The notes beneath the pieces were generated by a model. That model was given only the letters and a program-made list of their open reading frames with translations. It had not been told where the DNA came from and searched no databases. Of a DNA stretch of 64,000 nt, positions 1-64,000 are shown piece by piece. This stretch comes from Blepharisma japonicum (Eukaryota; Ciliophora; Heterotrichea; Heterotrichida; Blepharismidae): NCBI GenBank assembly GCA_949751835.1, contig CATKHK010000077.1:62001-126000 (forward strand), read 5' to 3'. Each line of letters opens with the position of its first letter. Positions within the stretch are counted from its first letter, which is position 1. Position numbers and translations under genes: made by a program.

Positions 1-839
1 AAAGTCCAAGGTTTTTATACAAAATTGGGAAAACTGAAGAAGGATTAAACACTTTACTTCTAATAAGGCTAAACTGGCGGCATAGGAAATATGAATTTAT
101 AGAAGACGAGGTCCGAGGAATAATCCAGTCTATAAAAGAAGAAGGAAATTATTCTTATACAGAACAATACAGGCTATTATTTAAAAACTGCAAAAAGTCA
201 GCAAAAGTAGGAATTGGGCTACAGTGCTTACAGCAGCTTTGTGGAATTAATACCGCCATGTATTATGGTCCTCAAATAATGCAGGTTGCAGGATTTGACT
301 CATCAGGAAGGGCAGCAATTGTGGCAAGCCTCCCTATTGCGTTTGCTAATATGGTAGGAACTTTTATATCGGTTGGATATATAGATAAGCTTGGGAGAAG
401 ATCGACGCTACTTTATACGATTCCGCCGATGGTGTTTTTCTTGCTGTGTCTGGGGACAAGTTTTATATTTATTACTTTTCTGGATGCAGGGGAAGTTGTG
501 CAGTATTTGGCTGTTTTTTCACTGCTGGTTTATATTTTATCGTTTTCTGTAGGAATGGGGACGTGTCCGTGGATTGTGAATTCGGAAATTTTCCCTTTAA
601 ATTTAAGAAGTGCGGCCAATAGCGCGTCTACGACTGCAAATTGGGTCTCAAATTTTATTGTTTCTATGACTTTTGCGTCTGCTATTTCTTTTGCAGCGGG
701 GAGAGTAGGAGTTTGGGTTGTGCTTGCTGGATTCGGAGTTCTCAGCTGGTTCTGGGTGTATAGGCTGCTTCCCGAAACCAAAGGAAAATCATTAGAAGAG
801 ATTTTGATTATGTTTCAAACAAGAAAGGAAGTTGACTAA
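1..839 (+). CDS. MFS sugar transporter, 5' end outside window
   Basis: C-terminal part of a major facilitator superfamily sugar/polyol transporter, a membrane protein that moves hexoses or polyols. The open frame enters from the left edge in frame 3, so the start codon is missing. Visible family motifs are SPRFLYK just after the central loop, GLQCLQQLCGINTAMYYGP in the seventh helix, DKLGRR in the loop between helices 8 and 9, PWIVNSEIFP, and the C-terminal PETKGKSLEEI signature. About six hydrophobic segments follow the central cytosolic loop, as expected for the second half of a 12-helix transporter. It ends in TAA. Substrate cannot be told from sequence. A second, complete member of the family lies at 30222-31589. 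Confidence 0.9.
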   Translation, partial: SPRFLYKIGKTEEGLNTLLLIRLNWRHRKYEFIEDEVRGIIQSIKEEGNYSYTEQYRLLFKNCKKSAKVGIGLQCLQQLCGINTAMYYGPQIMQVAGFDSSGRAAIVASLPIAFANMVGTFISVGYIDKLGRRSTLLYTIPPMVFFLLCLGTSFIFITFLDAGEVVQYLAVFSLLVYILSFSVGMGTCPWIVNSEIFPLNLRSAANSASTTANWVSNFIVSMTFASAISFAAGRVGVWVVLAGFGVLSWFWVYRLLPETKGKSLEEILIMFQTRKEVD

Positions 840-878
840 GTGAATTGGATAGATTTATGTTATAGAAATAACTTATAA

Positions 879-1175
879 ATGGATAATTTATTAGGAGTTT
901 CTGACTGCTACAAAGCGTGTAATGAAGAGTTCTCGATCGCTGATCCTAACCGACTCTTCTGCAAGAAAGGGTGTGATAGCGACGAAAAATTCTTAGAATG
1001 CAAATCAGAATTCTGTCCTGGGCTATGCATAAAAAGCGAGCTTGGAGAAGAAGACAATAAACGTGGAGGCTGGTCCAAGCTGTTTTCAAGAGCACCTGGC
1101 TCACGCCCTGATGCCTGCCTGAATGCATGCTTTTTCGGCTGCTCTCATAAAGATGAAGAAGAAAATGATGATTAA
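879..1175 (+). CDS. small cysteine-rich protein (98 aa)
   Basis: Not a family I recognise. The 98-residue product carries ten cysteines, mostly in CX3C spacing (CYKAC, CKKGC, CPGLC, CLNAC), which suggests disulfide pairing or metal binding. There is no signal peptide: the N-terminus is MDNLLGVSDC. The tail is acidic and ends EEENDD. It begins 39 nt after the transporter stop on the same strand. Twin CX3C motifs recall mitochondrial intermembrane-space proteins, but the spacing between pairs does not fit that family well, so no function is assigned. Confidence 0.6.
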   Translation: MDNLLGVSDCYKACNEEFSIADPNRLFCKKGCDSDEKFLECKSEFCPGLCIKSELGEEDNKRGGWSKLFSRAPGSRPDACLNACFFGCSHKDEEENDD

Positions 1176-1411
1176 TTTAATGTTAAAATCGCATTATTAG
1201 GAGGGAAGATCTTGCCATTTCGCATTTATTTGTTGTTAGATAAATTATTTTAGACAGAGTTTTTAACACCGAGGCCTGAATTAAAGAGATTTTTATTTAA
1301 AATAGAAAAAAAAAACTAAAAGAGTGCTCATATTATGAAAATGATAGATATTTGTATAAAAATAATATGCTATTAATAAGGCATAATAAAAATCTAAATA
1401 ATTGGGAATTA

Positions 1412-2416
1412 TTAAATTGCAACAGCATGAACAACATAATCTCTTCCAAGCCTAAACACACTGTCAATTCTAAACCCAGACTGACTTAGTAGCCTTTCAA
1501 GCTCTTCCTTTGTTCTTGCCTTTGAATTCGTATAAGCATTCAAAAGTACGTCAAACCATCTGTCTGACTGGTATTGAGGATCACCCCTGACCAAAATTGG
1601 ATCAATTATTTTCAAATTTTTTCCAGGCTCCAATGCTTTTCTACAATTATCGAAGATCCGCTTGCTGTCATCATCGTTCCAGTCAATAAGAGTATGCTTA
1701 ATAATAATGCAATCAAACCCTTCAGGAACATGATCCAGGAAATTTCCTGAAATAACAGCTAATCTTTCTTGAAATCCATTTTTCTCGATGTTTTTTGTAG
1801 CCCTTTCAGTTACTTCTTCAAGATCAAAAACAGCCCCAGTCAATTCAGCATGAATTTTACACAATTCTATCATAAATGATCCATCAGCTCCACCTATATC
1901 TAAAATCCTATGGGCATTTCCTAGCTCAATTCTGACAAAAGTAGGAATTTCCCTTAACGTCAGAATTGTCATGAAATCTTGAAATGCCGTCAACATATGA
2001 GGATTTTCTCTAATGTATTCAAAACATCCAGATCCAAAGCGGAGCTCGTGGGCTGATTTATTTACTTTTAAAGAATCAGTGAGAGAACAGATCATTTCAT
2101 GGTGGTGTGGGCTGCCAAGCCATTTAATCATGGGAGTTACAGAAGGATCGGCCAGAGCTGAGGAGAGCTCAGAATTCGACCATTCGTGGGTTTCAAGGTT
2201 ATAATTGAAAAATCCAAAGGCTTCAAGACTTAATAAGAGTCTATCCAGTTTTTCTGGCAGAGTCGACGTTTGAGATGCGAGCTCTTCAATGCGCTTTGGA
2301 GTTGACAGAAGACCAGCGATATTTAATTCTGTCGCTGAATAAAGCATCATTGATATCAGAGGTCCATTAAGAATTTGAAAAATTGCTCGGTAGCTTTGGT
2401 TAGGCCTTTGGTCCAT
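1412..2416 (-). CDS. SAM-dependent O-methyltransferase (COMT/ASMT type)
   Basis: 334 aa, the usual size for caffeate/acetylserotonin-type O-methyltransferases, which methylate hydroxyl groups of small aromatic molecules. An N-terminal helical dimerisation region (about 1-110) is followed by the Rossmann methyltransferase domain. The SAM-binding glycine motif ILDIGGADGS is at about 171-180. The catalytic base region KHTLIDWNDDD has the expected His at about 241, and the late motif GRDYVVHAVAI closes the fold. All tryptophans here are TGG. The start is the first ATG after an AT-rich spacer. Substrate is not predictable; in a pigmented heterotrich, secondary aromatic metabolites are possible but this is inference. 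Confidence 0.88.
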   Translation of the reverse strand: MDQRPNQSYRAIFQILNGPLISMMLYSATELNIAGLLSTPKRIEELASQTSTLPEKLDRLLLSLEAFGFFNYNLETHEWSNSELSSALADPSVTPMIKWLGSPHHHEMICSLTDSLKVNKSAHELRFGSGCFEYIRENPHMLTAFQDFMTILTLREIPTFVRIELGNAHRILDIGGADGSFMIELCKIHAELTGAVFDLEEVTERATKNIEKNGFQERLAVISGNFLDHVPEGFDCIIIKHTLIDWNDDDSKRIFDNCRKALEPGKNLKIIDPILVRGDPQYQSDRWFDVLLNAYTNSKARTKEELERLLSQSGFRIDSVFRLGRDYVVHAVAI

Positions 2417-2605
2417 ATTTTATAAGTTAAAAACGGACATCCACAATTTTATAGCAAATTAACAATTATAGCTTATATTAAAAGTTATTTTTTGTATTTA
2501 AATTAATGGTCATAGGATTGTTTTCTTGTATGTTTTTAACTTCATATATGCCTTATCAATTATAATTTTTATGTAAAATAGCTAAAAATAATAAATCTAG
2601 TAAAT

Positions 2606-3505
2606 ATGCAGGATATAGGAAGGCAAGATCTAAATAGCCGGAAATTATTCATAGGCGGACTCGCTCCACACACAACAAAAGAGGACATACAAGCCCACTT
2701 CACTCAGTTCGGCTCTGTCCAGGATTGTGTTCTAATGATTGATAGATCGACAGGGAGATCACGATGTTTTGGATTTGTCACTATGAAGGACAACGAATCT
2801 ACTGACCGAATCCTTGCAGAAAATCAAGAAATCGGAGGCAAAAAAGTTGACTGCAAGCTCGCTGTCCCACGAGACCAAAATTCCAGTGTTCCCACTGCCA
2901 CCTCTTTTCGCACGAAAAAGGTTTTCGTCGGTGGTCTGCCTCCAGACGTAACCCAAGAGATATTTAATTGTTTTTTCGAACAGTTTGGACAAATAGAAGA
3001 TAGTGTTGTAATGTTTGACCGAGAAACAGGTAGACCGAGAGGGTTTGGGTTCATCACTTTCACAAATGAAGAAAGTGTTGAAAGAGTGATACAGAATAAT
3101 GAAAGCAACTATATAAATGGGAAATGGGTCGAGTGCAAAAAGGCTATGCCTAAGCATAATCAGCCTAGCGAACGTTATACCAATTATCAGTATACAAACC
3201 AGAATTATTATAATCCACAGTATACAACCCAGCCTTACACAAATCAAATGTACTCTAACCAAATGTATCAAGGCTATATGATGAATCCTTATTATAACAT
3301 GACTGGCTATGAGCAGGGTACCGCTTATGACCCATATTGGCAAGTAAATCAAATTTATGGCCAGCAGAACTATAATGAGGGGCATGAAGAGCAAAGCAAG
3401 CAGAAATTTGTGGACGATTTATTGAATGAAGGAAGAACTGATATCAGCCAACAGCAAAGGTAGATTTTATATAGTGAAAATCACAGAAATAAAGCAATTA
3501 ACTAG
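2606..3505 (+). CDS. two-RRM RNA-binding protein (hnRNP A/B, Musashi/DAZAP1 type)
   Basis: Two RNA recognition motifs in tandem. RRM1 has RNP2 KLFIGGLA and RNP1 RCFGFVTM; RRM2 has KVFVGGLP and RGFGFITF. The layout matches the Musashi/DAZAP1/hnRNP A family that binds single-stranded RNA and controls mRNA processing or translation. After about residue 190 the chain is low-complexity and rich in Tyr, Asn and Gln, resembling a prion-like domain. The continuous frame stops at TAG (3461-3463). That stop lies inside a perfect 15-nt intron match at 3460-3474; splicing it would extend the protein by nine residues beyond the junction to TAG at 3503-3505 (294 aa). I give the spliced model; the unspliced model (285 aa, end 3463) is the alternative. 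Confidence 0.85.
3460..3474 (+). other. candidate 15-nt intron
   Basis: GTAGATTTTATATAG fits GTA-N5-TA-N3-AG and removes the apparent stop of the RRM gene, leaving a short in-frame extension. Protein comparison cannot test it because the tail is not conserved. Confidence 0.55.
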
Positions 3506-4128
3506 ATGGAAATTCATTAACAGACTAAAAGGTCTTTAATAAATGTAGCTATAAATTGATATGGGTTGATTTTGTAAGCAACCATTGTTTTAGTAGATCT
3601 ATAATTATCAGAAAATAGTATTCATATTTATTTATCGTGATGCCTAGTATCATAGTAGCCTTTGAGTCTTATTTTCTCTTTTTAAATAGCGTTTTTATCA
3701 GATTTCTTTCAATTTATCTTATCTCCCATACTTATTCCTCTCTTTTCCTCTTACTTTGCTAACAAAAATTAGCCAAGAGTCAAGAATTTAAAGACTTAGA
3801 GAGTTTGGGAAAATAAACCGAAATTTCGCTCAATGCTTATATGCCTCTAATGCTAGTTCTTTAAGTTGTTAAAGCCCAAGTACTTATATTTTTCAATAAT
3901 ATCAATTAAGATTTCATCAATTAATCCATTAATTAATAAAAAAGGGTATCTCGCTATCCAATAGTGATATCTATTGCTTCAATCTTTTAGCCATAAGTCT
4001 ATCATTTCAATTTTAATTGTAATTTGCTGCATTTTAATTTATGCTAAAAATATTATTTTATTTTTATTCTTCTTATGTACGCAATTATAGCCTACTATAT
4101 AATCAATTCTATTTAAATACAGTTTTAT
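3506..4128. other. AT-rich spacer
   Basis: Convergent spacer between the RRM and MORN genes. I see no open frame with TGA read as Trp, no RNA gene and no repeat of note. Confidence 0.6.
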
Positions 4129-5091
4129 TTATAAAGACTTGCCGTTCATCCATACTCCTTCTTTCTTTTCTCCTGTGGGCAAAACCATAGTTCCCGACTC
4201 TTCTAACTTCCCATCTTTCCACTTTCCATAAAACTTCCTCCCATCTGCCCACTCCAGCACTCCTGGGCCTTCCTTCTTATCATCTTTATACACTCCCCGA
4301 AAAACCTTCCCATCAGGCCAAGTAAATTTGCCTTCCCCATTCATTTTATTGTTTTTCCACATTCCTGTATAGCTTTTCCCATCAGGCCAATGATAATTTC
4401 CTTGTCCATGTATATCATTTTTCCAAAACTCCCCTTCATATTTTGATCCATCAGCCCAAAAAAATTTTCCATGTCCTTGTTTATTTCCTTCTCTGTATTC
4501 TCCTTCATATTTCGCACCATCGGGCCACATTTCGACCCCATGGCCGTCTTGTTTGTCGTCTTTTCAGTCTCCATCATATCTTGCTCCATCTAGGTGCATA
4601 TAAATTCCTTTTCCATGAGCTTTGTTATTGAGTCATTCGCCTTCATAAACATCTCCGTCACTATGAATTAGCCTCCCATAGCCGTTGGGTTTATCGTCTT
4701 TTCAGTATCCTTCATATTTTGCACCGTTTTTTGTATAGTGAATTCCTCGGCCTTCTCGCTGGTTGAGGGATAAATTTCATTCGCCGATATAGATAGAACA
4801 GTCAGAAAGCTTGACTGGCGGCTTTTTGGTTACATTTTCGGTTTGTTGGGAGCCATAATTAAAAGGCTCAAGCTTAGATTCAGCTTTACGGGAAAATTCG
4901 TTCATAAGATCGGAAGATTCTTGGATTAAAGATTTTCGTAAAGAGTAGCCTCTTCAAGCGGCTTGGATTTTTATTACATAAGGCAGCGTTTTGCGGGAGC
5001 TCAGGTTTTTCTTGACTGATTCTATATCTAGCTCTTTGAACTCCCCTGCCAATTTATAGTCTCTGATGCATGCTGTACATATTCCTCCCAT
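4129..5091 (-). CDS. IQ-motif and MORN-repeat protein
   Basis: 320 aa when TGA is read as Trp. Under the standard code only the C-terminal half is visible. The N-terminus MGGICTACIRD is followed by an IQ motif (IQAAWRGYSLRK, about 45-56) expected to bind calmodulin. From about residue 95 there are nine MORN repeats (pattern YEGEWKDDKxxGxG) and a partial tenth. MORN proteins bind membranes or scaffold cytoskeletal structures; in ciliates many sit at the cortex or basal bodies. Five Trp codons in the N-terminal half are TGA, four of them at MORN consensus positions. The nine Trp in the C-terminal half are all TGG. Start chosen as the first ATG of the extended frame. Confidence 0.88.
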
Positions 5092-5426
5092 TTAAATAAA
5101 AGTCAGGAATGAATCTTTTAAACGTCAATCTCTGGTAAAATATAGATATATATTGAAGTTTTATTATTTTGTATAATTTTTATTATAATTATCTTTTAAA
5201 GATCTTTTCTAGTCTTATTGGTGATTGGAGAGTATGATGATAATCATCAGTATAATATAATATTTCAATCCTAATCATTCATTAAGTGCTTCACAAATTT
5301 GCAGGTGTATTTCAATATTTCTCAATAGATGGTTGCTAGATATTGCTATTTTTGGATTTATACTTTTCTTTTACGTTTCAGAAATTTTCCATAATAAATT
5401 CCCTAAAAAGAGTCGAATAAATAATA
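5092..5426. other. divergent spacer with duplicated 5' flank
   Basis: AT-rich region between the MORN gene and the first phosphotransferase, on opposite strands. Its last ~48 bases (5379-5426) are nearly repeated at 7317-7365 in front of the second phosphotransferase. Confidence 0.6.
5379..5426 (+). promoter_or_regulatory. conserved 5' flank of phosphotransferase copy 1
   Basis: The block containing CCATAATAAATTCC and AGTCGAAT immediately before the ATG recurs with few changes at 7317-7365. It is either leftover from the gene duplication or a kept promoter/5' UTR element. Confidence 0.4.
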
Positions 5427-6557
5427 ATGGGATATCTGTCTGAAGAAGCAAAAAACACCTTAAAAAATCATAAGTATCATGGAAGTCCAGCCACTCCATT
5501 GATGAATTTTTTAAACAAAATTCTATGGACTCCGCTCTCTAAATTTATTCCAAATTCAATTGCTCCAAACATGATCACACTTCTCTCGACAATTTCCATT
5601 ATGTTTGGCGTCATCCTTGCCCTATTCTATAATGATCTGCAATTTGGGAAGAATTCTCCTCTCTGGGTATGGCCAGTCGCTGGCCTGTGCCTATGGCTGT
5701 ATGACACTCTTGATAATTTAGATGGACTGCATGCAAGGAAAACAGGGCAAGGCTCGCCATTAGGGCAGCTAATGGACCATGGTAACTATTATGCAGGACT
5801 TGATAGCAGCTTTAACACTTTTGCAGTATCTTTCTTGATAATCCAATGTGTAGGCCTGCATGGTACAAGTATATGGATTCCTTTGCTAAATGTTGCAGTG
5901 CAATCCGTATTCTTCTACGCAGCGTGGGAAGAAAACTTCGTAGGATCTTTAAGAATAAACCTTGGAGCAGCTGGAGTTGATGAATTCGCCTACATTCATA
6001 TTTTACAATTTATCCTCACTCCTTTTCTGGGATATGAATTTTACGAGACAGAAATTTTTCCCGGATTCCCTATTAAGGACTTTTGTGGATTATATATTTT
6101 CTTCATGTACTTTTTATTTAGATTTCTTTACAGTGCCTCCTGCTATACCATAAAAACACTGAAATTTACCAAATCCTTAGTTCCATTACTTAAGTGGATC
6201 CCTATGTTCCAGGTTTATATTGGAATCGCTTTGATTTATCAGACTGCCGTTTATAGTAAATACACTTTATTATTTATTGTAGACCAGTCTGTGCTCTTTG
6301 GGATTCTCAGCGTATGGATGGTCATCTGCAATGTGTCCAAAGTGAATTATAGCTCATTCCGTATTGATACTTCATTGTATCTGTTGTATGCCATTTTGCT
6401 ATACTGTGGGGTTGATTTCTTTAACCAATTTGAGGTCAATTTAGCAGTAACAACTGCTTTCGTTATTTATATCTGCTATTTCTTTTCATCATTGGTTTTG
6501 GAAATTGCGAATTATTTAGAAATACCAGTTTTCACAGTTAAACAGAAAAAATCTTAA
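5427..6557 (+). CDS. CDP-alcohol phosphotransferase (choline/ethanolamine type), copy 1
   Basis: Integral ER-type enzyme of the CEPT/EPT/CPT family, which transfers phosphocholine or phosphoethanolamine from the CDP-alcohol to diacylglycerol in the last step of the Kennedy pathway. Several hydrophobic helices are seen. The CDP-alcohol motif DG-x2-AR-x8-G-x3-D-x3-D starts at residue 99 (DNLDGLHARKTG). In the raw frame the last Asp is displaced by five residues (NYYAG). Removing a 15-nt intron at 5782-5796 gives DHGLDSS with exact spacing. A second consensus intron at 6107-6121 would delete an Arg from a membrane helix. With both removed the protein is 366 aa; the raw frame gives 376. Tandem paralogue at 7366-8496. 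Confidence 0.93.
   Translation: MGYLSEEAKNTLKNHKYHGSPATPLMNFLNKILWTPLSKFIPNSIAPNMITLLSTISIMFGVILALFYNDLQFGKNSPLWVWPVAGLCLWLYDTLDNLDGLHARKTGQGSPLGQLMDHGNYYAGLDSSFNTFAVSFLIIQCVGLHGTSIWIPLLNVAVQSVFFYAAWEENFVGSLRINLGAAGVDEFAYIHILQFILTPFLGYEFYETEIFPGFPIKDFCGLYIFFMYFLFRFLYSASCYTIKTLKFTKSLVPLLKWIPMFQVYIGIALIYQTAVYSKYTLLFIVDQSVLFGILSVWMVICNVSKVNYSSFRIDTSLYLLYAILLYCGVDFFNQFEVNLAVTTAFVIYICYFFSSLVLEIANYLEIPVFTVKQKKS
5782..5796 (+). other. 15-nt in-frame intron in the catalytic motif
   Basis: GTAACTATTATGCAG. It has no stop in the reading frame, so retention keeps the ORF open but inserts NYYAG between the third and fourth catalytic Asp. Splicing restores D-x3-D. Confidence 0.88.
6107..6121 (+). other. 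candidate 15-nt in-frame intron
   Basis: GTACTTTTTATTTAG fits the consensus and is conserved in position in the paralogue. Removal changes FFMYFLFRFLY to FFIFLY, deleting an Arg from a hydrophobic helix. T-rich codons make a chance match possible. Confidence 0.5.
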
Positions 6558-6615
6558 CTTAAAATAAGATAAGCATTTTAATCATTTGAAGAGCACTAAG
6601 CCATAACGAGTCACT

Positions 6616-6714
6616 TAATTATTTAATTCTTTTATTTCTTTTCAACAGTGTCTTTAGAAATCGCAAACTATTTAAAGATCCCTATATTTTATAGTCAAAA
6701 TGAAAACAGCTTAA
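6616..6714 (+). pseudogene. decayed 3' end of a third phosphotransferase copy
   Basis: This ~100-nt stretch aligns with the last ~95 nt of both flanking genes. It keeps codons for SLEIANYLKIPIF (compare LEIANYLEIPVF and LEIANYLDIPIF), then AAAACAGCTTAA in place of the tail and stop. No upstream coding remains. It starts just after the stop of copy 1, which suggests loss of a middle gene copy by internal deletion, or a partial duplication of the 3' end. Confidence 0.75.
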
Positions 6715-7316
6715 TTTATACTTCACCAAAATTTTCCTAATCAGTTAAATCTTTTCGATATTTTTTTTCGACTTAGGCATCAGAATTGGACAGTTGTCTC
6801 CCAATTTTAGTATCCTAAGTATCAAACATAATTATTCTTTGAAGTTTTCAATTTAATACACTAAAATTGTTCATATGCACCAGCATATTTCAAGAACTTT
6901 GCTTCCTTCATTCTTCGCTAGTCAAAATTATTTTGAGATTGGAATAGATGTATAAATTAATAGAAAAAGAGAGATAAGGGATAAATTCCTTTGTATTATA
7001 CTTTTTTAATTTTTTAAATGAGTGCTCTATATGAATCTAATATTTCACCATTTAAGAAAATGTTGAAATAATATAAAGATTTTTTAGCTAAAACCTAAAA
7101 AACACAATTTTAACTTAAAAATTTGAATGTATTTACTATAAAAAAAGTCATAGATTATTTTCAGTATATTGACGCATCTAATAATTAAGTATAGAGAGCA
7201 GCTATTTCTCTGAGTAATTTTCCAATGCACAAGTGTGAATGAATATGTCATAATAGCTGGCTGCTAACTAGCTGAGGATTTTTGTTTATTTGGCATTTAT
7301 ATTCGCCTTTAATCTG

Positions 7317-7365
7317 TCGAAAATTTACCATAATAAATTCCTGAAAAATAGTCGAATTAATAAAA
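7317..7365 (+). promoter_or_regulatory. conserved 5' flank of phosphotransferase copy 2
   Basis: Counterpart of 5379-5426, sharing CCATAATAAATTCC and TAGTCGAAT just upstream of the ATG. Confidence 0.4.
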
Positions 7366-8496
7366 ATGGGATATCTGACTGAAGAATCAATAAATACCTT
7401 AAAGAATCATAAATACAGAGGAAGTCCAACCACTCCACTGATGAAGCTTTTAGACAAAATACTATGGACTCCGCTCTCTAAATTTATACCAAATTCAATC
7501 GCTCCAAACATGGTTACGCTTTTTTCGACAATTTTCATTATGCTTGGAGTCATCCTTGCCCTAGTCTATAATGATCTTCAATTTGGGAAAAATCCTCCTC
7601 TCTGGGTATGGCCAGTTGCAGCCTTATGCCTATGGTTGTATGACACTCTCGACAATTTAGATGGTAAACATGCAAGAAAAACAGGTCAAAGCTCACCATT
7701 AGGGCAGCTAATGGACCATGGTAACTATTATATAGGACTTGATAGCAGCTTTAACACTTTTGCTGTATCATTCTTAAATTTCCAATCGGTGGGTCTACAT
7801 GGTACAAGTATATGGATTCCTTTAATAAATATTTCAGTCCAGTCCATATTTTTTTACGCAGCGTGGGAAGAAAACTACGTAGGCTCTGTAAGAACAACCC
7901 TTGGGTGGCTTGGAGTTGAGGAATTCGCTTATATCCACGCTATTCAGTTTGCCTTGACCTTTGTTGTGGGATATGAATTCTACGATACTGAGCTAATAGC
8001 CGGATTTGCTATTAAGGATGCTTATGGTTTGTATCTTTGCTTCATGTATTTTTTATTTAGATTTCTGTATATCGTGACCAGATACATTAATAAAACATTA
8101 AGATTTGCCAAATCCTATGCTCCATTACTCAAATGGATCCCTATGATCCAAATTTATGCTGGGACCGCATTGATTTATCAGACAAGTGTTTATAGTAAGT
8201 ATGTCTTATTATTCATTATAGACCAGTCTGTACTCTTTGGAGCTCTCAGCGTATGGATGATCATTTGCAATGTGTCTAAGGTCAGCTTTAGTCCATTTCG
8301 TATAGATACTTCTCTGTATCTATTGTATGCTATTTTAGTATACTCTGGGATTGATCTCTTTAACCAACTTGAAATCAATTTAGCAGTCACATCTGCGTTC
8401 GTTATTTATATTTGCTATTTCTTTTCTGCGTTAGCTTTAGAAATTGCAAATTATCTAGACATCCCAATATTCACAGTTAAAAAGAAAGTCGCTTAA
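7366..8496 (+). CDS. CDP-alcohol phosphotransferase (choline/ethanolamine type), copy 2
   Basis: Tandem paralogue of 5427-6557, same strand, same length and highly similar throughout (MGYLTEESINTLKNHKY against MGYLSEEAKNTLKNHKY). It has the same Kennedy-pathway role. The motif DNLDGKHARKTGQSSPLGQL is intact. As in copy 1 the last Asp only falls into register after a 15-nt intron (7721-7735) is removed. A second consensus intron is at 8046-8060. Spliced length is 366 aa, raw 376. Conservation of both introns means they predate the duplication. Differences outside the motif, including GLGSV/TTLGWLG loops, could reflect choline against ethanolamine preference; this cannot be decided here. Confidence 0.93.
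   Translation: MGYLTEESINTLKNHKYRGSPTTPLMKLLDKILWTPLSKFIPNSIAPNMVTLFSTIFIMLGVILALVYNDLQFGKNPPLWVWPVAALCLWLYDTLDNLDGKHARKTGQSSPLGQLMDHGNYYIGLDSSFNTFAVSFLNFQSVGLHGTSIWIPLINISVQSIFFYAAWEENYVGSVRTTLGWLGVEEFAYIHAIQFALTFVVGYEFYDTELIAGFAIKDAYGLYLCFMYFLFRFLYIVTRYINKTLRFAKSYAPLLKWIPMIQIYAGTALIYQTSVYSKYVLLFIIDQSVLFGALSVWMIICNVSKVSFSPFRIDTSLYLLYAILVYSGIDLFNQLEINLAVTSAFVIYICYFFSALALEIANYLDIPIFTVKKKVA
7721..7735 (+). other. 15-nt in-frame intron in the catalytic motif
   Basis: GTAACTATTATATAG, same position and phase as 5782-5796 in copy 1. Retention would insert NYYIG; splicing restores DHGLD. Confidence 0.88.
8046..8060 (+). other. candidate 15-nt in-frame intron
   Basis: GTATTTTTTATTTAG, at the position of 6107-6121 in copy 1. 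Removal deletes the Arg in the membrane segment CFMYFLFRFLY. Confidence 0.5.
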
Positions 8497-9009
8497 CTAA
8501 AAATAAGGTTTATTAGTCCAATTATTATTAGTAGTCTTATCAATTAAATTTATATAGTGGAATATTATTTATATAAAAATAGAAGCAACGGTAAATATTT
8601 TTATTTCCAAGATTAAATTATATAAATATGTTGCTAGGGTATAAGCATTCATACTATTTGAGCTAAAATCTATATCCTCTCTTTGAGCTTCAAAAATATT
8701 TGGCAAACAATTTAAATTGCAAAATTAATCCCTAAAATTAAAATGTATATTGAAAAATGATTAAAACTGAATCGTTTTAAAAAATTGTAATTTTACTTAT
8801 AATTTATGAATATTATTTAGTAACAATACTTATCTGCCATCTTAAAATGCTAATTAACAAAGGAGATATGATATCTAGGCATATTATATGAATAAATAAA
8901 ACACTAATTTGTGCATTTCTATCAAAAAATCTGAGACCATATTGTTTTCAAAAAAATTTATCAACATTTTCTATTATCTAAATTTATTTTGATCTAAAAT
9001 AGGATTATT
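8497..9009. other. AT-rich convergent spacer
   Basis: No coding frame, RNA gene or repeat recognised. Confidence 0.6.
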
Positions 9010-9465
9010 TTAAAATTTTCTATCAAAATATCTGAATCTTTCCAGCTCCTTCAGCTGTGCTTCATAGTTTTCCCTGGAATTCTTTAATATTTTTTCTATT
9101 TGCAAGTTTGTATGAAAAATTTCAATAATATTTTGATTCAATTTTCCAAATTCATTAGCTTTTTCTTCTAATAGGTCTAGATAGTTTTTCATAGAAGCTA
9201 ATTGATCTTTGAATGGTTTCATGAGCTTTTCCAATCGAAAAGCAGTTTTTGTGTACATTTTTTCTATTACAAGTTCTTGGTTTGGTCTAGATAGACTTTA
9301 CATAGAGATTTCTAGCTCTTTATACCTGAAAGGTATAAATTTTAAAGTATTGGAAATAGATTCTGAGTATTCTTTAGCTTTTCTGAAACTTTCTTCAAAT
9401 CTGACGTAAAATCCTTGGACTGCTGAGTAGATTTTATTTGCGTTTTGTGGTAAAATAAAATCCAT
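9010..9465 (-). CDS. coiled-coil protein with one 15-nt intron
   Basis: 146 aa after splicing. Exon 1 (9465-9302) starts MDFILPQNANKIYSAVQGFY. The frame would stop at TAA inside the intron at 9287-9301; after removal it continues through PNQELVIEKMYTKTAF into a helical, charged C-terminal region (EEKANEFGKLNQNIIEIF) that looks coiled-coil. I do not recognise the family. The continuous frame alone would give only the last 82 residues. No signal peptide or membrane segment is seen. Confidence 0.7.
9287..9301 (-). other. 15-nt intron
   Basis: GTAAAGTCTATCTAG on the minus strand; it contains the in-frame TAA and its removal fuses the two frames. Confidence 0.82.
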
Positions 9466-9755
9466 AATGCCGATCTTATTTATTTGCTAGCGTAGTAATT
9501 ACTAATAATTTATATACCTACAATATCATTGCTTTTTAAAAATATCCTAGAGTTATAAAAGCTTAAATCAAATCATCTCTATAAGAATTAAGATCTTCGA
9601 TTAAATCTTAAGCTAAGCTTAAATCAGTAATCAAATATCTATAATCACTATTTTCTAACACATAATCTACAGCATTTAAATCTCGTCCTATTTCAAAGGG
9701 CATCCTTTAATGCTAATAACTCCTATAATTAATTATTACAATCATTTTAAAGAAT

Positions 9756-11336
9756 ATGGACGTGTTATTCGTTGCGTACTGCATATTTGGTGCTCTCATG
9801 CTCCTTATTCTCTTTTTCAACTACACAATAGTCAAATACTACACTGACACAAGTGAGCACTACCATTTAGCTACCATCGTCACAGTCCTATCTCTTTCAA
9901 TCACCCTATTTTGTGTCCTTCTAGTCCCAATAGATATTCTGATCGCATCAGGACGAGTAAAAGACATAAGTGATATAGATATCCCCAAAGAAACAGTCAG
10001 AAACATATTTTTAACTCTATTTTCTATCATGCTTCTATTAGCTTTTATGCTTATTCCTTTTGCGTATTTTTACGGAGAAGAACAGTTTGATGAAATCGAT
10101 TCTGATGGAAACGCGATATGTGAAAAAATCTGTGAAAGCATGAAATATACTGCCAGTTTTATGCTTATTTGTGCTGTGCTGGTTATTGTAGGACTCATTT
10201 TTAGGCCAGAAAAGGATGAATGGGGACAGGGAAAAGAATGAATCAGGCAGCTATTTGATGTGGAACATGTAGGAGAGGCTGCTATTTCTTTTACGGTGGC
10301 GTGCTTGACATTGGTAGGATTATTACTTTGGTGCTTTTATACTGCGTTTGGGATGGGAGCTATGCCTTTTACATTAATTAAAGGGAAAAAAAGTCTTGAA
10401 GAGGCCAAAAATGAGCTTGAAATGGATATTGGAGATGTCCGCGATAAAATCAGAGAAATTGAGATGAGATCAGCCAAAAGTAACACAAGAATGACAAGAA
10501 AAGAAAAAAGAGACAAAGCAAAACTCGAAAAAATGCAGAAAAAACTCATGGCAAAGTCCTCAAAAATCACTGAAAAACAAAAAGATAGTTCTCAGCTCCT
10601 ATCTAGACTATTGAAATTTTTAACCCCTTTCCGAGTCATGCTGGGAGTTTTGGCTTTGATTTTCTCCTTAATTTTCTTTTTTTCCTTATTTTTTGGAGCA
10701 ATTGACAGACTTATAAACTCTGACTGTGGATTTTCATGTGGATTTATTACTTCTTCATCATCTATTTTTAACCCTCTTGATTCTCTCCTTGTATATTTAT
10801 CCACAATGTTTCCTTTGGACTATCTGATATTTGGCTTATTAATCTTATATATATTCATTGCAAGTATTTATGGAATTGTGCGCTGGGGGATCCGTTTTCT
10901 ATGCGTCTCAGTAATTTCTATATAGGTCTTCACAATAAAAAAGAAAAGAACAATGCCTCAAGCTCTGCTTGTAGCATCAATAATAATGATGCTGGTGGTG
11001 CTTGGCATTTCTGTAGCCATTTTAACAGTCGTTCCGGCTTATACCACATTTGGCTCCCAAAAATTTGTATCAGATGGGAAAACTGTGGAGTGCTCCTTAG
11101 AAAATTTCAATGAAAATGAGTGCGTGATGTCCAATATTTCTAGCTTTTTTAATAGGTATTTTATAATCAGAATTTCTCTATCCATCCCGCTGTTTTCAGC
11201 AGTCGTATATTTGATGAACTGGCTGTTTATGGCTGTCTTCATTGTATGTGGGATCTCAGCAGCCATGCAAAAGCCTTCTTCGTCCTTTGAAGAAGACCTT
11301 GAGATCGAGGAGGAAGAAGAAGAAACATTTATATAA
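9756..11336 (+). CDS. LMBD1-type LMBR1-like multi-pass membrane protein
   Basis: 516 aa after splicing, close to the ~540 aa of LMBRD1, the lysosomal protein required for cobalamin export. Exons are 9756-10910, 10926-11155 and 11171-11336. The N-terminus holds several helices with the family pattern CVLLVPIDI. The central loop is a charged coiled coil (EEAKNELEMD to KITEKQKDSSQ). The segment after intron 1, IKKKRTMPQALLVAS, matches the (R/K)xRTxPQALL signature of LMBD1. One TGA (GKEWIRQLFDVEH) is Trp. The tail is acidic (EEDLEIEEEEEETFI). It likely sits in lysosomal or plasma membrane. The next gene starts 23 nt downstream on the same strand. Confidence 0.88.
10911..10925 (+). other. 15-nt intron
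   Basis: GTAATTTCTATATAG; it holds the in-frame TAG that would truncate LMBD1. Splicing gives CVSVFTIKKKRTMPQALL, matching the family. Confidence 0.88.
11156..11170 (+). other. probable 15-nt in-frame intron
   Basis: GTATTTTATAATCAG fits the consensus and has no stop. Splicing converts SFFNRYFIIRISLSIP into SFFNRISLSIP before the last membrane helix, a more compact and family-like join. Confidence 0.6.
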
Positions 11337-11359
11337 TAATTCATATAAATTTAAATAAA

Positions 11360-14122
11360 ATGACCTCAAACCAGGATGTTGTAGCAACGACTTTTGCGAT
11401 TTCTCAAAAAGAAAAAGAGTTAAAACAGAGGTTTTTTAATAATCAAAGGACAGTGACCCATAAACCTGAGCCAAAAATAGTCCAAGCACCAGACCCAAAA
11501 CTCCACAATTTCCTTGACGACATGCAAAATGTCCTTCAGCAGCAAACCAAAGGGACAATGGCTGGAGATCTGCTGAAAAAACAAGCTGCGATTATGCAAG
11601 AACAAGTAGATATTATTAAAGAAGACAGAAAAAACTTGCAAGAAGTGATACAACATCTTGCAATTAATAATACAAAAGAAAGCCAGGACCCAAGAAGAAT
11701 GATGGCAGAACTTCTGGCTCCTCTAAGCAAGCAGATTTTAGAGGTAAAAAATTACTATGAAGAGACCAAAATTGCAGCCAAAGGCATCACTGAACAAGTG
11801 ACAAATTTAAAATCTGCAATAAGCGAAAAAAGAAATACTGGGAAACTGCAGAAATCAGTGGAATTAAGCATTAATAAGTATAATAACCAGAAGAGCCAGT
11901 TCCAAAATAAGGTAAAAGAAGCAGAAATGATGGTAAATGAAGTAGAAGAAGCCGCACAAGAGAATTCATTAATAAATAAATGCCAGGATGGGATCAGGTA
12001 CTTGAGAGAACAGATAAAGGCCGTTAAAGATGATACTTTAACGGTAGAAAAAGAACTGCAGAATCGGTATAAGAGGATAATGGAGCAGTGTCAAACAATT
12101 AAGAATTTGCCTACTGAAATGTTTTTGCAGGAAAAAGATTATAGAGGAGCTGTACAGAGGATTCAGGAAAGTTTGGGTGGGGAGTTTAATTATGATGAAA
12201 CTTTGGAGGAAATTGAAAATTCAGTTGCAATTAAAAATACGTTGATGCTGGAATATAGACAAGGCACGCCAACTTATCCGAAGCTCAAAAAGGTAAATAT
12301 TTCGCCTGAAAGAGAAAAGAGTGGGTATCAAGGGCAACAGACCTTGAAAAGGAAGCAGACTGAGCTGCACCCTGCTCCTTTTGGGGGTAAGAAGACGTTT
12401 ACTATCAAGCCAAGCAATTTAACAAATCTGCCAACAGTGCCTCTTAAGCCTCCTTCTCCAGTCCCTATCAAAACAAAGCCACCCTCCTTCATAAAAACAG
12501 CTCCAAAAATGCCTGAAACCCAAAAATCAAAAGAAATTGAACAAGTCAAAAAATTCGATTTGCCTTCATTTACCTCCAAAATCCCAGCCGAAATCCAAAC
12601 AGAAGAAGTAAAACCAGCCCCTAAGCCAATTCCAGCTGCTTCTAAATCAAACCAAACTAAAATCACTGGGCCAGAAGCATTAGAAAACGATTTATACTCC
12701 GGTCTAAAAAGCCAAGAAACCCAAAACCCTCCTTTACAGTCCTTAGAAAGCCATACCACAGACGCTGTCACAAAATTCGTGCTAAACCAATTACTCTCAA
12801 AAGAAAAGTTCCAGATCGAAAAACCCCAAGGAAACAAAACAAAATGGCTTGGGGTTGACGGTATCAGCGACATGGTAAAGCACAATTTATTAATAGACTC
12901 CTTTACAATTGAAAAAGTAGGCCAACAAGTATTAGAAGAAGAAATAGAAAAAATGAGAACAAAAAATACCAAAAAAGAAGACTCGAAAAGAGATGAGTCC
13001 TATGCAGATGATTTTGAAGAAGACAATGAAGATTCTAAAGAGCACACTAAAGAACAGAAAAGTGATATACCAAGAATACCGATAAAGAAGCAAGAGGAAA
13101 ATAAAAAAAATACCCCGGTTTTGGAGCCTCCTGAAAGTGGGGATATTGAGTCTTTATTAAATCCGCGACTGCTTGGGATGATGAGTGCAGCAGCTGTTCA
13201 GCATTATATAACTGCATTAATTGAGTCTGGCCACCTGGGTCGTGCTCATTCTATTTCTCCACCAAGTTTGTTTGATAGAAATTCCACCCCTCCTACACAG
13301 ATTTTTAATCCTCCAGTACAGACTCCTATGACGAACCAAAATCAGTCAGATTTTACGATTTTGCCTCCACAAATTCAAACAAAAATAGAAATTCCTGAAG
13401 AACTGAAAGGATTTTTCGATACACCTATAGGAGAGCAGCTATTAAGAATAATTAAAGAAAATAAAAGCCAGAGTCCTCAGCAAATATTAGAAGAATGGGT
13501 CAAGCGCTATATGTCGACTCCTAGAGATCCTTTTACTCCTTTGAATTTGCAATACCCTCCAAGGCAGGAATTTAACCATGATAATAGGGAAAAAAGCATT
13601 TTTGGGGATATTTTTGCAAGTCAAATGCCAAAAACTCAGTTTAATGCGGAAAAAGAAGAAAATGCTATTAAGAAAGAGTCCATGGCGCCTAGGAGAGTTT
13701 TTGATATTCCGATTTTGAATTTGCAAAAAGCTGTGCCAAGCAGTCCTGGAACTCTTGCATTTTTGCTGTCGGAATCTGAATCCTCGTCTGGGATTTCTTC
13801 AGGATCTGTAGGTTCTGAGCTCTTTTTCTCTGAAAATCCAGGATTTTTGAGTGGATTTATTGATTTTGTGAAAAAGTCAAGGGAAATTGAAGAAGGGCAA
13901 GTTCCTGGGAGTTATGAGACTTCTGAAGGAGAAGTCAAACACCCTGAAATAGAGGGATTATCTTCAGGAGAAATTCCTTCTGAAGTTCTTTTGCCCAGCC
14001 CTCTTGGAATTGATAGAAATTGGGATAGAGTAAGAATTTCCACTTCAGATTTATTGTCAAATGAAGAAACCTTTGAGAAAAGCGAAGGGGAATTTGACCC
14101 TGCAGCAATTTTCAGCATTTAA
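11360..14122 (+). CDS. large coiled-coil, proline-rich protein, possibly ciliary
   Basis: 920 aa, continuous frame without TGA. The first ~300 residues are helical and rich in Lys, Glu and Gln, with long coiled coils (MQEQVDIIKEDRKNLQEV). Then comes a Pro-rich linker (about 340-430), an acidic stretch DESYADDFEEDNEDS that resembles sequences common in axonemal and centrosomal proteins, a short helical block (LLGMMSAAAVQHYITALIE) and a second block (LLRIIKENKSQSPQQILEEW). The C-terminus is Ser/Glu-rich. TALPID3/KIAA0586-type centriole proteins have a comparable arrangement, but I cannot claim homology. Function unknown. Confidence 0.75.
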   Translation: MTSNQDVVATTFAISQKEKELKQRFFNNQRTVTHKPEPKIVQAPDPKLHNFLDDMQNVLQQQTKGTMAGDLLKKQAAIMQEQVDIIKEDRKNLQEVIQHLAINNTKESQDPRRMMAELLAPLSKQILEVKNYYEETKIAAKGITEQVTNLKSAISEKRNTGKLQKSVELSINKYNNQKSQFQNKVKEAEMMVNEVEEAAQENSLINKCQDGIRYLREQIKAVKDDTLTVEKELQNRYKRIMEQCQTIKNLPTEMFLQEKDYRGAVQRIQESLGGEFNYDETLEEIENSVAIKNTLMLEYRQGTPTYPKLKKVNISPEREKSGYQGQQTLKRKQTELHPAPFGGKKTFTIKPSNLTNLPTVPLKPPSPVPIKTKPPSFIKTAPKMPETQKSKEIEQVKKFDLPSFTSKIPAEIQTEEVKPAPKPIPAASKSNQTKITGPEALENDLYSGLKSQETQNPPLQSLESHTTDAVTKFVLNQLLSKEKFQIEKPQGNKTKWLGVDGISDMVKHNLLIDSFTIEKVGQQVLEEEIEKMRTKNTKKEDSKRDESYADDFEEDNEDSKEHTKEQKSDIPRIPIKKQEENKKNTPVLEPPESGDIESLLNPRLLGMMSAAAVQHYITALIESGHLGRAHSISPPSLFDRNSTPPTQIFNPPVQTPMTNQNQSDFTILPPQIQTKIEIPEELKGFFDTPIGEQLLRIIKENKSQSPQQILEEWVKRYMSTPRDPFTPLNLQYPPRQEFNHDNREKSIFGDIFASQMPKTQFNAEKEENAIKKESMAPRRVFDIPILNLQKAVPSSPGTLAFLLSESESSSGISSGSVGSELFFSENPGFLSGFIDFVKKSREIEEGQVPGSYETSEGEVKHPEIEGLSSGEIPSEVLLPSPLGIDRNWDRVRISTSDLLSNEETFEKSEGEFDPAAIFSI

Positions 14123-15021
14123 ATAATTTATATATTAGCAAAATTAAATTTTTAATCATTCTGATTTTCGGGATTATGAATTAGTTTAAATAATTAGGTT
14201 TAAATGCAGATTGTCTATTATAAAATTATTAGTATATATTTCAAGCTGGCCAAAAGCCTAATATTAAATTCATTTTTATTCATTTACATATATAATAATA
14301 TTACCTTAAATATAATAATACATATAAGCTTAATTTCTAATTGACTCTGAATGCTTAATTTTCTTCCTTAAACATATTATATGATTTATTACTCATTTTG
14401 ACATCAATTGATTTAAACCCCAATTCCTGGAGTTGATGTACAAATTTGAGTTCAGAATTATATATTAAAATTACGAGATTAATTATTAGTTAATGATTAA
14501 AACCAGGCTGTATATGAATTTGTATAAAATATAAAATGTAATATAAAAAATGCCCAGAGAATATTTAATATATATATGCCATTAATTTTTAAGAGTTGAA
14601 AAATCATTTTATATAAACAATATGAAATTATTGCAATAAGGAAAATAATTTCCACAGGTTGAATAATTAAAATAGGTTAAGATAAAATAATCTCAGTAGC
14701 TTCTCTACTCTAATTTACTTAGTATTTCACTTACTTAAGGCGATAAAGTATTTTGGTAATTTTATTCGAAAATCATAACCATAAAATAATCTTAGCAATT
14801 AAATTCTTTAATGAAAGATTTTTACACCCGGCATTAATATTTCGAATCATGCTTTGATTATTCTTATATTAAAAAAAAATGTTAAAAATAACCTTTCAAA
14901 GCAGAATTTTCGCCTACGTCATCTCTTCATCTTTTAAAAATGTTTCAACCTTATATCTTTTTCTTTGGTGATTTTATGGTGTGTGTGCATTATATATATA
15001 ATTATTTTTTTATCAGTAACT
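14123..15021. other. long AT-rich spacer upstream of kinase
   Basis: Very AT-rich. A short GT run followed by alternating TA (about 14978-15002) lies just before the kinase start. No gene seen. Confidence 0.6.
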
Positions 15022-16155
15022 ATGGGAAACTGTTGCAGTCACCAAAGCGGAGACATGATGGACTCTCAACTACCAATATCGCGCTCCCACTTTCAATTTA
15101 ATTACATTATCGGCAGAGGAGGCTTTGCGAAAGTCTGAAAAGCCTTACGCTGTAACTCCAAAAAAGAATATGCTATAAAAGTTATGCCAAAAGTAAAAGT
15201 TTTGGCACGAAGTTCCATTAACAGCATCCTGAACGAGATGTCTTTCTTAAGTACTTTGAGAAGTCCAAGCATTGTAAACATGCATTATGCCTTTTATGAC
15301 AGCGAAAACTTATATTTAGTCCTCGATCTCATGCCTTGCGGAGATCTTAGATTCCATTTGTCTCAAAGAAAAAAAAAATTTTCCGAAAAGCAATCGAAAT
15401 TTTTTATTGCGAATATTGTGAGAAGTCTGGTATTTATCCATGGATCTCATGTTATTCATAGAGATTTAAAGCCGGAAAATTTATTATTTGATGATAAAGG
15501 TTATCTTCACTTAACTGATTTTGGAACGGCAATTAACTTGGACGAGAAAAATGGAAATTGAATGGGAGGGACTCCACAATATGCAGCCCCAGAGATGGTG
15601 CTGAGAGAAGAGCAAACGGTAGCGATTGACTACTATGCCTTAGGTGTTATATTATATGAGCTGATGACAGGCAAAAGGCCATATGAAGGAAAAAACTGAA
15701 AAGAAATGTATGAGCTTATGAAAAACGAATTTAGAGTAAGAGAAAGTGACTTACCAACGGGATGGTCAACTGATGCATTGGATTTAGTGAACAATGTAAG
15801 ATTTACTTAGTTGCTGAGAAAACAACCAGAGATGAGATTAGGATTTAATGGACCCGAAGAGGTAAAAAGTCACCCATGGCTAAGAGATATTGATTGAACT
15901 GAAATTTCTAATGGGTTAATAAGAGCTCCATTTCTTCCAAACCCAACAGCTTCTAATTTCAACCAGTTTGTTGAATTTTCACTTAATGGGAATGAAGATA
16001 AAGAAGCATTGAGCAAAAGCAAAGATTTGCTCAAAGATGAAGTAACTCATTCACTTTTTTCTGGGTTTTACTACAATGAACTCGCGCCGTACTCAGGCTC
16101 AGTTTCTAACCCAGATCTTCCTCTATTATATCAGTATAGTCCTAAATCAAAATAG
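15022..16155 (+). CDS. N-myristoylated serine/threonine protein kinase (AGC-like)
   Basis: 372 aa after one intron. It begins MGNCCSHQS, a Gly2 myristoylation signal with two Cys for palmitoylation, so membrane attachment is likely. Kinase motifs in order: Gly-rich loop [11 protein letters not shown] (Trp is TGA), AIKVM lysine, [28 protein letters not shown], and the late arginine region QPEMRLGF. After the catalytic domain it ends [10 protein letters not shown] with an AGC-like C-terminal tail. Four TGA codons (KVWKA, NGNWMGG, GKNWKEM, RDIDWTE) fall where Trp or a large residue is acceptable. The intron 15796-15810 removes an in-frame TAG. Substrate unknown. Confidence 0.92.
15796..15810 (+). 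other. 15-nt intron
   Basis: GTAAGATTTACTTAG, phase 0, contains the in-frame TAG. Splicing joins LVNN to [12 protein letters not shown], the expected subdomain XI of the kinase. Confidence 0.93.
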
Positions 16156-16445
16156 TCAATTTATGTAGTAAAAATATTATAATATGTTATAATTTCTTTA
16201 AAAAAATAGCTGATAAACTTAAATAATATTTTTTTATTAGAGTTATTAGCGTTTCAGATAATAACCTTTAAATTTTTCTAATAAAGAATTTTCATTTAAA
16301 AGTTTCAATAATGGAAATAATGCAAGCCAAATATTTAATATACATAAAAAACCTTTGCTCCAATTTTTATTTATTTCAGAATAATTAGGAGAAATGCCTA
16401 ATAATCAAGCTACTTTCATTTTATTTACTCAATATTAAATCTTAA

Positions 16446-17795
16446 ATGTCAGAAGTTAATTCTCAATTAAATTCTTCAAAGAAGTCTAGCATATTTTCCT
16501 TCGGCAATGAAACAGTGCGATTAGAAAATGAAATTAATTATTTTACTCGAAAACTTGAGCACGAAAGAAGACTATCTCTTTTACTTGACAAGGATTTAAA
16601 AGAAATAAAGCAAAGTATCGCAAATACCAAAAAAAATAAAAATCAAAAATTCACCACATTAAAGGCTCAAGACAAGATAAAAGCTTTAGAAATTCGTCTT
16701 GAAGCCGTAAATAAACAGCTTGGAGAAGTTAGAGGCAAAACCCGAAAGCTTATAAATGAAATTGACTGCATGAGAAAAAACGCTCAAGGCTACCATACTG
16801 GAAATTTAAGCGCAAAAAAAGAATTAGAAAGGGCACGATCCCAAATTATTGAGACTAACAGAGTATCTGCTGAGATACAAAAAACAATTGAAAAATATAA
16901 TGAAAATATATTAAGCACACACAGCAAGTTTGAAAGCAATCGAGATATTTTAGCTGAAAGCCTCAGCTTAATGAAATCTAATTATTTAGAAGACAAAATT
17001 GAAGGGACAAAATTCAGACAAGGCTTCACTGTGAATTTCGCTCAGCCAATAGCAGACGCATCAGAAATGCATGGAATTTATAAAAACCAAGCCCAAAAAT
17101 GGTCTGAAAAGTGCAAAAAAATGACTTCGGAAAAAGAAAGAATAAGAATGCGGGTATCTGATCTAAATTCTGCTATGGAAGAAATGAAGGCTCAAAGTAA
17201 ACTAAGCAGCTTAAAAGACGTAGTCGATCTCTTTACTAGTAGTATAAATGATCATTCCAAGCTAAGCCACTATTTCTATACAATTTCTGAAGAAATCTTT
17301 GAAGTAAGTGAAAAAGTAAGGCTAAATAGAGAAAAAGTCGAAGAAATAAGCAAAGGTTTTAATGAAGAAATAAAAATAGAAAGCATTGAGACTGGAAAAG
17401 AAAATTTAAAAAAAATAGCAAAGGAAAAAGAAATAGTGAGAGCAAAGCTAGGAAAGATTCGGGAGAAAATTAACACCTTGCCAGATGGGTTTAGAATGGT
17501 AACTGAAGAGCTTTTAAAGCTGGGGATAAATAATGAAGTTGAGCTTCCTGATTTAGATGAAGATACAGTGACAAAAGTGATGTTTGAGTTAGAAGAATCA
17601 ATCAATTCTGTTATGTATTGAAGGAAGATAACAATTGACCAAAAACCAGAGTCTTCTCCATCTAAACAAAAGCTTGATATTAACGAAGTAGACATAGATA
17701 AACTTATAGAAGATGATTTGCCAAATATTCCGATGACTTTTAAAGATTTTCAAATAAAAGCAATTAGATCGATCGGCAAGCTTTCTGAAAGCTAA
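16446..17795 (+). CDS. coiled-coil protein (449 aa)
   Basis: Almost entirely helical and charged, with long heptad-rich segments from about residue 20 to 400 (RLENEINYFTRKLEHERR at the start). The standard-code frame ends at TGA after VMY; read as Trp it continues WRKITIDQKPESSPSKQ to TAA at 17793-17795. No catalytic or membrane feature is visible. The family is not recognised; a structural cytoskeletal or basal-body role would fit the composition, but that is inference. Confidence 0.75.
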
Positions 17796-17871
17796 TAATA
17801 TGCTGCTTAATAATAAAATGCATTATAAAATCCCCGTGAAATTATCCTCTTTAAATAATTGTTATCAATAA

Positions 17872-18534
17872 TTATTTCATTTTTTTCAGCTCATTTAATT
17901 CTTCATTTATTCGGTTTATGCTTTTCTTTATGCTTGCTATAGGTTTTATTTGCAATTTTATTTTGTTTTTATCTATAATAGCTTTATTGATTTTTTCTAT
18001 TAATTCAGTCAAATCCTCTGTGCTTTGACTGACTTCCTGTGTAGCTATAAATTCTCTTTGTTCAGGCATACTAAAAAAGAATTCATCTTGATCAGAATAA
18101 GTTTCAGTTGAGCTGGATAAAATCTCAGTTGAATCTGAATGGCTTCTATTTAAAATATCAATAGGGTTATCTATTACAACTTCGTCAATAAACTCGTCTA
18201 AGCAAATGGCAGCATAATTTAGACCTTTTTTCATTTCTAAGCACAGTTTTGAATTATTTTGAATTCCCACTTTATCTAATGTAATATAGTCGTTGTCTGA
18301 TAAAAAGCGAAAACCACAAGACCCGGGCTCGAATTCTATCATCATTTTAAGATCGAAATCTCCGATGAGGCCTAAATTGTCGATTAGGAACAATTTAAGC
18401 TCTTTAAGAGTCATATATTTTGACACTATAAAGGATTTCCAGTTATAGGTGTCTCAGTCTTCTGAGCTTGAGATAACGCAAGCTTCAATATGTGTGGAAT
18501 TTATATCAGATATCATTATATTTATTTTTTGCAT
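17872..18534 (-). CDS. hypothetical protein with possible beta-grasp N-terminus
   Basis: 220 aa when one TGA (SSSEDWDTYNW) is read as Trp. Start is the upstream ATG (MQKINIMISD); MISD six codons later is an alternative. The first ~95 residues (FIVSKYMTLKELKLFLIDNL, then ITLDKVGIQNNSKLCLEM) have the strand-helix-strand spacing and the closing pattern of ubiquitin-like or coilin-type folds. The C-terminal 60 residues are helical and basic (INKAIIDKNKIKLQIKPI). It lies convergent to the coiled-coil gene with a 76-nt gap. No firm family assignment. Confidence 0.65.
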
Positions 18535-18598
18535 CAGTTAATTAATGAAATTTACATTGTATTTTATAAAAATATATAGAAATAATCAATTACTAAGA

Positions 18599-19921
18599 TT
18601 AATATCTTGGCCTGTCTTTGATGATCCAAACATAGTCAATCTCAGTCAATGCTTGAGAACTGAATTGTTCCCAATACATATGAGTGGTATTAAAAGCAGT
18701 TAGTCTTCCATAACCATAATCGCTGCTTAGATATCTCGCATAAGGTGCTGGGGTGCTAGAAACTGGATTATTCTTCTCATAATTCCCTGCTCCTCCACTT
18801 TCTATATAAATCGGTGCATTTGCATTAATATGCATATTTTGGCTATCGAATTCGCTGTTAACAGTCATGTTTTTATAAATGGCAACATCTCGTTCGTAGT
18901 TATGAACGTGGCCTTGGAGTACAAGGTCGACACTATTATTATAGAAAATATCTTCTAATATTGGTCTGATAACTGCTGGCTGATTTGCACAGTTGTCCAT
19001 GATAGAACTATCATTTAATTGTTGTGAACAGTACAGTGGATGATGCATAAGGACAACGATCCAGGGTCTGATATCTCTGTTTTGATTGGCGGCGGCTAAA
19101 TCATTACTAAGCCATTGAGTTTGGACTTCAGCTTCAGTCTGATAAGAACTGTGGAAATAGGAGTTTGAGTTTATTAATACAAAATGGACTGGACCAAGGT
19201 TTAAAGAATAAAAATAGCCAGTTCCTTGATTATATCCATTATTAGGCATGCTAAATCTTGACTTGTAGTGGCTATAGTTGTTGAAGCTTTCATGATTTCC
19301 TGGTTCTACCATATACGGAAAACTCGCGACTATAGGTTCGACCATATTCAAATAGTCGTCTCCGATCTTTCCATTATCAGTATCTAGGTCATAAGCAATA
19401 TCTCCCATATGTAAAATTCCTAAATAATTCCTTGATTTCGACTCTTCTTCCAATAAATATTTCGTAAAATGCCCTATATGTCCAGATCCCCAGTCTCCCA
19501 AAATTACCATAGAAATAGAGTTATCTACATCATAAAAAGTTGTAGAATTATCTGGAGTTCTTCCACTGAAAACATAAGTTTTCGATTTAATTCCGGTGTT
19601 ACTGACTTGGTACTCATACCAACAAGAAGGGATAAGATCTGTAAATAAAGCTGTATGAATAAATTGGTAATGATTGTAGGTCGTATTTCCTTGTAAAAAT
19701 TTAGTGCTTTGAGCTGTAACAGCGGTAAAGTTAGAAGGGGAAGGGACATTTCCACAGAGAATTGGCCGATAAAATGCTTTAGGGAATGCTGAGAGGTAGG
19801 TTACCCAGGTGACACGAATTTGGTTGGGCTCTGAAGTCCAGGATAAATGAATTTGCGAAGGGTGGATTAAGCCTAAAGAAATCGATGCTTGAGTGATAAG
19901 AAGGATAAGCAGGTGCATCAA
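18599..19921 (-). CDS. purple acid phosphatase
   Basis: 440 aa metallophosphatase that hydrolyses phosphomonoesters at low pH. A signal peptide (MMHLLILLITQASISLGL) sends it to the secretory or lysosomal route. An N-terminal fibronectin-like domain (IHLSWTSEPNQIRVTWVT) precedes the catalytic domain. All five family blocks are present: GDWG (Asp143), GDIAYD (Asp174, Tyr177), GNHE (Asn209), MHHPLY (His293) and GHVHNYER (His338, His340). The Tyr after the second block is the charge-transfer ligand that gives the purple colour. Several N-glycosylation sites (NFT, NTT, NDS, NMT) fit secretion. Complete and apparently active. Confidence 0.95.
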   Translation of the reverse strand: MMHLLILLITQASISLGLIHPSQIHLSWTSEPNQIRVTWVTYLSAFPKAFYRPILCGNVPSPSNFTAVTAQSTKFLQGNTTYNHYQFIHTALFTDLIPSCWYEYQVSNTGIKSKTYVFSGRTPDNSTTFYDVDNSISMVILGDWGSGHIGHFTKYLLEEESKSRNYLGILHMGDIAYDLDTDNGKIGDDYLNMVEPIVASFPYMVEPGNHESFNNYSHYKSRFSMPNNGYNQGTGYFYSLNLGPVHFVLINSNSYFHSSYQTEAEVQTQWLSNDLAAANQNRDIRPWIVVLMHHPLYCSQQLNDSSIMDNCANQPAVIRPILEDIFYNNSVDLVLQGHVHNYERDVAIYKNMTVNSEFDSQNMHINANAPIYIESGGAGNYEKNNPVSSTPAPYARYLSSDYGYGRLTAFNTTHMYWEQFSSQALTEIDYVWIIKDRPRY

Positions 19922-20602
19922 TTTATTATAAAGCCATTAAAGGCTGCAGGAAATATGCTGACATGAATGGATAATAGCTGGAAAGTGGCGGTTTTCAGGA
20001 GTTATCTATGAATAATCATATAAGTGGGGAGCGAATTAAATAGTTTAGTGAGTGTCTTGATAATTATTATTTAATATGAATTTTTGAATAATTTAAAATA
20101 TATAATGGATTTATATATTTTTTACATTAGAGATCATTACTAAACCTAAGTAGTTTAGATAATAAGAATTAATATATAAACTGTATTAAAAGTTATAGGA
20201 ATTAGAGTGCAAGCTATTGATAGAAGTTTTTATATAGAACAAAGAGAAAAAAAGATAATTTAAGATTTAACTGAGAAATGAAAGAACTAGATTGAATAAT
20301 AGTAATATTCCTTGAGCCATTTAATGTTTAAAAATTTTATCACGTATTAATCCAAATGGCTTAATATTTTTAGAGCTGAATGTATAATGTAAAAGCCATT
20401 TATAAATCGTTTTTTGTGTCATTTTATAGAATGAATCTAAATTCTATTTTTGAGAAGTAGTATACAATAGTTTTGATATAAAACTTAATGTCAAATCCGT
20501 AACCCATGACATTTAAAAAAATTACTAAAAATGCGTACCATAAAAAGTAGCATATAGAATTATGGGTGTTTTTATTAATCTATAGATGGACTTTATTATG
20601 GC
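19922..20602. other. AT-rich spacer
   Basis: No gene, RNA or repeat recognised between the phosphatase and the eroded frame at 20603-20935. Confidence 0.55.
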
Positions 20603-20935
20603 TTAAAAGACTAGTTCTAATTCTTTCAGATCTCTCATAATGCCAATTAATTTAAGGTGCTGTCAAATTTTTGTTGAAGATAAACTGATCTTTTGAATAC
20701 TCCGTCTATAGATCTTATATGAATTTGCTTGCCCAACTAAAGCAGCATCCCATTAGTATGTATGTGTAAGAGTGTATTTTCCAAACGTTGGTACTGTGAT
20801 AGCTTGCTTGTCTTGATTTCTCAGGATAACATCCTTGATCAAATTTCTTTTTATTTTGAGCTGAATTCTGACTTGTGTTAAAAATTCCGCTCTATTTATA
20901 GCAGCTTTGTAGTTAATATCTAGCAAATCAGCCTC
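20603..20935 (-). pseudogene. eroded coding remnant
   Basis: A 111-codon minus-strand frame with ordinary amino acid composition (EADLLDINYKAAINRAEF, then NLIKDVILRNQDKQAI) but no ATG and one in-frame TAA after TLTHTY. Beyond that it continues WDAALVGQANSYK and one TGA/Trp to a final TAA. It lies directly downstream of 20974-21358 on the same strand, in another frame. It is probably the decayed 3' part of that gene or of a neighbour. Confidence 0.45.
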
Positions 20936-20973
20936 TTAGCATATGCTTGAAAATTTTTTTCAAGCCTTTAGAA

Positions 20974-21358
20974 TTAATAGATGCTGTCTTCTATGTCGCA
21001 AACTATTTGATATGCGTCCTCTTTCCCCATAAGATTTTCGATTGCTTTGTACAAGGATATCAATATTCCAGATGTTAAAGTATCTAGAGTATCTATCTGG
21101 CCAGTGAATTTTCTGAGAGTTGCTTGTATTCTCTCATCTTGAAGTGCTTCTAGCATAGCTTCTGCAGCTTCTACAAGTCTGTCTCTTAAATCTTCACGAT
21201 TAGAGCATTGCTCTATTTGCATTTCAAATAGCTCCTCAGCTTTACAAAAAACTTCAAATGCAGAAACTTAATATAAGGAGAAAAGCTGTGTACAATTCTT
21301 TATCTGGATCAAGTTTTTGACGAATTTCTTGAGCAAGATCGTGATTATATCTCATCAT
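20974..21358 (-). CDS. short helical protein, possibly truncated
   Basis: The second part is a clean helical frame (MQIEQCSNREDLRDRLVEAA to DIEDSIY). The only way I find to connect it to an upstream ATG (MMRYNHDLAQEIRQ) is removal of a 16-nt GT-AG segment at 21252-21267, which gives 122 aa without a stop. That intron starts GTTT and lacks the usual branch pattern, so a start at MQIEQ (82 aa, 20974-21222) is possible. The region downstream is eroded (20603-20935), so the whole locus may be a decaying gene. Confidence 0.5.
21252..21267 (-). other. candidate 16-nt intron
   Basis: GTTTCTGCATTTGAAG would restore frame between MMRYNHDL... and the AEELFEMQIEQ region. It departs from the GTA-N5-TA consensus. 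Confidence 0.35.
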
Positions 21359-21935
21359 TTTATTAATTATTTAATTAAATCAATTTTATTTAATATTAAC
21401 TTTAAAATTTTAAACCATTTTATTAGAGAATACTTTTAAAAATTTATTAAAAAATTGTAAGAGTATTCTGAAAAACGCATGCTAATTTTTAAAAAAATCA
21501 GAAGTGCAAGAGCAAATCTCAAAACTATTTTTTACAATAGTATATTTCTTTTAAATTATAAAGTTTAGTATTTAGAGCATCATTTATGGCGAATTGAAGT
21601 TTCATTGCTGCCATACCTTTGATATTATATTAAATTAAAAATAGTTAAAAAATTCTTTGCTTGGACCCATAAACAGAATGAATTTTAAAAAAATTAAAAG
21701 CTAATAATTAAATTATAGCATCTTTTTAAAACATATGATGATAGTTCTTAATATAAATTTCAGTCGAAAAATTAACATATTTATCATATGAACAAAAATA
21801 AGCACCTAAGCTGCTAGTTTTAATCACCCATTTTATCATAATTATATCTTTTGTGGCTTGGCTCCAGCATACATCCATATTAAAATTGGCTTGCTAAAGC
21901 CTAAATTGCAAGTTTAATGCAAAATTTACCTTTAA
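21359..21935. other. AT-rich spacer
   Basis: Nothing recognisable. Confidence 0.55.
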
Positions 21936-22319
21936 TTAAAATTTAAACTTATTAAATCCACTCACTTTGATTCCTCTCAAGCTGTATAGTCTTGGATCTT
22001 GCCATTGGTGTTGTAAAGGCAAGTAAATTCTGTCATTCTTTTTCATCGTTTTGAAGTAAAATAGGCCTGCTAGCCCTCGTGGAATCGGAATCATGACTCC
22101 TCCATCTCCATCTCCGTCACTATTATCCTCTTCATCAGACTTCTTTTTCTCCTCTTCAGACTCATGATCATTTTTGGCTTCTTTTTCTTCTTTCTCATGC
22201 TCGCTTTCTTTCTGTTCCTTTTTATTGCCTAAAAGCCCTTCAAGTCAGCCTAATAAGCCATTTTCCTCTTCTGGCTGTCGAGCTCGGAGAACGCTAAATC
22301 TTTTCGTTTGCCTTAGCAT
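21936..22319 (-). CDS. charged 127-aa hypothetical protein
   Basis: Seen only when TGA is read as Trp (LLGWLEGLLG near residue 24). The protein starts MLRQTKRFSVLRARQ, has a highly acidic/basic stretch of Glu and Lys (about 36-75), and then a more ordered C-terminal block (MIPIPRGLAGLFYFKTMKKN and LPLQHQWQDPRLYSLRG). The basic N-terminus with an amphipathic LLGWLEGLLG could be a targeting or membrane-binding helix. Its ATG lies 56 nt from the ATG of the divergent gene 22376-23167, so they probably share a promoter. Family not recognised. Confidence 0.65.
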
Positions 22320-22375
22320 TTTATTATTATAATTTTAGGCTATGGTATATATAAATCACGTGACGGATTTTATAA

Positions 22376-23167
22376 ATGGATTTATTCAACGATGTCCTTA
22401 TCACAGCTCGAAAAACTGATGAACAAGTCATAGACTCGTCTGAGCCAGAACCTGACAATACTTTAGACTTTTCTAGAATGAGTTTTTTTATCAATCCAGC
22501 CTTTAATGACGGACAAATGGCAAAGCCGTATACTCATTCAGCCCAATATATTCCAAAAAAACCCAAAAAAAGCAGAGTTAAAAAGAATGCGAAAACTTTT
22601 GAGCTCCAGCAGTTATTGGCGATATCAGAAATACGCTATTTTGAAGACACAAAAAAGCTGCAACAAGCGATTGTAAGGAATAAATCGCTGCAAACTGTAT
22701 TTTTGGTAGCGTTTTTGTATAAGATTTATCCGTTTATAAAAAGGTCAGTAATGATGGTCAGGAGTGTTTATTGGAACCGATGAAAAGGAATTAACGCAGA
22801 ATTAGGCACGAAGCCACTGCCTAATACTTTTAAATTGAGAGGTTTTCTTAACTTGTGGAGAAAAATCATGAAAAATCAGCTTTTAAGGTCATTTTTGATG
22901 TTTAAAGAGAGAGGAATTCTTTCGGAATTGCAGCTGCAGTATTATGGGATTGACTCAAGACTGAGATATAAAATATCTCGATATGTCCCGCCACCGAAAA
23001 CCATGAAAACAAATTTAGAAAAATTGGAATCTATGAAAGTGATTGATTCGCAAGAAAAACTGAAATTTGATAGTAAAATTCGAAAAGAATTTTCTAAAGT
23101 AATAAAGAAAAAAAGTGAAAATGATAGAAGGATAGAAAAAGTGATGGGAAAGACTTACTATCAATAA
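22376..23167 (+). CDS. basic hypothetical protein (263 aa)
   Basis: One frame through a TGA read as Trp (YWNRWKGINAELG). The N-terminus is acidic (MDLFNDVLITARKTDEQ), followed by a Lys-rich KKPKKSRVKKNAK, a hydrophobic patch (TVFLVAFLYKIYPFI) and a basic C-terminal helical region. The repeated pattern W-x-K or LWRKI after a basic helix is seen in ciliate proteins of unknown role, and I cannot name it further. Divergent partner of 21936-22319 with a very short shared upstream region. Confidence 0.7.
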
Positions 23168-23357
23168 TGTATTATATGATTATATTTATAATTTATATAA
23201 AATTCAAGCGCTTCTTTTTCATGAATTCTTTCTTTTTATAGTAAAAACTTATGCAATTTTTAGTAATGAAAATTATTGAATAATTTTTCAAATTTCTTTA
23301 AAAATCATCCTATTTATTTCTGGCTATCTCAAATTTATATATTTTTAATTTATTTGA

Positions 23358-23843
23358 TTATTCCATCTCTGCCCACTTATTTTCTTCTCTCACCTGTGCT
23401 TCTTCTTCAGGGGTGAAATCATTTTCAATATTAAAAGTCCTTCTGATCTCTTCTGGAGTCTTTCCTTTCAGCATGGAAGCAATTTTAGCGCAGCACAAAT
23501 CAAGTAAAGATTTTATATCTAAGTAGTTTGCTGCCAAAATGAGTTCGAAAAGTATTTCATGCTCCAGCTCAACGAAAGCAGCGTCCCATGCTGGAACCAC
23601 CTCTTGCATGACTGCAGATCTTAAAGGTTTTTCAATTTCTGGAGGTGTTGAGTCTTTGTAGTGTCTAGAGTACTCTATCACTTTTTCAAGGATAGCGGCT
23701 TTTACATTGGGAAGAGGTATTTCTTCATCAGTGCCAGAGTCTTCTACCATGTTTTTGATCAGCTGGGACTTGCAAGCCACGCTTTCTTCCACTTCAAATG
23801 TCTGCCCTTCTTGACTCTGTAGCTTGAGTTTGATTTCTGCCAT
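23358..23843 (-). CDS. SKP1: SKP1, SCF ubiquitin ligase adaptor
   Basis: 161 aa, full length for SKP1. The N-terminal BTB/POZ fold (IKLKLQSQEGQTFEVEE, then SQLIKNMVEDSG) binds cullin-1. The C-terminal half contains the invariant WDAAFVE, LILAANYLDIKSLLDLCC and the F-box binding end GKTPEEIRRTFNIENDFTPEEE with ENKWAEME. It links F-box proteins to CUL1 in SCF E3 ligases for regulated protein degradation in nucleus and cytosol. No intron or TGA is needed. Complete and probably functional. Confidence 0.97.
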   Translation of the reverse strand: MAEIKLKLQSQEGQTFEVEESVACKSQLIKNMVEDSGTDEEIPLPNVKAAILEKVIEYSRHYKDSTPPEIEKPLRSAVMQEVVPAWDAAFVELEHEILFELILAANYLDIKSLLDLCCAKIASMLKGKTPEEIRRTFNIENDFTPEEEAQVREENKWAEME

Positions 23844-24062
23844 ATAATTATTATAAATATCTGATTAGACTTGAGCTAATATGAACTAAGAGTTATCTGA
23901 TTAAAAAGTATATCAAAATTTACTATAATTTTATATAATAATTCAGTAAGCCAAAGTTGCAGTTTCTTTTAATTATAAATTTTGATTTAAAACAATAGAT
24001 TTCTTATATTTTCTAAATAATTTTTGTTTTTCATAATTCAAGAATATTAGATTATAAAATAA

Positions 24063-25661
24063 ATGGAAGTAATAAGTAAAAGACGCAAAGTAATTTCAAA
24101 TCAGCTCGCAGAGGACCCATTAGCTCTCTTTTCCTCCCCAGATAGAAAAACCGAAGCTGTAAGAATCATCTTACAAAGCTTGCGTGAATTTGGTTTTGAG
24201 TAACCTTTACACAGTAAATCAGCAGCGCAGCTCGAAATGGACTCCGGTATCAAGCTCGAAAACGAGAACGTCGAAAAGTTCAAAAAAGGCATCATTGAAG
24301 GCCAATGAGACCAAGTGACATCAATAGTCCCTGAATTTAACATCCAAGCCTCCAAACAATCAAAAATTCATTTTTGTTTAAAAGAACAGAAATACCTAGA
24401 ACTTATCGAACATGGCGATTTTCAGCGAGCCTTGGACTGTTTAAGAAATGAATTGACCCCAAACCACCAAGAAGACCATGAAAAGCTTCACAAGCTTGCT
24501 AGCCATTTATTATGCCAATCTCCAGATGAGCTTAAAAGGACAGCAGACTGGACAGGCTCATCTTCACAAGCTAGACAGCAGCTGTTAAAAAAGGTCCAAT
24601 ATTTTATACCCCCAGATATCATGATTCCGCCTGATAGGCTTCAATTGTTGCTCTCCCAAGCTTTGACGCACCAAATATCTGAATGCAAATATCATAGAGA
24701 TTTTAAAGACACCCACAGTCTATTAGAAGACCATATGTGCGAAAATCAGCTTTTTTCTGCTAAAAATATACAGACGATTGAAGGAGGTAATGAAGAAGAA
24801 GTATGAGACGTGGTTTTTAGTAATAATGGAGAAGCAATGGCCAGTATATGTAAAAATACTACAATAAGTATATGGAATTTCACTGAGCAAGGCTTTACGA
24901 AAAGGTTTGACATTTTAAATTCACATGACCACAATGTGCTGAGCGTCTCATGAAGCCCTAATAATGATAGAATTCTTAGTACTGGAGCTGATGGGGTTAT
25001 AAAGCTCTGAAACGCCCAGACTGGAGAGTTTATAAGCGAGTTTAAAGAACATACAGATAAAGTTACCAGCAGCGAGTGGTTAAATGACAGAGAATTTATA
25101 TCAGGAGGGGTCGATAGGAAATTCATGGTCTGGAAATGTGCAGGCGAAAAGCAAAAATTGCTAGACATCAGGGTGCGGCAGCTTCAAAAATCAGAAAACA
25201 GCAAAATCGTCGCAATTTTGAACGCTGCCATAAACGAAGTAATAATTTACAATATAGAAACACACGAAGAAATCACCAGGATAAAAGAAGATGACAAGAT
25301 CACCTGCATCTCCTTATCAAGCTCTGGTAATGAGCTTATTACCAATGTAAGCTTAACCGACCCTCATTTAAACCTATGGAACATCCAAACTGGCTGCCTC
25401 ATCCAATTGTATAAAGGCCACTTACAAGAAAAATACCAATTAAAACCTTGCTTTATTGGGCTAAAAGAAGAGCTTATCGCCTGTGGAAGCGAAGACGGAA
25501 GCATTTTTATATGAAATAAGCTCCATGGGACTGTGCTAGTAACGCTAAAAGATCATACTGGCCCTGTTAATTCAATTGCATATTCCAGACTCAGACCACA
25601 CTGCTTGGTATCTGCAAGTGACGATGGGTCGTTAAAGGTTTGGTCTTTAACAGATAATTAA
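24063..25661 (+). CDS. WDR26/GID7-like LisH-CTLH-WD40 protein
   Basis: 527 aa after splicing a 15-nt intron at 24200-24214. It starts MEVISKRRKV; a LisH helix pair (REFGFDKSAAQLEMDSGI) is followed by CTLH (FKKGIIEGQWDQVTSIVPEF, then LELIEHGDFQRALDCLRNEL). WD40 blades run from about residue 235 to the end. WDR26/Gid7 is a subunit of the CTLH/GID E3 ubiquitin ligase. TGA encodes conserved Trp at EGQWDQ, EVWDVVF, SVSWSPN, KLWNAQ and FIWNKL. The stop TAA is 7 nt from the stop of the convergent gene 25669-26283. Somewhat shorter than animal WDR26 but all domains are present. Confidence 0.93.
24200..24214 (+). other. 15-nt intron
   Basis: GTAACCTTTACACAG; contains the in-frame TAA. Splicing restores the LisH motif GFDKSAAQLE. 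Confidence 0.92.
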
Positions 25662-25668
25662 TAGAGAA

Positions 25669-26283
25669 TTAATAATAAGGTTTGTATAAGCCTTTGAAGG
25701 AAAAAAACTCCTTGGGACGAGTCTCTTTGACTAAGGAAATGGGCTCGTCACTCGGGGTTGATCTTTTGTAAAGCTCCTCGATTGGAGTTTCTTCAGTTAT
25801 TTGACGGCGGGATGGCTTTGGAATAGAAATCGATTTGGGGGCTTCTGGGAGCGGCTCTTCAAAATTGAGGGACTCTTTGGAAGAATTGTAATGGAGTTCT
25901 GGCTGAGGCTGGGAGATGGTAAAGGAAAAAATTGAGTCAATTTCTTTGGAAAGATCGTCAAGGTCAAGAGAAATGGACTTTATCATATCGAGGCCGAGAA
26001 GGGTTGGGGCAAAGGTGTGGCGACGGTAGGAGGGATTTGGCTGCTCTTCGACGTCGCTGGTTTCTTCGCCTTCTGCTGGGCCTTCATCACTTCCTTCTTC
26101 GCTTCCTTCTTCACTACCTTCTTCACTTCCTTCTTCACTACCTTCTTCTTCACCGCTACCTTCTTCTTCTCCGCTACCTTCCTCTTCTTCACTGCCTTCC
26201 TCTTCACTACCTTCCTCTTCGCTGCCTTCCTCTTCTTCACTGCCTTCCTCTTCTTCACTTTCTTCTTCTTTCTTTTTCGGCAT
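25669..26283 (-). CDS. acidic Glu/Gly/Ser-repeat protein
   Basis: 204 aa. It starts MPKKKEEESEEEEGSEEE, and the first ~75 residues are a degenerate tandem run of EEGSEE-type units. The remainder is unique sequence: SYRRHTFAPTLLGLDMIKSI, LHYNSSKESLNFEEP and a C-terminal block ELYKRSTPSDEPISLVKETR ending KGLYKPYY. The conserved-looking tail suggests a short binding motif. No enzyme domain. Its stop is only 7 nt from the WDR26-like stop. The reverse strand of the repeat also stays open, but that is a by-product of the simple sequence. Confidence 0.7.
   Translation of the reverse strand: MPKKKEEESEEEEGSEEEEGSEEEGSEEEGSEEEEGSGEEEGSGEEEGSEEGSEEGSEEGSEEGSDEGPAEGEETSDVEEQPNPSYRRHTFAPTLLGLDMIKSISLDLDDLSKEIDSIFSFTISQPQPELHYNSSKESLNFEEPLPEAPKSISIPKPSRRQITEETPIEELYKRSTPSDEPISLVKETRPKEFFSFKGLYKPYY
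26060..26268 (-). repeat. GAA/GGA/AGT-rich tandem coding repeat
   Basis: Degenerate 12-18 nt units encoding EEGSEE within the acidic protein; likely to vary in length between strains. Confidence 0.75.
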
Positions 26284-26397
26284 TTTATTTTAAATTTTGT
26301 TCTGAATGTTAAAGTTATCAAAAATCTTATATAAAAAATTTAATCTATATAAGTAAATCTGTAGAAAGTTTTGGATTAAATATGAATTCGGCTTATA

Positions 26398-27396
26398 ATG
26401 TGGAATAAAATGGAAAAGATAGAAAATCGGGAAGATTGTAGAAACACTTCACAAGCTCAGCCTTGAAAACAGTATGAAGCTCTAAAACAAAAAATACTTT
26501 TTGTCAATCAGTTTTTGATTGAAGATCCAAAAACTCAGGCTGAAGACATTTTACGATCTCTAAGCTCACTCTCTGTCAGTTTTTTTCAGAATATTGACTC
26601 CTTGTATTATAATTCTATTGAAATTCTTCCAGATATTTTAAGTGATAAAAGCTGGGTAAATATAAATAACAGTTTTTATCCAGCTTCTAACTTTCCCGAA
26701 AGCGATTTTGCTTGCTACAATTTTAAAAATGGAGATCACTACATAGGACAATGAAAAAATGGAAAATTCAATGGCAAAGGACTTTACTATTTCCAGGATG
26801 AAAAAAACTACGATGTGAGATTTCACAATAATGGTATAGATGATGGTATAAATAGCTATTTAAATGGAAATATATACTGGGGGTCCTTTGTTGATGGGGT
26901 AAAAGACGGCTGGGGAATACAAATATACACAAACGGGAATAAGTACCAAGGAAAGTGGGAAAATGATTTACCAAATGGAAAAGGGAAATTTTGGTATGCG
27001 CTTGGAGACTATTGTGAAGGTGTATTTTTTAATGGAAAGCTAGCTGGCAAAGGAACAGAAAAATATGAGAATGGCGATATTTATAATGGAGGGTTTATTA
27101 ATGGCTTAAAGTATGGACACGGTGTTTATGTTTTTGCATGTGGAGGCTATTATGAAGGAGATTGAATAAATGATGAAAAGTATGGAAAAGGGAAAATGGT
27201 TTATAAAACAGGGGGATATTATGAAGGAGAATGAAAAGATGATATCAAGAATGGGTACGGGCATGAAGTTTTTGCAAATGGAGAATCTTATGTAGGATAT
27301 TTCAAAAATGGCCTGAAAAGTGGAACAGGAAAATATTACTTTAGTGCTGGAAATTGGACAGAAGGGTTATGGATGAATGATAAAATTTTAATTTAA
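26398..27396 (+). CDS. MORN-repeat protein 2
   Basis: 332 aa with TGA as Trp. Start is ATG at 26398 (MWNKMEKIENRED); ATG at 26410 in the same frame is possible. The first ~110 residues are helical and unique. From about residue 112 there are around nine MORN-type repeats (HYIGQWKNGKFNGKG, KYQGKWENDLPNGKG, YYEGDWINDEKYGKG, YYEGEWKDDIKNGYG). Three of the repeat Trp are TGA and others TGG. It is likely a membrane- or cytoskeleton-associated scaffold. Not a close copy of the IQ/MORN protein at 4129-5091, since it lacks the IQ motif. Confidence 0.85.
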
Positions 27397-27466
27397 TTAA
27401 AAAGCCACATTATTTATATACATTTCTATGCAAATTCTTCTCTAAGAAGTATTAAAGCTTATTAAA

Positions 27467-28153
27467 ATGGCCGGGAATCGAGAAAATCCATTATCAGCTT
27501 TACAGCCCGAAGAGTATTTAGAAAAAACAGGCGTCACTGCAGTTCTTAAAGATCTCATGACAGTTTTACTAGAAAACCGCCCAGAAAACCCAGTCCAGTT
27601 CATCTCAGAATATCTAAAAACTTCATCCCAGTCCTGTACAGGGATATTAAAAAGTTATAAATTAATCAAATTATGCAGAGAAGAGCACGACTCTTTTATG
27701 GACAACCTTGTCTCAGCTTATATGAATTTAGACTCAAAAAGAGGTGGAAATAATGCAGGATTGACTGGCAGTGAATATTTAAAGCTGATAAGGATGCTAT
27801 GTCTAGATTTTCCAAGCGAAATTGTAGAAGAAGTGCTCGGAGTTCTAGGAAAGCGAGAGTCTGATGTGGTGGTTTTTGAAGAATTTATTTCAGGGATACA
27901 GACTGTGCTATTGTATGAAGATTTTTTAATTGAGGCAGAAACTATTTTTCATTATTTGGATAGAGAAAACCAAGGACGAATTAGTGTGCAGAAGTTTTTT
28001 AAGGCGATTGACAAGCTAAACTTGTATAAAACAGGTTTAAGAGTCCCGCCTACAGATGATTTAAAAAGTGCGATAAGGACTCTTACTATTGATCCTACAG
28101 GGTCAATAAATTTTGAAGAATTTGCTTTGGCGTTATTTAAAACTACTATTTAA
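27467..28153 (+). CDS. RIIa/DPY-30-like and EF-hand-like protein, possibly tubulin polyglutamylase complex subunit
   Basis: 228 aa, continuous frame. Residues about 13-50 (PEEYLEKTGVTAVLKDLMTV, ENRPENPVQFISEYLK) form an RIIa/DPY-30 dimerisation-docking motif like those of axonemal and kinase-anchoring proteins. The rest is helical with two EF-hand-like pairs (FLIEAETIFHYLDRENQGRI and LTIDPTGSINFEEFALAL), the latter with a partly conserved Ca2+ loop. TPGS1 of the tubulin polyglutamylase complex combines a similar N-terminus with a helical body, so this is a reasonable but unproven identity. A ciliary role is likely. Confidence 0.7.
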   Translation: MAGNRENPLSALQPEEYLEKTGVTAVLKDLMTVLLENRPENPVQFISEYLKTSSQSCTGILKSYKLIKLCREEHDSFMDNLVSAYMNLDSKRGGNNAGLTGSEYLKLIRMLCLDFPSEIVEEVLGVLGKRESDVVVFEEFISGIQTVLLYEDFLIEAETIFHYLDRENQGRISVQKFFKAIDKLNLYKTGLRVPPTDDLKSAIRTLTIDPTGSINFEEFALALFKTTI

Positions 28154-28681
28154 AAGGAAATAATTTTTGTGAAATAATTTTAATTTCTTTAATAAATTAA
28201 TATTATCAAAAACTAAGGAAGCTTAAAAATTAATTAAATTATATATAAGATATTCCCAAAATAAAATAATAAATTAGCAAGCTTATTTCCTCATTTAGCT
28301 CCACGCTATCTGAAAAATTATATCATAAAATTTTGAATCTTTTCCCATTTTTACGAGCGACTAAAAATTGTCGATAAAAATATGGAAGACGCCTAGAAAT
28401 CTGTCAGGTGCTCTCCATCTCTCAAATCGTTTAATTCATCCATTTAATTCCTTACTTATTCCTTATACCTTCCAGGAAACATGTAAATCCTTAGCCTATC
28501 CCTTGAAATCCCCAGAAACTGACTCTTAGTCATTGCTTAGTCTAAATTATCTATGAGAATTGGATAGTCGAGATTCTGACTGTTCCCAATCAAAAGGCGC
28601 GAAAAATACTCTCTATCCCCACAGTCAGTCGGTCTAAGCAAAAATTAAAAACCATGGCCAGATAGCTAATTCTAAAAATTA
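28154..28681. other. spacer with a less AT-rich block
   Basis: The first ~180 nt are AT-rich. From about 28345 to 28640 base composition is more even, with small inverted repeats (CGACTAAAAATTGTCG), yet no frame stays open on either strand. It could be a noncoding RNA or promoter region; no known RNA family recognised. Confidence 0.4.
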
Positions 28682-29161
28682 ATGGGCAATAAAGCATCTC
28701 AACTTGACTCAAACCAGATTGAGATCATTTTATCCCCAGATGAACTGCGAAGGTCGAAGAACGCATTTTTCGTTTTTGATCAAGCTGGCCTTGGAGAAAT
28801 TGAGATTGGCCAAATTGCAAGAATGATGCAAGGACTAGGCCACACCCTGTCATACACAGAAATTAGGTCTATGATAGAAAAAGCTAAAATAAAGCGAACT
28901 TTTACATTAAATCAGTGGCTGCAAATGCAAGCACGAAGAAAAATTGAGATGCAATTCAAAGAGAAGGTGGTTGACGCTTATAAGGACTTTGAAAGATGCG
29001 GATCAAGCAAAATGAGCCTTACTGATGTCAGAGAAACTGTGGCATCGCTAGAAGGTGACCTTTCTCCAGCCAGGGCTGAAGAAATCCTGAGAGAATCAGT
29101 AAAAGATGAGCCAGTCAGTCCAAGGTTCAATGAGTTCATTAAGGTGGTTGTAGGCAAATAA
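28682..29161 (+). CDS. EF-hand-fold protein with N-myristoylation signal, copy 1
   Basis: 159 aa of calmodulin/centrin/myosin-light-chain type. It starts MGNKASQLDS, fitting the N-myristoylation signal (Gly2, Ser6), followed by a bilobed helical body. The first EF loop is degenerate (FDQAGLGEIEIGQIARMMQG: acidic ligand missing at position 3), and the others keep no full Ca2+ loop. It probably acts as a Ca2+-insensitive light chain or adaptor at membranes. Tandem paralogue at 29687-30169 on the same strand. Confidence 0.8.
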   Translation: MGNKASQLDSNQIEIILSPDELRRSKNAFFVFDQAGLGEIEIGQIARMMQGLGHTLSYTEIRSMIEKAKIKRTFTLNQWLQMQARRKIEMQFKEKVVDAYKDFERCGSSKMSLTDVRETVASLEGDLSPARAEEILRESVKDEPVSPRFNEFIKVVVGK

Positions 29162-29686
29162 TGATAAATTAAACTTTTTTCAATAAAATTTCCTGAATTT
29201 TGAATGAAGTTTTTTTATTCGTAACCGATAAATTTGAAATTTAACGTAAGTAAAGACGTTTTTATAAGAAAAATACAAATATTAATTAGCTAGGAAATAT
29301 TAAAGAAGCATGTAATAGTCCAAAGGAAGAACAAGATAATAAAACAAATTTAGTTTGCATATAATTTAATTTTAAATTTAAAAGTAATTTGCATATAAAT
29401 GCTAAAAATCAATTTTTAAAGACTATTTTCTATTTAATATTATTTTTAAATTGATTTTCACCAATCAGTCAAATCTTCAGTAATTCTAAAATCATATCTA
29501 ATATTATCTCATTTCATCCATAGCTGAAAATTTATTCCTCTTTTTCTATATAAATTACCTTATTAACCCTCCCCAATATTCTTCATCCCATCCTTATTTA
29601 TTTTTCCCTCTTCAAAATCTATAAGACCCTTCTCCCTTACAATCAGAAAATTCTAGCTAAAACAGGAAAACTCTTATAATAAATAA
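29162..29686. other. AT-rich spacer between tandem paralogues
   Basis: No coding remnant or RNA gene seen. A pyrimidine-rich stretch (about 29570-29640) lies upstream of copy 2. Confidence 0.5.
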
Positions 29687-30169
29687 ATGGGAAACAAGGT
29701 ATCTAAATCAAACCAGAGCCAAAATGCAAGCATATTGACTCCAGAACAAATTCAAGAATACACTGAAGCCTTTTATATCTTCGACCAAGCTGGAGATGGC
29801 GAAATCGAAGTTGCAAGCATATGGCCAATGATGAGTGCATTAGGTCAGTGCATTCCGAATACTGACCTACGAAGACTTATGGCCTATGCGAAGGTGAAAA
29901 ACACCTTTTCATTAAAGCAATTTTTAAAAATCCAAGAAATGCGAATAGTCGAACAAAAAATCAAGGAAAAATTGGTAGAAGCCTTTAAGTGCTACGAAGT
30001 CGGAGGAAACTTTGAAGAAACCTTCGACAATATAAAAAACACCCTAGAAGAGGCACAAGTTGACTTGTCAATGGGAAAGTTTGAAGAACTGGCACGGGAA
30101 ACCTTAGAAGGAGAAGGCGATTACCGATATGAAGAATTCCTGAAAATGATCACAAATAAGGTTGGATAA
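29687..30169 (+). CDS. EF-hand-fold protein with N-myristoylation signal, copy 2
   Basis: 160 aa, clear paralogue of 28682-29161 (same MGNK start, same FDQAG-x-GEIE loop, same FSLKQFLKIQEMR/FTLNQWLQMQARR block), though strongly diverged. The first loop here, DQAGDGEIE, regains an acidic residue at position 5 but still has Ala at position 3, so Ca2+ binding is doubtful. The MGNKVS start supports myristoylation. Probably arose by tandem duplication; the C-terminal lobe differs most. Confidence 0.8.
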   Translation: MGNKVSKSNQSQNASILTPEQIQEYTEAFYIFDQAGDGEIEVASIWPMMSALGQCIPNTDLRRLMAYAKVKNTFSLKQFLKIQEMRIVEQKIKEKLVEAFKCYEVGGNFEETFDNIKNTLEEAQVDLSMGKFEELARETLEGEGDYRYEEFLKMITNKVG

Positions 30170-30221
30170 TTTCTGTATTTTTTAATACTGAATTAACTAA
30201 ATTATGTGTATATAATCTCTC

Positions 30222-31589
30222 CTAACAAGGCGTTTTATCGCCCATAAGCAATGATTTTATCTGTGCTTTTGAAAGTCCTTTGGTCTCTACCATATCAATT
30301 CTAAAATAAATAAAACTTAGCAAGCTAACTCCAGCAAAAAACCAAAAAGTCCCAGCCAAAGTGATGTATTCTATCATAAAAGGGGCAAAAAATGTGACTA
30401 TAGTAAAGCAAAACCAATTTACACAGATGGAGATCCCACATAATTTATCGTCCAAAATTTCTCCACTGTATAAAAAACAGATTGTGCCGACTAAAGTAAA
30501 AAATAGTTTATAGACCATCACCATTGTAACGATGCCTAACATCCAAGCTGAGCTGAGATCACAAAAAATTCCAGCCAAAAGTAAAGAAAATCCCATACCT
30601 AAGCATCCTATTAGATATAAATTTTTCCTTCCTGACCTGTCGACGATTTTTTGCACCACAATGACAGAAAGAAATTCACAAACCCCTGTTAGTAAGGTAA
30701 AAACCCTTGCGAGCATTGTGTTATGAAATAAATCTTCAAAAATACTTGTGGAATAAAACGCAACCATATCGACTCCTGTCATTTCTTGGGTGAAATTGAC
30801 CATAATCCCTAGCCTCAATGCATGCCAATATTTTCCTGTTTTAAGCATCTGCCTTAAAGACAGTCCTTTTTCTTCATTTATTTCATTATTTTTCATAATC
30901 CATGATGGATTTGGATCTGAGTATAAATTCATTCTAAGCATCTCAGCATCATTTTCTCTATTTTGAGACTTTAACCAATAAGGTGTATCAAGTTTAAATA
31001 CAAATAAAAACATAAAAAGTTGAATTAAACACATAATAATTTGAAAACCAAACATAAACATTCAAAAATAATTCATAGGGTGCTTAGAATAATTGTCTTC
31101 AGGCAATAGAAAACCGAAAGCATACGATACTACTAAGCCAATCGACAGCTGAAATTCAGTAAGGGATCCAATTTTTCCACTCATTCGGGGTGGGGAAATT
31201 TCGCTTAAATAAACGGGTGGGACTGTTGAAAAAAATCCAACAGCAATCCCTGATAAAAATCTCCCTATGGCAAATGTAGCGGTAAATGGGATTATTGTGA
31301 TCAATGCTGCAATAATTCCTAGGATATCAGCGAAAATTAATGATTTTCGACGTCCGTATTTGTTAGCGGTAACTCCAGCATATACTGCACTCAGAAGAGC
31401 ACCGACTGGGATTAATGCTGAGAATAAAGCTATGAAAAGGTCTTTGTTGTCACCTCAGCCTAGAGTAGATGACACATTTTCTTGGCAAGTATTGAAAACA
31501 CCTACGTTATAACCGAATAGAAACCCTCCGATGCTTGCATTTATGCTCATAGCTCATATGGCGACATTGTTATATTGCGCGATAGGCAT
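30222..31589 (-). CDS. MFS sugar transporter
   Basis: 455 aa, complete, once three TGA codons are read as Trp (NVAIWAMSI, TLGWGDNK, NYFWMFMF). Twelve hydrophobic helices. Family motifs: GGFLFGYNVGVFNT in helix 1, NKYGRRKSL between helices 2 and 3, GRFLSGIAVGFFSTVPPVYLSEISPP in helices 4-5, FTQEMTGVDMVAFYSTSIF in helix 7, DRSGRKNLY and the C-terminal VETKGLS. It belongs to the same family as the partial gene at 1-839 but is not a recent copy. It probably imports hexose across plasma or vacuolar membrane; substrate unknown. Confidence 0.93.
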
Positions 31590-31957
31590 TTATATAATTA
31601 TTGAATTCCGATGTGTTAGAAACTTTAAGATATATATAAAAAAATAAGTAAAAATACAAATAATTGTTTAGTTTGTAGTATAGTTGGGGAATAAACAATA
31701 GAAAGGATGATTTAGGCTGCAGGATAAGAATTGGTGAATTTTTAATATAAGTTGCCAAAGATATTCCACATTTTTAATAATAAAATACAAAAATAAATAT
31801 CTTAGTTTACTAGTAAATTTTACTTATTATTCTCTTTATAAAAGAAACCAAATGCATATATGAATATCAGCTACAGTGATAAATTAAAAAGCAGAGATTG
31901 CGATTTATTAAACTTAAAATTATCTAATATGAAATTATGATATATTAAAGAATTGTT
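31590..31957. other. divergent AT-rich spacer
   Basis: Between the sugar transporter and the BEACH gene; likely holds both promoters. Nothing specific recognised. Confidence 0.5.
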
Positions 31958-34900
31958 ATGGCCTTTTCTACCAAGTCGTTCATAGCACGAAGAAGAACCC
32001 TAAAACTTCCAGAGCTTTCAGAGTCTGACGCTGCCTGGAGAGTTTTCAATTCCATGGACCCTAAGAATTTAGCTAATTTTCTTCCTATTGCGCGTGTATT
32101 TGATAGAGATTTGGCATCTCATGACTGTGAAGAATTTATTTGTCCAAAACAGTTTGTATCAGCATTAGTTTCAGCAATCTCTGAATGTATTTCGAATTGT
32201 TCCAAACGACTTCAATCACAAACCTTAAATGATAATCGAGTAAATGACTGAAAAATCATCTTTCGTGAAACAATTACGAATTTATCACCCCTTATGAGAA
32301 TCTTTCAGTACATTCTTCTCCGCAATGATGGAAGCATCAAAATCGAAAATGAAATTATGGAAGAAATGATTGTCTTTTTGCAAAGACTTAAAACATATTC
32401 TGATGATGCAGATTTAGAATTAAACAATATGATTTTAAGGCTTTATTTTGCGTTTTCAGAAGTGATTTATTTGTATGCGGTTTGTAAGAGGAAAAAGCAT
32501 GGAGATAGTGAAGCGAAATTGTTTAATAGGATTTACCAAACTTTTGAAACTTTACTTATGGAACTAATTACTGACCCACATTTACGATATTTTGCTTTAG
32601 AGCCTGCTGAAGCAGACGGGAGAGAACTTAAATATAGCAACAAATTTAAATTGGAGTCTCAATATGTTGACTTGGTCCTTTATCATATTTTTTCCTTAAA
32701 TCAACTATGCAAGATGTCGCCTTCTTCGACTGTGACTAATTCGGCTGCAGAAATTTTACCAAAAATCTTGGAATTTTTACTTACAATTGACGAATTCATA
32801 AAAATTCAAAATTCACCTAAAACAGAACTTGCTATCCAAAAATCAATTGCCGTTCTCAGTTTTTTAAACTCCATTTGCAACTTGACAGCCAGACAAGAGC
32901 AAGGGAATATTTTTTTGCGAAACCACAACGACAAGCTTAAAAAGATATATTTTTACTGTGTTCATAACTATTTGAAATATTTCTACTCTTCTTCAGCTTC
33001 ACATTTTGATATAGAAGAAGGGCTTATAGGGCTTCTTTATAAGCTGCTTTTCGATGTGTTGCCATCAAATATCATAAATACAGACTTAGAAGGTCTCCCT
33101 GTGATTTTATTTTCAATTTTAGTCCAAAAAGACATTTCAGATGAGCTAGTCCTTCGTCCCCCACAAATTCAAGCCTACACATTGCAATTTTTAGAAAAAT
33201 ACATCTCAATGATAGGGAGAAAAAGAACAGAGTCAAAAAATTTTAATATGAAAGAATTTGGACTGATTGGGCTGTTATTTTCCCAGCCGTTTTTTGAAAT
33301 TGAACAGTCAAGAAACGACGATGATTTAGATTTTGCTTTTGTGGCAGCTGAAAGCTGGGAGCAGCTCTGAAAATTTGTATCAGGGATTCCTATGCATTTA
33401 GATTTAGTTTCCAATTCTATTGTCCACCAAATCAAAATTAACCATGAAGATTTTAGTTATTTACTAAAAATGAACAGATGAATCCAAGAACAGTTTGAAA
33501 TTAACCAAGATTTAACTGAATCCTGCTTACGAAACGGTCTAATTGAAGGAATTTTCAACGTAATCATCAGCATAAAACGCTCAAACGAAAATCTCGACCA
33601 TTTAACCACATTTTTTATCATGATAAAAGCCATGCTTGAGCTCTACGACGTCTCACAATTTACTGATACAGTCGCCCTGCTCGGGTTAATGATGCAAGAA
33701 AACCTTCTTTTTGACCCTCTGACTTCAGATTTATGCTTAATCTGTATAGCCCGCATTCTCAGATACCAAAACAGGGCCAGCTATCAAAAATTCCAAACAA
33801 TTTTGAGGGAAGTCACAGATCTTTCTATCAATATTAACCTGTTAAATGCAATGCAAGAAGCCTTAAAAGAGTCTTCTACAAAGAGACATTGCCAAGAACG
33901 ATTTGTAGCTGCTGGAGCTTTAAGTACTTTAAAAGACAAATTAACATGCCAATATACGAATTACTCAAAAGACCAAATTATAGGACTATGGGCAAGTGTC
34001 CTTGAATGTGTAAGGTTTCTGATTGAGGACAATCCAGCCTGCAAAAAACAAATCCATAAGTTTGATTTTAGCGCTATTGCTAATACTATTAGATCAGCTT
34101 CATATGAAAACTTGAAAAGTGATATTTATATGAAATCCATAGAATCATTGCTTTATATATTGTTTGAGACTAATAACTTAGGACAAAAAGAGCCTTTAAA
34201 TGTAAAAACACCTGAGGTCATTCCATTGATAATTGAGCTGCTTACTGATTCTAATAGTAATGAATTTTACAGTTATATAAAAAATTCTGTTGAAGACGAA
34301 ATAAATGCTGCACATTTTGCTAGCAGAAGGACAACAGATTTACTACTTGACGCATTATGCAAACACTGCTCACAGCATTTATTAGAATTCATAGAAACCA
34401 TGCTTGCCAAAGTAATTTGCCACCATATTACTCCTCAAGAGCTGAAAAAAATAATTGATATTGCTAGAGCTACAGGCTATGACCATGAAAAACAGCTAGT
34501 CCTATACCGAGGACTGTCAGAAGCAATCCACTGCTCATTTTGTGACATCGACCATATAAAATTCGAAAAAACCCACAAAGGACTCTCCCCTACACGATTT
34601 TTTTGCTTTAGATATCCTAGAAGTTTTTTACGTTGCAGTAATAATGAAGATTTTTCTTTTATTCCAAAAAAAGAATTTACAATTTTTACATGAATTTATC
34701 CAGAAACTGATGATAATTGCTGCTTAATGGAATTTACCGATAGAAAAAATTGCAGCCTGGTTGTAAGTTTAGTAAAGAGAAATTTTACAAGTTTAAGTGT
34801 GGAGTATTTTGAAGGGAAAAGCGTTTATAAAGTGTGGAGCTCAAAGCCGATTGCGATAAAACAATGAAATTTAATTGGAATAACTCTGAATAAAGTAGCG

Positions 34901-37900
34901 AAATTTATGAATACGTCAATTATGGGGTTTAAATGTGAAATAAATATTTTTGTTAACAATGAATTCAGCGAAAAAACATCAGAAGGCAGCGTTTGTCCTC
35001 CAAAGGAATCTCTGACTCAGCTTACACTTGGAAATAACTCAGACTTCAGGTCGCCTTTCTGTGGCCGTATGACTTCTCTATATGTAGGAAATAAATCTTT
35101 TCTTGCTCACCATTATGTCCAAATATATGAATATTCTTTTCAATATACCTTGGACTATTGCCCATTCTCAGTGTCAACTTCTGAATCTCTTAACTCAAAT
35201 AAAACAATTTTAAAAGAAATTTGAAATTCTTTTATTTTCCAATGAAATCCTCGAAGTAGTGCCCCAGAATGTGCTGTTGACAAACTTGATGTAAAAGATG
35301 AATGTGAAAGATTTAATGGAGTCACAGTCCTAGAAGCAATAGCTGCTAATGGAGGGCTAAAAATATTAATGCCATTAATAAAAGAAGGATTTGAGGCAGG
35401 AATGGATAATTCAGCGATTTTACTGCTAAATATCATAGGAGAAATCTGTCAAGCCCAATCATTGGAAAGTATTATTAGCAGTGAATTTTTTGATTTATTA
35501 GGTCTTATTTTGGAAGAATCTGTAATAGAGCCTAGCGTAGACTACTTAGAGTCTGCTAAAAATATCATAGCAAAGCTCAGCTGAAATGAAGAATACCAAG
35601 CCCAAGCTTTTAAAAGCTTGATTTTTAATAAAAAAATATGGTGGATTGAATTATCACCTGATCTTCAAGACAATTATTTAGGAACCCTTTCTTTATACGT
35701 CCAGAAATACTTTAAAGCCAATTTTAATGACTTGTATTATATATACACCCATTTAAGTTATTTTAAAGGAAAATCAGAAAAATTTTTAGACTCTTTTATA
35801 GTGATTTTAGAGAATATTTTACCTAAAGAAATTGATTCTCAAAATATTGAAGCTTTATCATCTATTTTATTTAGAATTTTGGACCAAAAAAGCAATGAAA
35901 AGCTATTTTCTTTATTTTTAGATTTTTATAATAAGCATCTAAAAATTACTAGAGAGCCTGCGATAGAAATCAGCATAATGATACTGCATTTAATGTGTGG
36001 GGAGCCTATCTCAGAGTTTGTCTCAAATATCGAGACTATTTTAGCCCAAGCACTTCCAGATAGCTTGACACCTACAAGTTTTATAGAAAGTCCTAATGCT
36101 CAAGGAATGGCTTTTATTGATTATATAGCAAAAAAAGATCAAGAGCTAAACGACCAAAAATTAGAAGAACAAAATAAAGAAAAATTCAAAATTCTGCTTC
36201 AGAATCGTTATGAGCAATTCTTAAAACATCATACAAAGACAAATAATGTTTTACAAGGCAGCTATTATGGAAAAATCAAACTAAGGGCAGTTTTAGATAA
36301 ATCTGGCAGAATGCCGTTTACTGAGTACAGCTTAAAGCATGATCAATCTCAACAAAGAGACTCTGCACTAGTTATTCCTCGGCCTTCACAAGATCTCGGA
36401 AGACTATCTTTAATTACTTCAGGGGCTGAAGAGACTACTCCAAGAAACCGCAACAATTCTGTATTTGATAGTGAAACTGTAATTTCTGATGAAGGCAACA
36501 CTAACACATCAGAGCCTACACAAACAGTCAAGCTTGAATGTGAGAGAATAAAAATTAGTGAAAGTATCTACGGGTCCTTAGAAATCTCTCAAAATTATTT
36601 ACTATATATAAGTGAAGGCAAAAAAAAACCTACCACTGATGATTATTTTGGGAGTGCTTTATTATTCACACAAGTGCAAAAAGAATGCAAAAAAATATGG
36701 GAAACTGAAGAAATTTCTGAAGTTTTTGTAAGGCGATTTATTCACCAACATAGGGCAATTGAGGTATTTTTAGAAAGTGGAAAATCGGTGTATTTTAATT
36801 TTTTTAAAAAAGAGGATTGCGACTTAGCAATTACAACAATGAAAAGTTGGATAAAGCAAGGCGTAGTCATTATTGATGAAAATCAGAGGCAGAAAAAGCT
36901 GAAAGAGTTTACAAAACAGTGGAAATTTGGAAAGCTCACGAATATGGAATATTTATTGGTTTTGAATAAATTTGCAAGTCGATCTTTTAATGATATGAGC
37001 CAATATCCTATATTTCCTTGGGTTCTTAATAATTATTCCTCACCGACGCTTAATTTTGAAGACGAAAGCATATACAGAGATTTTAATTATCCAATAGGTG
37101 CCCAAAATGAAGCTAATAGAGTCGAAGTCAATAAAAAATACAATATGTGGAAAGATGAAGACGTCAAGCCTTTCCATTATGGCTCTCATTATTCTTGTGG
37201 AGGAGTTGTGCTTCATTATTTAGTCAGGCTTTATCCATTTACCTTGCAAGCTCAAAATTTGCAGGGAGGAAAATTTGATATCCCTGATAGGCTGTTTTAC
37301 TCAATACAAGCAGCATGGGAATCAGGCCAAGGTACCAGTGGGGATATAAAAGAACTTGTCCCTGAACTTTTTTATTTACCTGAAGTATTCATCAATAAAA
37401 ATAAAGAAAATTTTGGTGTTAGGCAAGGACCTGAAGCGATGCCTGTCAATGATGTAGAGTTACCGGCATGGGCTAAAAATCCATTAGATTTCATTAGGAA
37501 GCACCAGCTTGCCTTAGAGTCTTCTTATGTCAGTAAAAACTTGCCTAATTGGATTGACTTGATTTTTGGAGAAAAACAAAAAGGCCAAAAAGCTGTGGCG
37601 GCATATAATACCTTTTGCTCTATTACTTATGAAGAAACCTTACAAAAATTACTTGAAAGAAAATCAGAAGAAGATATAGGATATTTGCAAGGAATTGTTG
37701 AACAGGTAGTCCACTTTGGCCAAGTCCCAATCCAGCTTTTTGGCAGCCCGCATCCACAAAAAGATGAAAAATCAAAATCTTTGAGTATTTTTGACAAAAC
37801 AAAACTAAATGGCTGGGAAGGCAGCGAGGAAAGAGGAATTGAACTTAAAGGAACTATTCATGCGATTTTCTGTACCACAGACTCTTTAATCGCTATAAAA

Positions 37901-38890
37901 GGATTTGGAAATCGCCTTGGCTTTGTGAAGCTAAAAATGAGAAAAGACCCAGAAGACTTAAAAATTGATATAAATAGCTATAAAGACGTAGTCTTAGAAG
38001 GGACTTCAAATCTGACGCTTTCTAACTGGGAAGAAGGCGCACAATGGAAATACACATTTTCAGCAGCAGTAGAAACCAAAGTAATCCTTGAGAAAGGCCC
38101 TCAGCAATACTGTTTATGGAATGATGAGTTAATTGTATCAGGATTTCATATAGACAACTCTTTCAAAATTCATAATCTCAAAGGGAAAATTGTCCTTTCA
38201 GTCCACCATCACGCTGGACTTGTCACTTGTGTAGCTTCTTCTACCTCATTAATTTTCTCAGGTTCACTAGACACTTCCATAGTATCCTGGAGCTCCTTAG
38301 ACCAACGAAACGACAAAATAAAGCCATATAATATATACTTAGGTCACACAGAAGCAATTAGACAGCTTGCTACCTCAAATAATTACCAAATCTTAATTTC
38401 CTTATCAAATAATGGCACAATCTTAATTCATGACATCCGTTCTGCCGAATGCTTTAGAAAACTAACAGAAACCAGCCAAAACCCATGCAAATTCATATCA
38501 TTCAGCAACTTTGGAATTCTTGCCTGCTATTTTTCTAACGAAATGATAAATTTCTACACAGTAAATGGAGAAGAAATGATAAAGCCAATAAAAATCCAGA
38601 AACAAATATTTTGTATGCAGTTTAGTAAGTCAGGTGATGAATTATTGGTAGGGGGAAATGATTTTATGGGGTATTATGATATATATAAAGAAAGTGAAGG
38701 AGAGGAAGATTTTAAAGGTGTTTTTAGGGTCATGGACGCAGCTGTGGTGTCGACGAGCTATCCAAAAGACCAAGATTTTATTGTATGTGGTCAAAATGTA
38801 GATGAAAAATCATATATTAGGGCGATTGAAATTTATGCAAAAGAAGTTAGGAAAAAAGGAGTTGTTGGGTTTGCATCGTCTTTAGTTTAA
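31958..38890 (+). CDS. BEACH-WD40 protein (neurobeachin/LYST/LvsA family)
   Basis: One 2310-aa protein when eight TGA codons are read as Trp; under the standard code it falls into six pieces, all in the same frame. Residues 1-900 are helical armadillo-like. About 907-1064 is a concanavalin-like lectin domain. The PH-BEACH domain is near 1530-1640, and the BEACH domain near 1660-1950 (NKFASRSFNDMSQYPIFPWV, DFNYPIGAQN, HYGSHYSCGGVVLHYLVRLY). WD40 blades follow from about 2050 to the end. BEACH proteins control vesicle and lysosome size and membrane fission or fusion. No FYVE domain is visible. All eight TGA lie in the first 1220 codons; the 15 Trp after that are all TGG. Confidence 0.95.
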
Positions 38891-39058
38891 TTTGAAAGGA
38901 GACAATCTAATGATAAAAATTAATTTATGTGATAAAAGTATGAAAAAGTCAATAGGAGCCTGTGAAAGAGAAAATTAATTTACTCTGATAGATTTCTAGT
39001 TAATTCTAAATAATGGAAAATCATATGATAAAAGTTTAAATTAAATCAATTATTCTTA

Positions 39059-39490
39059 TTAGTCATCAGGAGGCATCCCATATAAAACACAAGCTGCTGA
39101 ATATCTACTATATTTCACTTTTTTCTTAGGTTTTGGCTCCTCGTTCTTTTTTGGCAAAAATGCCCCAGTCGGGCCGCGCTCTCTTTTACATGCATGCTTA
39201 TGTCGAGATTCGTGCTTATATGGCTTTTTAGGCTTTGCAGCTGAGTTTTCTTGCTGTCGGGTTTTCGCTACTCTTCGTTTTAGTATCCTTTCGTATTGCC
39301 TCGCATTTACAAAAACTGGCTCCTCTTCAAGCATATTGGTGGGAAGCATGCACTTCATAGGAGCTAAGGAATCTAACAGAAAAGGAGATTCTGAGAAAGT
39401 CTGTAAGGCGGGAGGTTGCTGTTCTTGACACATCTTAGTAAAATGAGGGTAAGTTGGCATATGATTTCGAGCTGAATTCTGATTGGCCAT
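39059..39490 (-). CDS. NF-YA/HAP2 CCAAT-binding factor subunit
   Basis: 143 aa. The two conserved blocks of the NF-YA core are intact: the NF-YB/C interaction helix PVFVNARQYERILKRRVAK (about 58-76) and the DNA-binding block KHESRHKHACKRERGPTGAF (about 92-111). NF-YA joins the histone-fold NF-YB/NF-YC dimer and reads CCAAT boxes in promoters. The linker between the blocks is slightly long (QQENSAAKPKKPY). The basic C-terminus (KPKKKVKYSRYSA) may add nuclear localisation. Compact, no intron, no TGA. Complete. Confidence 0.92.
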   Translation of the reverse strand: MANQNSARNHMPTYPHFTKMCQEQQPPALQTFSESPFLLDSLAPMKCMLPTNMLEEEPVFVNARQYERILKRRVAKTRQQENSAAKPKKPYKHESRHKHACKRERGPTGAFLPKKNEEPKPKKKVKYSRYSAACVLYGMPPDD

Positions 39491-39923
39491 TTTGCTGTGA
39501 TAAAATTTGTAAGTGAATTCAGCTAATTTGTGATGAGAGATTTAGAGAGAGAGTTTTAGGGGAATAAAAGAAGCTGAATTTTTTTAATGAGAATGCATGC
39601 TGAGTACGCCTTTTGGGAAGAGTTGGGCATTTGTGATGAATAAAACAATTTCTTTTTCATCAAAATGCTTATTTTTGGTTTATTATGATAAAAAAATGAT
39701 TTTTTATCAGTTTAAGCCACAAAATCTTTACTGATATTTTAGATAATTTAATTTATCTATTCGCGAAATTTCTAAAATTATTTTATTAAATATTTTATCG
39801 TGGTTTTAATAGGTATTTTAATTATTTTTGACCAAAAATACCTTTCTATTCTAAATTTGCATTAGATGAAAATACCAAAGTTGACTTTGGCACATATTTT
39901 CTGGACATAAATAAATAATTAAT
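39491..39923. other. divergent AT-rich spacer
   Basis: Holds the 5' regions of NF-YA and the C2 gene. Nothing specific recognised. Confidence 0.5.
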
Positions 39924-40712
39924 ATGAATAAACCTCATTCGATTGTTAAGCTAACACTCCAAGCACGTGATTTAAAAGTCGAAGACCCTAATTCTACTGG
40001 TAATACATGTTGTAAATTATTTACCAAAACAGTTAATGCCGAAAAATGAGAAGAAGCTGGTGACACTGAATTAGTGACTTCTAGCCTAAATCCAAACTAT
40101 AAAAAAGATTTCAAAATTCAGGTAACTCACAAAAAATCAAAATTGATTAAAATAATTATTTATGACTTCTTTGCAAACGACTTAATGAAGATTGGCAAAG
40201 CAGTTTTCAGTTTATCTGACCTGTCAATAAATGGATCTACCACATTTAACATTAAAAAATATGATGAAGTTTCAGGCCAAATTATCATTACCAGTCAAAT
40301 CCACCATCTCAATCAACAGCTGCGGGTACAGATTCGAGGCAAAAATCTGGTCAACAAAGATCCTTTTAATTTTCGTTCACCATATTTCAAGCTATTAAGA
40401 TTAAGAAAGAGCGAAGAAAGTTTCCAATTTTATAAAAGTGAAGTAATTGAAGAAAGTCTGAATCCTCTTTGGAATCAAACATATTTTAATTTATATGATG
40501 TCTGTGGAGATAATATGCGGATTCCAATAAAAATAGAAGTTTGGGACTCCAATCCGCTGCTTAAAGATGTTTTAATGGGCGAAGGGTTTACATCAGTAGA
40601 CCAAATTATTGATAAAAAATCAATCGTCCTGAGAAAAAATAAAAAATTCAAAGGTGTAATTGAAATCGTGGAAGCTGAGATATTAGGCCACAGAATACGA
40701 GCTTCTTTTTAA
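39924..40712 (+). CDS. double C2-domain protein (copine-like)
   Basis: 262 aa with one TGA read as Trp (NAEKWEEAG). Start ATG at 39924 (MNKPHSIVKLTLQARDL). Two C2 domains: the first about 6-125 (LTLQARDLKVEDPNSTGN, ELVTSSLNPNYKKDFKI), the second about 130-255 (LRVQIRGKNLVNKDPFNFRS, EESLNPLWNQTYFNLYDV, IEVWDSNPLLKDVLMGE). The pair and its spacing resemble the N-terminus of copines, Ca2+-dependent phospholipid-binding proteins, but the von Willebrand A domain that normally follows is absent. Aspartates of the Ca2+ loops are only partly conserved. Confidence 0.8.
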
Positions 40713-40772
40713 CTTATAATATGGTTAACTTATTAATTTTGTGATTAAGATATCGTCGGGTGATATTTAAAA

Positions 40773-41039
40773 ATGGGAAGTAATTTGTGTTTATATGACT
40801 CTACTCATAGTGAAGCCCTAAATTCTGCTAGCTATTTCTGAAATGAGCCAGCCTTTAGGAAGCTCGGTAAAAGGCAAACACCTTCCAAGAAGTTTTACAT
40901 AGGGACTTTTTATAGAGGAAAACGATCTATCATCACCGGAGAAGAGCTCTGGGCCGCTATGGTGATATTAAGGGCATATAAAAGATATAGGGATAGAATG
41001 GACATCGCCCACAGCAAAATGAAATGGGAATCATACTAA
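40773..41039 (+). CDS. small N-myristoylation-type protein (88 aa)
   Basis: Missed under the standard code because of a TGA read as Trp (ASYFWNEPAF). It starts MGSNLCLYDSTH, with Gly2 and a nearby Cys suitable for myristoylation and palmitoylation. The body is basic (FRKLGKRQTPSKKFYIGTFY) with a final helix (EELWAAMVILRAYKRYRDRM) that could bind calmodulin or membrane. It begins 60 nt after the C2 gene on the same strand and ends 62 nt before the convergent aminotransferase. No family recognised. Confidence 0.65.
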
Positions 41040-41101
41040 ACTACCTGAAAAAGCCACAAATTTGATTAAAATATTTCAATTTTAAAAATAAATGGAGGAA
41101 T

Positions 41102-42328
41102 TTAATTAAGTATCCTCGCAACAGCTTCATACTCCGAAAAGTCTTTGCACAGTGCAAATCTAACAAAATTATGCCCCAGGTGCTTACTTTGGGGGCTGAA
41201 AAACGCTGAGCAGGGTATTGCACAAATTTTTAAATTTTCTGTCATCCATCTGCAGAATGCGAAATCTGGGCTTCCATTGGCTAAATATTGCGGGTCAATA
41301 TCGTTAGGATTTAATCTACCTAGTAAGAAAAACCCTCCGTCAGGCTCCATGGGCTCAATTTTGAATTTTTTAGTATTTGATAAGATTTCATATAAAATTT
41401 CTTTTTTGCTTGAATATTGGTTAACAATTCATTCATAATAGTTAGGAAAGCCCATATAAGGGTTATCAGCCATTCTAAGCGATCTTGCGACAGCTCCTTG
41501 GCATGTGGTGTTTGAGCAAAAAGTTGTCCACAAATGAGAAGTTGAAATTTTTCTCATAATTTCTGGCCCTCCGACAGCCCAGCCTATTTTCCAGCCAGTT
41601 ACAGAAAAAATTTTTCCTGCGCTGCTGAATGTAGCGGTTCTTTCCCAAAGATTGGAAAAATCGCATAAGCTTAAATGTTTATTTGCATTAAATGCAATAT
41701 GTTCATAAACTTCATCAGAAATAATGGCTACGTTTGGCCATTTTTCCAAAATCTGAGCTATTCTTTCTAATTCTTCTCTTGAAAACATCTTTCCTAAAGG
41801 ATTATGTGGAGTATTAATTACAAAAACTCTCGTTTTGTCATTAAAAGCTTGCTCTAATTTTTCAAAATCCACAGTCCACTTTGTCTGCCCAGCTTCTGGT
41901 GGGATCAAGGACACCAATTTAGGAATTCCTCCAGCTAAAATCGTTTGTGGAACGTATAAATCAAAGGAAGGATCAATAATCACGACTTCATCTCCTTTAT
42001 CAACCATGGACAAAAATGCAGACAATAATCCTTCCGTTGCGCCTTCAGTTACAGCTACTTCTGTCATAGGGTTTATGATTCTATTGTGCTTTCTTCCATA
42101 ATGCCGAGCTATTTCTTCAGTTAGAGCTGGGACACCTTGAGGTCTTGAGTATTGATTTTCATTGGAGTTTGTAGCATCTGCTAAAGATTCCTTTACAAAA
42201 TCAGGACATGGGAAGCCAGGAAACCCTTGACCGAGATTTATTGCTTTATTTTTGATAGCTAAAGGTGTAAACTCAGTCCATACTGTATATTGAAAAGGTT
42301 CTAATTTTTTGGAAATTTGCTTCCACAT
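41102..42328 (-). CDS. kynurenine/cysteine-conjugate-type class I aminotransferase
   Basis: 408 aa PLP enzyme of the KAT/CCBL group, which transaminates kynurenine, glutamine and sulfur amino acids. Motifs: INLGQGFPGFPCPDFV, NQYSRPQGVPALTEEIA, NTPHNPLGKMF, ISDEVYEHI, and the PLP lysine in SSAGKIFSVTGWKIGW. The C-terminus carries VRFALCKDF with the substrate-carboxylate Arg. One TGA (NYYEWIVNQY) is Trp. Start is MWKQISKKLEPFQYTVWTEF, because an in-frame ATG 30 nt upstream would overlap the preceding gene's end. Only 4 nt separate that gene's TAA from this ATG. Cytosolic; no presequence seen. Confidence 0.93.
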
Positions 42329-42332
42329 GAAA

Positions 42333-43487
42333 TTAATTATTAAAGATTTTATTTTCATATAAGAAATCTAATAGAAATCTGCGGAATTTGTTAGAATTTT
42401 TGTTGGAAACCTCTTCTGTGAGACCTAGTGTGAAATTTTTCACATGCATAAGCATATAAACTGCTGAATCAATTTCTTCAAAGTCGTTATCTTCTTCAGC
42501 ATTGACAAATGAGAAGTAATTCCTAGCTGATTCTTTAATTTCCTGATTTTTATAATATTTCATTTCCCTTTTAAAAAACTCAAAAAACGAATTAAATGTG
42601 TCTTCTGAATACGTAAAAGATCTAGTAGGATCTAAATAATTTACTTGCCTTTCTCTTAAATTGACTACTAATAATGTCCAGAATCCAACAAAAACTGGAA
42701 ATAATAAGAAATCATGCTTAAAAATATTTTGGCTCACATGAAAATCTTCAGAGTTACTGAAGACTTTTTTTGATAATTCTATTGAGGAGACAAAAACCCT
42801 GTCATAAATTTTATCTGTGTTTTTTCTGTCTTGATTTTTTAGTTTGTAAATACTCAGCACAGTATTTACAACTTTAAAAGAAATTTGTACAAAAGGCTGC
42901 AAAGTTGATAATTCGTCACGAGAAAGCTCATAATTTTTCGTGTGGATCAAAATTTCTGTTGGATCTTTGAAATGGTCAAAAACAGAGCTTCGGAAGTGGT
43001 CCTTAGGATCTTGGAATTTTGAAGGAAAATCAAGCTTTATTGGACAATTTGAAATTATACTGGACTCTCTTGTACTTCGTGCTAACAGATCAGGAGTTTT
43101 AGCAGGTATTCGATTTGTGAGGCATGGCGAATATCTATCTAACAGTCTTGGCGATTCCATATAAGGAGATGGAGCCCTTTGTGTAAGGGAAGGGGATAAT
43201 CTGCCTGACAAAGACGGAATTTCGTGTCCTTTTGATTGTAAAAATTTGGGGAGAGATTTTAATTTTAGATTAGTTATGCTTGAGATTTTTGAAAATGGGG
43301 AAGACTGAGCTTGTTTTAAAGATTTTTCGACGCTGCTTCTATCTGAAGTTCTTGATAGGACAGGAGCTGTTTTTGAGGAGCCTGCTGATCTTTTCATATT
43401 AGATGAGCTTGAGTGAAGTGAAAATCTTTGTGCCATTATCGTTATATTGTAATACTGGATTTTAAAAGATATTATGAATATTCTCAT
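42333..43487 (-). CDS. Ulp1/SENP-fold pseudoprotease
   Basis: Up to 384 aa; ATG at codon 18 (MAQRFSLHSSSSN) is an alternative start. The first ~150 residues are Ser/Pro-rich and disordered. From about 185 the chain follows the Ulp1 C48 fold: helical LQPFVQISFKVVNTVLSIYK, then FPVFVGFWTLLVVNLRERQ and VNYLDP, then EEIDSAVYMLMHVKNF. In active SUMO proteases these blocks hold the catalytic His before WTL, the Asp in YLD and the Cys in DCG. Here the His is Phe269, the Asp is kept (Asp286) and the Cys is Ser341. It probably binds SUMO/ubiquitin-like proteins without cleaving them. Its stop lies 4 nt before the next gene. Confidence 0.75.
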   Translation of the reverse strand: MRIFIISFKIQYYNITIMAQRFSLHSSSSNMKRSAGSSKTAPVLSRTSDRSSVEKSLKQAQSSPFSKISSITNLKLKSLPKFLQSKGHEIPSLSGRLSPSLTQRAPSPYMESPRLLDRYSPCLTNRIPAKTPDLLARSTRESSIISNCPIKLDFPSKFQDPKDHFRSSVFDHFKDPTEILIHTKNYELSRDELSTLQPFVQISFKVVNTVLSIYKLKNQDRKNTDKIYDRVFVSSIELSKKVFSNSEDFHVSQNIFKHDFLLFPVFVGFWTLLVVNLRERQVNYLDPTRSFTYSEDTFNSFFEFFKREMKYYKNQEIKESARNYFSFVNAEEDNDFEEIDSAVYMLMHVKNFTLGLTEEVSNKNSNKFRRFLLDFLYENKIFNN

Positions 43488-43734
43488 GAAGTTTTAAGGA
43501 ATTATGTGTTAGTTTTCCTTACTAAATAATAATAATATAATTGGGAAAATTATTTTATGCCATTAATTTTAATCAGTAATGTTTTGAAGCTGAATAATAT
43601 TTTGAGAACAAAATCTTATTATTTGGCTTTAAAAGAAAAATAAACTAACCTTTTAAGCTAGCAAAAACTAGTTGTTTTACTTGAGATTTCTTGAAAATTT
43701 AAAATTATTTTTAATCATTTAAAATTTTAAATTT

Positions 43735-45258
43735 TTAATTAAATTGGTTTGGCTTATAAGTAGTTATCCGAGGTCTAAAAGTGCAGCCTTCAACTTCATT
43801 ATCGTAATTTTGCTGTTTTTGATATTCCAGCTTAGCTTGTGTTATTTGCCTTATCTCCAACTGCCTTTCATACATATCTGCTCCTTCAAAGCTTGTCATC
43901 GATAATGATTTTTTCTTCAATGATTTACTTTCTTCAATTATTGGCTTCTTTTTAATAGTAATAAGATTTTTATCTGTGTTGCATAGCAATTTGCATAAAT
44001 TGTCCATAGATTCACAGAATTCTCCAAAGCTTAGCTTTTGGTTTATTGATTGAAGCTCTTCTAAAAATGGCCTTATAATTTTATAAACATCTTTTTCTAT
44101 ATTTTCAATGTTAACGTTTTCATAGGTAATTTCTCCTTGAGAATCTGGAGAAAGTTGTTGATAAATATCAAAATATCTTTCAATTTTAGTTTTTTGAAGA
44201 ATTTTATTTGATCTCGCCTTACTCTCCATCTCTATTGGCTGATGAGGAAATTCTTGCGGCTGAGGGCTTTTTCTTTTCAATCTATACAAAAAATCTCCAA
44301 TAGGTATATCATTCCTATTTCTTTCAATTGTAGGTGGTCTTCCAATAGTAGGTTTGAATAGCTCCTGCCCTGTATCTCTATCTATAGGCAACTCCATGAT
44401 TTTTCTTTCATAATCAAGCCTTTCTTCCACATATTTTTTCGATAAAAGCAACCTTTCCACTACATCTTCATTATTACTAGAATTACTAATAATATTTGGC
44501 CGAAAAGTGCATACTTTTTTTAAGCTATATAAATCTTACTATTGCTTCGCCAATTCTTCCCTTTTCTTTTTCAAATCATAAGCTTCATTATATAAATCAG
44601 TAAATTTATCTTCAGATGCCGGCCTACTTCTATTTAAAATCTGCTTGCTCATAGGATTAACCGTCGGAGTAAAGGTACACTCTCTTTGGTCAATTGCATA
44701 TTGGAGCTCTTTTTCCTGGTCAATTTTAAGTAGCCTTAATCTCTCTTTTTCATATAAATATTCTGCTAAGTGTCTATGTCTTCTTTTATTATTTGAAGGA
44801 AATTCACTAATTTTTGGCATAAACGTTAACTCTTTCTTTTCTTTTTCTTCCTCATAATGCCTTTTCTTTTCGTTTTCTTCTTCCAGCTGTTCCATAAACT
44901 CTATGCCTTTATTATAAAGAATTTCCCCAAAATTTGAGTTTGAAGCTTTTTTCAGTTTATTGGCTGCCTGGATTCTTTCATAAACAGGCTTCATTGTAGC
45001 AGGATTCGCCTTTGCCTGAGCAATCTCAGCTGCCTTTTCATGCTCTTCTACCAGCAAACCGATTTGGATCGCAATTTGTTCAGAGAGTCGTTTTTCGATT
45101 ATTTGGTCCAAATTAAATTTCGCTGCAAATTCATGCACAATTTCATCAGGAATATCGTTTTCATGGATAATTAGCCTTTCTTTTCCTACTTTTCCTAGCT
45201 CAATGTGCATTATTAAAATTTCCTTTCCTTTTCCATTCGAGAAATTTTCTTGTTCCAT
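43735..45258 (-). CDS. coiled-coil protein with repeated F-x-P-x-I motifs
   Basis: 502 aa after one intron (44525-44539). Exons 45258-44540 and 44524-43735. A short motif recurs: LTFMPKISEF, CTFTPTVNP, CTFRPNIIS, LFKPTIGRPP and CTFRPRITTY, each separated by charged helices (KKKREELAKQ, KKYVEERLDYERKIM). Such FxP repeats occur in protist cytoskeletal and flagellar proteins. The helix EITYENVNIENIEKDVYKII suggests an EF-hand-like region. Without splicing the gene reads as two proteins. Gene 45281-45925 lies upstream on the same strand with a 22-nt gap. Confidence 0.8.
44525..44539 (-). other. 15-nt intron
   Basis: GTAAGATTTATATAG on the minus strand. The apparent TAG stop straddles the 5' splice site; splicing gives LAKQYLKKVCTFRPNI, restoring an FxP motif. 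Confidence 0.9.
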
Positions 45259-45280
45259 ATATAATATTAATAATTTAACA

Positions 45281-45925
45281 TTAAATTAAATGCTTTTTAC
45301 TGTGCCGCTTCAGTTTTGAAGTCCTTGATTTAATCACTACACTGAGATTTCCTAATTCTTCGATAAATTCTGAAGTAATTTGTCTTTGTTGGGGTGTTAG
45401 AACGGACGTGAGCTCTTTAGGCTTGGAGCTAGACCGTGATAAGGCGCTTTGTTGAGTATAGGCAGTTCCTTCTGTAAGAATTTGCATTCTTGTGCCTACT
45501 AGATTACGTGAGCGATTGATTTTTTCGATTTCTGAGGATAATTTTTGGATTGAGAGCTGCTGTGAATTGTTTTGGTATTTAAGTTCGCTGTTTTGTTTTA
45601 ATAAATTTTTATTTTCTTCTTTTAAAATCAACAATTCACGCTGTAAGCGTTTATTATCTTGCTCAACAAATTTTAATTGTTTTAGGATCGACTGCTTGTT
45701 TTGTTCTGAATAATGGACTGAATCTGACTGCTTTTGAAAGGAATCTTCGTTATATGAAAGATCAATTTTTTTCTGCTTCTGGGGAGAGTTATTTTGTCGA
45801 ACTTTTGGGGTAATAGAAGAAGATCGTCCTGGGTTAAGAGAAAGTGCTTGGAGGATTAAGGAATTTATTTCTACACGGTCTGAATTCATTCTATTGCTTG
45901 AATTTGATAAGGAGTCTCTTCTCAT
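45281..45925 (-). CDS. coiled-coil protein (214 aa)
   Basis: Ser- and Asn-rich N-terminus (MRRDSLSNSSNRMNSD), then a strong coiled coil at about 78-140 (LKFVEQDNKRLQRELLILKE, ENKNLLKQNSELKYQNN), a Ser-rich linker and a basic C-terminal helix (SVVIKSRTSKLKRHSKK). No intron or TGA is needed. Not recognised. It stands in a minus-strand series with 43735-45258, only 22 nt apart, so the 3' UTR of one must nearly touch the 5' UTR of the next. Confidence 0.75.
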   Translation of the reverse strand: MRRDSLSNSSNRMNSDRVEINSLILQALSLNPGRSSSITPKVRQNNSPQKQKKIDLSYNEDSFQKQSDSVHYSEQNKQSILKQLKFVEQDNKRLQRELLILKEENKNLLKQNSELKYQNNSQQLSIQKLSSEIEKINRSRNLVGTRMQILTEGTAYTQQSALSRSSSKPKELTSVLTPQQRQITSEFIEELGNLSVVIKSRTSKLKRHSKKHLI

Positions 45926-46383
45926 AGTCTGTTAATGTGTAAAGAAAAATTATATTAATTTTTATATCAAAAATTGTTACTTAAAAGGAGCTTAATATTA
46001 TTCTGATAATTTGAGGATTTATAAACTTTTATTTTTCTTTCTCTTTTGCTTTCACCTTCTAAATCTTTCTTTTAAAACTGTTTTGAGGGATTTAATTTTT
46101 TAATTGATTTTCTTTTATTGAGAATATAAAAGGATATCATGTTATGAGTTTTTGTATCTTTTAATACTTCTATTTATACTCAAAATCCTTTTACTTTTCA
46201 TAGACTTTTTATCCAATTATTACCTGAATTTGAATCACAACTCATTATTTACTGTTTATCATTTAAAAAATCATCGATATTATCATACAACCATTTAATC
46301 ACTAAAAAAGTGCTCCTTATATTAGCCAATTACTATAATCTCTACTATTAAGATTAGTAAATTTAGATCAATAAATTATGATC
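45926..46383. other. AT-rich spacer
   Basis: Pyrimidine-rich (plus strand) near 46030-46080; otherwise nothing recognised. Confidence 0.5.
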
Positions 46384-47454
46384 TTATGGATCGTAAGTTC
46401 TGTCATGTCCTCCATACCAGCCGTGAAGATGCTCGTCAATGGTCAAATCAACCTTGGCTTGATAGTCTTGCAAGATTCTCATCAAATTCTGAGGGAATGA
46501 CACAGGTTTTACCTTCAAGTCTTCAATTTTCAATGCGTCCTTTGATACAACGATGTCCATTTGGCTTTCTTCTACATCATTTAAGCTCATATGTCTTGAA
46601 AGCCCATGAGTATGAGGCATATATTGAATAAATTTATGGGCTGTCCTATAAGGAATTGATCTTACTTTTGGTGGTTTGCCAAGCTTATTATAGACGATTT
46701 CCATGATTTCTCTATAAGAATACACATTTGGGCCGCCAAGCTCATAAGTTTTTCCTATGGTTTCAGGCATTCTTAGAGCATTCATTATACAGTGTCCTAT
46801 ATCTTGATAATAAATTGGTTGTCTTAGTTCTTTGGCGTCATCAATAACTGGTAGAAAATCAACCATCTGCTGAAACAGTCCCATCCTAGTTATGTAGTTA
46901 TCAAATTCCCCAAAAATTGTAGTAGGTCTTAAAATCGTCACATTAGGGTAGGCAGCTTTGACTTCTTGTTCGCCATGCCATTTGGTTTGAAGACGTGGCG
47001 ATGTGCTTGCTGGGTCACAGCCGACTGCTGAAAAGTGGATGAGTCTTAAAATGTCTGGATTTCTTGCGCAGGCTTCTGCAATTCTTCTTGGAACAGTGAC
47101 ATTAGACTCGTAAAGAGTATCATAGTCTCTTATATAGTTGTAGCCTCCAATTGTATTGATAACTACATTAGCGTTATCTAGGACTTGATCTAGGATATCT
47201 GGGTCCTTTAAATCGAGCTGCTGTCTGAAAGAAATAAACTTGAAATTTCCAACTCTTAGATAGTCAACCCATTTTGAAGATGTTCTGCATGGGATTAAGA
47301 CTTGAGAATGGATTTGGGTTAAAAGGCCTATAGCTGATCGAGCCACTTGTGAGCTGGATCCAAAAACGACAGCTTTGATCATGGAATTTGAGGAACGATC
47401 ATTCACGTGGAGAATTGAGGATTTGATAGTCCTTCTCATAGCTGCTGATATCAT
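46384..47454 (-). CDS. NDUFA9-like complex I subunit (atypical SDR)
   Basis: 356 aa. The N-terminus MISAAMRRTIKSSILHVN is a plausible mitochondrial presequence. The Rossmann domain follows NDUFA9 order: AVVFGSSSQVARSAIG, QVLIPCRTSSKW, VVINTIGGYNYIRDYDTLYE, RLIHFSAVGCDP, ILRPTTIFGEFDNYI, QPIYYQDIGHCIMNAL and TYELGGPNVYSYREI. NDUFA9 is an accessory subunit near the ubiquinone pocket of respiratory complex I and binds NADPH. The glycine-rich loop, normally GATGFLGRY in this family, is GSSSQVARS here, so nucleotide binding may differ. Start could be Met1 or Met6. Confidence 0.9.
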   Translation of the reverse strand: MISAAMRRTIKSSILHVNDRSSNSMIKAVVFGSSSQVARSAIGLLTQIHSQVLIPCRTSSKWVDYLRVGNFKFISFRQQLDLKDPDILDQVLDNANVVINTIGGYNYIRDYDTLYESNVTVPRRIAEACARNPDILRLIHFSAVGCDPASTSPRLQTKWHGEQEVKAAYPNVTILRPTTIFGEFDNYITRMGLFQQMVDFLPVIDDAKELRQPIYYQDIGHCIMNALRMPETIGKTYELGGPNVYSYREIMEIVYNKLGKPPKVRSIPYRTAHKFIQYMPHTHGLSRHMSLNDVEESQMDIVVSKDALKIEDLKVKPVSFPQNLMRILQDYQAKVDLTIDEHLHGWYGGHDRTYDP

Positions 47455-47756
47455 TTTATATGAGAATTATAATAAGTTTATGATGATTATTAAATTTGGT
47501 GGCGAAATATTGAAATTGACAGATAAAGATTATAAGCAAGAGTGGAAAGGTATTTTTAATTAAAATAAAACAATTTAAATAAAGAAATTAGAAAAAAGAA
47601 ATAAAGAAAATTAAAGATAATGATAGCAGCTTTAATTTTTTGGAAAAATTATTATTAATTAGATTATTTTATTTAATTTTTATAAAATAAAGAAACTGTT
47701 TATAAAGTTCTCTTGAATTTCTAATTTTTCATATACTTAATATTTCATAAATAAGT
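47455..47756. other. divergent AT-rich spacer
   Basis: Between NDUFA9-like and the Rdx/WW gene; nothing specific recognised. Confidence 0.5.
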
Positions 47757-50700
47757 ATGACAGACCGTTTACCAGGAAAGTATCTTGAAAGACTTCACAC
47801 AAAGCCTTGATTCCACAGCGGCCATGTTCCTGAAATTAAATATTCCTACAGCGTTTCAGGCCTTACACCTTCTCACTATCCTATTAAACCAAGATCAAGA
47901 CCTCCAGGTGCTTCAGCTGATAAGGATCCAAGAACTCCTAAAAAGATTTTTGCAAACGCTGATGATCCAAGACCCCCTATCAACTTTCGAGAGTTTCGCG
48001 AATACTCTTTTCTTAGAGAAAATGAAGTAATTGTAACTATCGAGCATTGTGACAACTGTGAATCACATTTAGAGACAACAAGGCATGACCCTGCAAAATA
48101 TTCAAGTTTCGCACAATCTATCAAATCTGGAGTCTTAACGAGATTCCCAATGGTAAAAGTCCTTATAAAGCCAATATCAAAATGTGATGAAAATACGACA
48201 AATCAAAGAATGGGAGCATTTGAGGTGCAAATCTGCAGCAAAATCAAAGGAATTATTAAAAAAGACTCACTTCACTCAAAACTTGCGACCAGAAAGTGGC
48301 CTGACATCAGAGAAGTCATAGGGAAAATGGCTAACTACTTGCCAACTTGTCAGTTATTCGTGACTATTTATGATTATAGTGATCAAGAAAAATTCTTAAA
48401 AGGAATAAAAGTAATTGTCAGACCTAAAGCGCTCCCTATCGCAATCCCATCAATATCAAGGCCAAAAAGCGCCAACTTTTCCTCCATGAGGCCTCAATCT
48501 GCAGGGGCTATGTCAGTCAGATTTTCCTCAAGAAAAAATTCCCGCCCTACCTCCCACATCAGTTCTAAGCCTAAACCTTCAGATTCTATATCCTATGAAA
48601 GAACTACAGACCGTGATGGTTCCTGCCTATTCGCAAATATTCCTCTCGATATCTACGAAATTGAGGTCGTAGAAACCAAAGAATTCAAAGGCGCCACCAA
48701 GCTTTTCAATACTTTTGAAGAGCCTTTACAAAATTCCAGCCTAAATGTCTATATAGCAGTTCAGTCAAGAGAAATTTCTGCTATAAAAATTGTACTAAAA
48801 GATCCAGAGCTAAGGACAGAAATTGCAGGGGCAATGGTGAGGATTTCTAGAGGGACTGGAGAAATGTATTTTGTGCCAGAAATGAATAGGGGTATTTATG
48901 AGCTGTCAATTCCGAAAGGAAATTATGATTTAAGCATACAAGCTGAAGGGTATCAAGAAATAGTGAAAAGTTTGCAAGCAAATCAAGCAGAAATTGTGAT
49001 GACTGAGTTGATGAGGTCGAGGGAAAGCAGAGAAGTACAGGTTATGACTTATGATGGGCTGAGTGGAGAGCCTTTAGGATCAGTTTATTTAGAGCTGAAG
49101 ATTAACCAAACTACTTCACCTTTGGAAGGCTTGGCGAAGCAAGGAACTTATACATATATTTTAGATGAAGTAGGGATATTTACGTTATTAGCTTCAAAAC
49201 AAGGTTATATGGATGCTACAGTTACACTGAAGGTTGCCACAAAAGGAAATACTATAATTGCAGTAGGATTAATCCCAATACCAAGACCAGAGCTTTCTTA
49301 TATAGTATTTTCATGGACTCGCTGTAGCGATGATTTAGAAATTGAGGCTTTAGGAGACAATATACTTTTATCTTTGCGGTCACCTAATGGAAAAGGCTGC
49401 CAATTTATTGATATGCTAAAATCTCATGGAATCGCGACCATTTGTCTGACCCCAGAATGTGATAATTTAAGAATAGTTGCCAAATTATTATCAAAAGAGC
49501 TGTTAGAAGGAAAAGATAATGATAATTCACCATTATTAAGTTCTGGGTTTAGTGTAAATTATTATACAAGGCAAAGGCAAGAGTCTAATATAATTCCAAG
49601 TTATGGCAGAGGAGATCGGTGGGATATTGGAGTTTATATGAAAGAAAAAAGTGATTTTATAGAAACCAATGTAATTTCTGATAAAAAACTTACACATTGG
49701 GCAGACTTTTTTTCTGCATTTTATGAAATCATAAACTTAGCTCAGAGCTCTGATTCAATACCTGCAGTTTTTGGGTTCGAACAAAGCGGGGTTACAAAGC
49801 AGACAGAATATGGAAGAGATAAATTCGTGTCACCTGAAATTGTCAGAAAAATTTTGTCATCAGTATGCAATGAAGACGAGCTTCAATATGCTATGAAAAG
49901 TTTAATTACACCTAATGGAGTCAGTTTGGCACAGATTAAAAAAAGATATGAAAAGAATAGGAAATTCCAACTGCAAAAACCATCAAGATTCCAATCAATT
50001 GATACTTATGCACGATTTTTAGGAATGGATCCAATTGAAGATAAATCGTACTATTGGATCGCAGAAGAAGCGCTGCATTCAAACTTGCCTGAGGGATGGG
50101 AAGTATTGATTGATAATAAAGGATCAATTAAATATAGGCACAACCCATCTGGACAGATAAGCTCAGACCATCCGAATCCTAAAGACGAATTTTATAGAAA
50201 TAAATTTTTAGAAGAAAAACAAAAAGCTTCTAGAGAGATAGATATTAGCAGCAAAGAAATATCAAAAGCTTCAGAAGAAATACCAAGATCTATGGAAAGG
50301 TCCAGATCTGAGGAAAGAAAATCAAGCCATGAAGAAAAACACTCAAGCAGCAGCGATGAGGAAGGAGAAGGAAATGTGCAAGAATTCATGGAAATTGTCA
50401 GCAAACAGTGCAAAGAATTAGCTGAGCTTGTAGAAGAAAAAATGAATCAAGCTGTTGAAACAGGAATTGACATTGATATTGAGACTAAAGGAGCTTTATT
50501 AGAAAAAATTGTAGAATATGCAGAAAATTTAGAAAAATTAAAATCAGAAGTTGATGATAAAGAAGCATTGGATTTTGTGAAAAATTGGATTATGGCATTT
50601 GGAAAAATGCATAAAAATTTGATGGATTTTCATGTAGATGTAAGAGTTGTAGAAGAAAACAAGGAGGAAGAAAAGATAGACAAAAAAGACAAAAAGGATA

Positions 50701-50990
50701 AAAAAGACAAAAAGGATAAAAAAGATAAAAAAGATAAAAAAGACAAGAAAGACAAGAAAGATAAGAAAGATAAGAAAGACAAGAAAGAGAAAAAAGAAAA
50801 GAAAGAGAAAAAGAAAGAAAAAAAGAAAGACAAGAAGAAGCATAGCAGAAGTTCTAGCAGCTCTAGCAGTTCTAGCAGCTCTAGTAGTTCAAGCAGCTCA
50901 AGTAGCTCTAAATCGAAATCTCCTAAAGAAGAGTCTCGATATGAAAACGAGCAGTTTGATGAAAGCTATAATGAAGAGAGATCTGTTTAG
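47757..50990 (+). CDS. Rdx-like, WW-domain and KKD/Ser-repeat protein, probably ciliary
   Basis: 1077 aa; ATG at 47757 with one TGA as Trp (TKPWFHSG). An N-terminal domain (about 90-195) resembles the SelW/SelT-type Rdx fold: VIVTIEHCDNCESH with a CxxC, then MGAFEVQICSK and LHSKLATRKWPD. The middle contains beta-rich repeats like carboxypeptidase-regulatory domains (AGAMVRISRGTGEMYFVPE, YDLSIQAEGYQEI). Near 755-785 there is a WW domain (LPEGWEVLIDNKGSIKYRHN) preceded by YYWIAEEAL, the arrangement found in CEP164-type ciliary proteins. The tail has a KKD run, a Ser run and an acidic end. Function is unknown; a cilium or basal-body location is inferred. Confidence 0.8.
50679..50840 (+). repeat. 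KKD tandem coding repeat
   Basis: Repeated 9-nt units of the GACAAAAAG/GATAAAAAA type encoding DKK, with EKK variants at the 3' end. Confidence 0.9.
50844..50909 (+). repeat. serine-codon tandem repeat
   Basis: Alternating AGC/TCT/AGT codons encode an almost pure Ser run after the KKD block. Confidence 0.9.
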
Positions 50991-51018
50991 TCTAAAAATA
51001 TTTAAAACGCCTTTTCAA

Positions 51019-54000
51019 TTATAATTTGTTTAAAATATCAATAGTTTCACTCAGTAAATGGTCTAATACGATATCTCCTAGGTCCAACTTCAGCTGTGTT
51101 TCTTCGAACTCATAATTAGCCCATACCTGATCTTTTTCTAAAATATCTTCAGCAAGCACGATTCCAAGTTTTTCTTCCCTGTCTTGCTGCAAAAGTACCT
51201 CATCTACCATTCCATTAGACATTACCATGTGGTCTTTTGGAATTGTGCCAATACCTGATTGTGAAAAATCAACAATTTTGCTTGTGATTTCTTTGAAAAT
51301 AGTTTCTAAATTAATATCTTGGTATTTTGTGTATCTATTTGTATAACTTCATGGCATAGGAAAACAGTTTGTTCCATATGGTCTATAATTTTGTAGCAAT
51401 TCATTTACATTATCAAAAATCATTCGATTATGAATATGCTCTGACTCTGTAATCACATGCAAAATATGAGGTGATAAGTTTGCTCTTGCAGAAATTTCTC
51501 CTCTATTTTGTTCAATTCTTATATACATCCCTAAATCTAATATTGATGTATTCGGAATTTTTTCAAGCTCAATAAAAGTCCCTATTTCAGTATCCTGCAT
51601 TTTTGCGAGCATTAAAAGTGGATTTCTTCTCAACGGGGTTTTTAAAGAATTTAAAATATCTTTAGGAGAATTTTTAACAGCATTAAAAAGCTCAGCTAAA
51701 TATTTGCATGTGGCTTCGTTATTTATTTGTGTAAGATGTTCTGTTGAGGATGAAATTGAAGGTAGAGGCAAGTCAGAGACTTTTATTAAGTCTAATAAAG
51801 GAATAGCTACGCTTTCTTTATTATGAAAATCGAGCAAATCTTGGAAAATTACTAAATAAATTTCTTCAATTACTTTTTCTATCATTATTTGCTCAAAGTT
51901 ATTATCCTTCTCAGGAGATTTTGGAAACCCATTTACAGGAGTTGTAGGGGTTACATCATCATCACTGCTATCATAGCCTTGCAAAGGAGCACTAGGTCGA
52001 ACAGGAATTAAATCTGGAGTATGAGTGGGGCTGTCAGCTTTATCAAATTGAAAACACGCAAGTCTTGGAGGTGGCTTAGGGTATTCTTTAAATAAATTTT
52101 TTCCCAATAAATCTTCAGTTTCCATTGGCTTTTCAGGGCTTTGTTTTCTCTTATTTGGGTTAAAAGGAGGAATCTCAGGCAGCGGCGCAAATTTTTGTGG
52201 TGTTTTTGTTGTATTGTGCAATGGAGAATCAAAGCCAACACTAACCACATGCAAATCTTGTGGCTTTACTTCCGGCTTTTTTGGTGTTGTTATTTTTTCA
52301 GGAAATTCAATAAAATCGGTATTTTTGCTTTCCGGGCTTTGAATTGGTGACCATTGTTTTGATAAATTTAGCTTTGTTTCAATTGACTTATTATTTTCCA
52401 AAAATTTAAGTTTTTTCTCTTTCTGCACTTCTGCTTGATTAATGTTGGCAACTAATTTTGGCCTATCTTCTTCATTAGGCATTAATATTAAATCTTTGTC
52501 TTCTTCAAGTCCATATAAAAAGGCTTCAGTCAGCTCATTTCTAGTTTTAGATAATTCTTCATCAAGTTCTTTTTCTAACTCTTGTTCTTCTTGATAAGAT
52601 AAATCTTCAAGTAGGGCAGATTGAATATCAATAGTAGATTTTTCTAAAATATTTTCAACTTTTAGATATGTACGGTTTATCATATCTTTTAAAAGACTTT
52701 CTAAGGATTCAGCGTTATAAGTTCTTTGAGTTAATTGTCGTAAAGAAAGAAGCTCTCGTTGGCGAAGAGTGTCAAGGATTTCTAGGTTTGTTTCTTGCCA
52801 TATAAGTTGTTCTTTAAGAATTTTGCGATACTCTGGGTCTTTTTGTTTATTTTCGCAGCTAATAGAAGAGATGTTTTGGATTTCTTTTATTGGAGTAATG
52901 CTTAAGGATGGCAAATTTTCATTTTTTATTGATACTTCTTTTGGTTCGTTTTCATTGTCAATAATTTCTATATTAATTTCTTTATCATCTATTACTTCTG
53001 CCTTTACTTCCACTACCGGTTTTGGAATAACAGAATTTTCACAATTTTTATCTTGTATATCTATAATCACCTTTTCTTCTTCTTTTTCTTCTTCTTCTTT
53101 TTCTTCTTCATTTTCTTTTATATCTTCCTCGGTTTTTCTATTTATTTCATCTTCAATTAATTTTTTATTTTTTCTTGCAAGGTACCCTCTTGCAGCTGAC
53201 TGGATATTAACTAGAGATTTTTGTTCATTTATCAATTGCTTTTGCATTGACGAATAATTTGTGTTATTAAAAGGAAAATCTGTATCTGTAGTCTGCGATA
53301 TAGGAGAAATATCAATTTTTATATCAGGAATTATATCGATAAGTTTATTCTCGTTCAAATTTTCGCTTTTTCTGTGCATTTTCTTGGATTTTGACATTTT
53401 TGGGGTCCTGCTACTTTTGCTTTCAAATTGGCTTATCAGCTCAGATTTCCTAGCACTTGCTAACTTCTTGATAGTTTCTGCTTTTACCCTTAATAAATCA
53501 AGCTCTTTTAATTCTTTTTTCAACTCATTTTTACTTTTTATTGCTGATCTAGCTGATTTTGTAACATCTGATCGCTTAGATAAGATAATTTCTTGAGTCG
53601 AATTTAAGCTTTTGCAATAGCATATATCATCAGTAAATCTTTCAAGTCGAAATTTTGCTTTATCAGCAGAATTAGTTCTAGTCTTAGTAGAAATTTCTTT
53701 TATTCTTTGCTCTATATCACAGCTGAGCACTCTTCCTGACCCTTTTCAGGCTTTTTTTGGCTTGAATTTTTTCTGCTTGAATTTCAATAAATTATCCATT
53801 CTGATTTGGTTATTTTGATAGCTCAATTCTTCTTTCCTTTTGTCAAAAAAATCTTTTAGCTCTGCTTCTTCTTTTTCTTTCTGGATTCTGTTTGCTTTCG
53901 CCTTTTTAAGAGTTTGACTTACAAGCTTTTCTACCGTCAATGGAGGTTTTTTTGATGAATTTTTTGTTTTTTTTGTTTTTTTGGGAATTTCTTTTTCAGG

Positions 54001-54387
54001 CATTGTATTTTGTTCTTTGGTATTTATGGGCTGGCTATATGATAAGCTTGATTTATGGCTAGTTAATTTATTTTTAACAAGGAAGCTGCTTTCTTTTGGC
54101 TTTTTCTGCTTTGTAGAAATCCCCTGGGAGCCTGATTTATTTTTCAAAGAAGCTTTACAATTTTTGCTTGAATTTCTTGATATTATCTTATTTTTTGGCA
54201 AATTTTCTGGTTCTTTCCCAATTGATTTTTCAATTTTTGTTTGCGAAAGAATTTTTTTGCCTGTAATTGACACTTTTGGGGTTTGTAAGAATGATTGAAT
54301 ATCATTGCTAATATCAAAAAATAAGCTAGACTCGTCTATAAGCGAAGGGTTCTCATTTTTAATCTTCCAACTGAACTTATTTGCCAT
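51019..54387 (-). CDS. large IQ/coiled-coil protein, CEP350-like C-terminus
   Basis: 1122 aa as a single frame when TGA is Trp (KPKKAWKGSGR and CFPMPWSYTNRY). Lys-rich N-terminal 215 residues with microtubule-binding-like composition, an IQ motif at about 400-416 (LVNIQSAARGYLARKNKK), acidic and coiled-coil regions, a Pro-rich part, and a helical C-terminus ending VWANYEFEETQLKLDLGDIV and LDHLLSETIDILNKL. That ending resembles the C-terminal domain of CEP350/centrosomal proteins, where FOP-type partners bind. Identity is tentative; a centrosome or basal-body scaffold is the best reading. Convergent with the Rdx/WW gene, 28 nt apart. Confidence 0.78.
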
Positions 54388-54709
54388 TTAGTTAATTTAA
54401 CTACCATATTGGCAAATGACAAAACTAATCCTCCTAGGCAAGAAATATAAACTATTTTGTCAAAATTTTTCGATTTATAATTAAATAAGCTCTGATAAAT
54501 TATAAGATTAGCTCATAAAGCAAAATTTATTATTTTTAATATATCATTACAAATATAACTTTAAAAATAGCATTTTCTATAAAATTATGCGAGTATTTAT
54601 AAGCTAATAAAATAATCAAATTTGTGCTACATTAATTAGGGAAGTGCTATAAATTTCCTCAATAATATATCAGAGTCTGGCAAATGCTAAAACTTTACTT
54701 AAAACTAAA
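54388..54709. other. divergent AT-rich spacer
   Basis: Nothing specific recognised. Confidence 0.5.
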
Positions 54710-55468
54710 ATGGAATCCAGCTCATCGCTCCCACAGCTGCAAAGCAGATCTTCCCTCTACAACTCTGCTCGCAGTAAGCTTCAAACTTCTCCAAACAGAC
54801 CAATAACCGGCGCAAGTATGATATCGAACAACAGCGTCTTCAGTCAGTCTGCTACAACCTTAACCAGAAGCGTAATTCATTGATCGTTTTCAAAATCTAA
54901 GCGTTTCCATGAAGAAAAAAATGATACTTCAGACGTACCCATTCCTAATTTAGGCAGTACACTATCCCCAAGGGCTACAACTCAAGGTTTTGGAAACAGA
55001 AGCTCATTTAAATCAGTAGAAAGTCCGCCCCCTAATGCATATGATATAAATTCACATTTATTTTCACGACCAGGGGCTATTATACATAAAAGATTAAATT
55101 CAGAAGAAGCTGGAAGAGAGTCCTGGGATTGCCATGGAGATATACCGGGCCCTGGGAAATATGAAATATCTAGAGAATTTTTAGCAAAAAATAAAGGATT
55201 TTTACTAAAATCGAGATGTGAGCCGATTGATGCTAAAAAAGTTGTACCTGCACCGAATCATTATGCACCAAGGTTGAGTTTGACGTACAAAAGTAGATTT
55301 TCAGGGATTTCTTTTGGATTTGGAGGGAGATATAACTTTACCCCTAAAGAAGCATCACTGATCCCTGGGCCAGGAACATATGAGCTTCCTTCAAAATTTA
55401 ATAAAAAAAATCGTCAAGACAGATCAGGGAAAGACAAAAAAACAATGGAAACTATTTTTTTACCGTAG
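54710..55468 (+). CDS. SHIPPO-repeat (ODF3/STPG-like) protein
   Basis: 252 aa with one TGA as Trp (SVIHWSFSK). Start MESSSSLPQLQSRSS. SHIPPO-type motifs are visible: IPGPGKYEISREF (about 145-157), VPAPNHYAPRL and IPGPGTYELPSKF (near the C-terminus), with the usual FGFGGRYNF between. Such proteins line or bind microtubules in axonemes and sperm tails (microtubule inner proteins). The N-terminal 120 residues are Ser/Asn-rich and disordered. It ends 32 nt before the stop of the convergent gene 55501-56271. Confidence 0.85.
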
Positions 55469-55500
55469 TGTATCTATAATTATCTAGTAAACTTTTAATA

Positions 55501-56271
55501 TTAATTTTTTGGTTTGCCAATCCTGCTCCCAACTTTTACACACGTCGCCCTCGTTTTGGTTCCTCTATTCACATTTCCCCCAGCCCCTGGCAGTTTACTA
55601 GTCGGAACTATAGTTGACGTTCTTGTTGATGATCTGCTCGTATTAAGTATCGACATATCCATACTATCTATGCTTTGTCATGAGCACATCGACGCATCTG
55701 AGCCCATCCTTGAGTGAACTCTCGTACTCAGCGGCGTAGGTGACGCGTCCTTAAATGATAAATCAAGGACATCGATCCTCGGTAAATTTATTTCTGGGAC
55801 ACTTACCGTTTTTTCTTCCGTTTGGGTTTCTGAGTCTCTATTTTTGAGGAATTTTTTTAGTAATTCCTCATTTTTTTCTCTTTCTTTTTCTAATGATTTT
55901 TTGACAATTTCGTAGTTAATAAGCTGACTTCGGGCAAGAAATGCCCCAAAATCCGTCGAAGGAAGATTTCCTTTATTGATGATGCTGAGGAGCTCAAAAT
56001 TGAGCTCTCGAAGACGGATTCGGTCTTGATTTACAAGATGGAGCAATGAGAGCATGTCTTTTCATTCTTGGAGAAGCTGGTGATCGAATTGAAGGTTGGA
56101 GAGTCTGTTATGTTTAGGCTCTGAATTTAGGTCCGGAATTAAAGGCTGAGGAAGTATTTGTTGAAGTTCTGGAAAGTGTTGTTCTATTGAATAGCCTGCA
56201 AGAAGGCAGCCAAGCCGTCTTGTGATAGTCTCGTCAATATTTTGTGATATAGAATACACATTTTCGAACAT
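55501..56271 (-). CDS. helical protein with Ser/Thr-rich tail
   Basis: 256 aa with two TGA as Trp (LLQEWKDML and ASMCSWQSID). I start at ATG 56271 (MFENVYSISQNIDETI), because the frame upstream has no ATG before a TAG. The first ~170 residues are helical, with a coiled coil (EKEREKNEELLKKFLKNRD). The tail is Ser/Thr/Gly-rich and basic (SRSSTRTSTIVPTS, GTKTRATCVKVG) and ends RIGKPKN. Family not recognised. The ATG is 67 nt from the divergent gene 56339-57052. Confidence 0.65.
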
Positions 56272-56338
56272 TGCTTTTAAATTAATATTGAAAATAATTT
56301 TTACTAATCTCTGGGCCAATATGTTATAAATTTTCTAT

Positions 56339-57052
56339 ATGTCATTTGGAATAAAATGCAAAAAGTCACAAGTAAAAACTCACATTTTCAGCAATGATCA
56401 GCTTCCTTATCTATTCGAAAACAACTATAGCTTCAGTGAAAATTTAAAATATAGAGTTAATCAAAATCGCAAGCTTCGATCCCATAGCCAATTAGAATCT
56501 ATGGGAATCGCTACAATTGAGAAAAATCATCAGTCAAATTGGTCATTTTCTGAAATTCCACACAACAAGAAAAGGTCATTTGGAAATGGAGATTTTCCTT
56601 ATACAATTTTATCATTACTTTCCAAGCATAAGAACTTGCCAGTTGTTAAAAAATTAAGAGCTCAAGCCATATCAGCGTTAACCCCTGGAAGTTTTTTATC
56701 AAAACAGATTATCATGGAGCATAATAAGACACCTAAGAGAGAGCCAATGCCAGATATTTTTATGAAAAACCATAAAAATAAATACCTGTCGAACAATATA
56801 AACAGTGTGCGAGTATCGCCTACTCCTAATGATGAAAAAAATAATAATCTTACAGAAATTTCAGGAAAGATGATTAAAACTTATACAAAGCAACGAATAA
56901 GCAAAAAAATGTTGCTTCCTCTAGAAAATACCCAAAGAATTAGTCCGAAAAAGCGTGTACGAAAATCTTTTAATGATAGAGAAACTAAAAAAGAAATAGA
57001 TGAAGAAGAAAATTTATCATCTATATATATGACCAAATATGGATTTAACTAA
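56339..57052 (+). CDS. basic hypothetical protein (237 aa)
   Basis: Continuous frame MSFGIKCKKSQVKTHIF to TKYGFN. It is rich in Lys, Asn and Ser with short motifs FPYTILSLLSKHKNLPV and VVKKLRAQAISALTPGSF that look helical; the C-terminal third is highly charged (KKRVRKSFNDRETKKEIDEE). No known domain. Divergent from 55501-56271 with only 67 nt between the start codons, so they likely share a promoter. It is convergent with the LRR/ankyrin gene. Confidence 0.65.
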   Translation: MSFGIKCKKSQVKTHIFSNDQLPYLFENNYSFSENLKYRVNQNRKLRSHSQLESMGIATIEKNHQSNWSFSEIPHNKKRSFGNGDFPYTILSLLSKHKNLPVVKKLRAQAISALTPGSFLSKQIIMEHNKTPKREPMPDIFMKNHKNKYLSNNINSVRVSPTPNDEKNNNLTEISGKMIKTYTKQRISKKMLLPLENTQRISPKKRVRKSFNDRETKKEIDEEENLSSIYMTKYGFN

Positions 57053-57116
57053 TGTAATAAATCAATTGTTTTTTTAATTCTTCAACAAAAAATAATTTAT
57101 AATATTAACAGATATT

Positions 57117-59468
57117 TTAATTATTTTGAAATTTAGTATCAATAATTTCTTGAGCTTTCTGTAATTCTTTATACATTTTTGACGCATCAAAAAGCGTTTT
57201 CGAAACATCTTCAGCAACTCTTGCAAGCGGCAGACTATTTATTTCTTACTTTTTTTGAAAATAATTACTTTTATCCTCTTCTTCTTGTGTAGTGTTAACT
57301 GCTCTTAATTTTTTGGCTCCTAATTTTACAAGCTGATCAGCAAAGTGAAATTTTTCTTTGTCTTCAGCTAATGCTGCAGGGCTTCTTCCTTTACTGTCAA
57401 TAGGATTTAAGTCTGCACCTAACTGCACTAATAAAGCCCCAATTTCTGTATTTCCAGAAACCGCTGCATAATGTAACGGAGTTTTCGACCGATTATCGAC
57501 TCAGTTTACAGACATCCCCATTTCGACTAATCGGCATATGGAGTGAGATTTTCCTTTTCTGACTGCCTTGTGAATAGCATTTGCTCCTTTTATATCTGAT
57601 GAATTAATTTTGCAGCCACTAAAAAGTAAAAATTCACAAATATCATATCGATCATTATCGCATGCAATTAAAAACGCATCTTCCCCTTTTTTCTGATTAT
57701 AAATTACATTTCTGAGCTCTAAATTCGCATTTTTTCTTACAAGTAGCTGTGCTAGCTTTAAATTCCCAATACTTGCTGCATATATCAATAACGTCATATC
57801 TAAAACTTTATCAAAAGAATTTATATCGGCGCCTTCTTTTAGTGCATTTTCTACTGCACTCAGTGGAAATCCTGGCTTTTTTTGTAACAGTCTCCTTATA
57901 TCTAATTCTTGATGATTATCTGTATTTTGTGTTTCAACTTTTTTTTGATGCTCACCGATAAATTTATTTCTTACAAATTCATCGTCATTTTTTATAAGGG
58001 TAGAAATCATGTTGTGTTTTTCTACAGGATCTGCAGTGATTCCATTTAAATTCATATTTTTTATATCTTGTGAATATTTTTCAAGAATTGAGCTTTGATA
58101 GCTTTTTATAGCTGTTCATTTATTTTTCTGAAATTTTGTGGAAATTTCTTCTGTGTTTGTCTCTACTATAATAATTCGATCTAAAACAGACATCAGCATT
58201 TTTACTTCACGAATATCATGAAAATTATCAATAAATTGTTTAAATACTTTATTTGCTGACATTGCGCTAGCATTGGCTAAATCTTTTCGTTTTACGGTTA
58301 AATGAGGTATAGCTTCTCTAGCACCTTTTAAAAAATCTCATGCTTTTAGAAACAGCTCATTAGGCCTTTCTATCAAATTATAGCTCAATTTTATTTTTTT
58401 AATCATTTTATTGTCTGCATTTCTTGTATTTTCGTCTCTTATTTGTATAGCTTTCATGATCTCCCAAGCCCCATCAACACCAATTTTATTGAAATTAAAA
58501 TTGATTTTTGTGAGATTTCCAGTAGTAGTAGATATTAAGTCACATAAGGATGGCAAGCATTTATCAGTAAATAAATTTCCTTCTAAATTCAAAATTTCGA
58601 TTGAATTATTTAGCTCAATAATTCTGCATAGGGTTGGCATAAATCAGTCTTCTAGTTCCATATATTTCATGAGGATAACTTTGGGTGGAGTTTTACTAAA
58701 AAGATTTTTTAATAAATACAAACATTTCATTTTCATAGTCCGATTAGCCTCAATTTTAAATTCACTATTTTCATAATTTTCTTTCATATCTTCAATATCC
58801 TTATATGCTTTTTTCAATTTTTGGTCCATTCCCATCATCTTATTCCTTGCGTTTAAATGCAGTTTTTCCAAATCTTTATATTTCCTCTCTAATAATTGGT
58901 TTGTGGTATAAATTTCGCTAAGTTTTTTGCTTGATTCTAAATTAGCGTCAAGCGCCCTCAGCCTCCACTCATTGGTAGATTCAATCCTTTCTTTCATATA
59001 AGTTGATTTTTTCAAAATTTTCTTTAAATGTGCATTGGCTTCGTCCAGTTGATCTTTTAATGATTTATTTTCTCGTTCTAAATCATAAATCAAAGCATTT
59101 TTTTCTTTGATAGTATTCTCTAGTCTGCATTATCAATACCGTTCCACAATTTTTAGTTGGTCATTTGATCAAAATTCATTTTCAGTCTAATTATAAGTTA
59201 CCATAAAGGTTTTATTGGGAGATTCTATAAAGGAGTTTTGGTCTTGTAGTGAAATATAGGATTTTGATTTACTTTTAAGAGGAGAAGTCAGAGATGAGGA
59301 ATGATGAAGATCTTTTATTTTGAGATTTTTTGGGATTGGAGGCTTAAAATGAGAAAATGAAGTATTTGGAAGAACTTGTGTTTGGTCTGCAAATGACACA
59401 CGGGGATGTAAACTCGTTAAGGTTTGTGGGCGTTTTGGACTGAGTGAATATGGATGTGAGTTACTCAT
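57117..59468 (-). CDS. coiled-coil, LRR and ankyrin-repeat protein with four 15-nt introns
   Basis: 763 aa after splicing. Exons: 59468-59202, 59186-59140, 59124-57708, 57692-57250, 57234-57117. Order: disordered Ser/Pro N-terminus (MSNSHPYSLSPKRPQTL), coiled coil (NDQLKIVERLENTIKEKNA), a ribonuclease-inhibitor-type LRR segment (SIEILNLEGNLFTDKCLPSL, INFNFNKIGVDGAW), a helical linker and four or five ankyrin repeats (NTEIGALLVQLGADLNPIDS). TGA is Trp at several sites (NEFWSND, ELEDWFMP, SVNWVDN). The spliced C-terminus is LPLARVAEDVSKTLFDAS. Likely a cytoskeletal or ciliary adaptor. Standard-code calling breaks this gene into at least five frames. Confidence 0.88.
57235..57249 (-). other. 15-nt intron hiding the real C-terminus
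   Basis: GTAAGAAATAAATAG; the apparent stop TAA lies within it. Splicing adds LPLARVAEDV... to TAA at 57117-57119. Confidence 0.88.
57693..57707 (-). other. 15-nt in-frame intron in an ankyrin repeat
   Basis: GTAATTTATAATCAG, no stop in frame. Retention inserts VIYNQ into NLELRNKKGEDAFLIA; splicing gives exact 33-residue ankyrin register. Confidence 0.85.
59125..59139 (-). other. 15-nt intron
   Basis: GTATTGATAATGCAG; A at position 10 kept, T at 9 absent. Removal opens the frame from IVER to LENTIKEKNAL. Confidence 0.8.
59187..59201 (-). other. 15-nt intron
   Basis: GTAACTTATAATTAG on the minus strand; contains a stop, and splicing joins NKTFM to TENEFWSNDQL. Confidence 0.88.
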
Positions 59469-59936
59469 GATTTTTTATTTATAACATTTTAAGAAAATAT
59501 ATTTTATTTCTATTCTTAAACAAAAATGAAAGTAAAAAAGGCAGACTGTTTAATATTTTATAATAAACCTTTCTCTTAGCTTTATAATGCTTTTTCTTAT
59601 AAAATCTTGTGTTTATTCTTACACAAAGTGGGAATAGTCTGAGTTACAGAGTTGATTGAGGTATGTCCTAAGGTTGTAACTAATAAATTATAAACTCAGT
59701 TTATCTATGAATTTCTATTAAATATTATTAGAAATAAACATCTCAAAAGCCTTTACTATACAAAGTAATCTTGATTTTCTCAAATTTATTATATAATGCT
59801 TTGACATTATTAGTTAATAACGCTCCACGATAAAGTTGAAATTGGTTTTGGGGATCAAATTGACTAGGCCTCAAATAAAAATTCATTTTGACAAGTAGTC
59901 TACCTTAAGCAATTATGCAAAGCATAATAATAGAAT
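59469..59936. other. divergent AT-rich spacer
   Basis: Nothing specific recognised. Confidence 0.5.
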
Positions 59937-60380
59937 ATGGCTTCTGATTCTCACTTTCAAGCTGAGCGCAAAAAGGCATTTGAAGAAACCAAAAAGCTCA
60001 ATTTAAGGTTCCAAAGGGCTCAAGAAGATATTTACGATTTTAGTGACAAACTATGGGAACTTCATATGGATTGTTATATGGATGGCAAAGACAAGTGTGT
60101 CCAAATGTACAATCAAGCTTTTCTTCAATGGAATAAGCTAAGAAGACGTAAAGCGGATGCCAAAAATTGCATTAAAAAGTGTGATGAGCTTAAAGATCCA
60201 ACTTCTAAAATTAGAAAAGATATTTTAAATGAGATACATTTGGAAAAGTATAAACAATCCCATGAATGCGCGAAACAATGCGCTATTAACGCTTTTAATT
60301 GGCTAGGAGAAGAGCAGGATTTCCTGAGAAAAAGCTTGGAAAAAATGAGAGATGAGTTTTATCCTACAGCGAAAAAATAA
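59937..60380 (+). CDS. helical protein (147 aa) with paired cysteines
   Basis: Continuous frame MASDSHFQAERKKAFEETKK to FYPTAKK. Entirely helical and charged. Cysteines are placed at MDCYMDGKDKC, NCIKKC and CAKQC, giving CX3C pairs on helices, a pattern that could form a disulfide-linked helical hairpin. No targeting signal, no known domain. A three-helix bundle is a reasonable fold guess only. Confidence 0.65.
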   Translation: MASDSHFQAERKKAFEETKKLNLRFQRAQEDIYDFSDKLWELHMDCYMDGKDKCVQMYNQAFLQWNKLRRRKADAKNCIKKCDELKDPTSKIRKDILNEIHLEKYKQSHECAKQCAINAFNWLGEEQDFLRKSLEKMRDEFYPTAKK

Positions 60381-60872
60381 TAAGCTAATGATTATGAGAG
60401 TTAAGAGGGGTTATGGGGATAGATTTTAATGAATATAAAATAAATCCAGTTTAATTTTGTGCTGGAAATTATATTTTATTTAAATTAAAGTAGAAAAAGG
60501 TTGTTAACGAGTATAATAAAATTCAATAAAAATTAAAGTAAATAAAAAGCTGAACATGAGTGCAGATATTTTGATATATATTTTGTAAAAATTATATTTT
60601 CATTCTCAATGGGTGTTCGATTTAGCTATTTTGAGTATCTCAAAAAGATAGCTCTTTGAAGAATCCTCTAAATTTGTGGAATGGAGTATCAATTAGTCTG
60701 CTTACATTATTTAAAATCTGATTATAATATTGGTGAAATAAATTGGATACTTAAAAAATGTTAAAAGCTTTATTTTTATATTAAGAAAATATTTTCCAGA
60801 TAAGCCTAATAGTCTCTTATCCAAATAGTCTATTTTTCAAATTTAAATTATTAAAGGTATTAAATTCAAGTT
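60381..60872. other. AT-rich convergent spacer
   Basis: Nothing recognised. Confidence 0.5.
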
Positions 60873-61808
60873 TTAGCACCTATTATTCAATTGTAGTCGT
60901 AAATTTTCAATCCAGCCTTGACTTACATTTGGCTTTATTTTCTTTTCATTATTTATTTCTGTAGATAGCTTTAACTCAAATTCCTGAATTTCTTTATCAA
61001 CCTCTGAAAGCGTTTCATTAGGCTGGGATTTTTTTTTACGTTTTCTTGATTTTTTTTTCTTTTGGATAGCTTGGTGCTCTTCACTGTTTTTTTCATCGTT
61101 ACTTTTAATATCTGCAGGCGACTCCTGCTGAATTTTTTCTCAATAATCTAAAATTGTATTTGAGTTGATTTTTAATTCTAATTCTGGAAATGAATTTTTT
61201 TCTTTTTCATACGAATCTTCACAATTTGACCTTTGGGTTATGCGGCTAAGAAACTTGTCATCGCTTAATTTCTCATAAAATAGCATTCTTGTCATAGATA
61301 AAAGAGTATGCTCAGGCTTTGAATCATCCCCAAAAATGCACCTTGTTAAATTGGCGGCTTCATTTGATGCATAAACCAAAATGTTGTAAGCATCTAAAAC
61401 AACTCTCATAATTATTCCTGAGTTTGATTTTATATCAGAAATCAGTAGTCCAATGAAATTGTCTAAATGGGCACAAAAGATGTGCTTAATTTCATTACTT
61501 GGATCATATTTTTGAACTTGGCATAAAATTATAGGAATTGTGTCATTTTTCAATATTCCTGCTGGGAAAGAATAGGATTTGTTGCTTAGACCTGACTTTG
61601 TGCGATTTAAAAGCTCTTTGAATAAATCATAACATTTGGTGTATAAAGTTTTCAATTCGTCTATAAATTCCTCTTTGGCTTGCTGGATTTCTGACAAAGT
61701 AAGTGGGCTTTCACCTAGAAATGAGCTGATATCTGCTGAAATTTCATGTGAGCTGATAATTATTTCTTTTACTTTAGTGACTGTCCTGGTTTTTGACTTT
61801 TTACCCAT
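60873..61808 (-). CDS. hypothetical protein with basic C-terminal region (311 aa)
   Basis: One frame through a TGA read as Trp (TILDYWEKIQQ). It starts MGKKSKTRTVTKVKEI; the first ~220 residues form a helical domain (AKEEFIDELKTLYTKCYDLF, IIMRVVLDAYNILVYASNEA). A Lys-rich basic run follows (QKKKKSRKRKKKSQ, a possible nuclear signal), then an acidic/helical end with SQGWIENLRLQLNNRC. No known family. Without the recoding the protein would lose its last 89 residues including the basic run. Confidence 0.7.
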
Positions 61809-62563
61809 TTTATAATTGGGTGCTTATTTTGCAGATTCTTTTATTTTGGAATTGAGGATGAATTTTGAGGTTTATTTATATTACATAATGATGTAAGAGA
61901 AATTTGAAAGATTAAAAGCAAAAATATTTTTTTAAAAATTTTCTAATAAGTTTAAGGATAAAACTCATATATATAGATTTCACAAACTTTGCTTGCTTAT
62001 TATTTCTAAAATAATTTTCTATATAGGTTTAAAATGGTTAAAATTTAGCCATTTTTATGAATAAGGAAATTTAAATTTTAAGCTAAATTTAAATAAAATA
62101 TTTATTGCGGAAATAGCCGTATCAAATTTTTACTCAGAAAAACTAAAGATTTTATGAGCTTAATTTTTGTAGTATTATCTATCAAAATCTTTTCAGTTTA
62201 TTTTTTAAAAATTAAATTTAGATTAAATCTACTATATTGCTCTCTGCAATTTATTACAAATTTGTTAGCAATTAGACATTTCCTGAATATATTCTAGGGT
62301 TTTTCAATAATATTTTCGAAATAAAGAAATAAAATTAGCGAAAAATACAAAAACATCTTTATTCGCAAACGATATTAATAAATACTGGTAGGCTGGGACA
62401 AAAAGAAATTACTGAAAGATTAAGCTTTTCTCCCAAAGTTTATTTTTTTTATTATTTCTTAGATTCTGTCAAGAAAAATCCAAAAAATAAATTTCTATTA
62501 TGGTTAAATTTATTCTAGAATACCATTAATGGAAAGATATTTAGCACAAATAATAATATATAA
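61809..62563. other. long AT-rich divergent spacer
   Basis: No gene, RNA or repeat recognised on either strand. Confidence 0.55.
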
Positions 62564-63058
62564 ATGGATCCAATAATGAAAAGCGAACTTTACAGCATGT
62601 TTCTATGGCCCTTTGATAGCGAAATTCCTTACCTTCCTCATATTAATGCTTTTGGGGATGATACCTATACGAAGTCAAAGCCATCTTTCACCCCCAAAAT
62701 ACTTAATTGCACAAGTGATCAGTGTTGTCAGCAGAAAAACACAAAAACCACTGGAGATATAAGAAGTATCATATGTGAACTTTGTGGGAGATCATTTAAA
62801 AACTATAAAGGTTTAAAGCAACACTCAGGAAAACTACATAGTAAAAATGAAAAAATTTATCATTGCTCACTTTGTGAAAAAAAATTCAACAACAAGTTTG
62901 TTGCCAAATACCACACCGAGCAAGTTCACCAAGACAAGAAAAAGGTGATGTGCCCTCTATGCAAAATGATTTTCTATAACAAATACGTTTTAGAAAAACA
63001 TGAAAAGTTAATGCATGCCTCAAACTTACCAAACACACTGGATATTGAAAAACATTAA
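62564..63058 (+). CDS. C2H2 zinc-finger protein
   Basis: 164 aa. After an 80-residue N-terminus there are three classical C2H2 fingers in tandem: CELCGRSFKNYKGLKQHSGKL with the last His following, CSLCEKKFNNKFVAKYH and CPLCKMIFYNKYVLEKH. Each has CX2C and HX4H spacing, and the hydrophobic core positions are right. The linkers are short but not TGEKP. Probable DNA- or RNA-binding protein, nuclear. An extra Cys cluster (CTSDQCCQQ) lies before finger 1. No intron or TGA is needed. Confidence 0.88.
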   Translation: MDPIMKSELYSMFLWPFDSEIPYLPHINAFGDDTYTKSKPSFTPKILNCTSDQCCQQKNTKTTGDIRSIICELCGRSFKNYKGLKQHSGKLHSKNEKIYHCSLCEKKFNNKFVAKYHTEQVHQDKKKVMCPLCKMIFYNKYVLEKHEKLMHASNLPNTLDIEKH

Positions 63059-64000
63059 GTGTTTTTATTACATTAAATTATCGCGATTAGATAACTAAAA
63101 AATTGCTTAAATAAGTTATATTTGAAGTTTCCATGTTGAAATTAGACAAATCAGTGTTGACAGCTTAGGAAAATATGGCTTAGTTTTTGATCAAATTTTG
63201 CATCAAATGTTAAGGAAGCATCTCATAGACTTAGCTTCAAATTTTAGACAATTGGCGATCTATTTATTCGATAAAAATAAATATTACAACTTTTAAGTTC
63301 TCAGATTTGCAACCCTCTTAAAAAAAAAAACAAAAGACTTTGGCTTTTTAATTGGTTAAATTCAAATTCAAAAGAAAAGAATTCTGTGGTGAGACTATTA
63401 AGCAAATGTACTTTCAAATTTAGTCTCGAAAAACTTTCGTTAATTATTTTTTTCTATCCTGAATTTCTGGATTTTTTATCATTTAATTCTGGAATTTAAA
63501 CAGAGTTAATTTTTAAGAGACTTATTTTTAATTTTTTTGCTGTTTAGATAAGTATTTTACACGATGGAGAGGAAACTGATTTTTAGATAAAAATATTATT
63601 AGATATGTAACTATTGATAGAAAAATGGCTAAAAATTTTCAATCTTTTAGAAATTGATATAGTCAATTTTTTGTTAATTTATTTTTGATTCCATGCCAAA
63701 TTTGGCTAAAAAATTCATTATCTGATAAAAATCTTTAAACATTAATTATATTAATAAACCATAGAACCCTTTGACTAAATTTAGTTTAAGTATAGGCTTC
63801 AATATTTAGCTAAGCTGAGCTTAATCCTTATATATTAGATAAAACTTTTAAAAATGCTAAGCTTTATTATATAAATAATTTTAATTATTTCTTGTAACGA
63901 TTATTATAATTATTTATTTTTTGTAATTATTTTGATTATTAGTTATAAGTTATAATTTTTAAAGATTATTTGTTGATTTATCTAAAGAATGATTACTATA
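63059..64000. other. AT-rich terminal stretch
   Basis: No open frame of note to the end of the window, no telomere-type repeat, no RNA gene recognised. Confidence 0.55.

Follow-up and report, generated by a model that had tools for sequence, protein, structure and literature searches.

Two neighbouring genes of Blepharisma japonicum, A and B, lying within the 64,000 nucleotides of DNA analysed here (the window), encode phosphotransferases in which the CDP-alcohol motif is broken, between its third and fourth aspartates, by five residues read in an open frame. The question raised by this locus is whether these residues belong to the protein or correspond to an intron and, in the latter case, whether an intron whose retention keeps the frame open has any regulatory meaning. 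A preliminary description had proposed that 15 nucleotides are spliced out of either gene and, as a speculation, that their retention acts as a splicing switch on phospholipid synthesis. As judged from the sequence, the two interruptions are very probably ordinary heterotrich spliceosomal introns, normally removed and invisible to nonsense-mediated decay; a regulatory role for them stays speculative. All features are listed in Table 1.

Table 1. Genes, motifs and introns at the locus (positions within the window)
Feature	Positions	Strand	Remarks
Gene A, CHPT1/CEPT1-like CDP-alcohol phosphotransferase	5427..6557	+	unspliced, one 376-codon open frame
Gene A motif, D1 to D4	5712..5804	+	CDP-alcohol phosphotransferase motif, intron-interrupted; hand-counted coordinates
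Intron A1 (almost certain)	5782..5796	+	15 nt, phase 1, GTAACTATTATGCAG, stop-free, A at position 10
Intron A2 (probable)	6107..6121	+	15 nt, phase 2, GTACTTTTTATTTAG, stop-free; stop-containing intron of paralogue C153 at the same site
Third tandem copy, 3' end relic, between A and B	6619..6718	+	context; outside the proposed mechanism
Gene B, tandem paralogue of A	7366..8496	+	81.5% exon identity; unspliced, one 376-codon open frame
Gene B motif, D1 to D4	7651..7743	+	CDP-alcohol phosphotransferase motif, intron-interrupted; hand-counted coordinates
Intron B1 (almost certain)	7721..7735	+	15 nt, phase 1, GTAACTATTATATAG, stop-free, A at position 10
Intron B2 (probable)	8046..8060	+	15 nt, phase 2, GTATTTTTTATTTAG, stop-free

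Intron 1 and the catalytic motif

With intron 1 removed, A and B match the solved CHPT1/CEPT1 sequences with E values of 1.5e-21 and 4.6e-21, respectively, each over nearly its whole length in 4 out of 5 PDB sequences. The four-aspartate motif and the near full-length match are thus common to these genes and to CHPT1/CEPT1 (PDB 8ero, 8gyw, 9uet), from which they are otherwise distant in sequence. Glu129 and His133 are the catalytic pair of Xenopus CHPT1 (PMC10182977, in the text available), and in the alignments this pair is incomplete in both genes: the histidine is kept, while the glutamate is replaced by glutamine (GQLMDHG in A, GEMFDHG/GELFDHG in the known enzymes). Because of this replacement, A and B are classed as CHPT1/CEPT1-like only, and their exact activity is putative.

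If the 15-mers are kept, the stretch in question is MDHG-NYYAG-LDS in gene A and MDHG-NYYIG-LDS in gene B; once they are taken out, both genes show the full motif, D-N-L-D-G-x2-A-R-x8-G-x3-D-H-G-L-D. The pattern D-x2-D-G-x2-A-R-x8-G-x3-D-x3-D is matched in the two genes solely after this removal, which restores the four aspartates as the preliminary description had claimed, its coordinates, sequences and frame for the split being correct in both paralogues. Removal also raises the score against Pfam PF01066, from 32.2 to 41.7 bits for A and from 36.7 to 42.2 for B. The comparison with CEPT1 which that description had proposed points the same way: phmmer scores against CHPT1/CEPT1 rise with all 5 matching PDB sequences, by 8.7-10.1 bits for A and by 8.7-9.6 bits for B.

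Further evidence comes from the other members of the family, counted within this same genome (n=9). The five residues, whose presence in relatives had been named as evidence against splicing, are encoded in none of these nine PF01066 places, in 8 of which D-x3-D is unbroken. One of them, C32, carries at the site of intron 1, and in the same phase, the 16-nt sequence GTATATATTAATATAG, which must be removed, because its retention would shift the frame and lead to a stop.

Introns of Blepharisma are reported to be predominantly 15 and 16 bp long, with UGA read as tryptophan (PMC9942806). In this genome the pattern GTAANTNTTATATAG, which contains intron B1, is found at 197 places, against 8 for the same pattern read backward; for GTAANTNTTATGCAG, containing intron A1, the corresponding figures are 45 and 1. 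All of 20 places sampled from the 197 lie in a coding context, as defined by open frame and codon score, and in-frame TGA is common among them. The narrower core shared by the two introns, GTAACTATTATNNAG, shows no clear genome excess (9 places against 7, A and B being two of the nine), nor does GTAA-N(7 to 9)-AG within the window, where 96 instances compare with 83.5 expected and 7 of 100 shuffles reach 96.

A genuine five-residue insertion in the protein would agree with the open frame, with the full-length proteins and with the lack of excess of the shared core. It would, however, displace the fourth aspartate of an otherwise intact motif, and it is contradicted by the nine homologues, by the strong excess of the intron-like classes to which the 15-mers belong and by the frame-shifting intron of C32; we reject it as hardly conceivable. 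A1 and B1 are therefore almost certainly introns, as the preliminary description had held, and from the restored motif and the homologues we infer that they are actually removed from the mRNA.

A second pair of candidate introns

Each gene probably contains a second stop-free 15-nt intron, a new feature of the locus. A2 and B2 occupy the site, and have the phase, of the stop-containing intron of paralogue C153, and both are, as A1 and B1, 15 nt long, with GT...AG ends and A at position 10. B2 scores 13.4 bits; when 204 kb of frames are codon-shuffled, phase-2 15-mers reaching 13 bits number 0.05 on average. Across the genome, the GTAY pattern typical of A2 and B2 occurs 37 times against 4 for the control, a 9-fold excess. 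Removal of the pair shifts the scores against the CHPT1/CEPT1 PDB sequences in both directions; against the in-genome paralogues it raises them in 10 out of 10 comparisons, slightly (0.1 to 6.3 bits).

These sequences might instead be former introns turned coding, having lost their stop by a change from GTAA to GTAC or GTAT, so that MYFLF would always be translated. The base differing from the GTAA of C153 is exactly the one that makes TAA, the two genes differ there as TAC and TAT, a synonymous difference if translated, and the CHPT1/CEPT1 scores do not clearly favour removal. Against this stand the 9-fold excess of the pattern, the conservation of A10 and of TAG in both 15-mers, and a gap at this point in the aligned C153 (its own intron removed), C32, C70, C19 and C16, in a region which is, however, poorly conserved. 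We regard this alternative as possible, yet rather unlikely, and retain A2 and B2 as probable introns. Because they too are stop-free, the whole pre-mRNAs of A and B are uninterrupted frames.

Two points concern the recognition of this pair. The preliminary description had overlooked it, and the 15-mer at 8046 was initially taken for a chance match, an assignment reversed in view of the intron of C153 at the same site.

Frame, phase and nonsense-mediated decay

Splicing of intron 1 would join D3-H-G to L-D4, and the CHPT1/CEPT1-like enzyme would thereby acquire its complete di-magnesium site. The stop-free state of all four introns follows from their length, their phase and a few bases. Being 15 nt long, they keep the frame on retention; A1 and B1 are free of stops because GTAA...AG in phase 1 puts neither the first TAA nor the last TAG in frame, and A2 and B2 because, in phase 2, they have GTAC or GTAT where GTAA would give TAA.

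Retained, A1 and B1 add neither a stop nor a frame shift, which bears out the earlier claim of an open frame and a full-length product. Domains of UPF1 and UPF2 are present in the genome, and an unspliced message, having no premature stop, would be translated to its end and escape nonsense-mediated decay, again as previously proposed. The resulting enzyme would have its fourth aspartate displaced by five residues, and is probably inactive, by analogy with the replacement of this aspartate by alanine, which leaves less than 20% of activity in Xenopus CHPT1 (PMC10182977) and about 15% in human CEPT1 (PMC10156783), according to the available text of both papers; the dead enzyme anticipated by the preliminary description is in line with these figures. 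Escape from decay is best understood as a cost of such introns, rather than as an established form of control.

In length, GT...AG ends, A10 and number, one or two per gene, these introns resemble the 15/16-nt introns of Stentor coeruleus (PMC9505925), in which position 10 is the usual place of the A in 15-nt introns, and of Blepharisma stoltei (PMC9942806). They differ in that all four are stop-free and that intron 1 lies inside a catalytic motif. The paper on splicing in Stentor (PMC9505925), searched by term, contains none of in-frame, stop codon, nonsense, retention and alternative splicing, and "phase" in the reference list only. Our literature search retrieved no paper treating heterotrich introns, phase and decay together and, among the matches listed, none on topic for intron retention in cholinephosphotransferase.

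In Paramecium, introns invisible to decay, being frame-neutral or free of premature stops on retention, are likewise a minority, 12,996 out of 65,159 (PMC5663052, available part). Heterotrich introns differ in being almost all of one length, so that their visibility is set by phase and a few bases rather than by length. Exitrons, too, are introns internal to coding sequence which keep the frame and contain no stop, but, when retained, they become part of a protein variant (PMC10985678, available part), whereas retention of A1 or B1 is putative and its product probably a dead enzyme.

Possible retention: error or switch

Stop-free introns are a minority of the 15-nt class, 2 of the 20 pattern-picked and 6 of the 35 motif-scored; candidates elsewhere in the genome lie in the C1 sample (19168 and 174167) and in C141. 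By the same counts, phase-1 introns, whose consensus makes them prone to be stop-free, are under-represented. Together with the parallel to the decay-invisible introns of Paramecium (PMC5663052, available part), this supports a refinement, compatible with the ordinary-intron explanation, which we consider probable: retention at a low error rate in both genes would escape decay, and selection would instead keep splicing efficient. The phase counts are, however, small, and other causes of phase bias can be envisaged; the 16-nt introns of a 320,509-base sample, only 2 of them break-type, were too few to serve as a control. The fit of A1 to the consensus, moreover, is not particularly good: it scores 10.6 bits against 15.5 for B1, 4 of 25 stop-containing introns falling below it. 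With such a score, gene A might retain its intron 1 to some extent.

The lower score of A1 would also suit regulated retention of intron 1, by which a stable, dead protein, made in a condition-dependent way, would lower phosphatidylcholine/ethanolamine synthesis without mRNA decay. So would the position of the intron in the active site, and a retention which neither shifts the frame nor brings in a stop in either gene or, introns 2 included, anywhere in the pre-mRNA. The stop-free state is not, however, family-wide, as the intron of C32, if kept, would cause a frame shift leading to a stop, and the retained residues differ non-synonymously between NYYAG and NYYIG, indicating that the retained isoform is not conserved as a coding unit. 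Splice variants in Paramecium have mostly been attributed to errors, introns invisible to decay having stronger splice signals (PMC5663052, available part). The switch finds little favour also because stop-free 15-nt introns occur elsewhere and the state shared by A and B probably reflects one ancestry; we hold it to be very improbable, and infer that regulation is absent.

Equally improbable is the broader proposal that, where introns are almost all of 15 nt, as in this genome, evolution has made whole genes translatable whether spliced or not, the introns being five-residue cassettes and the one in the active site turning phospholipid synthesis on and off independently of decay. It rests on the stop-free condition of both introns of both genes, reached in the second pair by the very base that makes the stop in C153. 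The stop-free state common to the tandem genes is best read as inheritance from one ancestor, so that A and B do not count as two independent cases. In a tree of seven paralogues, into which A and B were entered with intron 1 only removed, and from which C14, C28, C1 and C141 were omitted, the branching among C153, C32 and the A/B pair is left open, and gains and losses of introns cannot therefore be ordered.

Heterotrichs, almost all of whose introns have a length divisible by three, offer a test of how splicing is policed. In phases 0 and 2 the consensus alone supplies in-frame stops (the TAG end and the TAA start), which it mostly does not in phase 1; the apparent under-use of phase 1, if genome-wide, would suggest selection, acting through phase, for introns visible to decay. 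Genes such as A and B, free of stops throughout and interrupted at the active site, lend themselves to testing how accurate splicing has to be without the safety net of decay. Since gene finders can miss introns of this kind, spurious insertions of five residues may be present among the heterotrich proteins predicted so far.

A 16-mer at 5907 in gene A was also considered as an intron; it encodes FFYAAW, which is found in both genes, and was discarded as a mere pattern match.

Intron 1 and the catalytic motif

Genes A and B, CHPT1/CEPT1-like tandem paralogues, both match PF01066 as well as solved CHPT1 and CEPT1, near whole-length in four of five PDB sequences. If not spliced, the 15-mers A1 and B1 (Table) insert NYYAG (A) or NYYIG (B) into the CDP-alcohol phosphotransferase motif (D-x2-D-G-x2-A-R-x8-G-x3-D-x3-D, aspartates D1-D4), separating D3-H-G from L-D4, and their removal restores a complete motif in both proteins. 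The preliminary description, according to which these 15-mers split the D-x3-D end of the motif and leave an open frame when retained, is thus borne out on both points. Without intron 1, the PF01066 score of A is 41.7 bits instead of 32.2 and that of B 42.2 instead of 36.7, and each of the five CHPT1/CEPT1 PDB sequences scores higher, by 8.7-10.1 bits for A and 8.7-9.6 bits for B. The 15-mers are very likely introns.

Table. Genes and introns
Feature	Position	Sequence	Phase	Length	Remarks
Gene A	5427-6557			376 codons	stop-free open frame
Gene B	7366-8496			376 codons	stop-free open frame, tandem with gene A
Intron A1 (very likely)	5782-5796	GTAACTATTATGCAG	1
Intron B1 (very likely)	7721-7735	GTAACTATTATATAG	1
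A2 (probable intron)	6107-6121	GTACTTTTTATTTAG	2	15 nt	stop-free
B2 (probable intron)	8046-8060	GTATTTTTTATTTAG	2	15 nt	stop-free
C32 intron	L014:3222-3237	GTATATATTAATATAG	as A1/B1	16 nt	same site as A1/B1
C141 candidate intron	L017:3186-3200	GTAACTTATATTCAG	1	15 nt	stop-free; splits AR-x8-G in the motif

In Xenopus CHPT1 the four aspartates are reported to bind two Mg ions, alanine at any of them leaving less than 20% activity (PMC10182977), and about 15% is reported to remain in human CEPT1 D158A (PMC10156783); counted by spacing, D158 is the fourth motif aspartate. As judged from sequence, intron 1 retention would displace D4 by five residues. Unlike Xenopus CHPT1, where Glu129 is described as catalytic (PMC10182977), A and B carry Gln at that position, so that their exact activity is uncertain.

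Since the genes are tandem copies with 81.5% exon identity, placed as sisters with strong support in the tree, intron 1 was most simply inherited from a common ancestor. A1 and B1 differ at two of 15 bases; both changes fall in one codon and, when the intron is read through, turn Ala into Ile, which indicates that there is no conservation of the five residues at the protein level. The 43 bases directly 5' of the start codons (5382-5424 and 7321-7363) are 88% identical, possibly a common promoter or 5' leader. Between the genes, 6619-6718 is the 3'-end remnant of a third copy, 74-77% identical to the ends of both genes.

The same motif elsewhere in the genome

PF01066 is matched at 11 or more places, A and B included, in the 45.2 Mb (224 contigs) searched. 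Homologues encoding the five residues, named in the preliminary description as evidence against splicing, were looked for within this genome: none of nine other places encodes them, and D-x3-D is uninterrupted in eight (contigs C16, C19, C70, C153, C14, C28, C1 and C141). In the C32 paralogue a 16-nt intron occupies the A1/B1 site; retaining it would cause a frameshift and a stop, so that it must be removed, which is strong evidence that this position is an intron site. Spliced C32 has Asn instead of D4, and the encoded enzyme may be weak or inactive.

Retention of intron 1, which leaves the frame open, had also been proposed as a regulatory splicing switch. The intron of C32 at this site, visible to nonsense-mediated decay, and the Ala to Ile change speak against it, and inheritance of intron 1 from one ancestor would leave A and B as a single case rather than two; nothing measured favours regulated retention, and the switch is unproven.

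The C141 gene, which from its motif we take to be a PI-synthase-like member of the family, has a candidate intron at a different motif position, hence a separate event. Its removal recovers the x8 spacing and raises the PF01066 score from 30.6 to 41.9 bits, on a partial gene model.

The 15-nt intron class and a probable second intron pair

In 90 long frames, with only TAA and TAG defined as stops, in-frame TGA is frequent, making up 0.41% of codons, and TGG 0.82%. The 41-Mbp somatic genome of Blepharisma stoltei is reported to contain chiefly 15- and 16-bp introns and to read UGA as tryptophan (PMC9942806). The DNA probably comes from a heterotrich resembling Blepharisma. Of the annotated Stentor introns, 92.81% are given as 15 nt long, and these nearly always have the branch-point A as their tenth base (PMC9505925). 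In this genome, a consensus close to GTAANNTTTATATAG emerges from 25 candidate 15-nt introns that contain a stop; A10 is present in all 25, where it was a search condition, and in 11 of 13 candidates from an earlier scan free of it. Other window genes hold further candidates with in-frame stops, at 10911-10925, 15796-15810, 24200-24214 and 44525-44539 (minus strand).

Genome-wide, GTAANTNTTATATAG occurs at 197 places against 8 for the reversed control, and 20 of these, taken in list order with one skipped, all lie in coding context by open frame and codon score. The A1-type ending GTAANTNTTATGCAG is found at 45 places against 1 in the control. Counting against the enrichment seen with GTAANTNTTATATAG, the narrow A1/B1 core GTAACTATTATNNAG shows no genome excess (9 places, A1 and B1 included, versus 7 reversed). 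Within the window, the loose pattern GTAA-N(7 to 9)-AG barely exceeds shuffles (96 versus 83.5; reached by 7 of 100).

With a matrix built from stop-containing candidates, open frames of at least 200 codons (203,778 bases; the window plus 200 kb of C1) gave 16 stop-free 15-mers that reach 10 bits, all four of A1, A2, B1 and B2 included, whereas 100 codon-shuffled versions average 7.2 and never exceed 14; about nine may therefore be real. At 8 bits an excess is unclear (22 versus mean 16.4, maximum 27). B1 scores 15.5 bits and A1 10.6; four of the 25 stop-containing introns, each left out of the matrix, fall below A1.

The second pair, A2/B2, absent from the preliminary description, coincides with the site of a phase-2 intron of C153, GTAAATTTCATATAG, which carries an in-frame TAA; with C or T as their fourth base, A2 and B2 lack this stop. 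B2 scores 13.4 bits and A2 10.0, while phase-2 15-mers in codon-shuffled frames (204 kb) average 0.05 at 13 bits or more and 0.93 at 10 or more. GTAYTTTTTATTTAG occurs at 37 places genome-wide against 4 in the control. Removing A2/B2 raises in-genome paralogue scores in ten of ten comparisons, only by 0.1 to 6.3 bits, and shifts PDB scores of A and B in both directions; the region is poorly conserved and its alignment unsure. On these sequence comparisons A2/B2 are probably introns, former introns converted to coding sequence being a live alternative. If introns they are, each pre-mRNA would be an unbroken open frame containing two. The observation of stop-free, motif-splitting 15-mers is confirmed and extended by this second pair.

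Phase, in-frame stops and decay

Read directly, the consensus places its final TAG in frame in phase 0 and the TAA of GTAA in phase 2; in phase 1 neither is in frame, and a stop arises only if, for instance, A or G follows T9-A10. The 20 sampled GTAANTNTTATATAG places comprise nine in phase 0 (two being near-identical paralogues), nine in phase 2 and two in phase 1. Among 35 motif-scored 15-mers in coding context, individually unvetted candidates in which tandem duplicates and some weak entries are counted, six are in phase 1, two of them with a stop; across all phases six are stop-free, four in phase 1 and two in phase 2 (one at 8046). Against an expected third, two-sided binomial values are 0.03 (2/20), 0.05 (6/35) and 0.002 (pooled, 8/55). 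Phase-1 15-nt introns thus seem under-represented (loci L018-L037 and L038-L057), a testable genome-wide lead. Selection for decay-visible introns, described in other ciliates (PMC5014332, PMC5663052), is possibly the cause; the scarcity fits it and does not prove it. The genome has a UPF1 domain at two places and a UPF2 domain at one.
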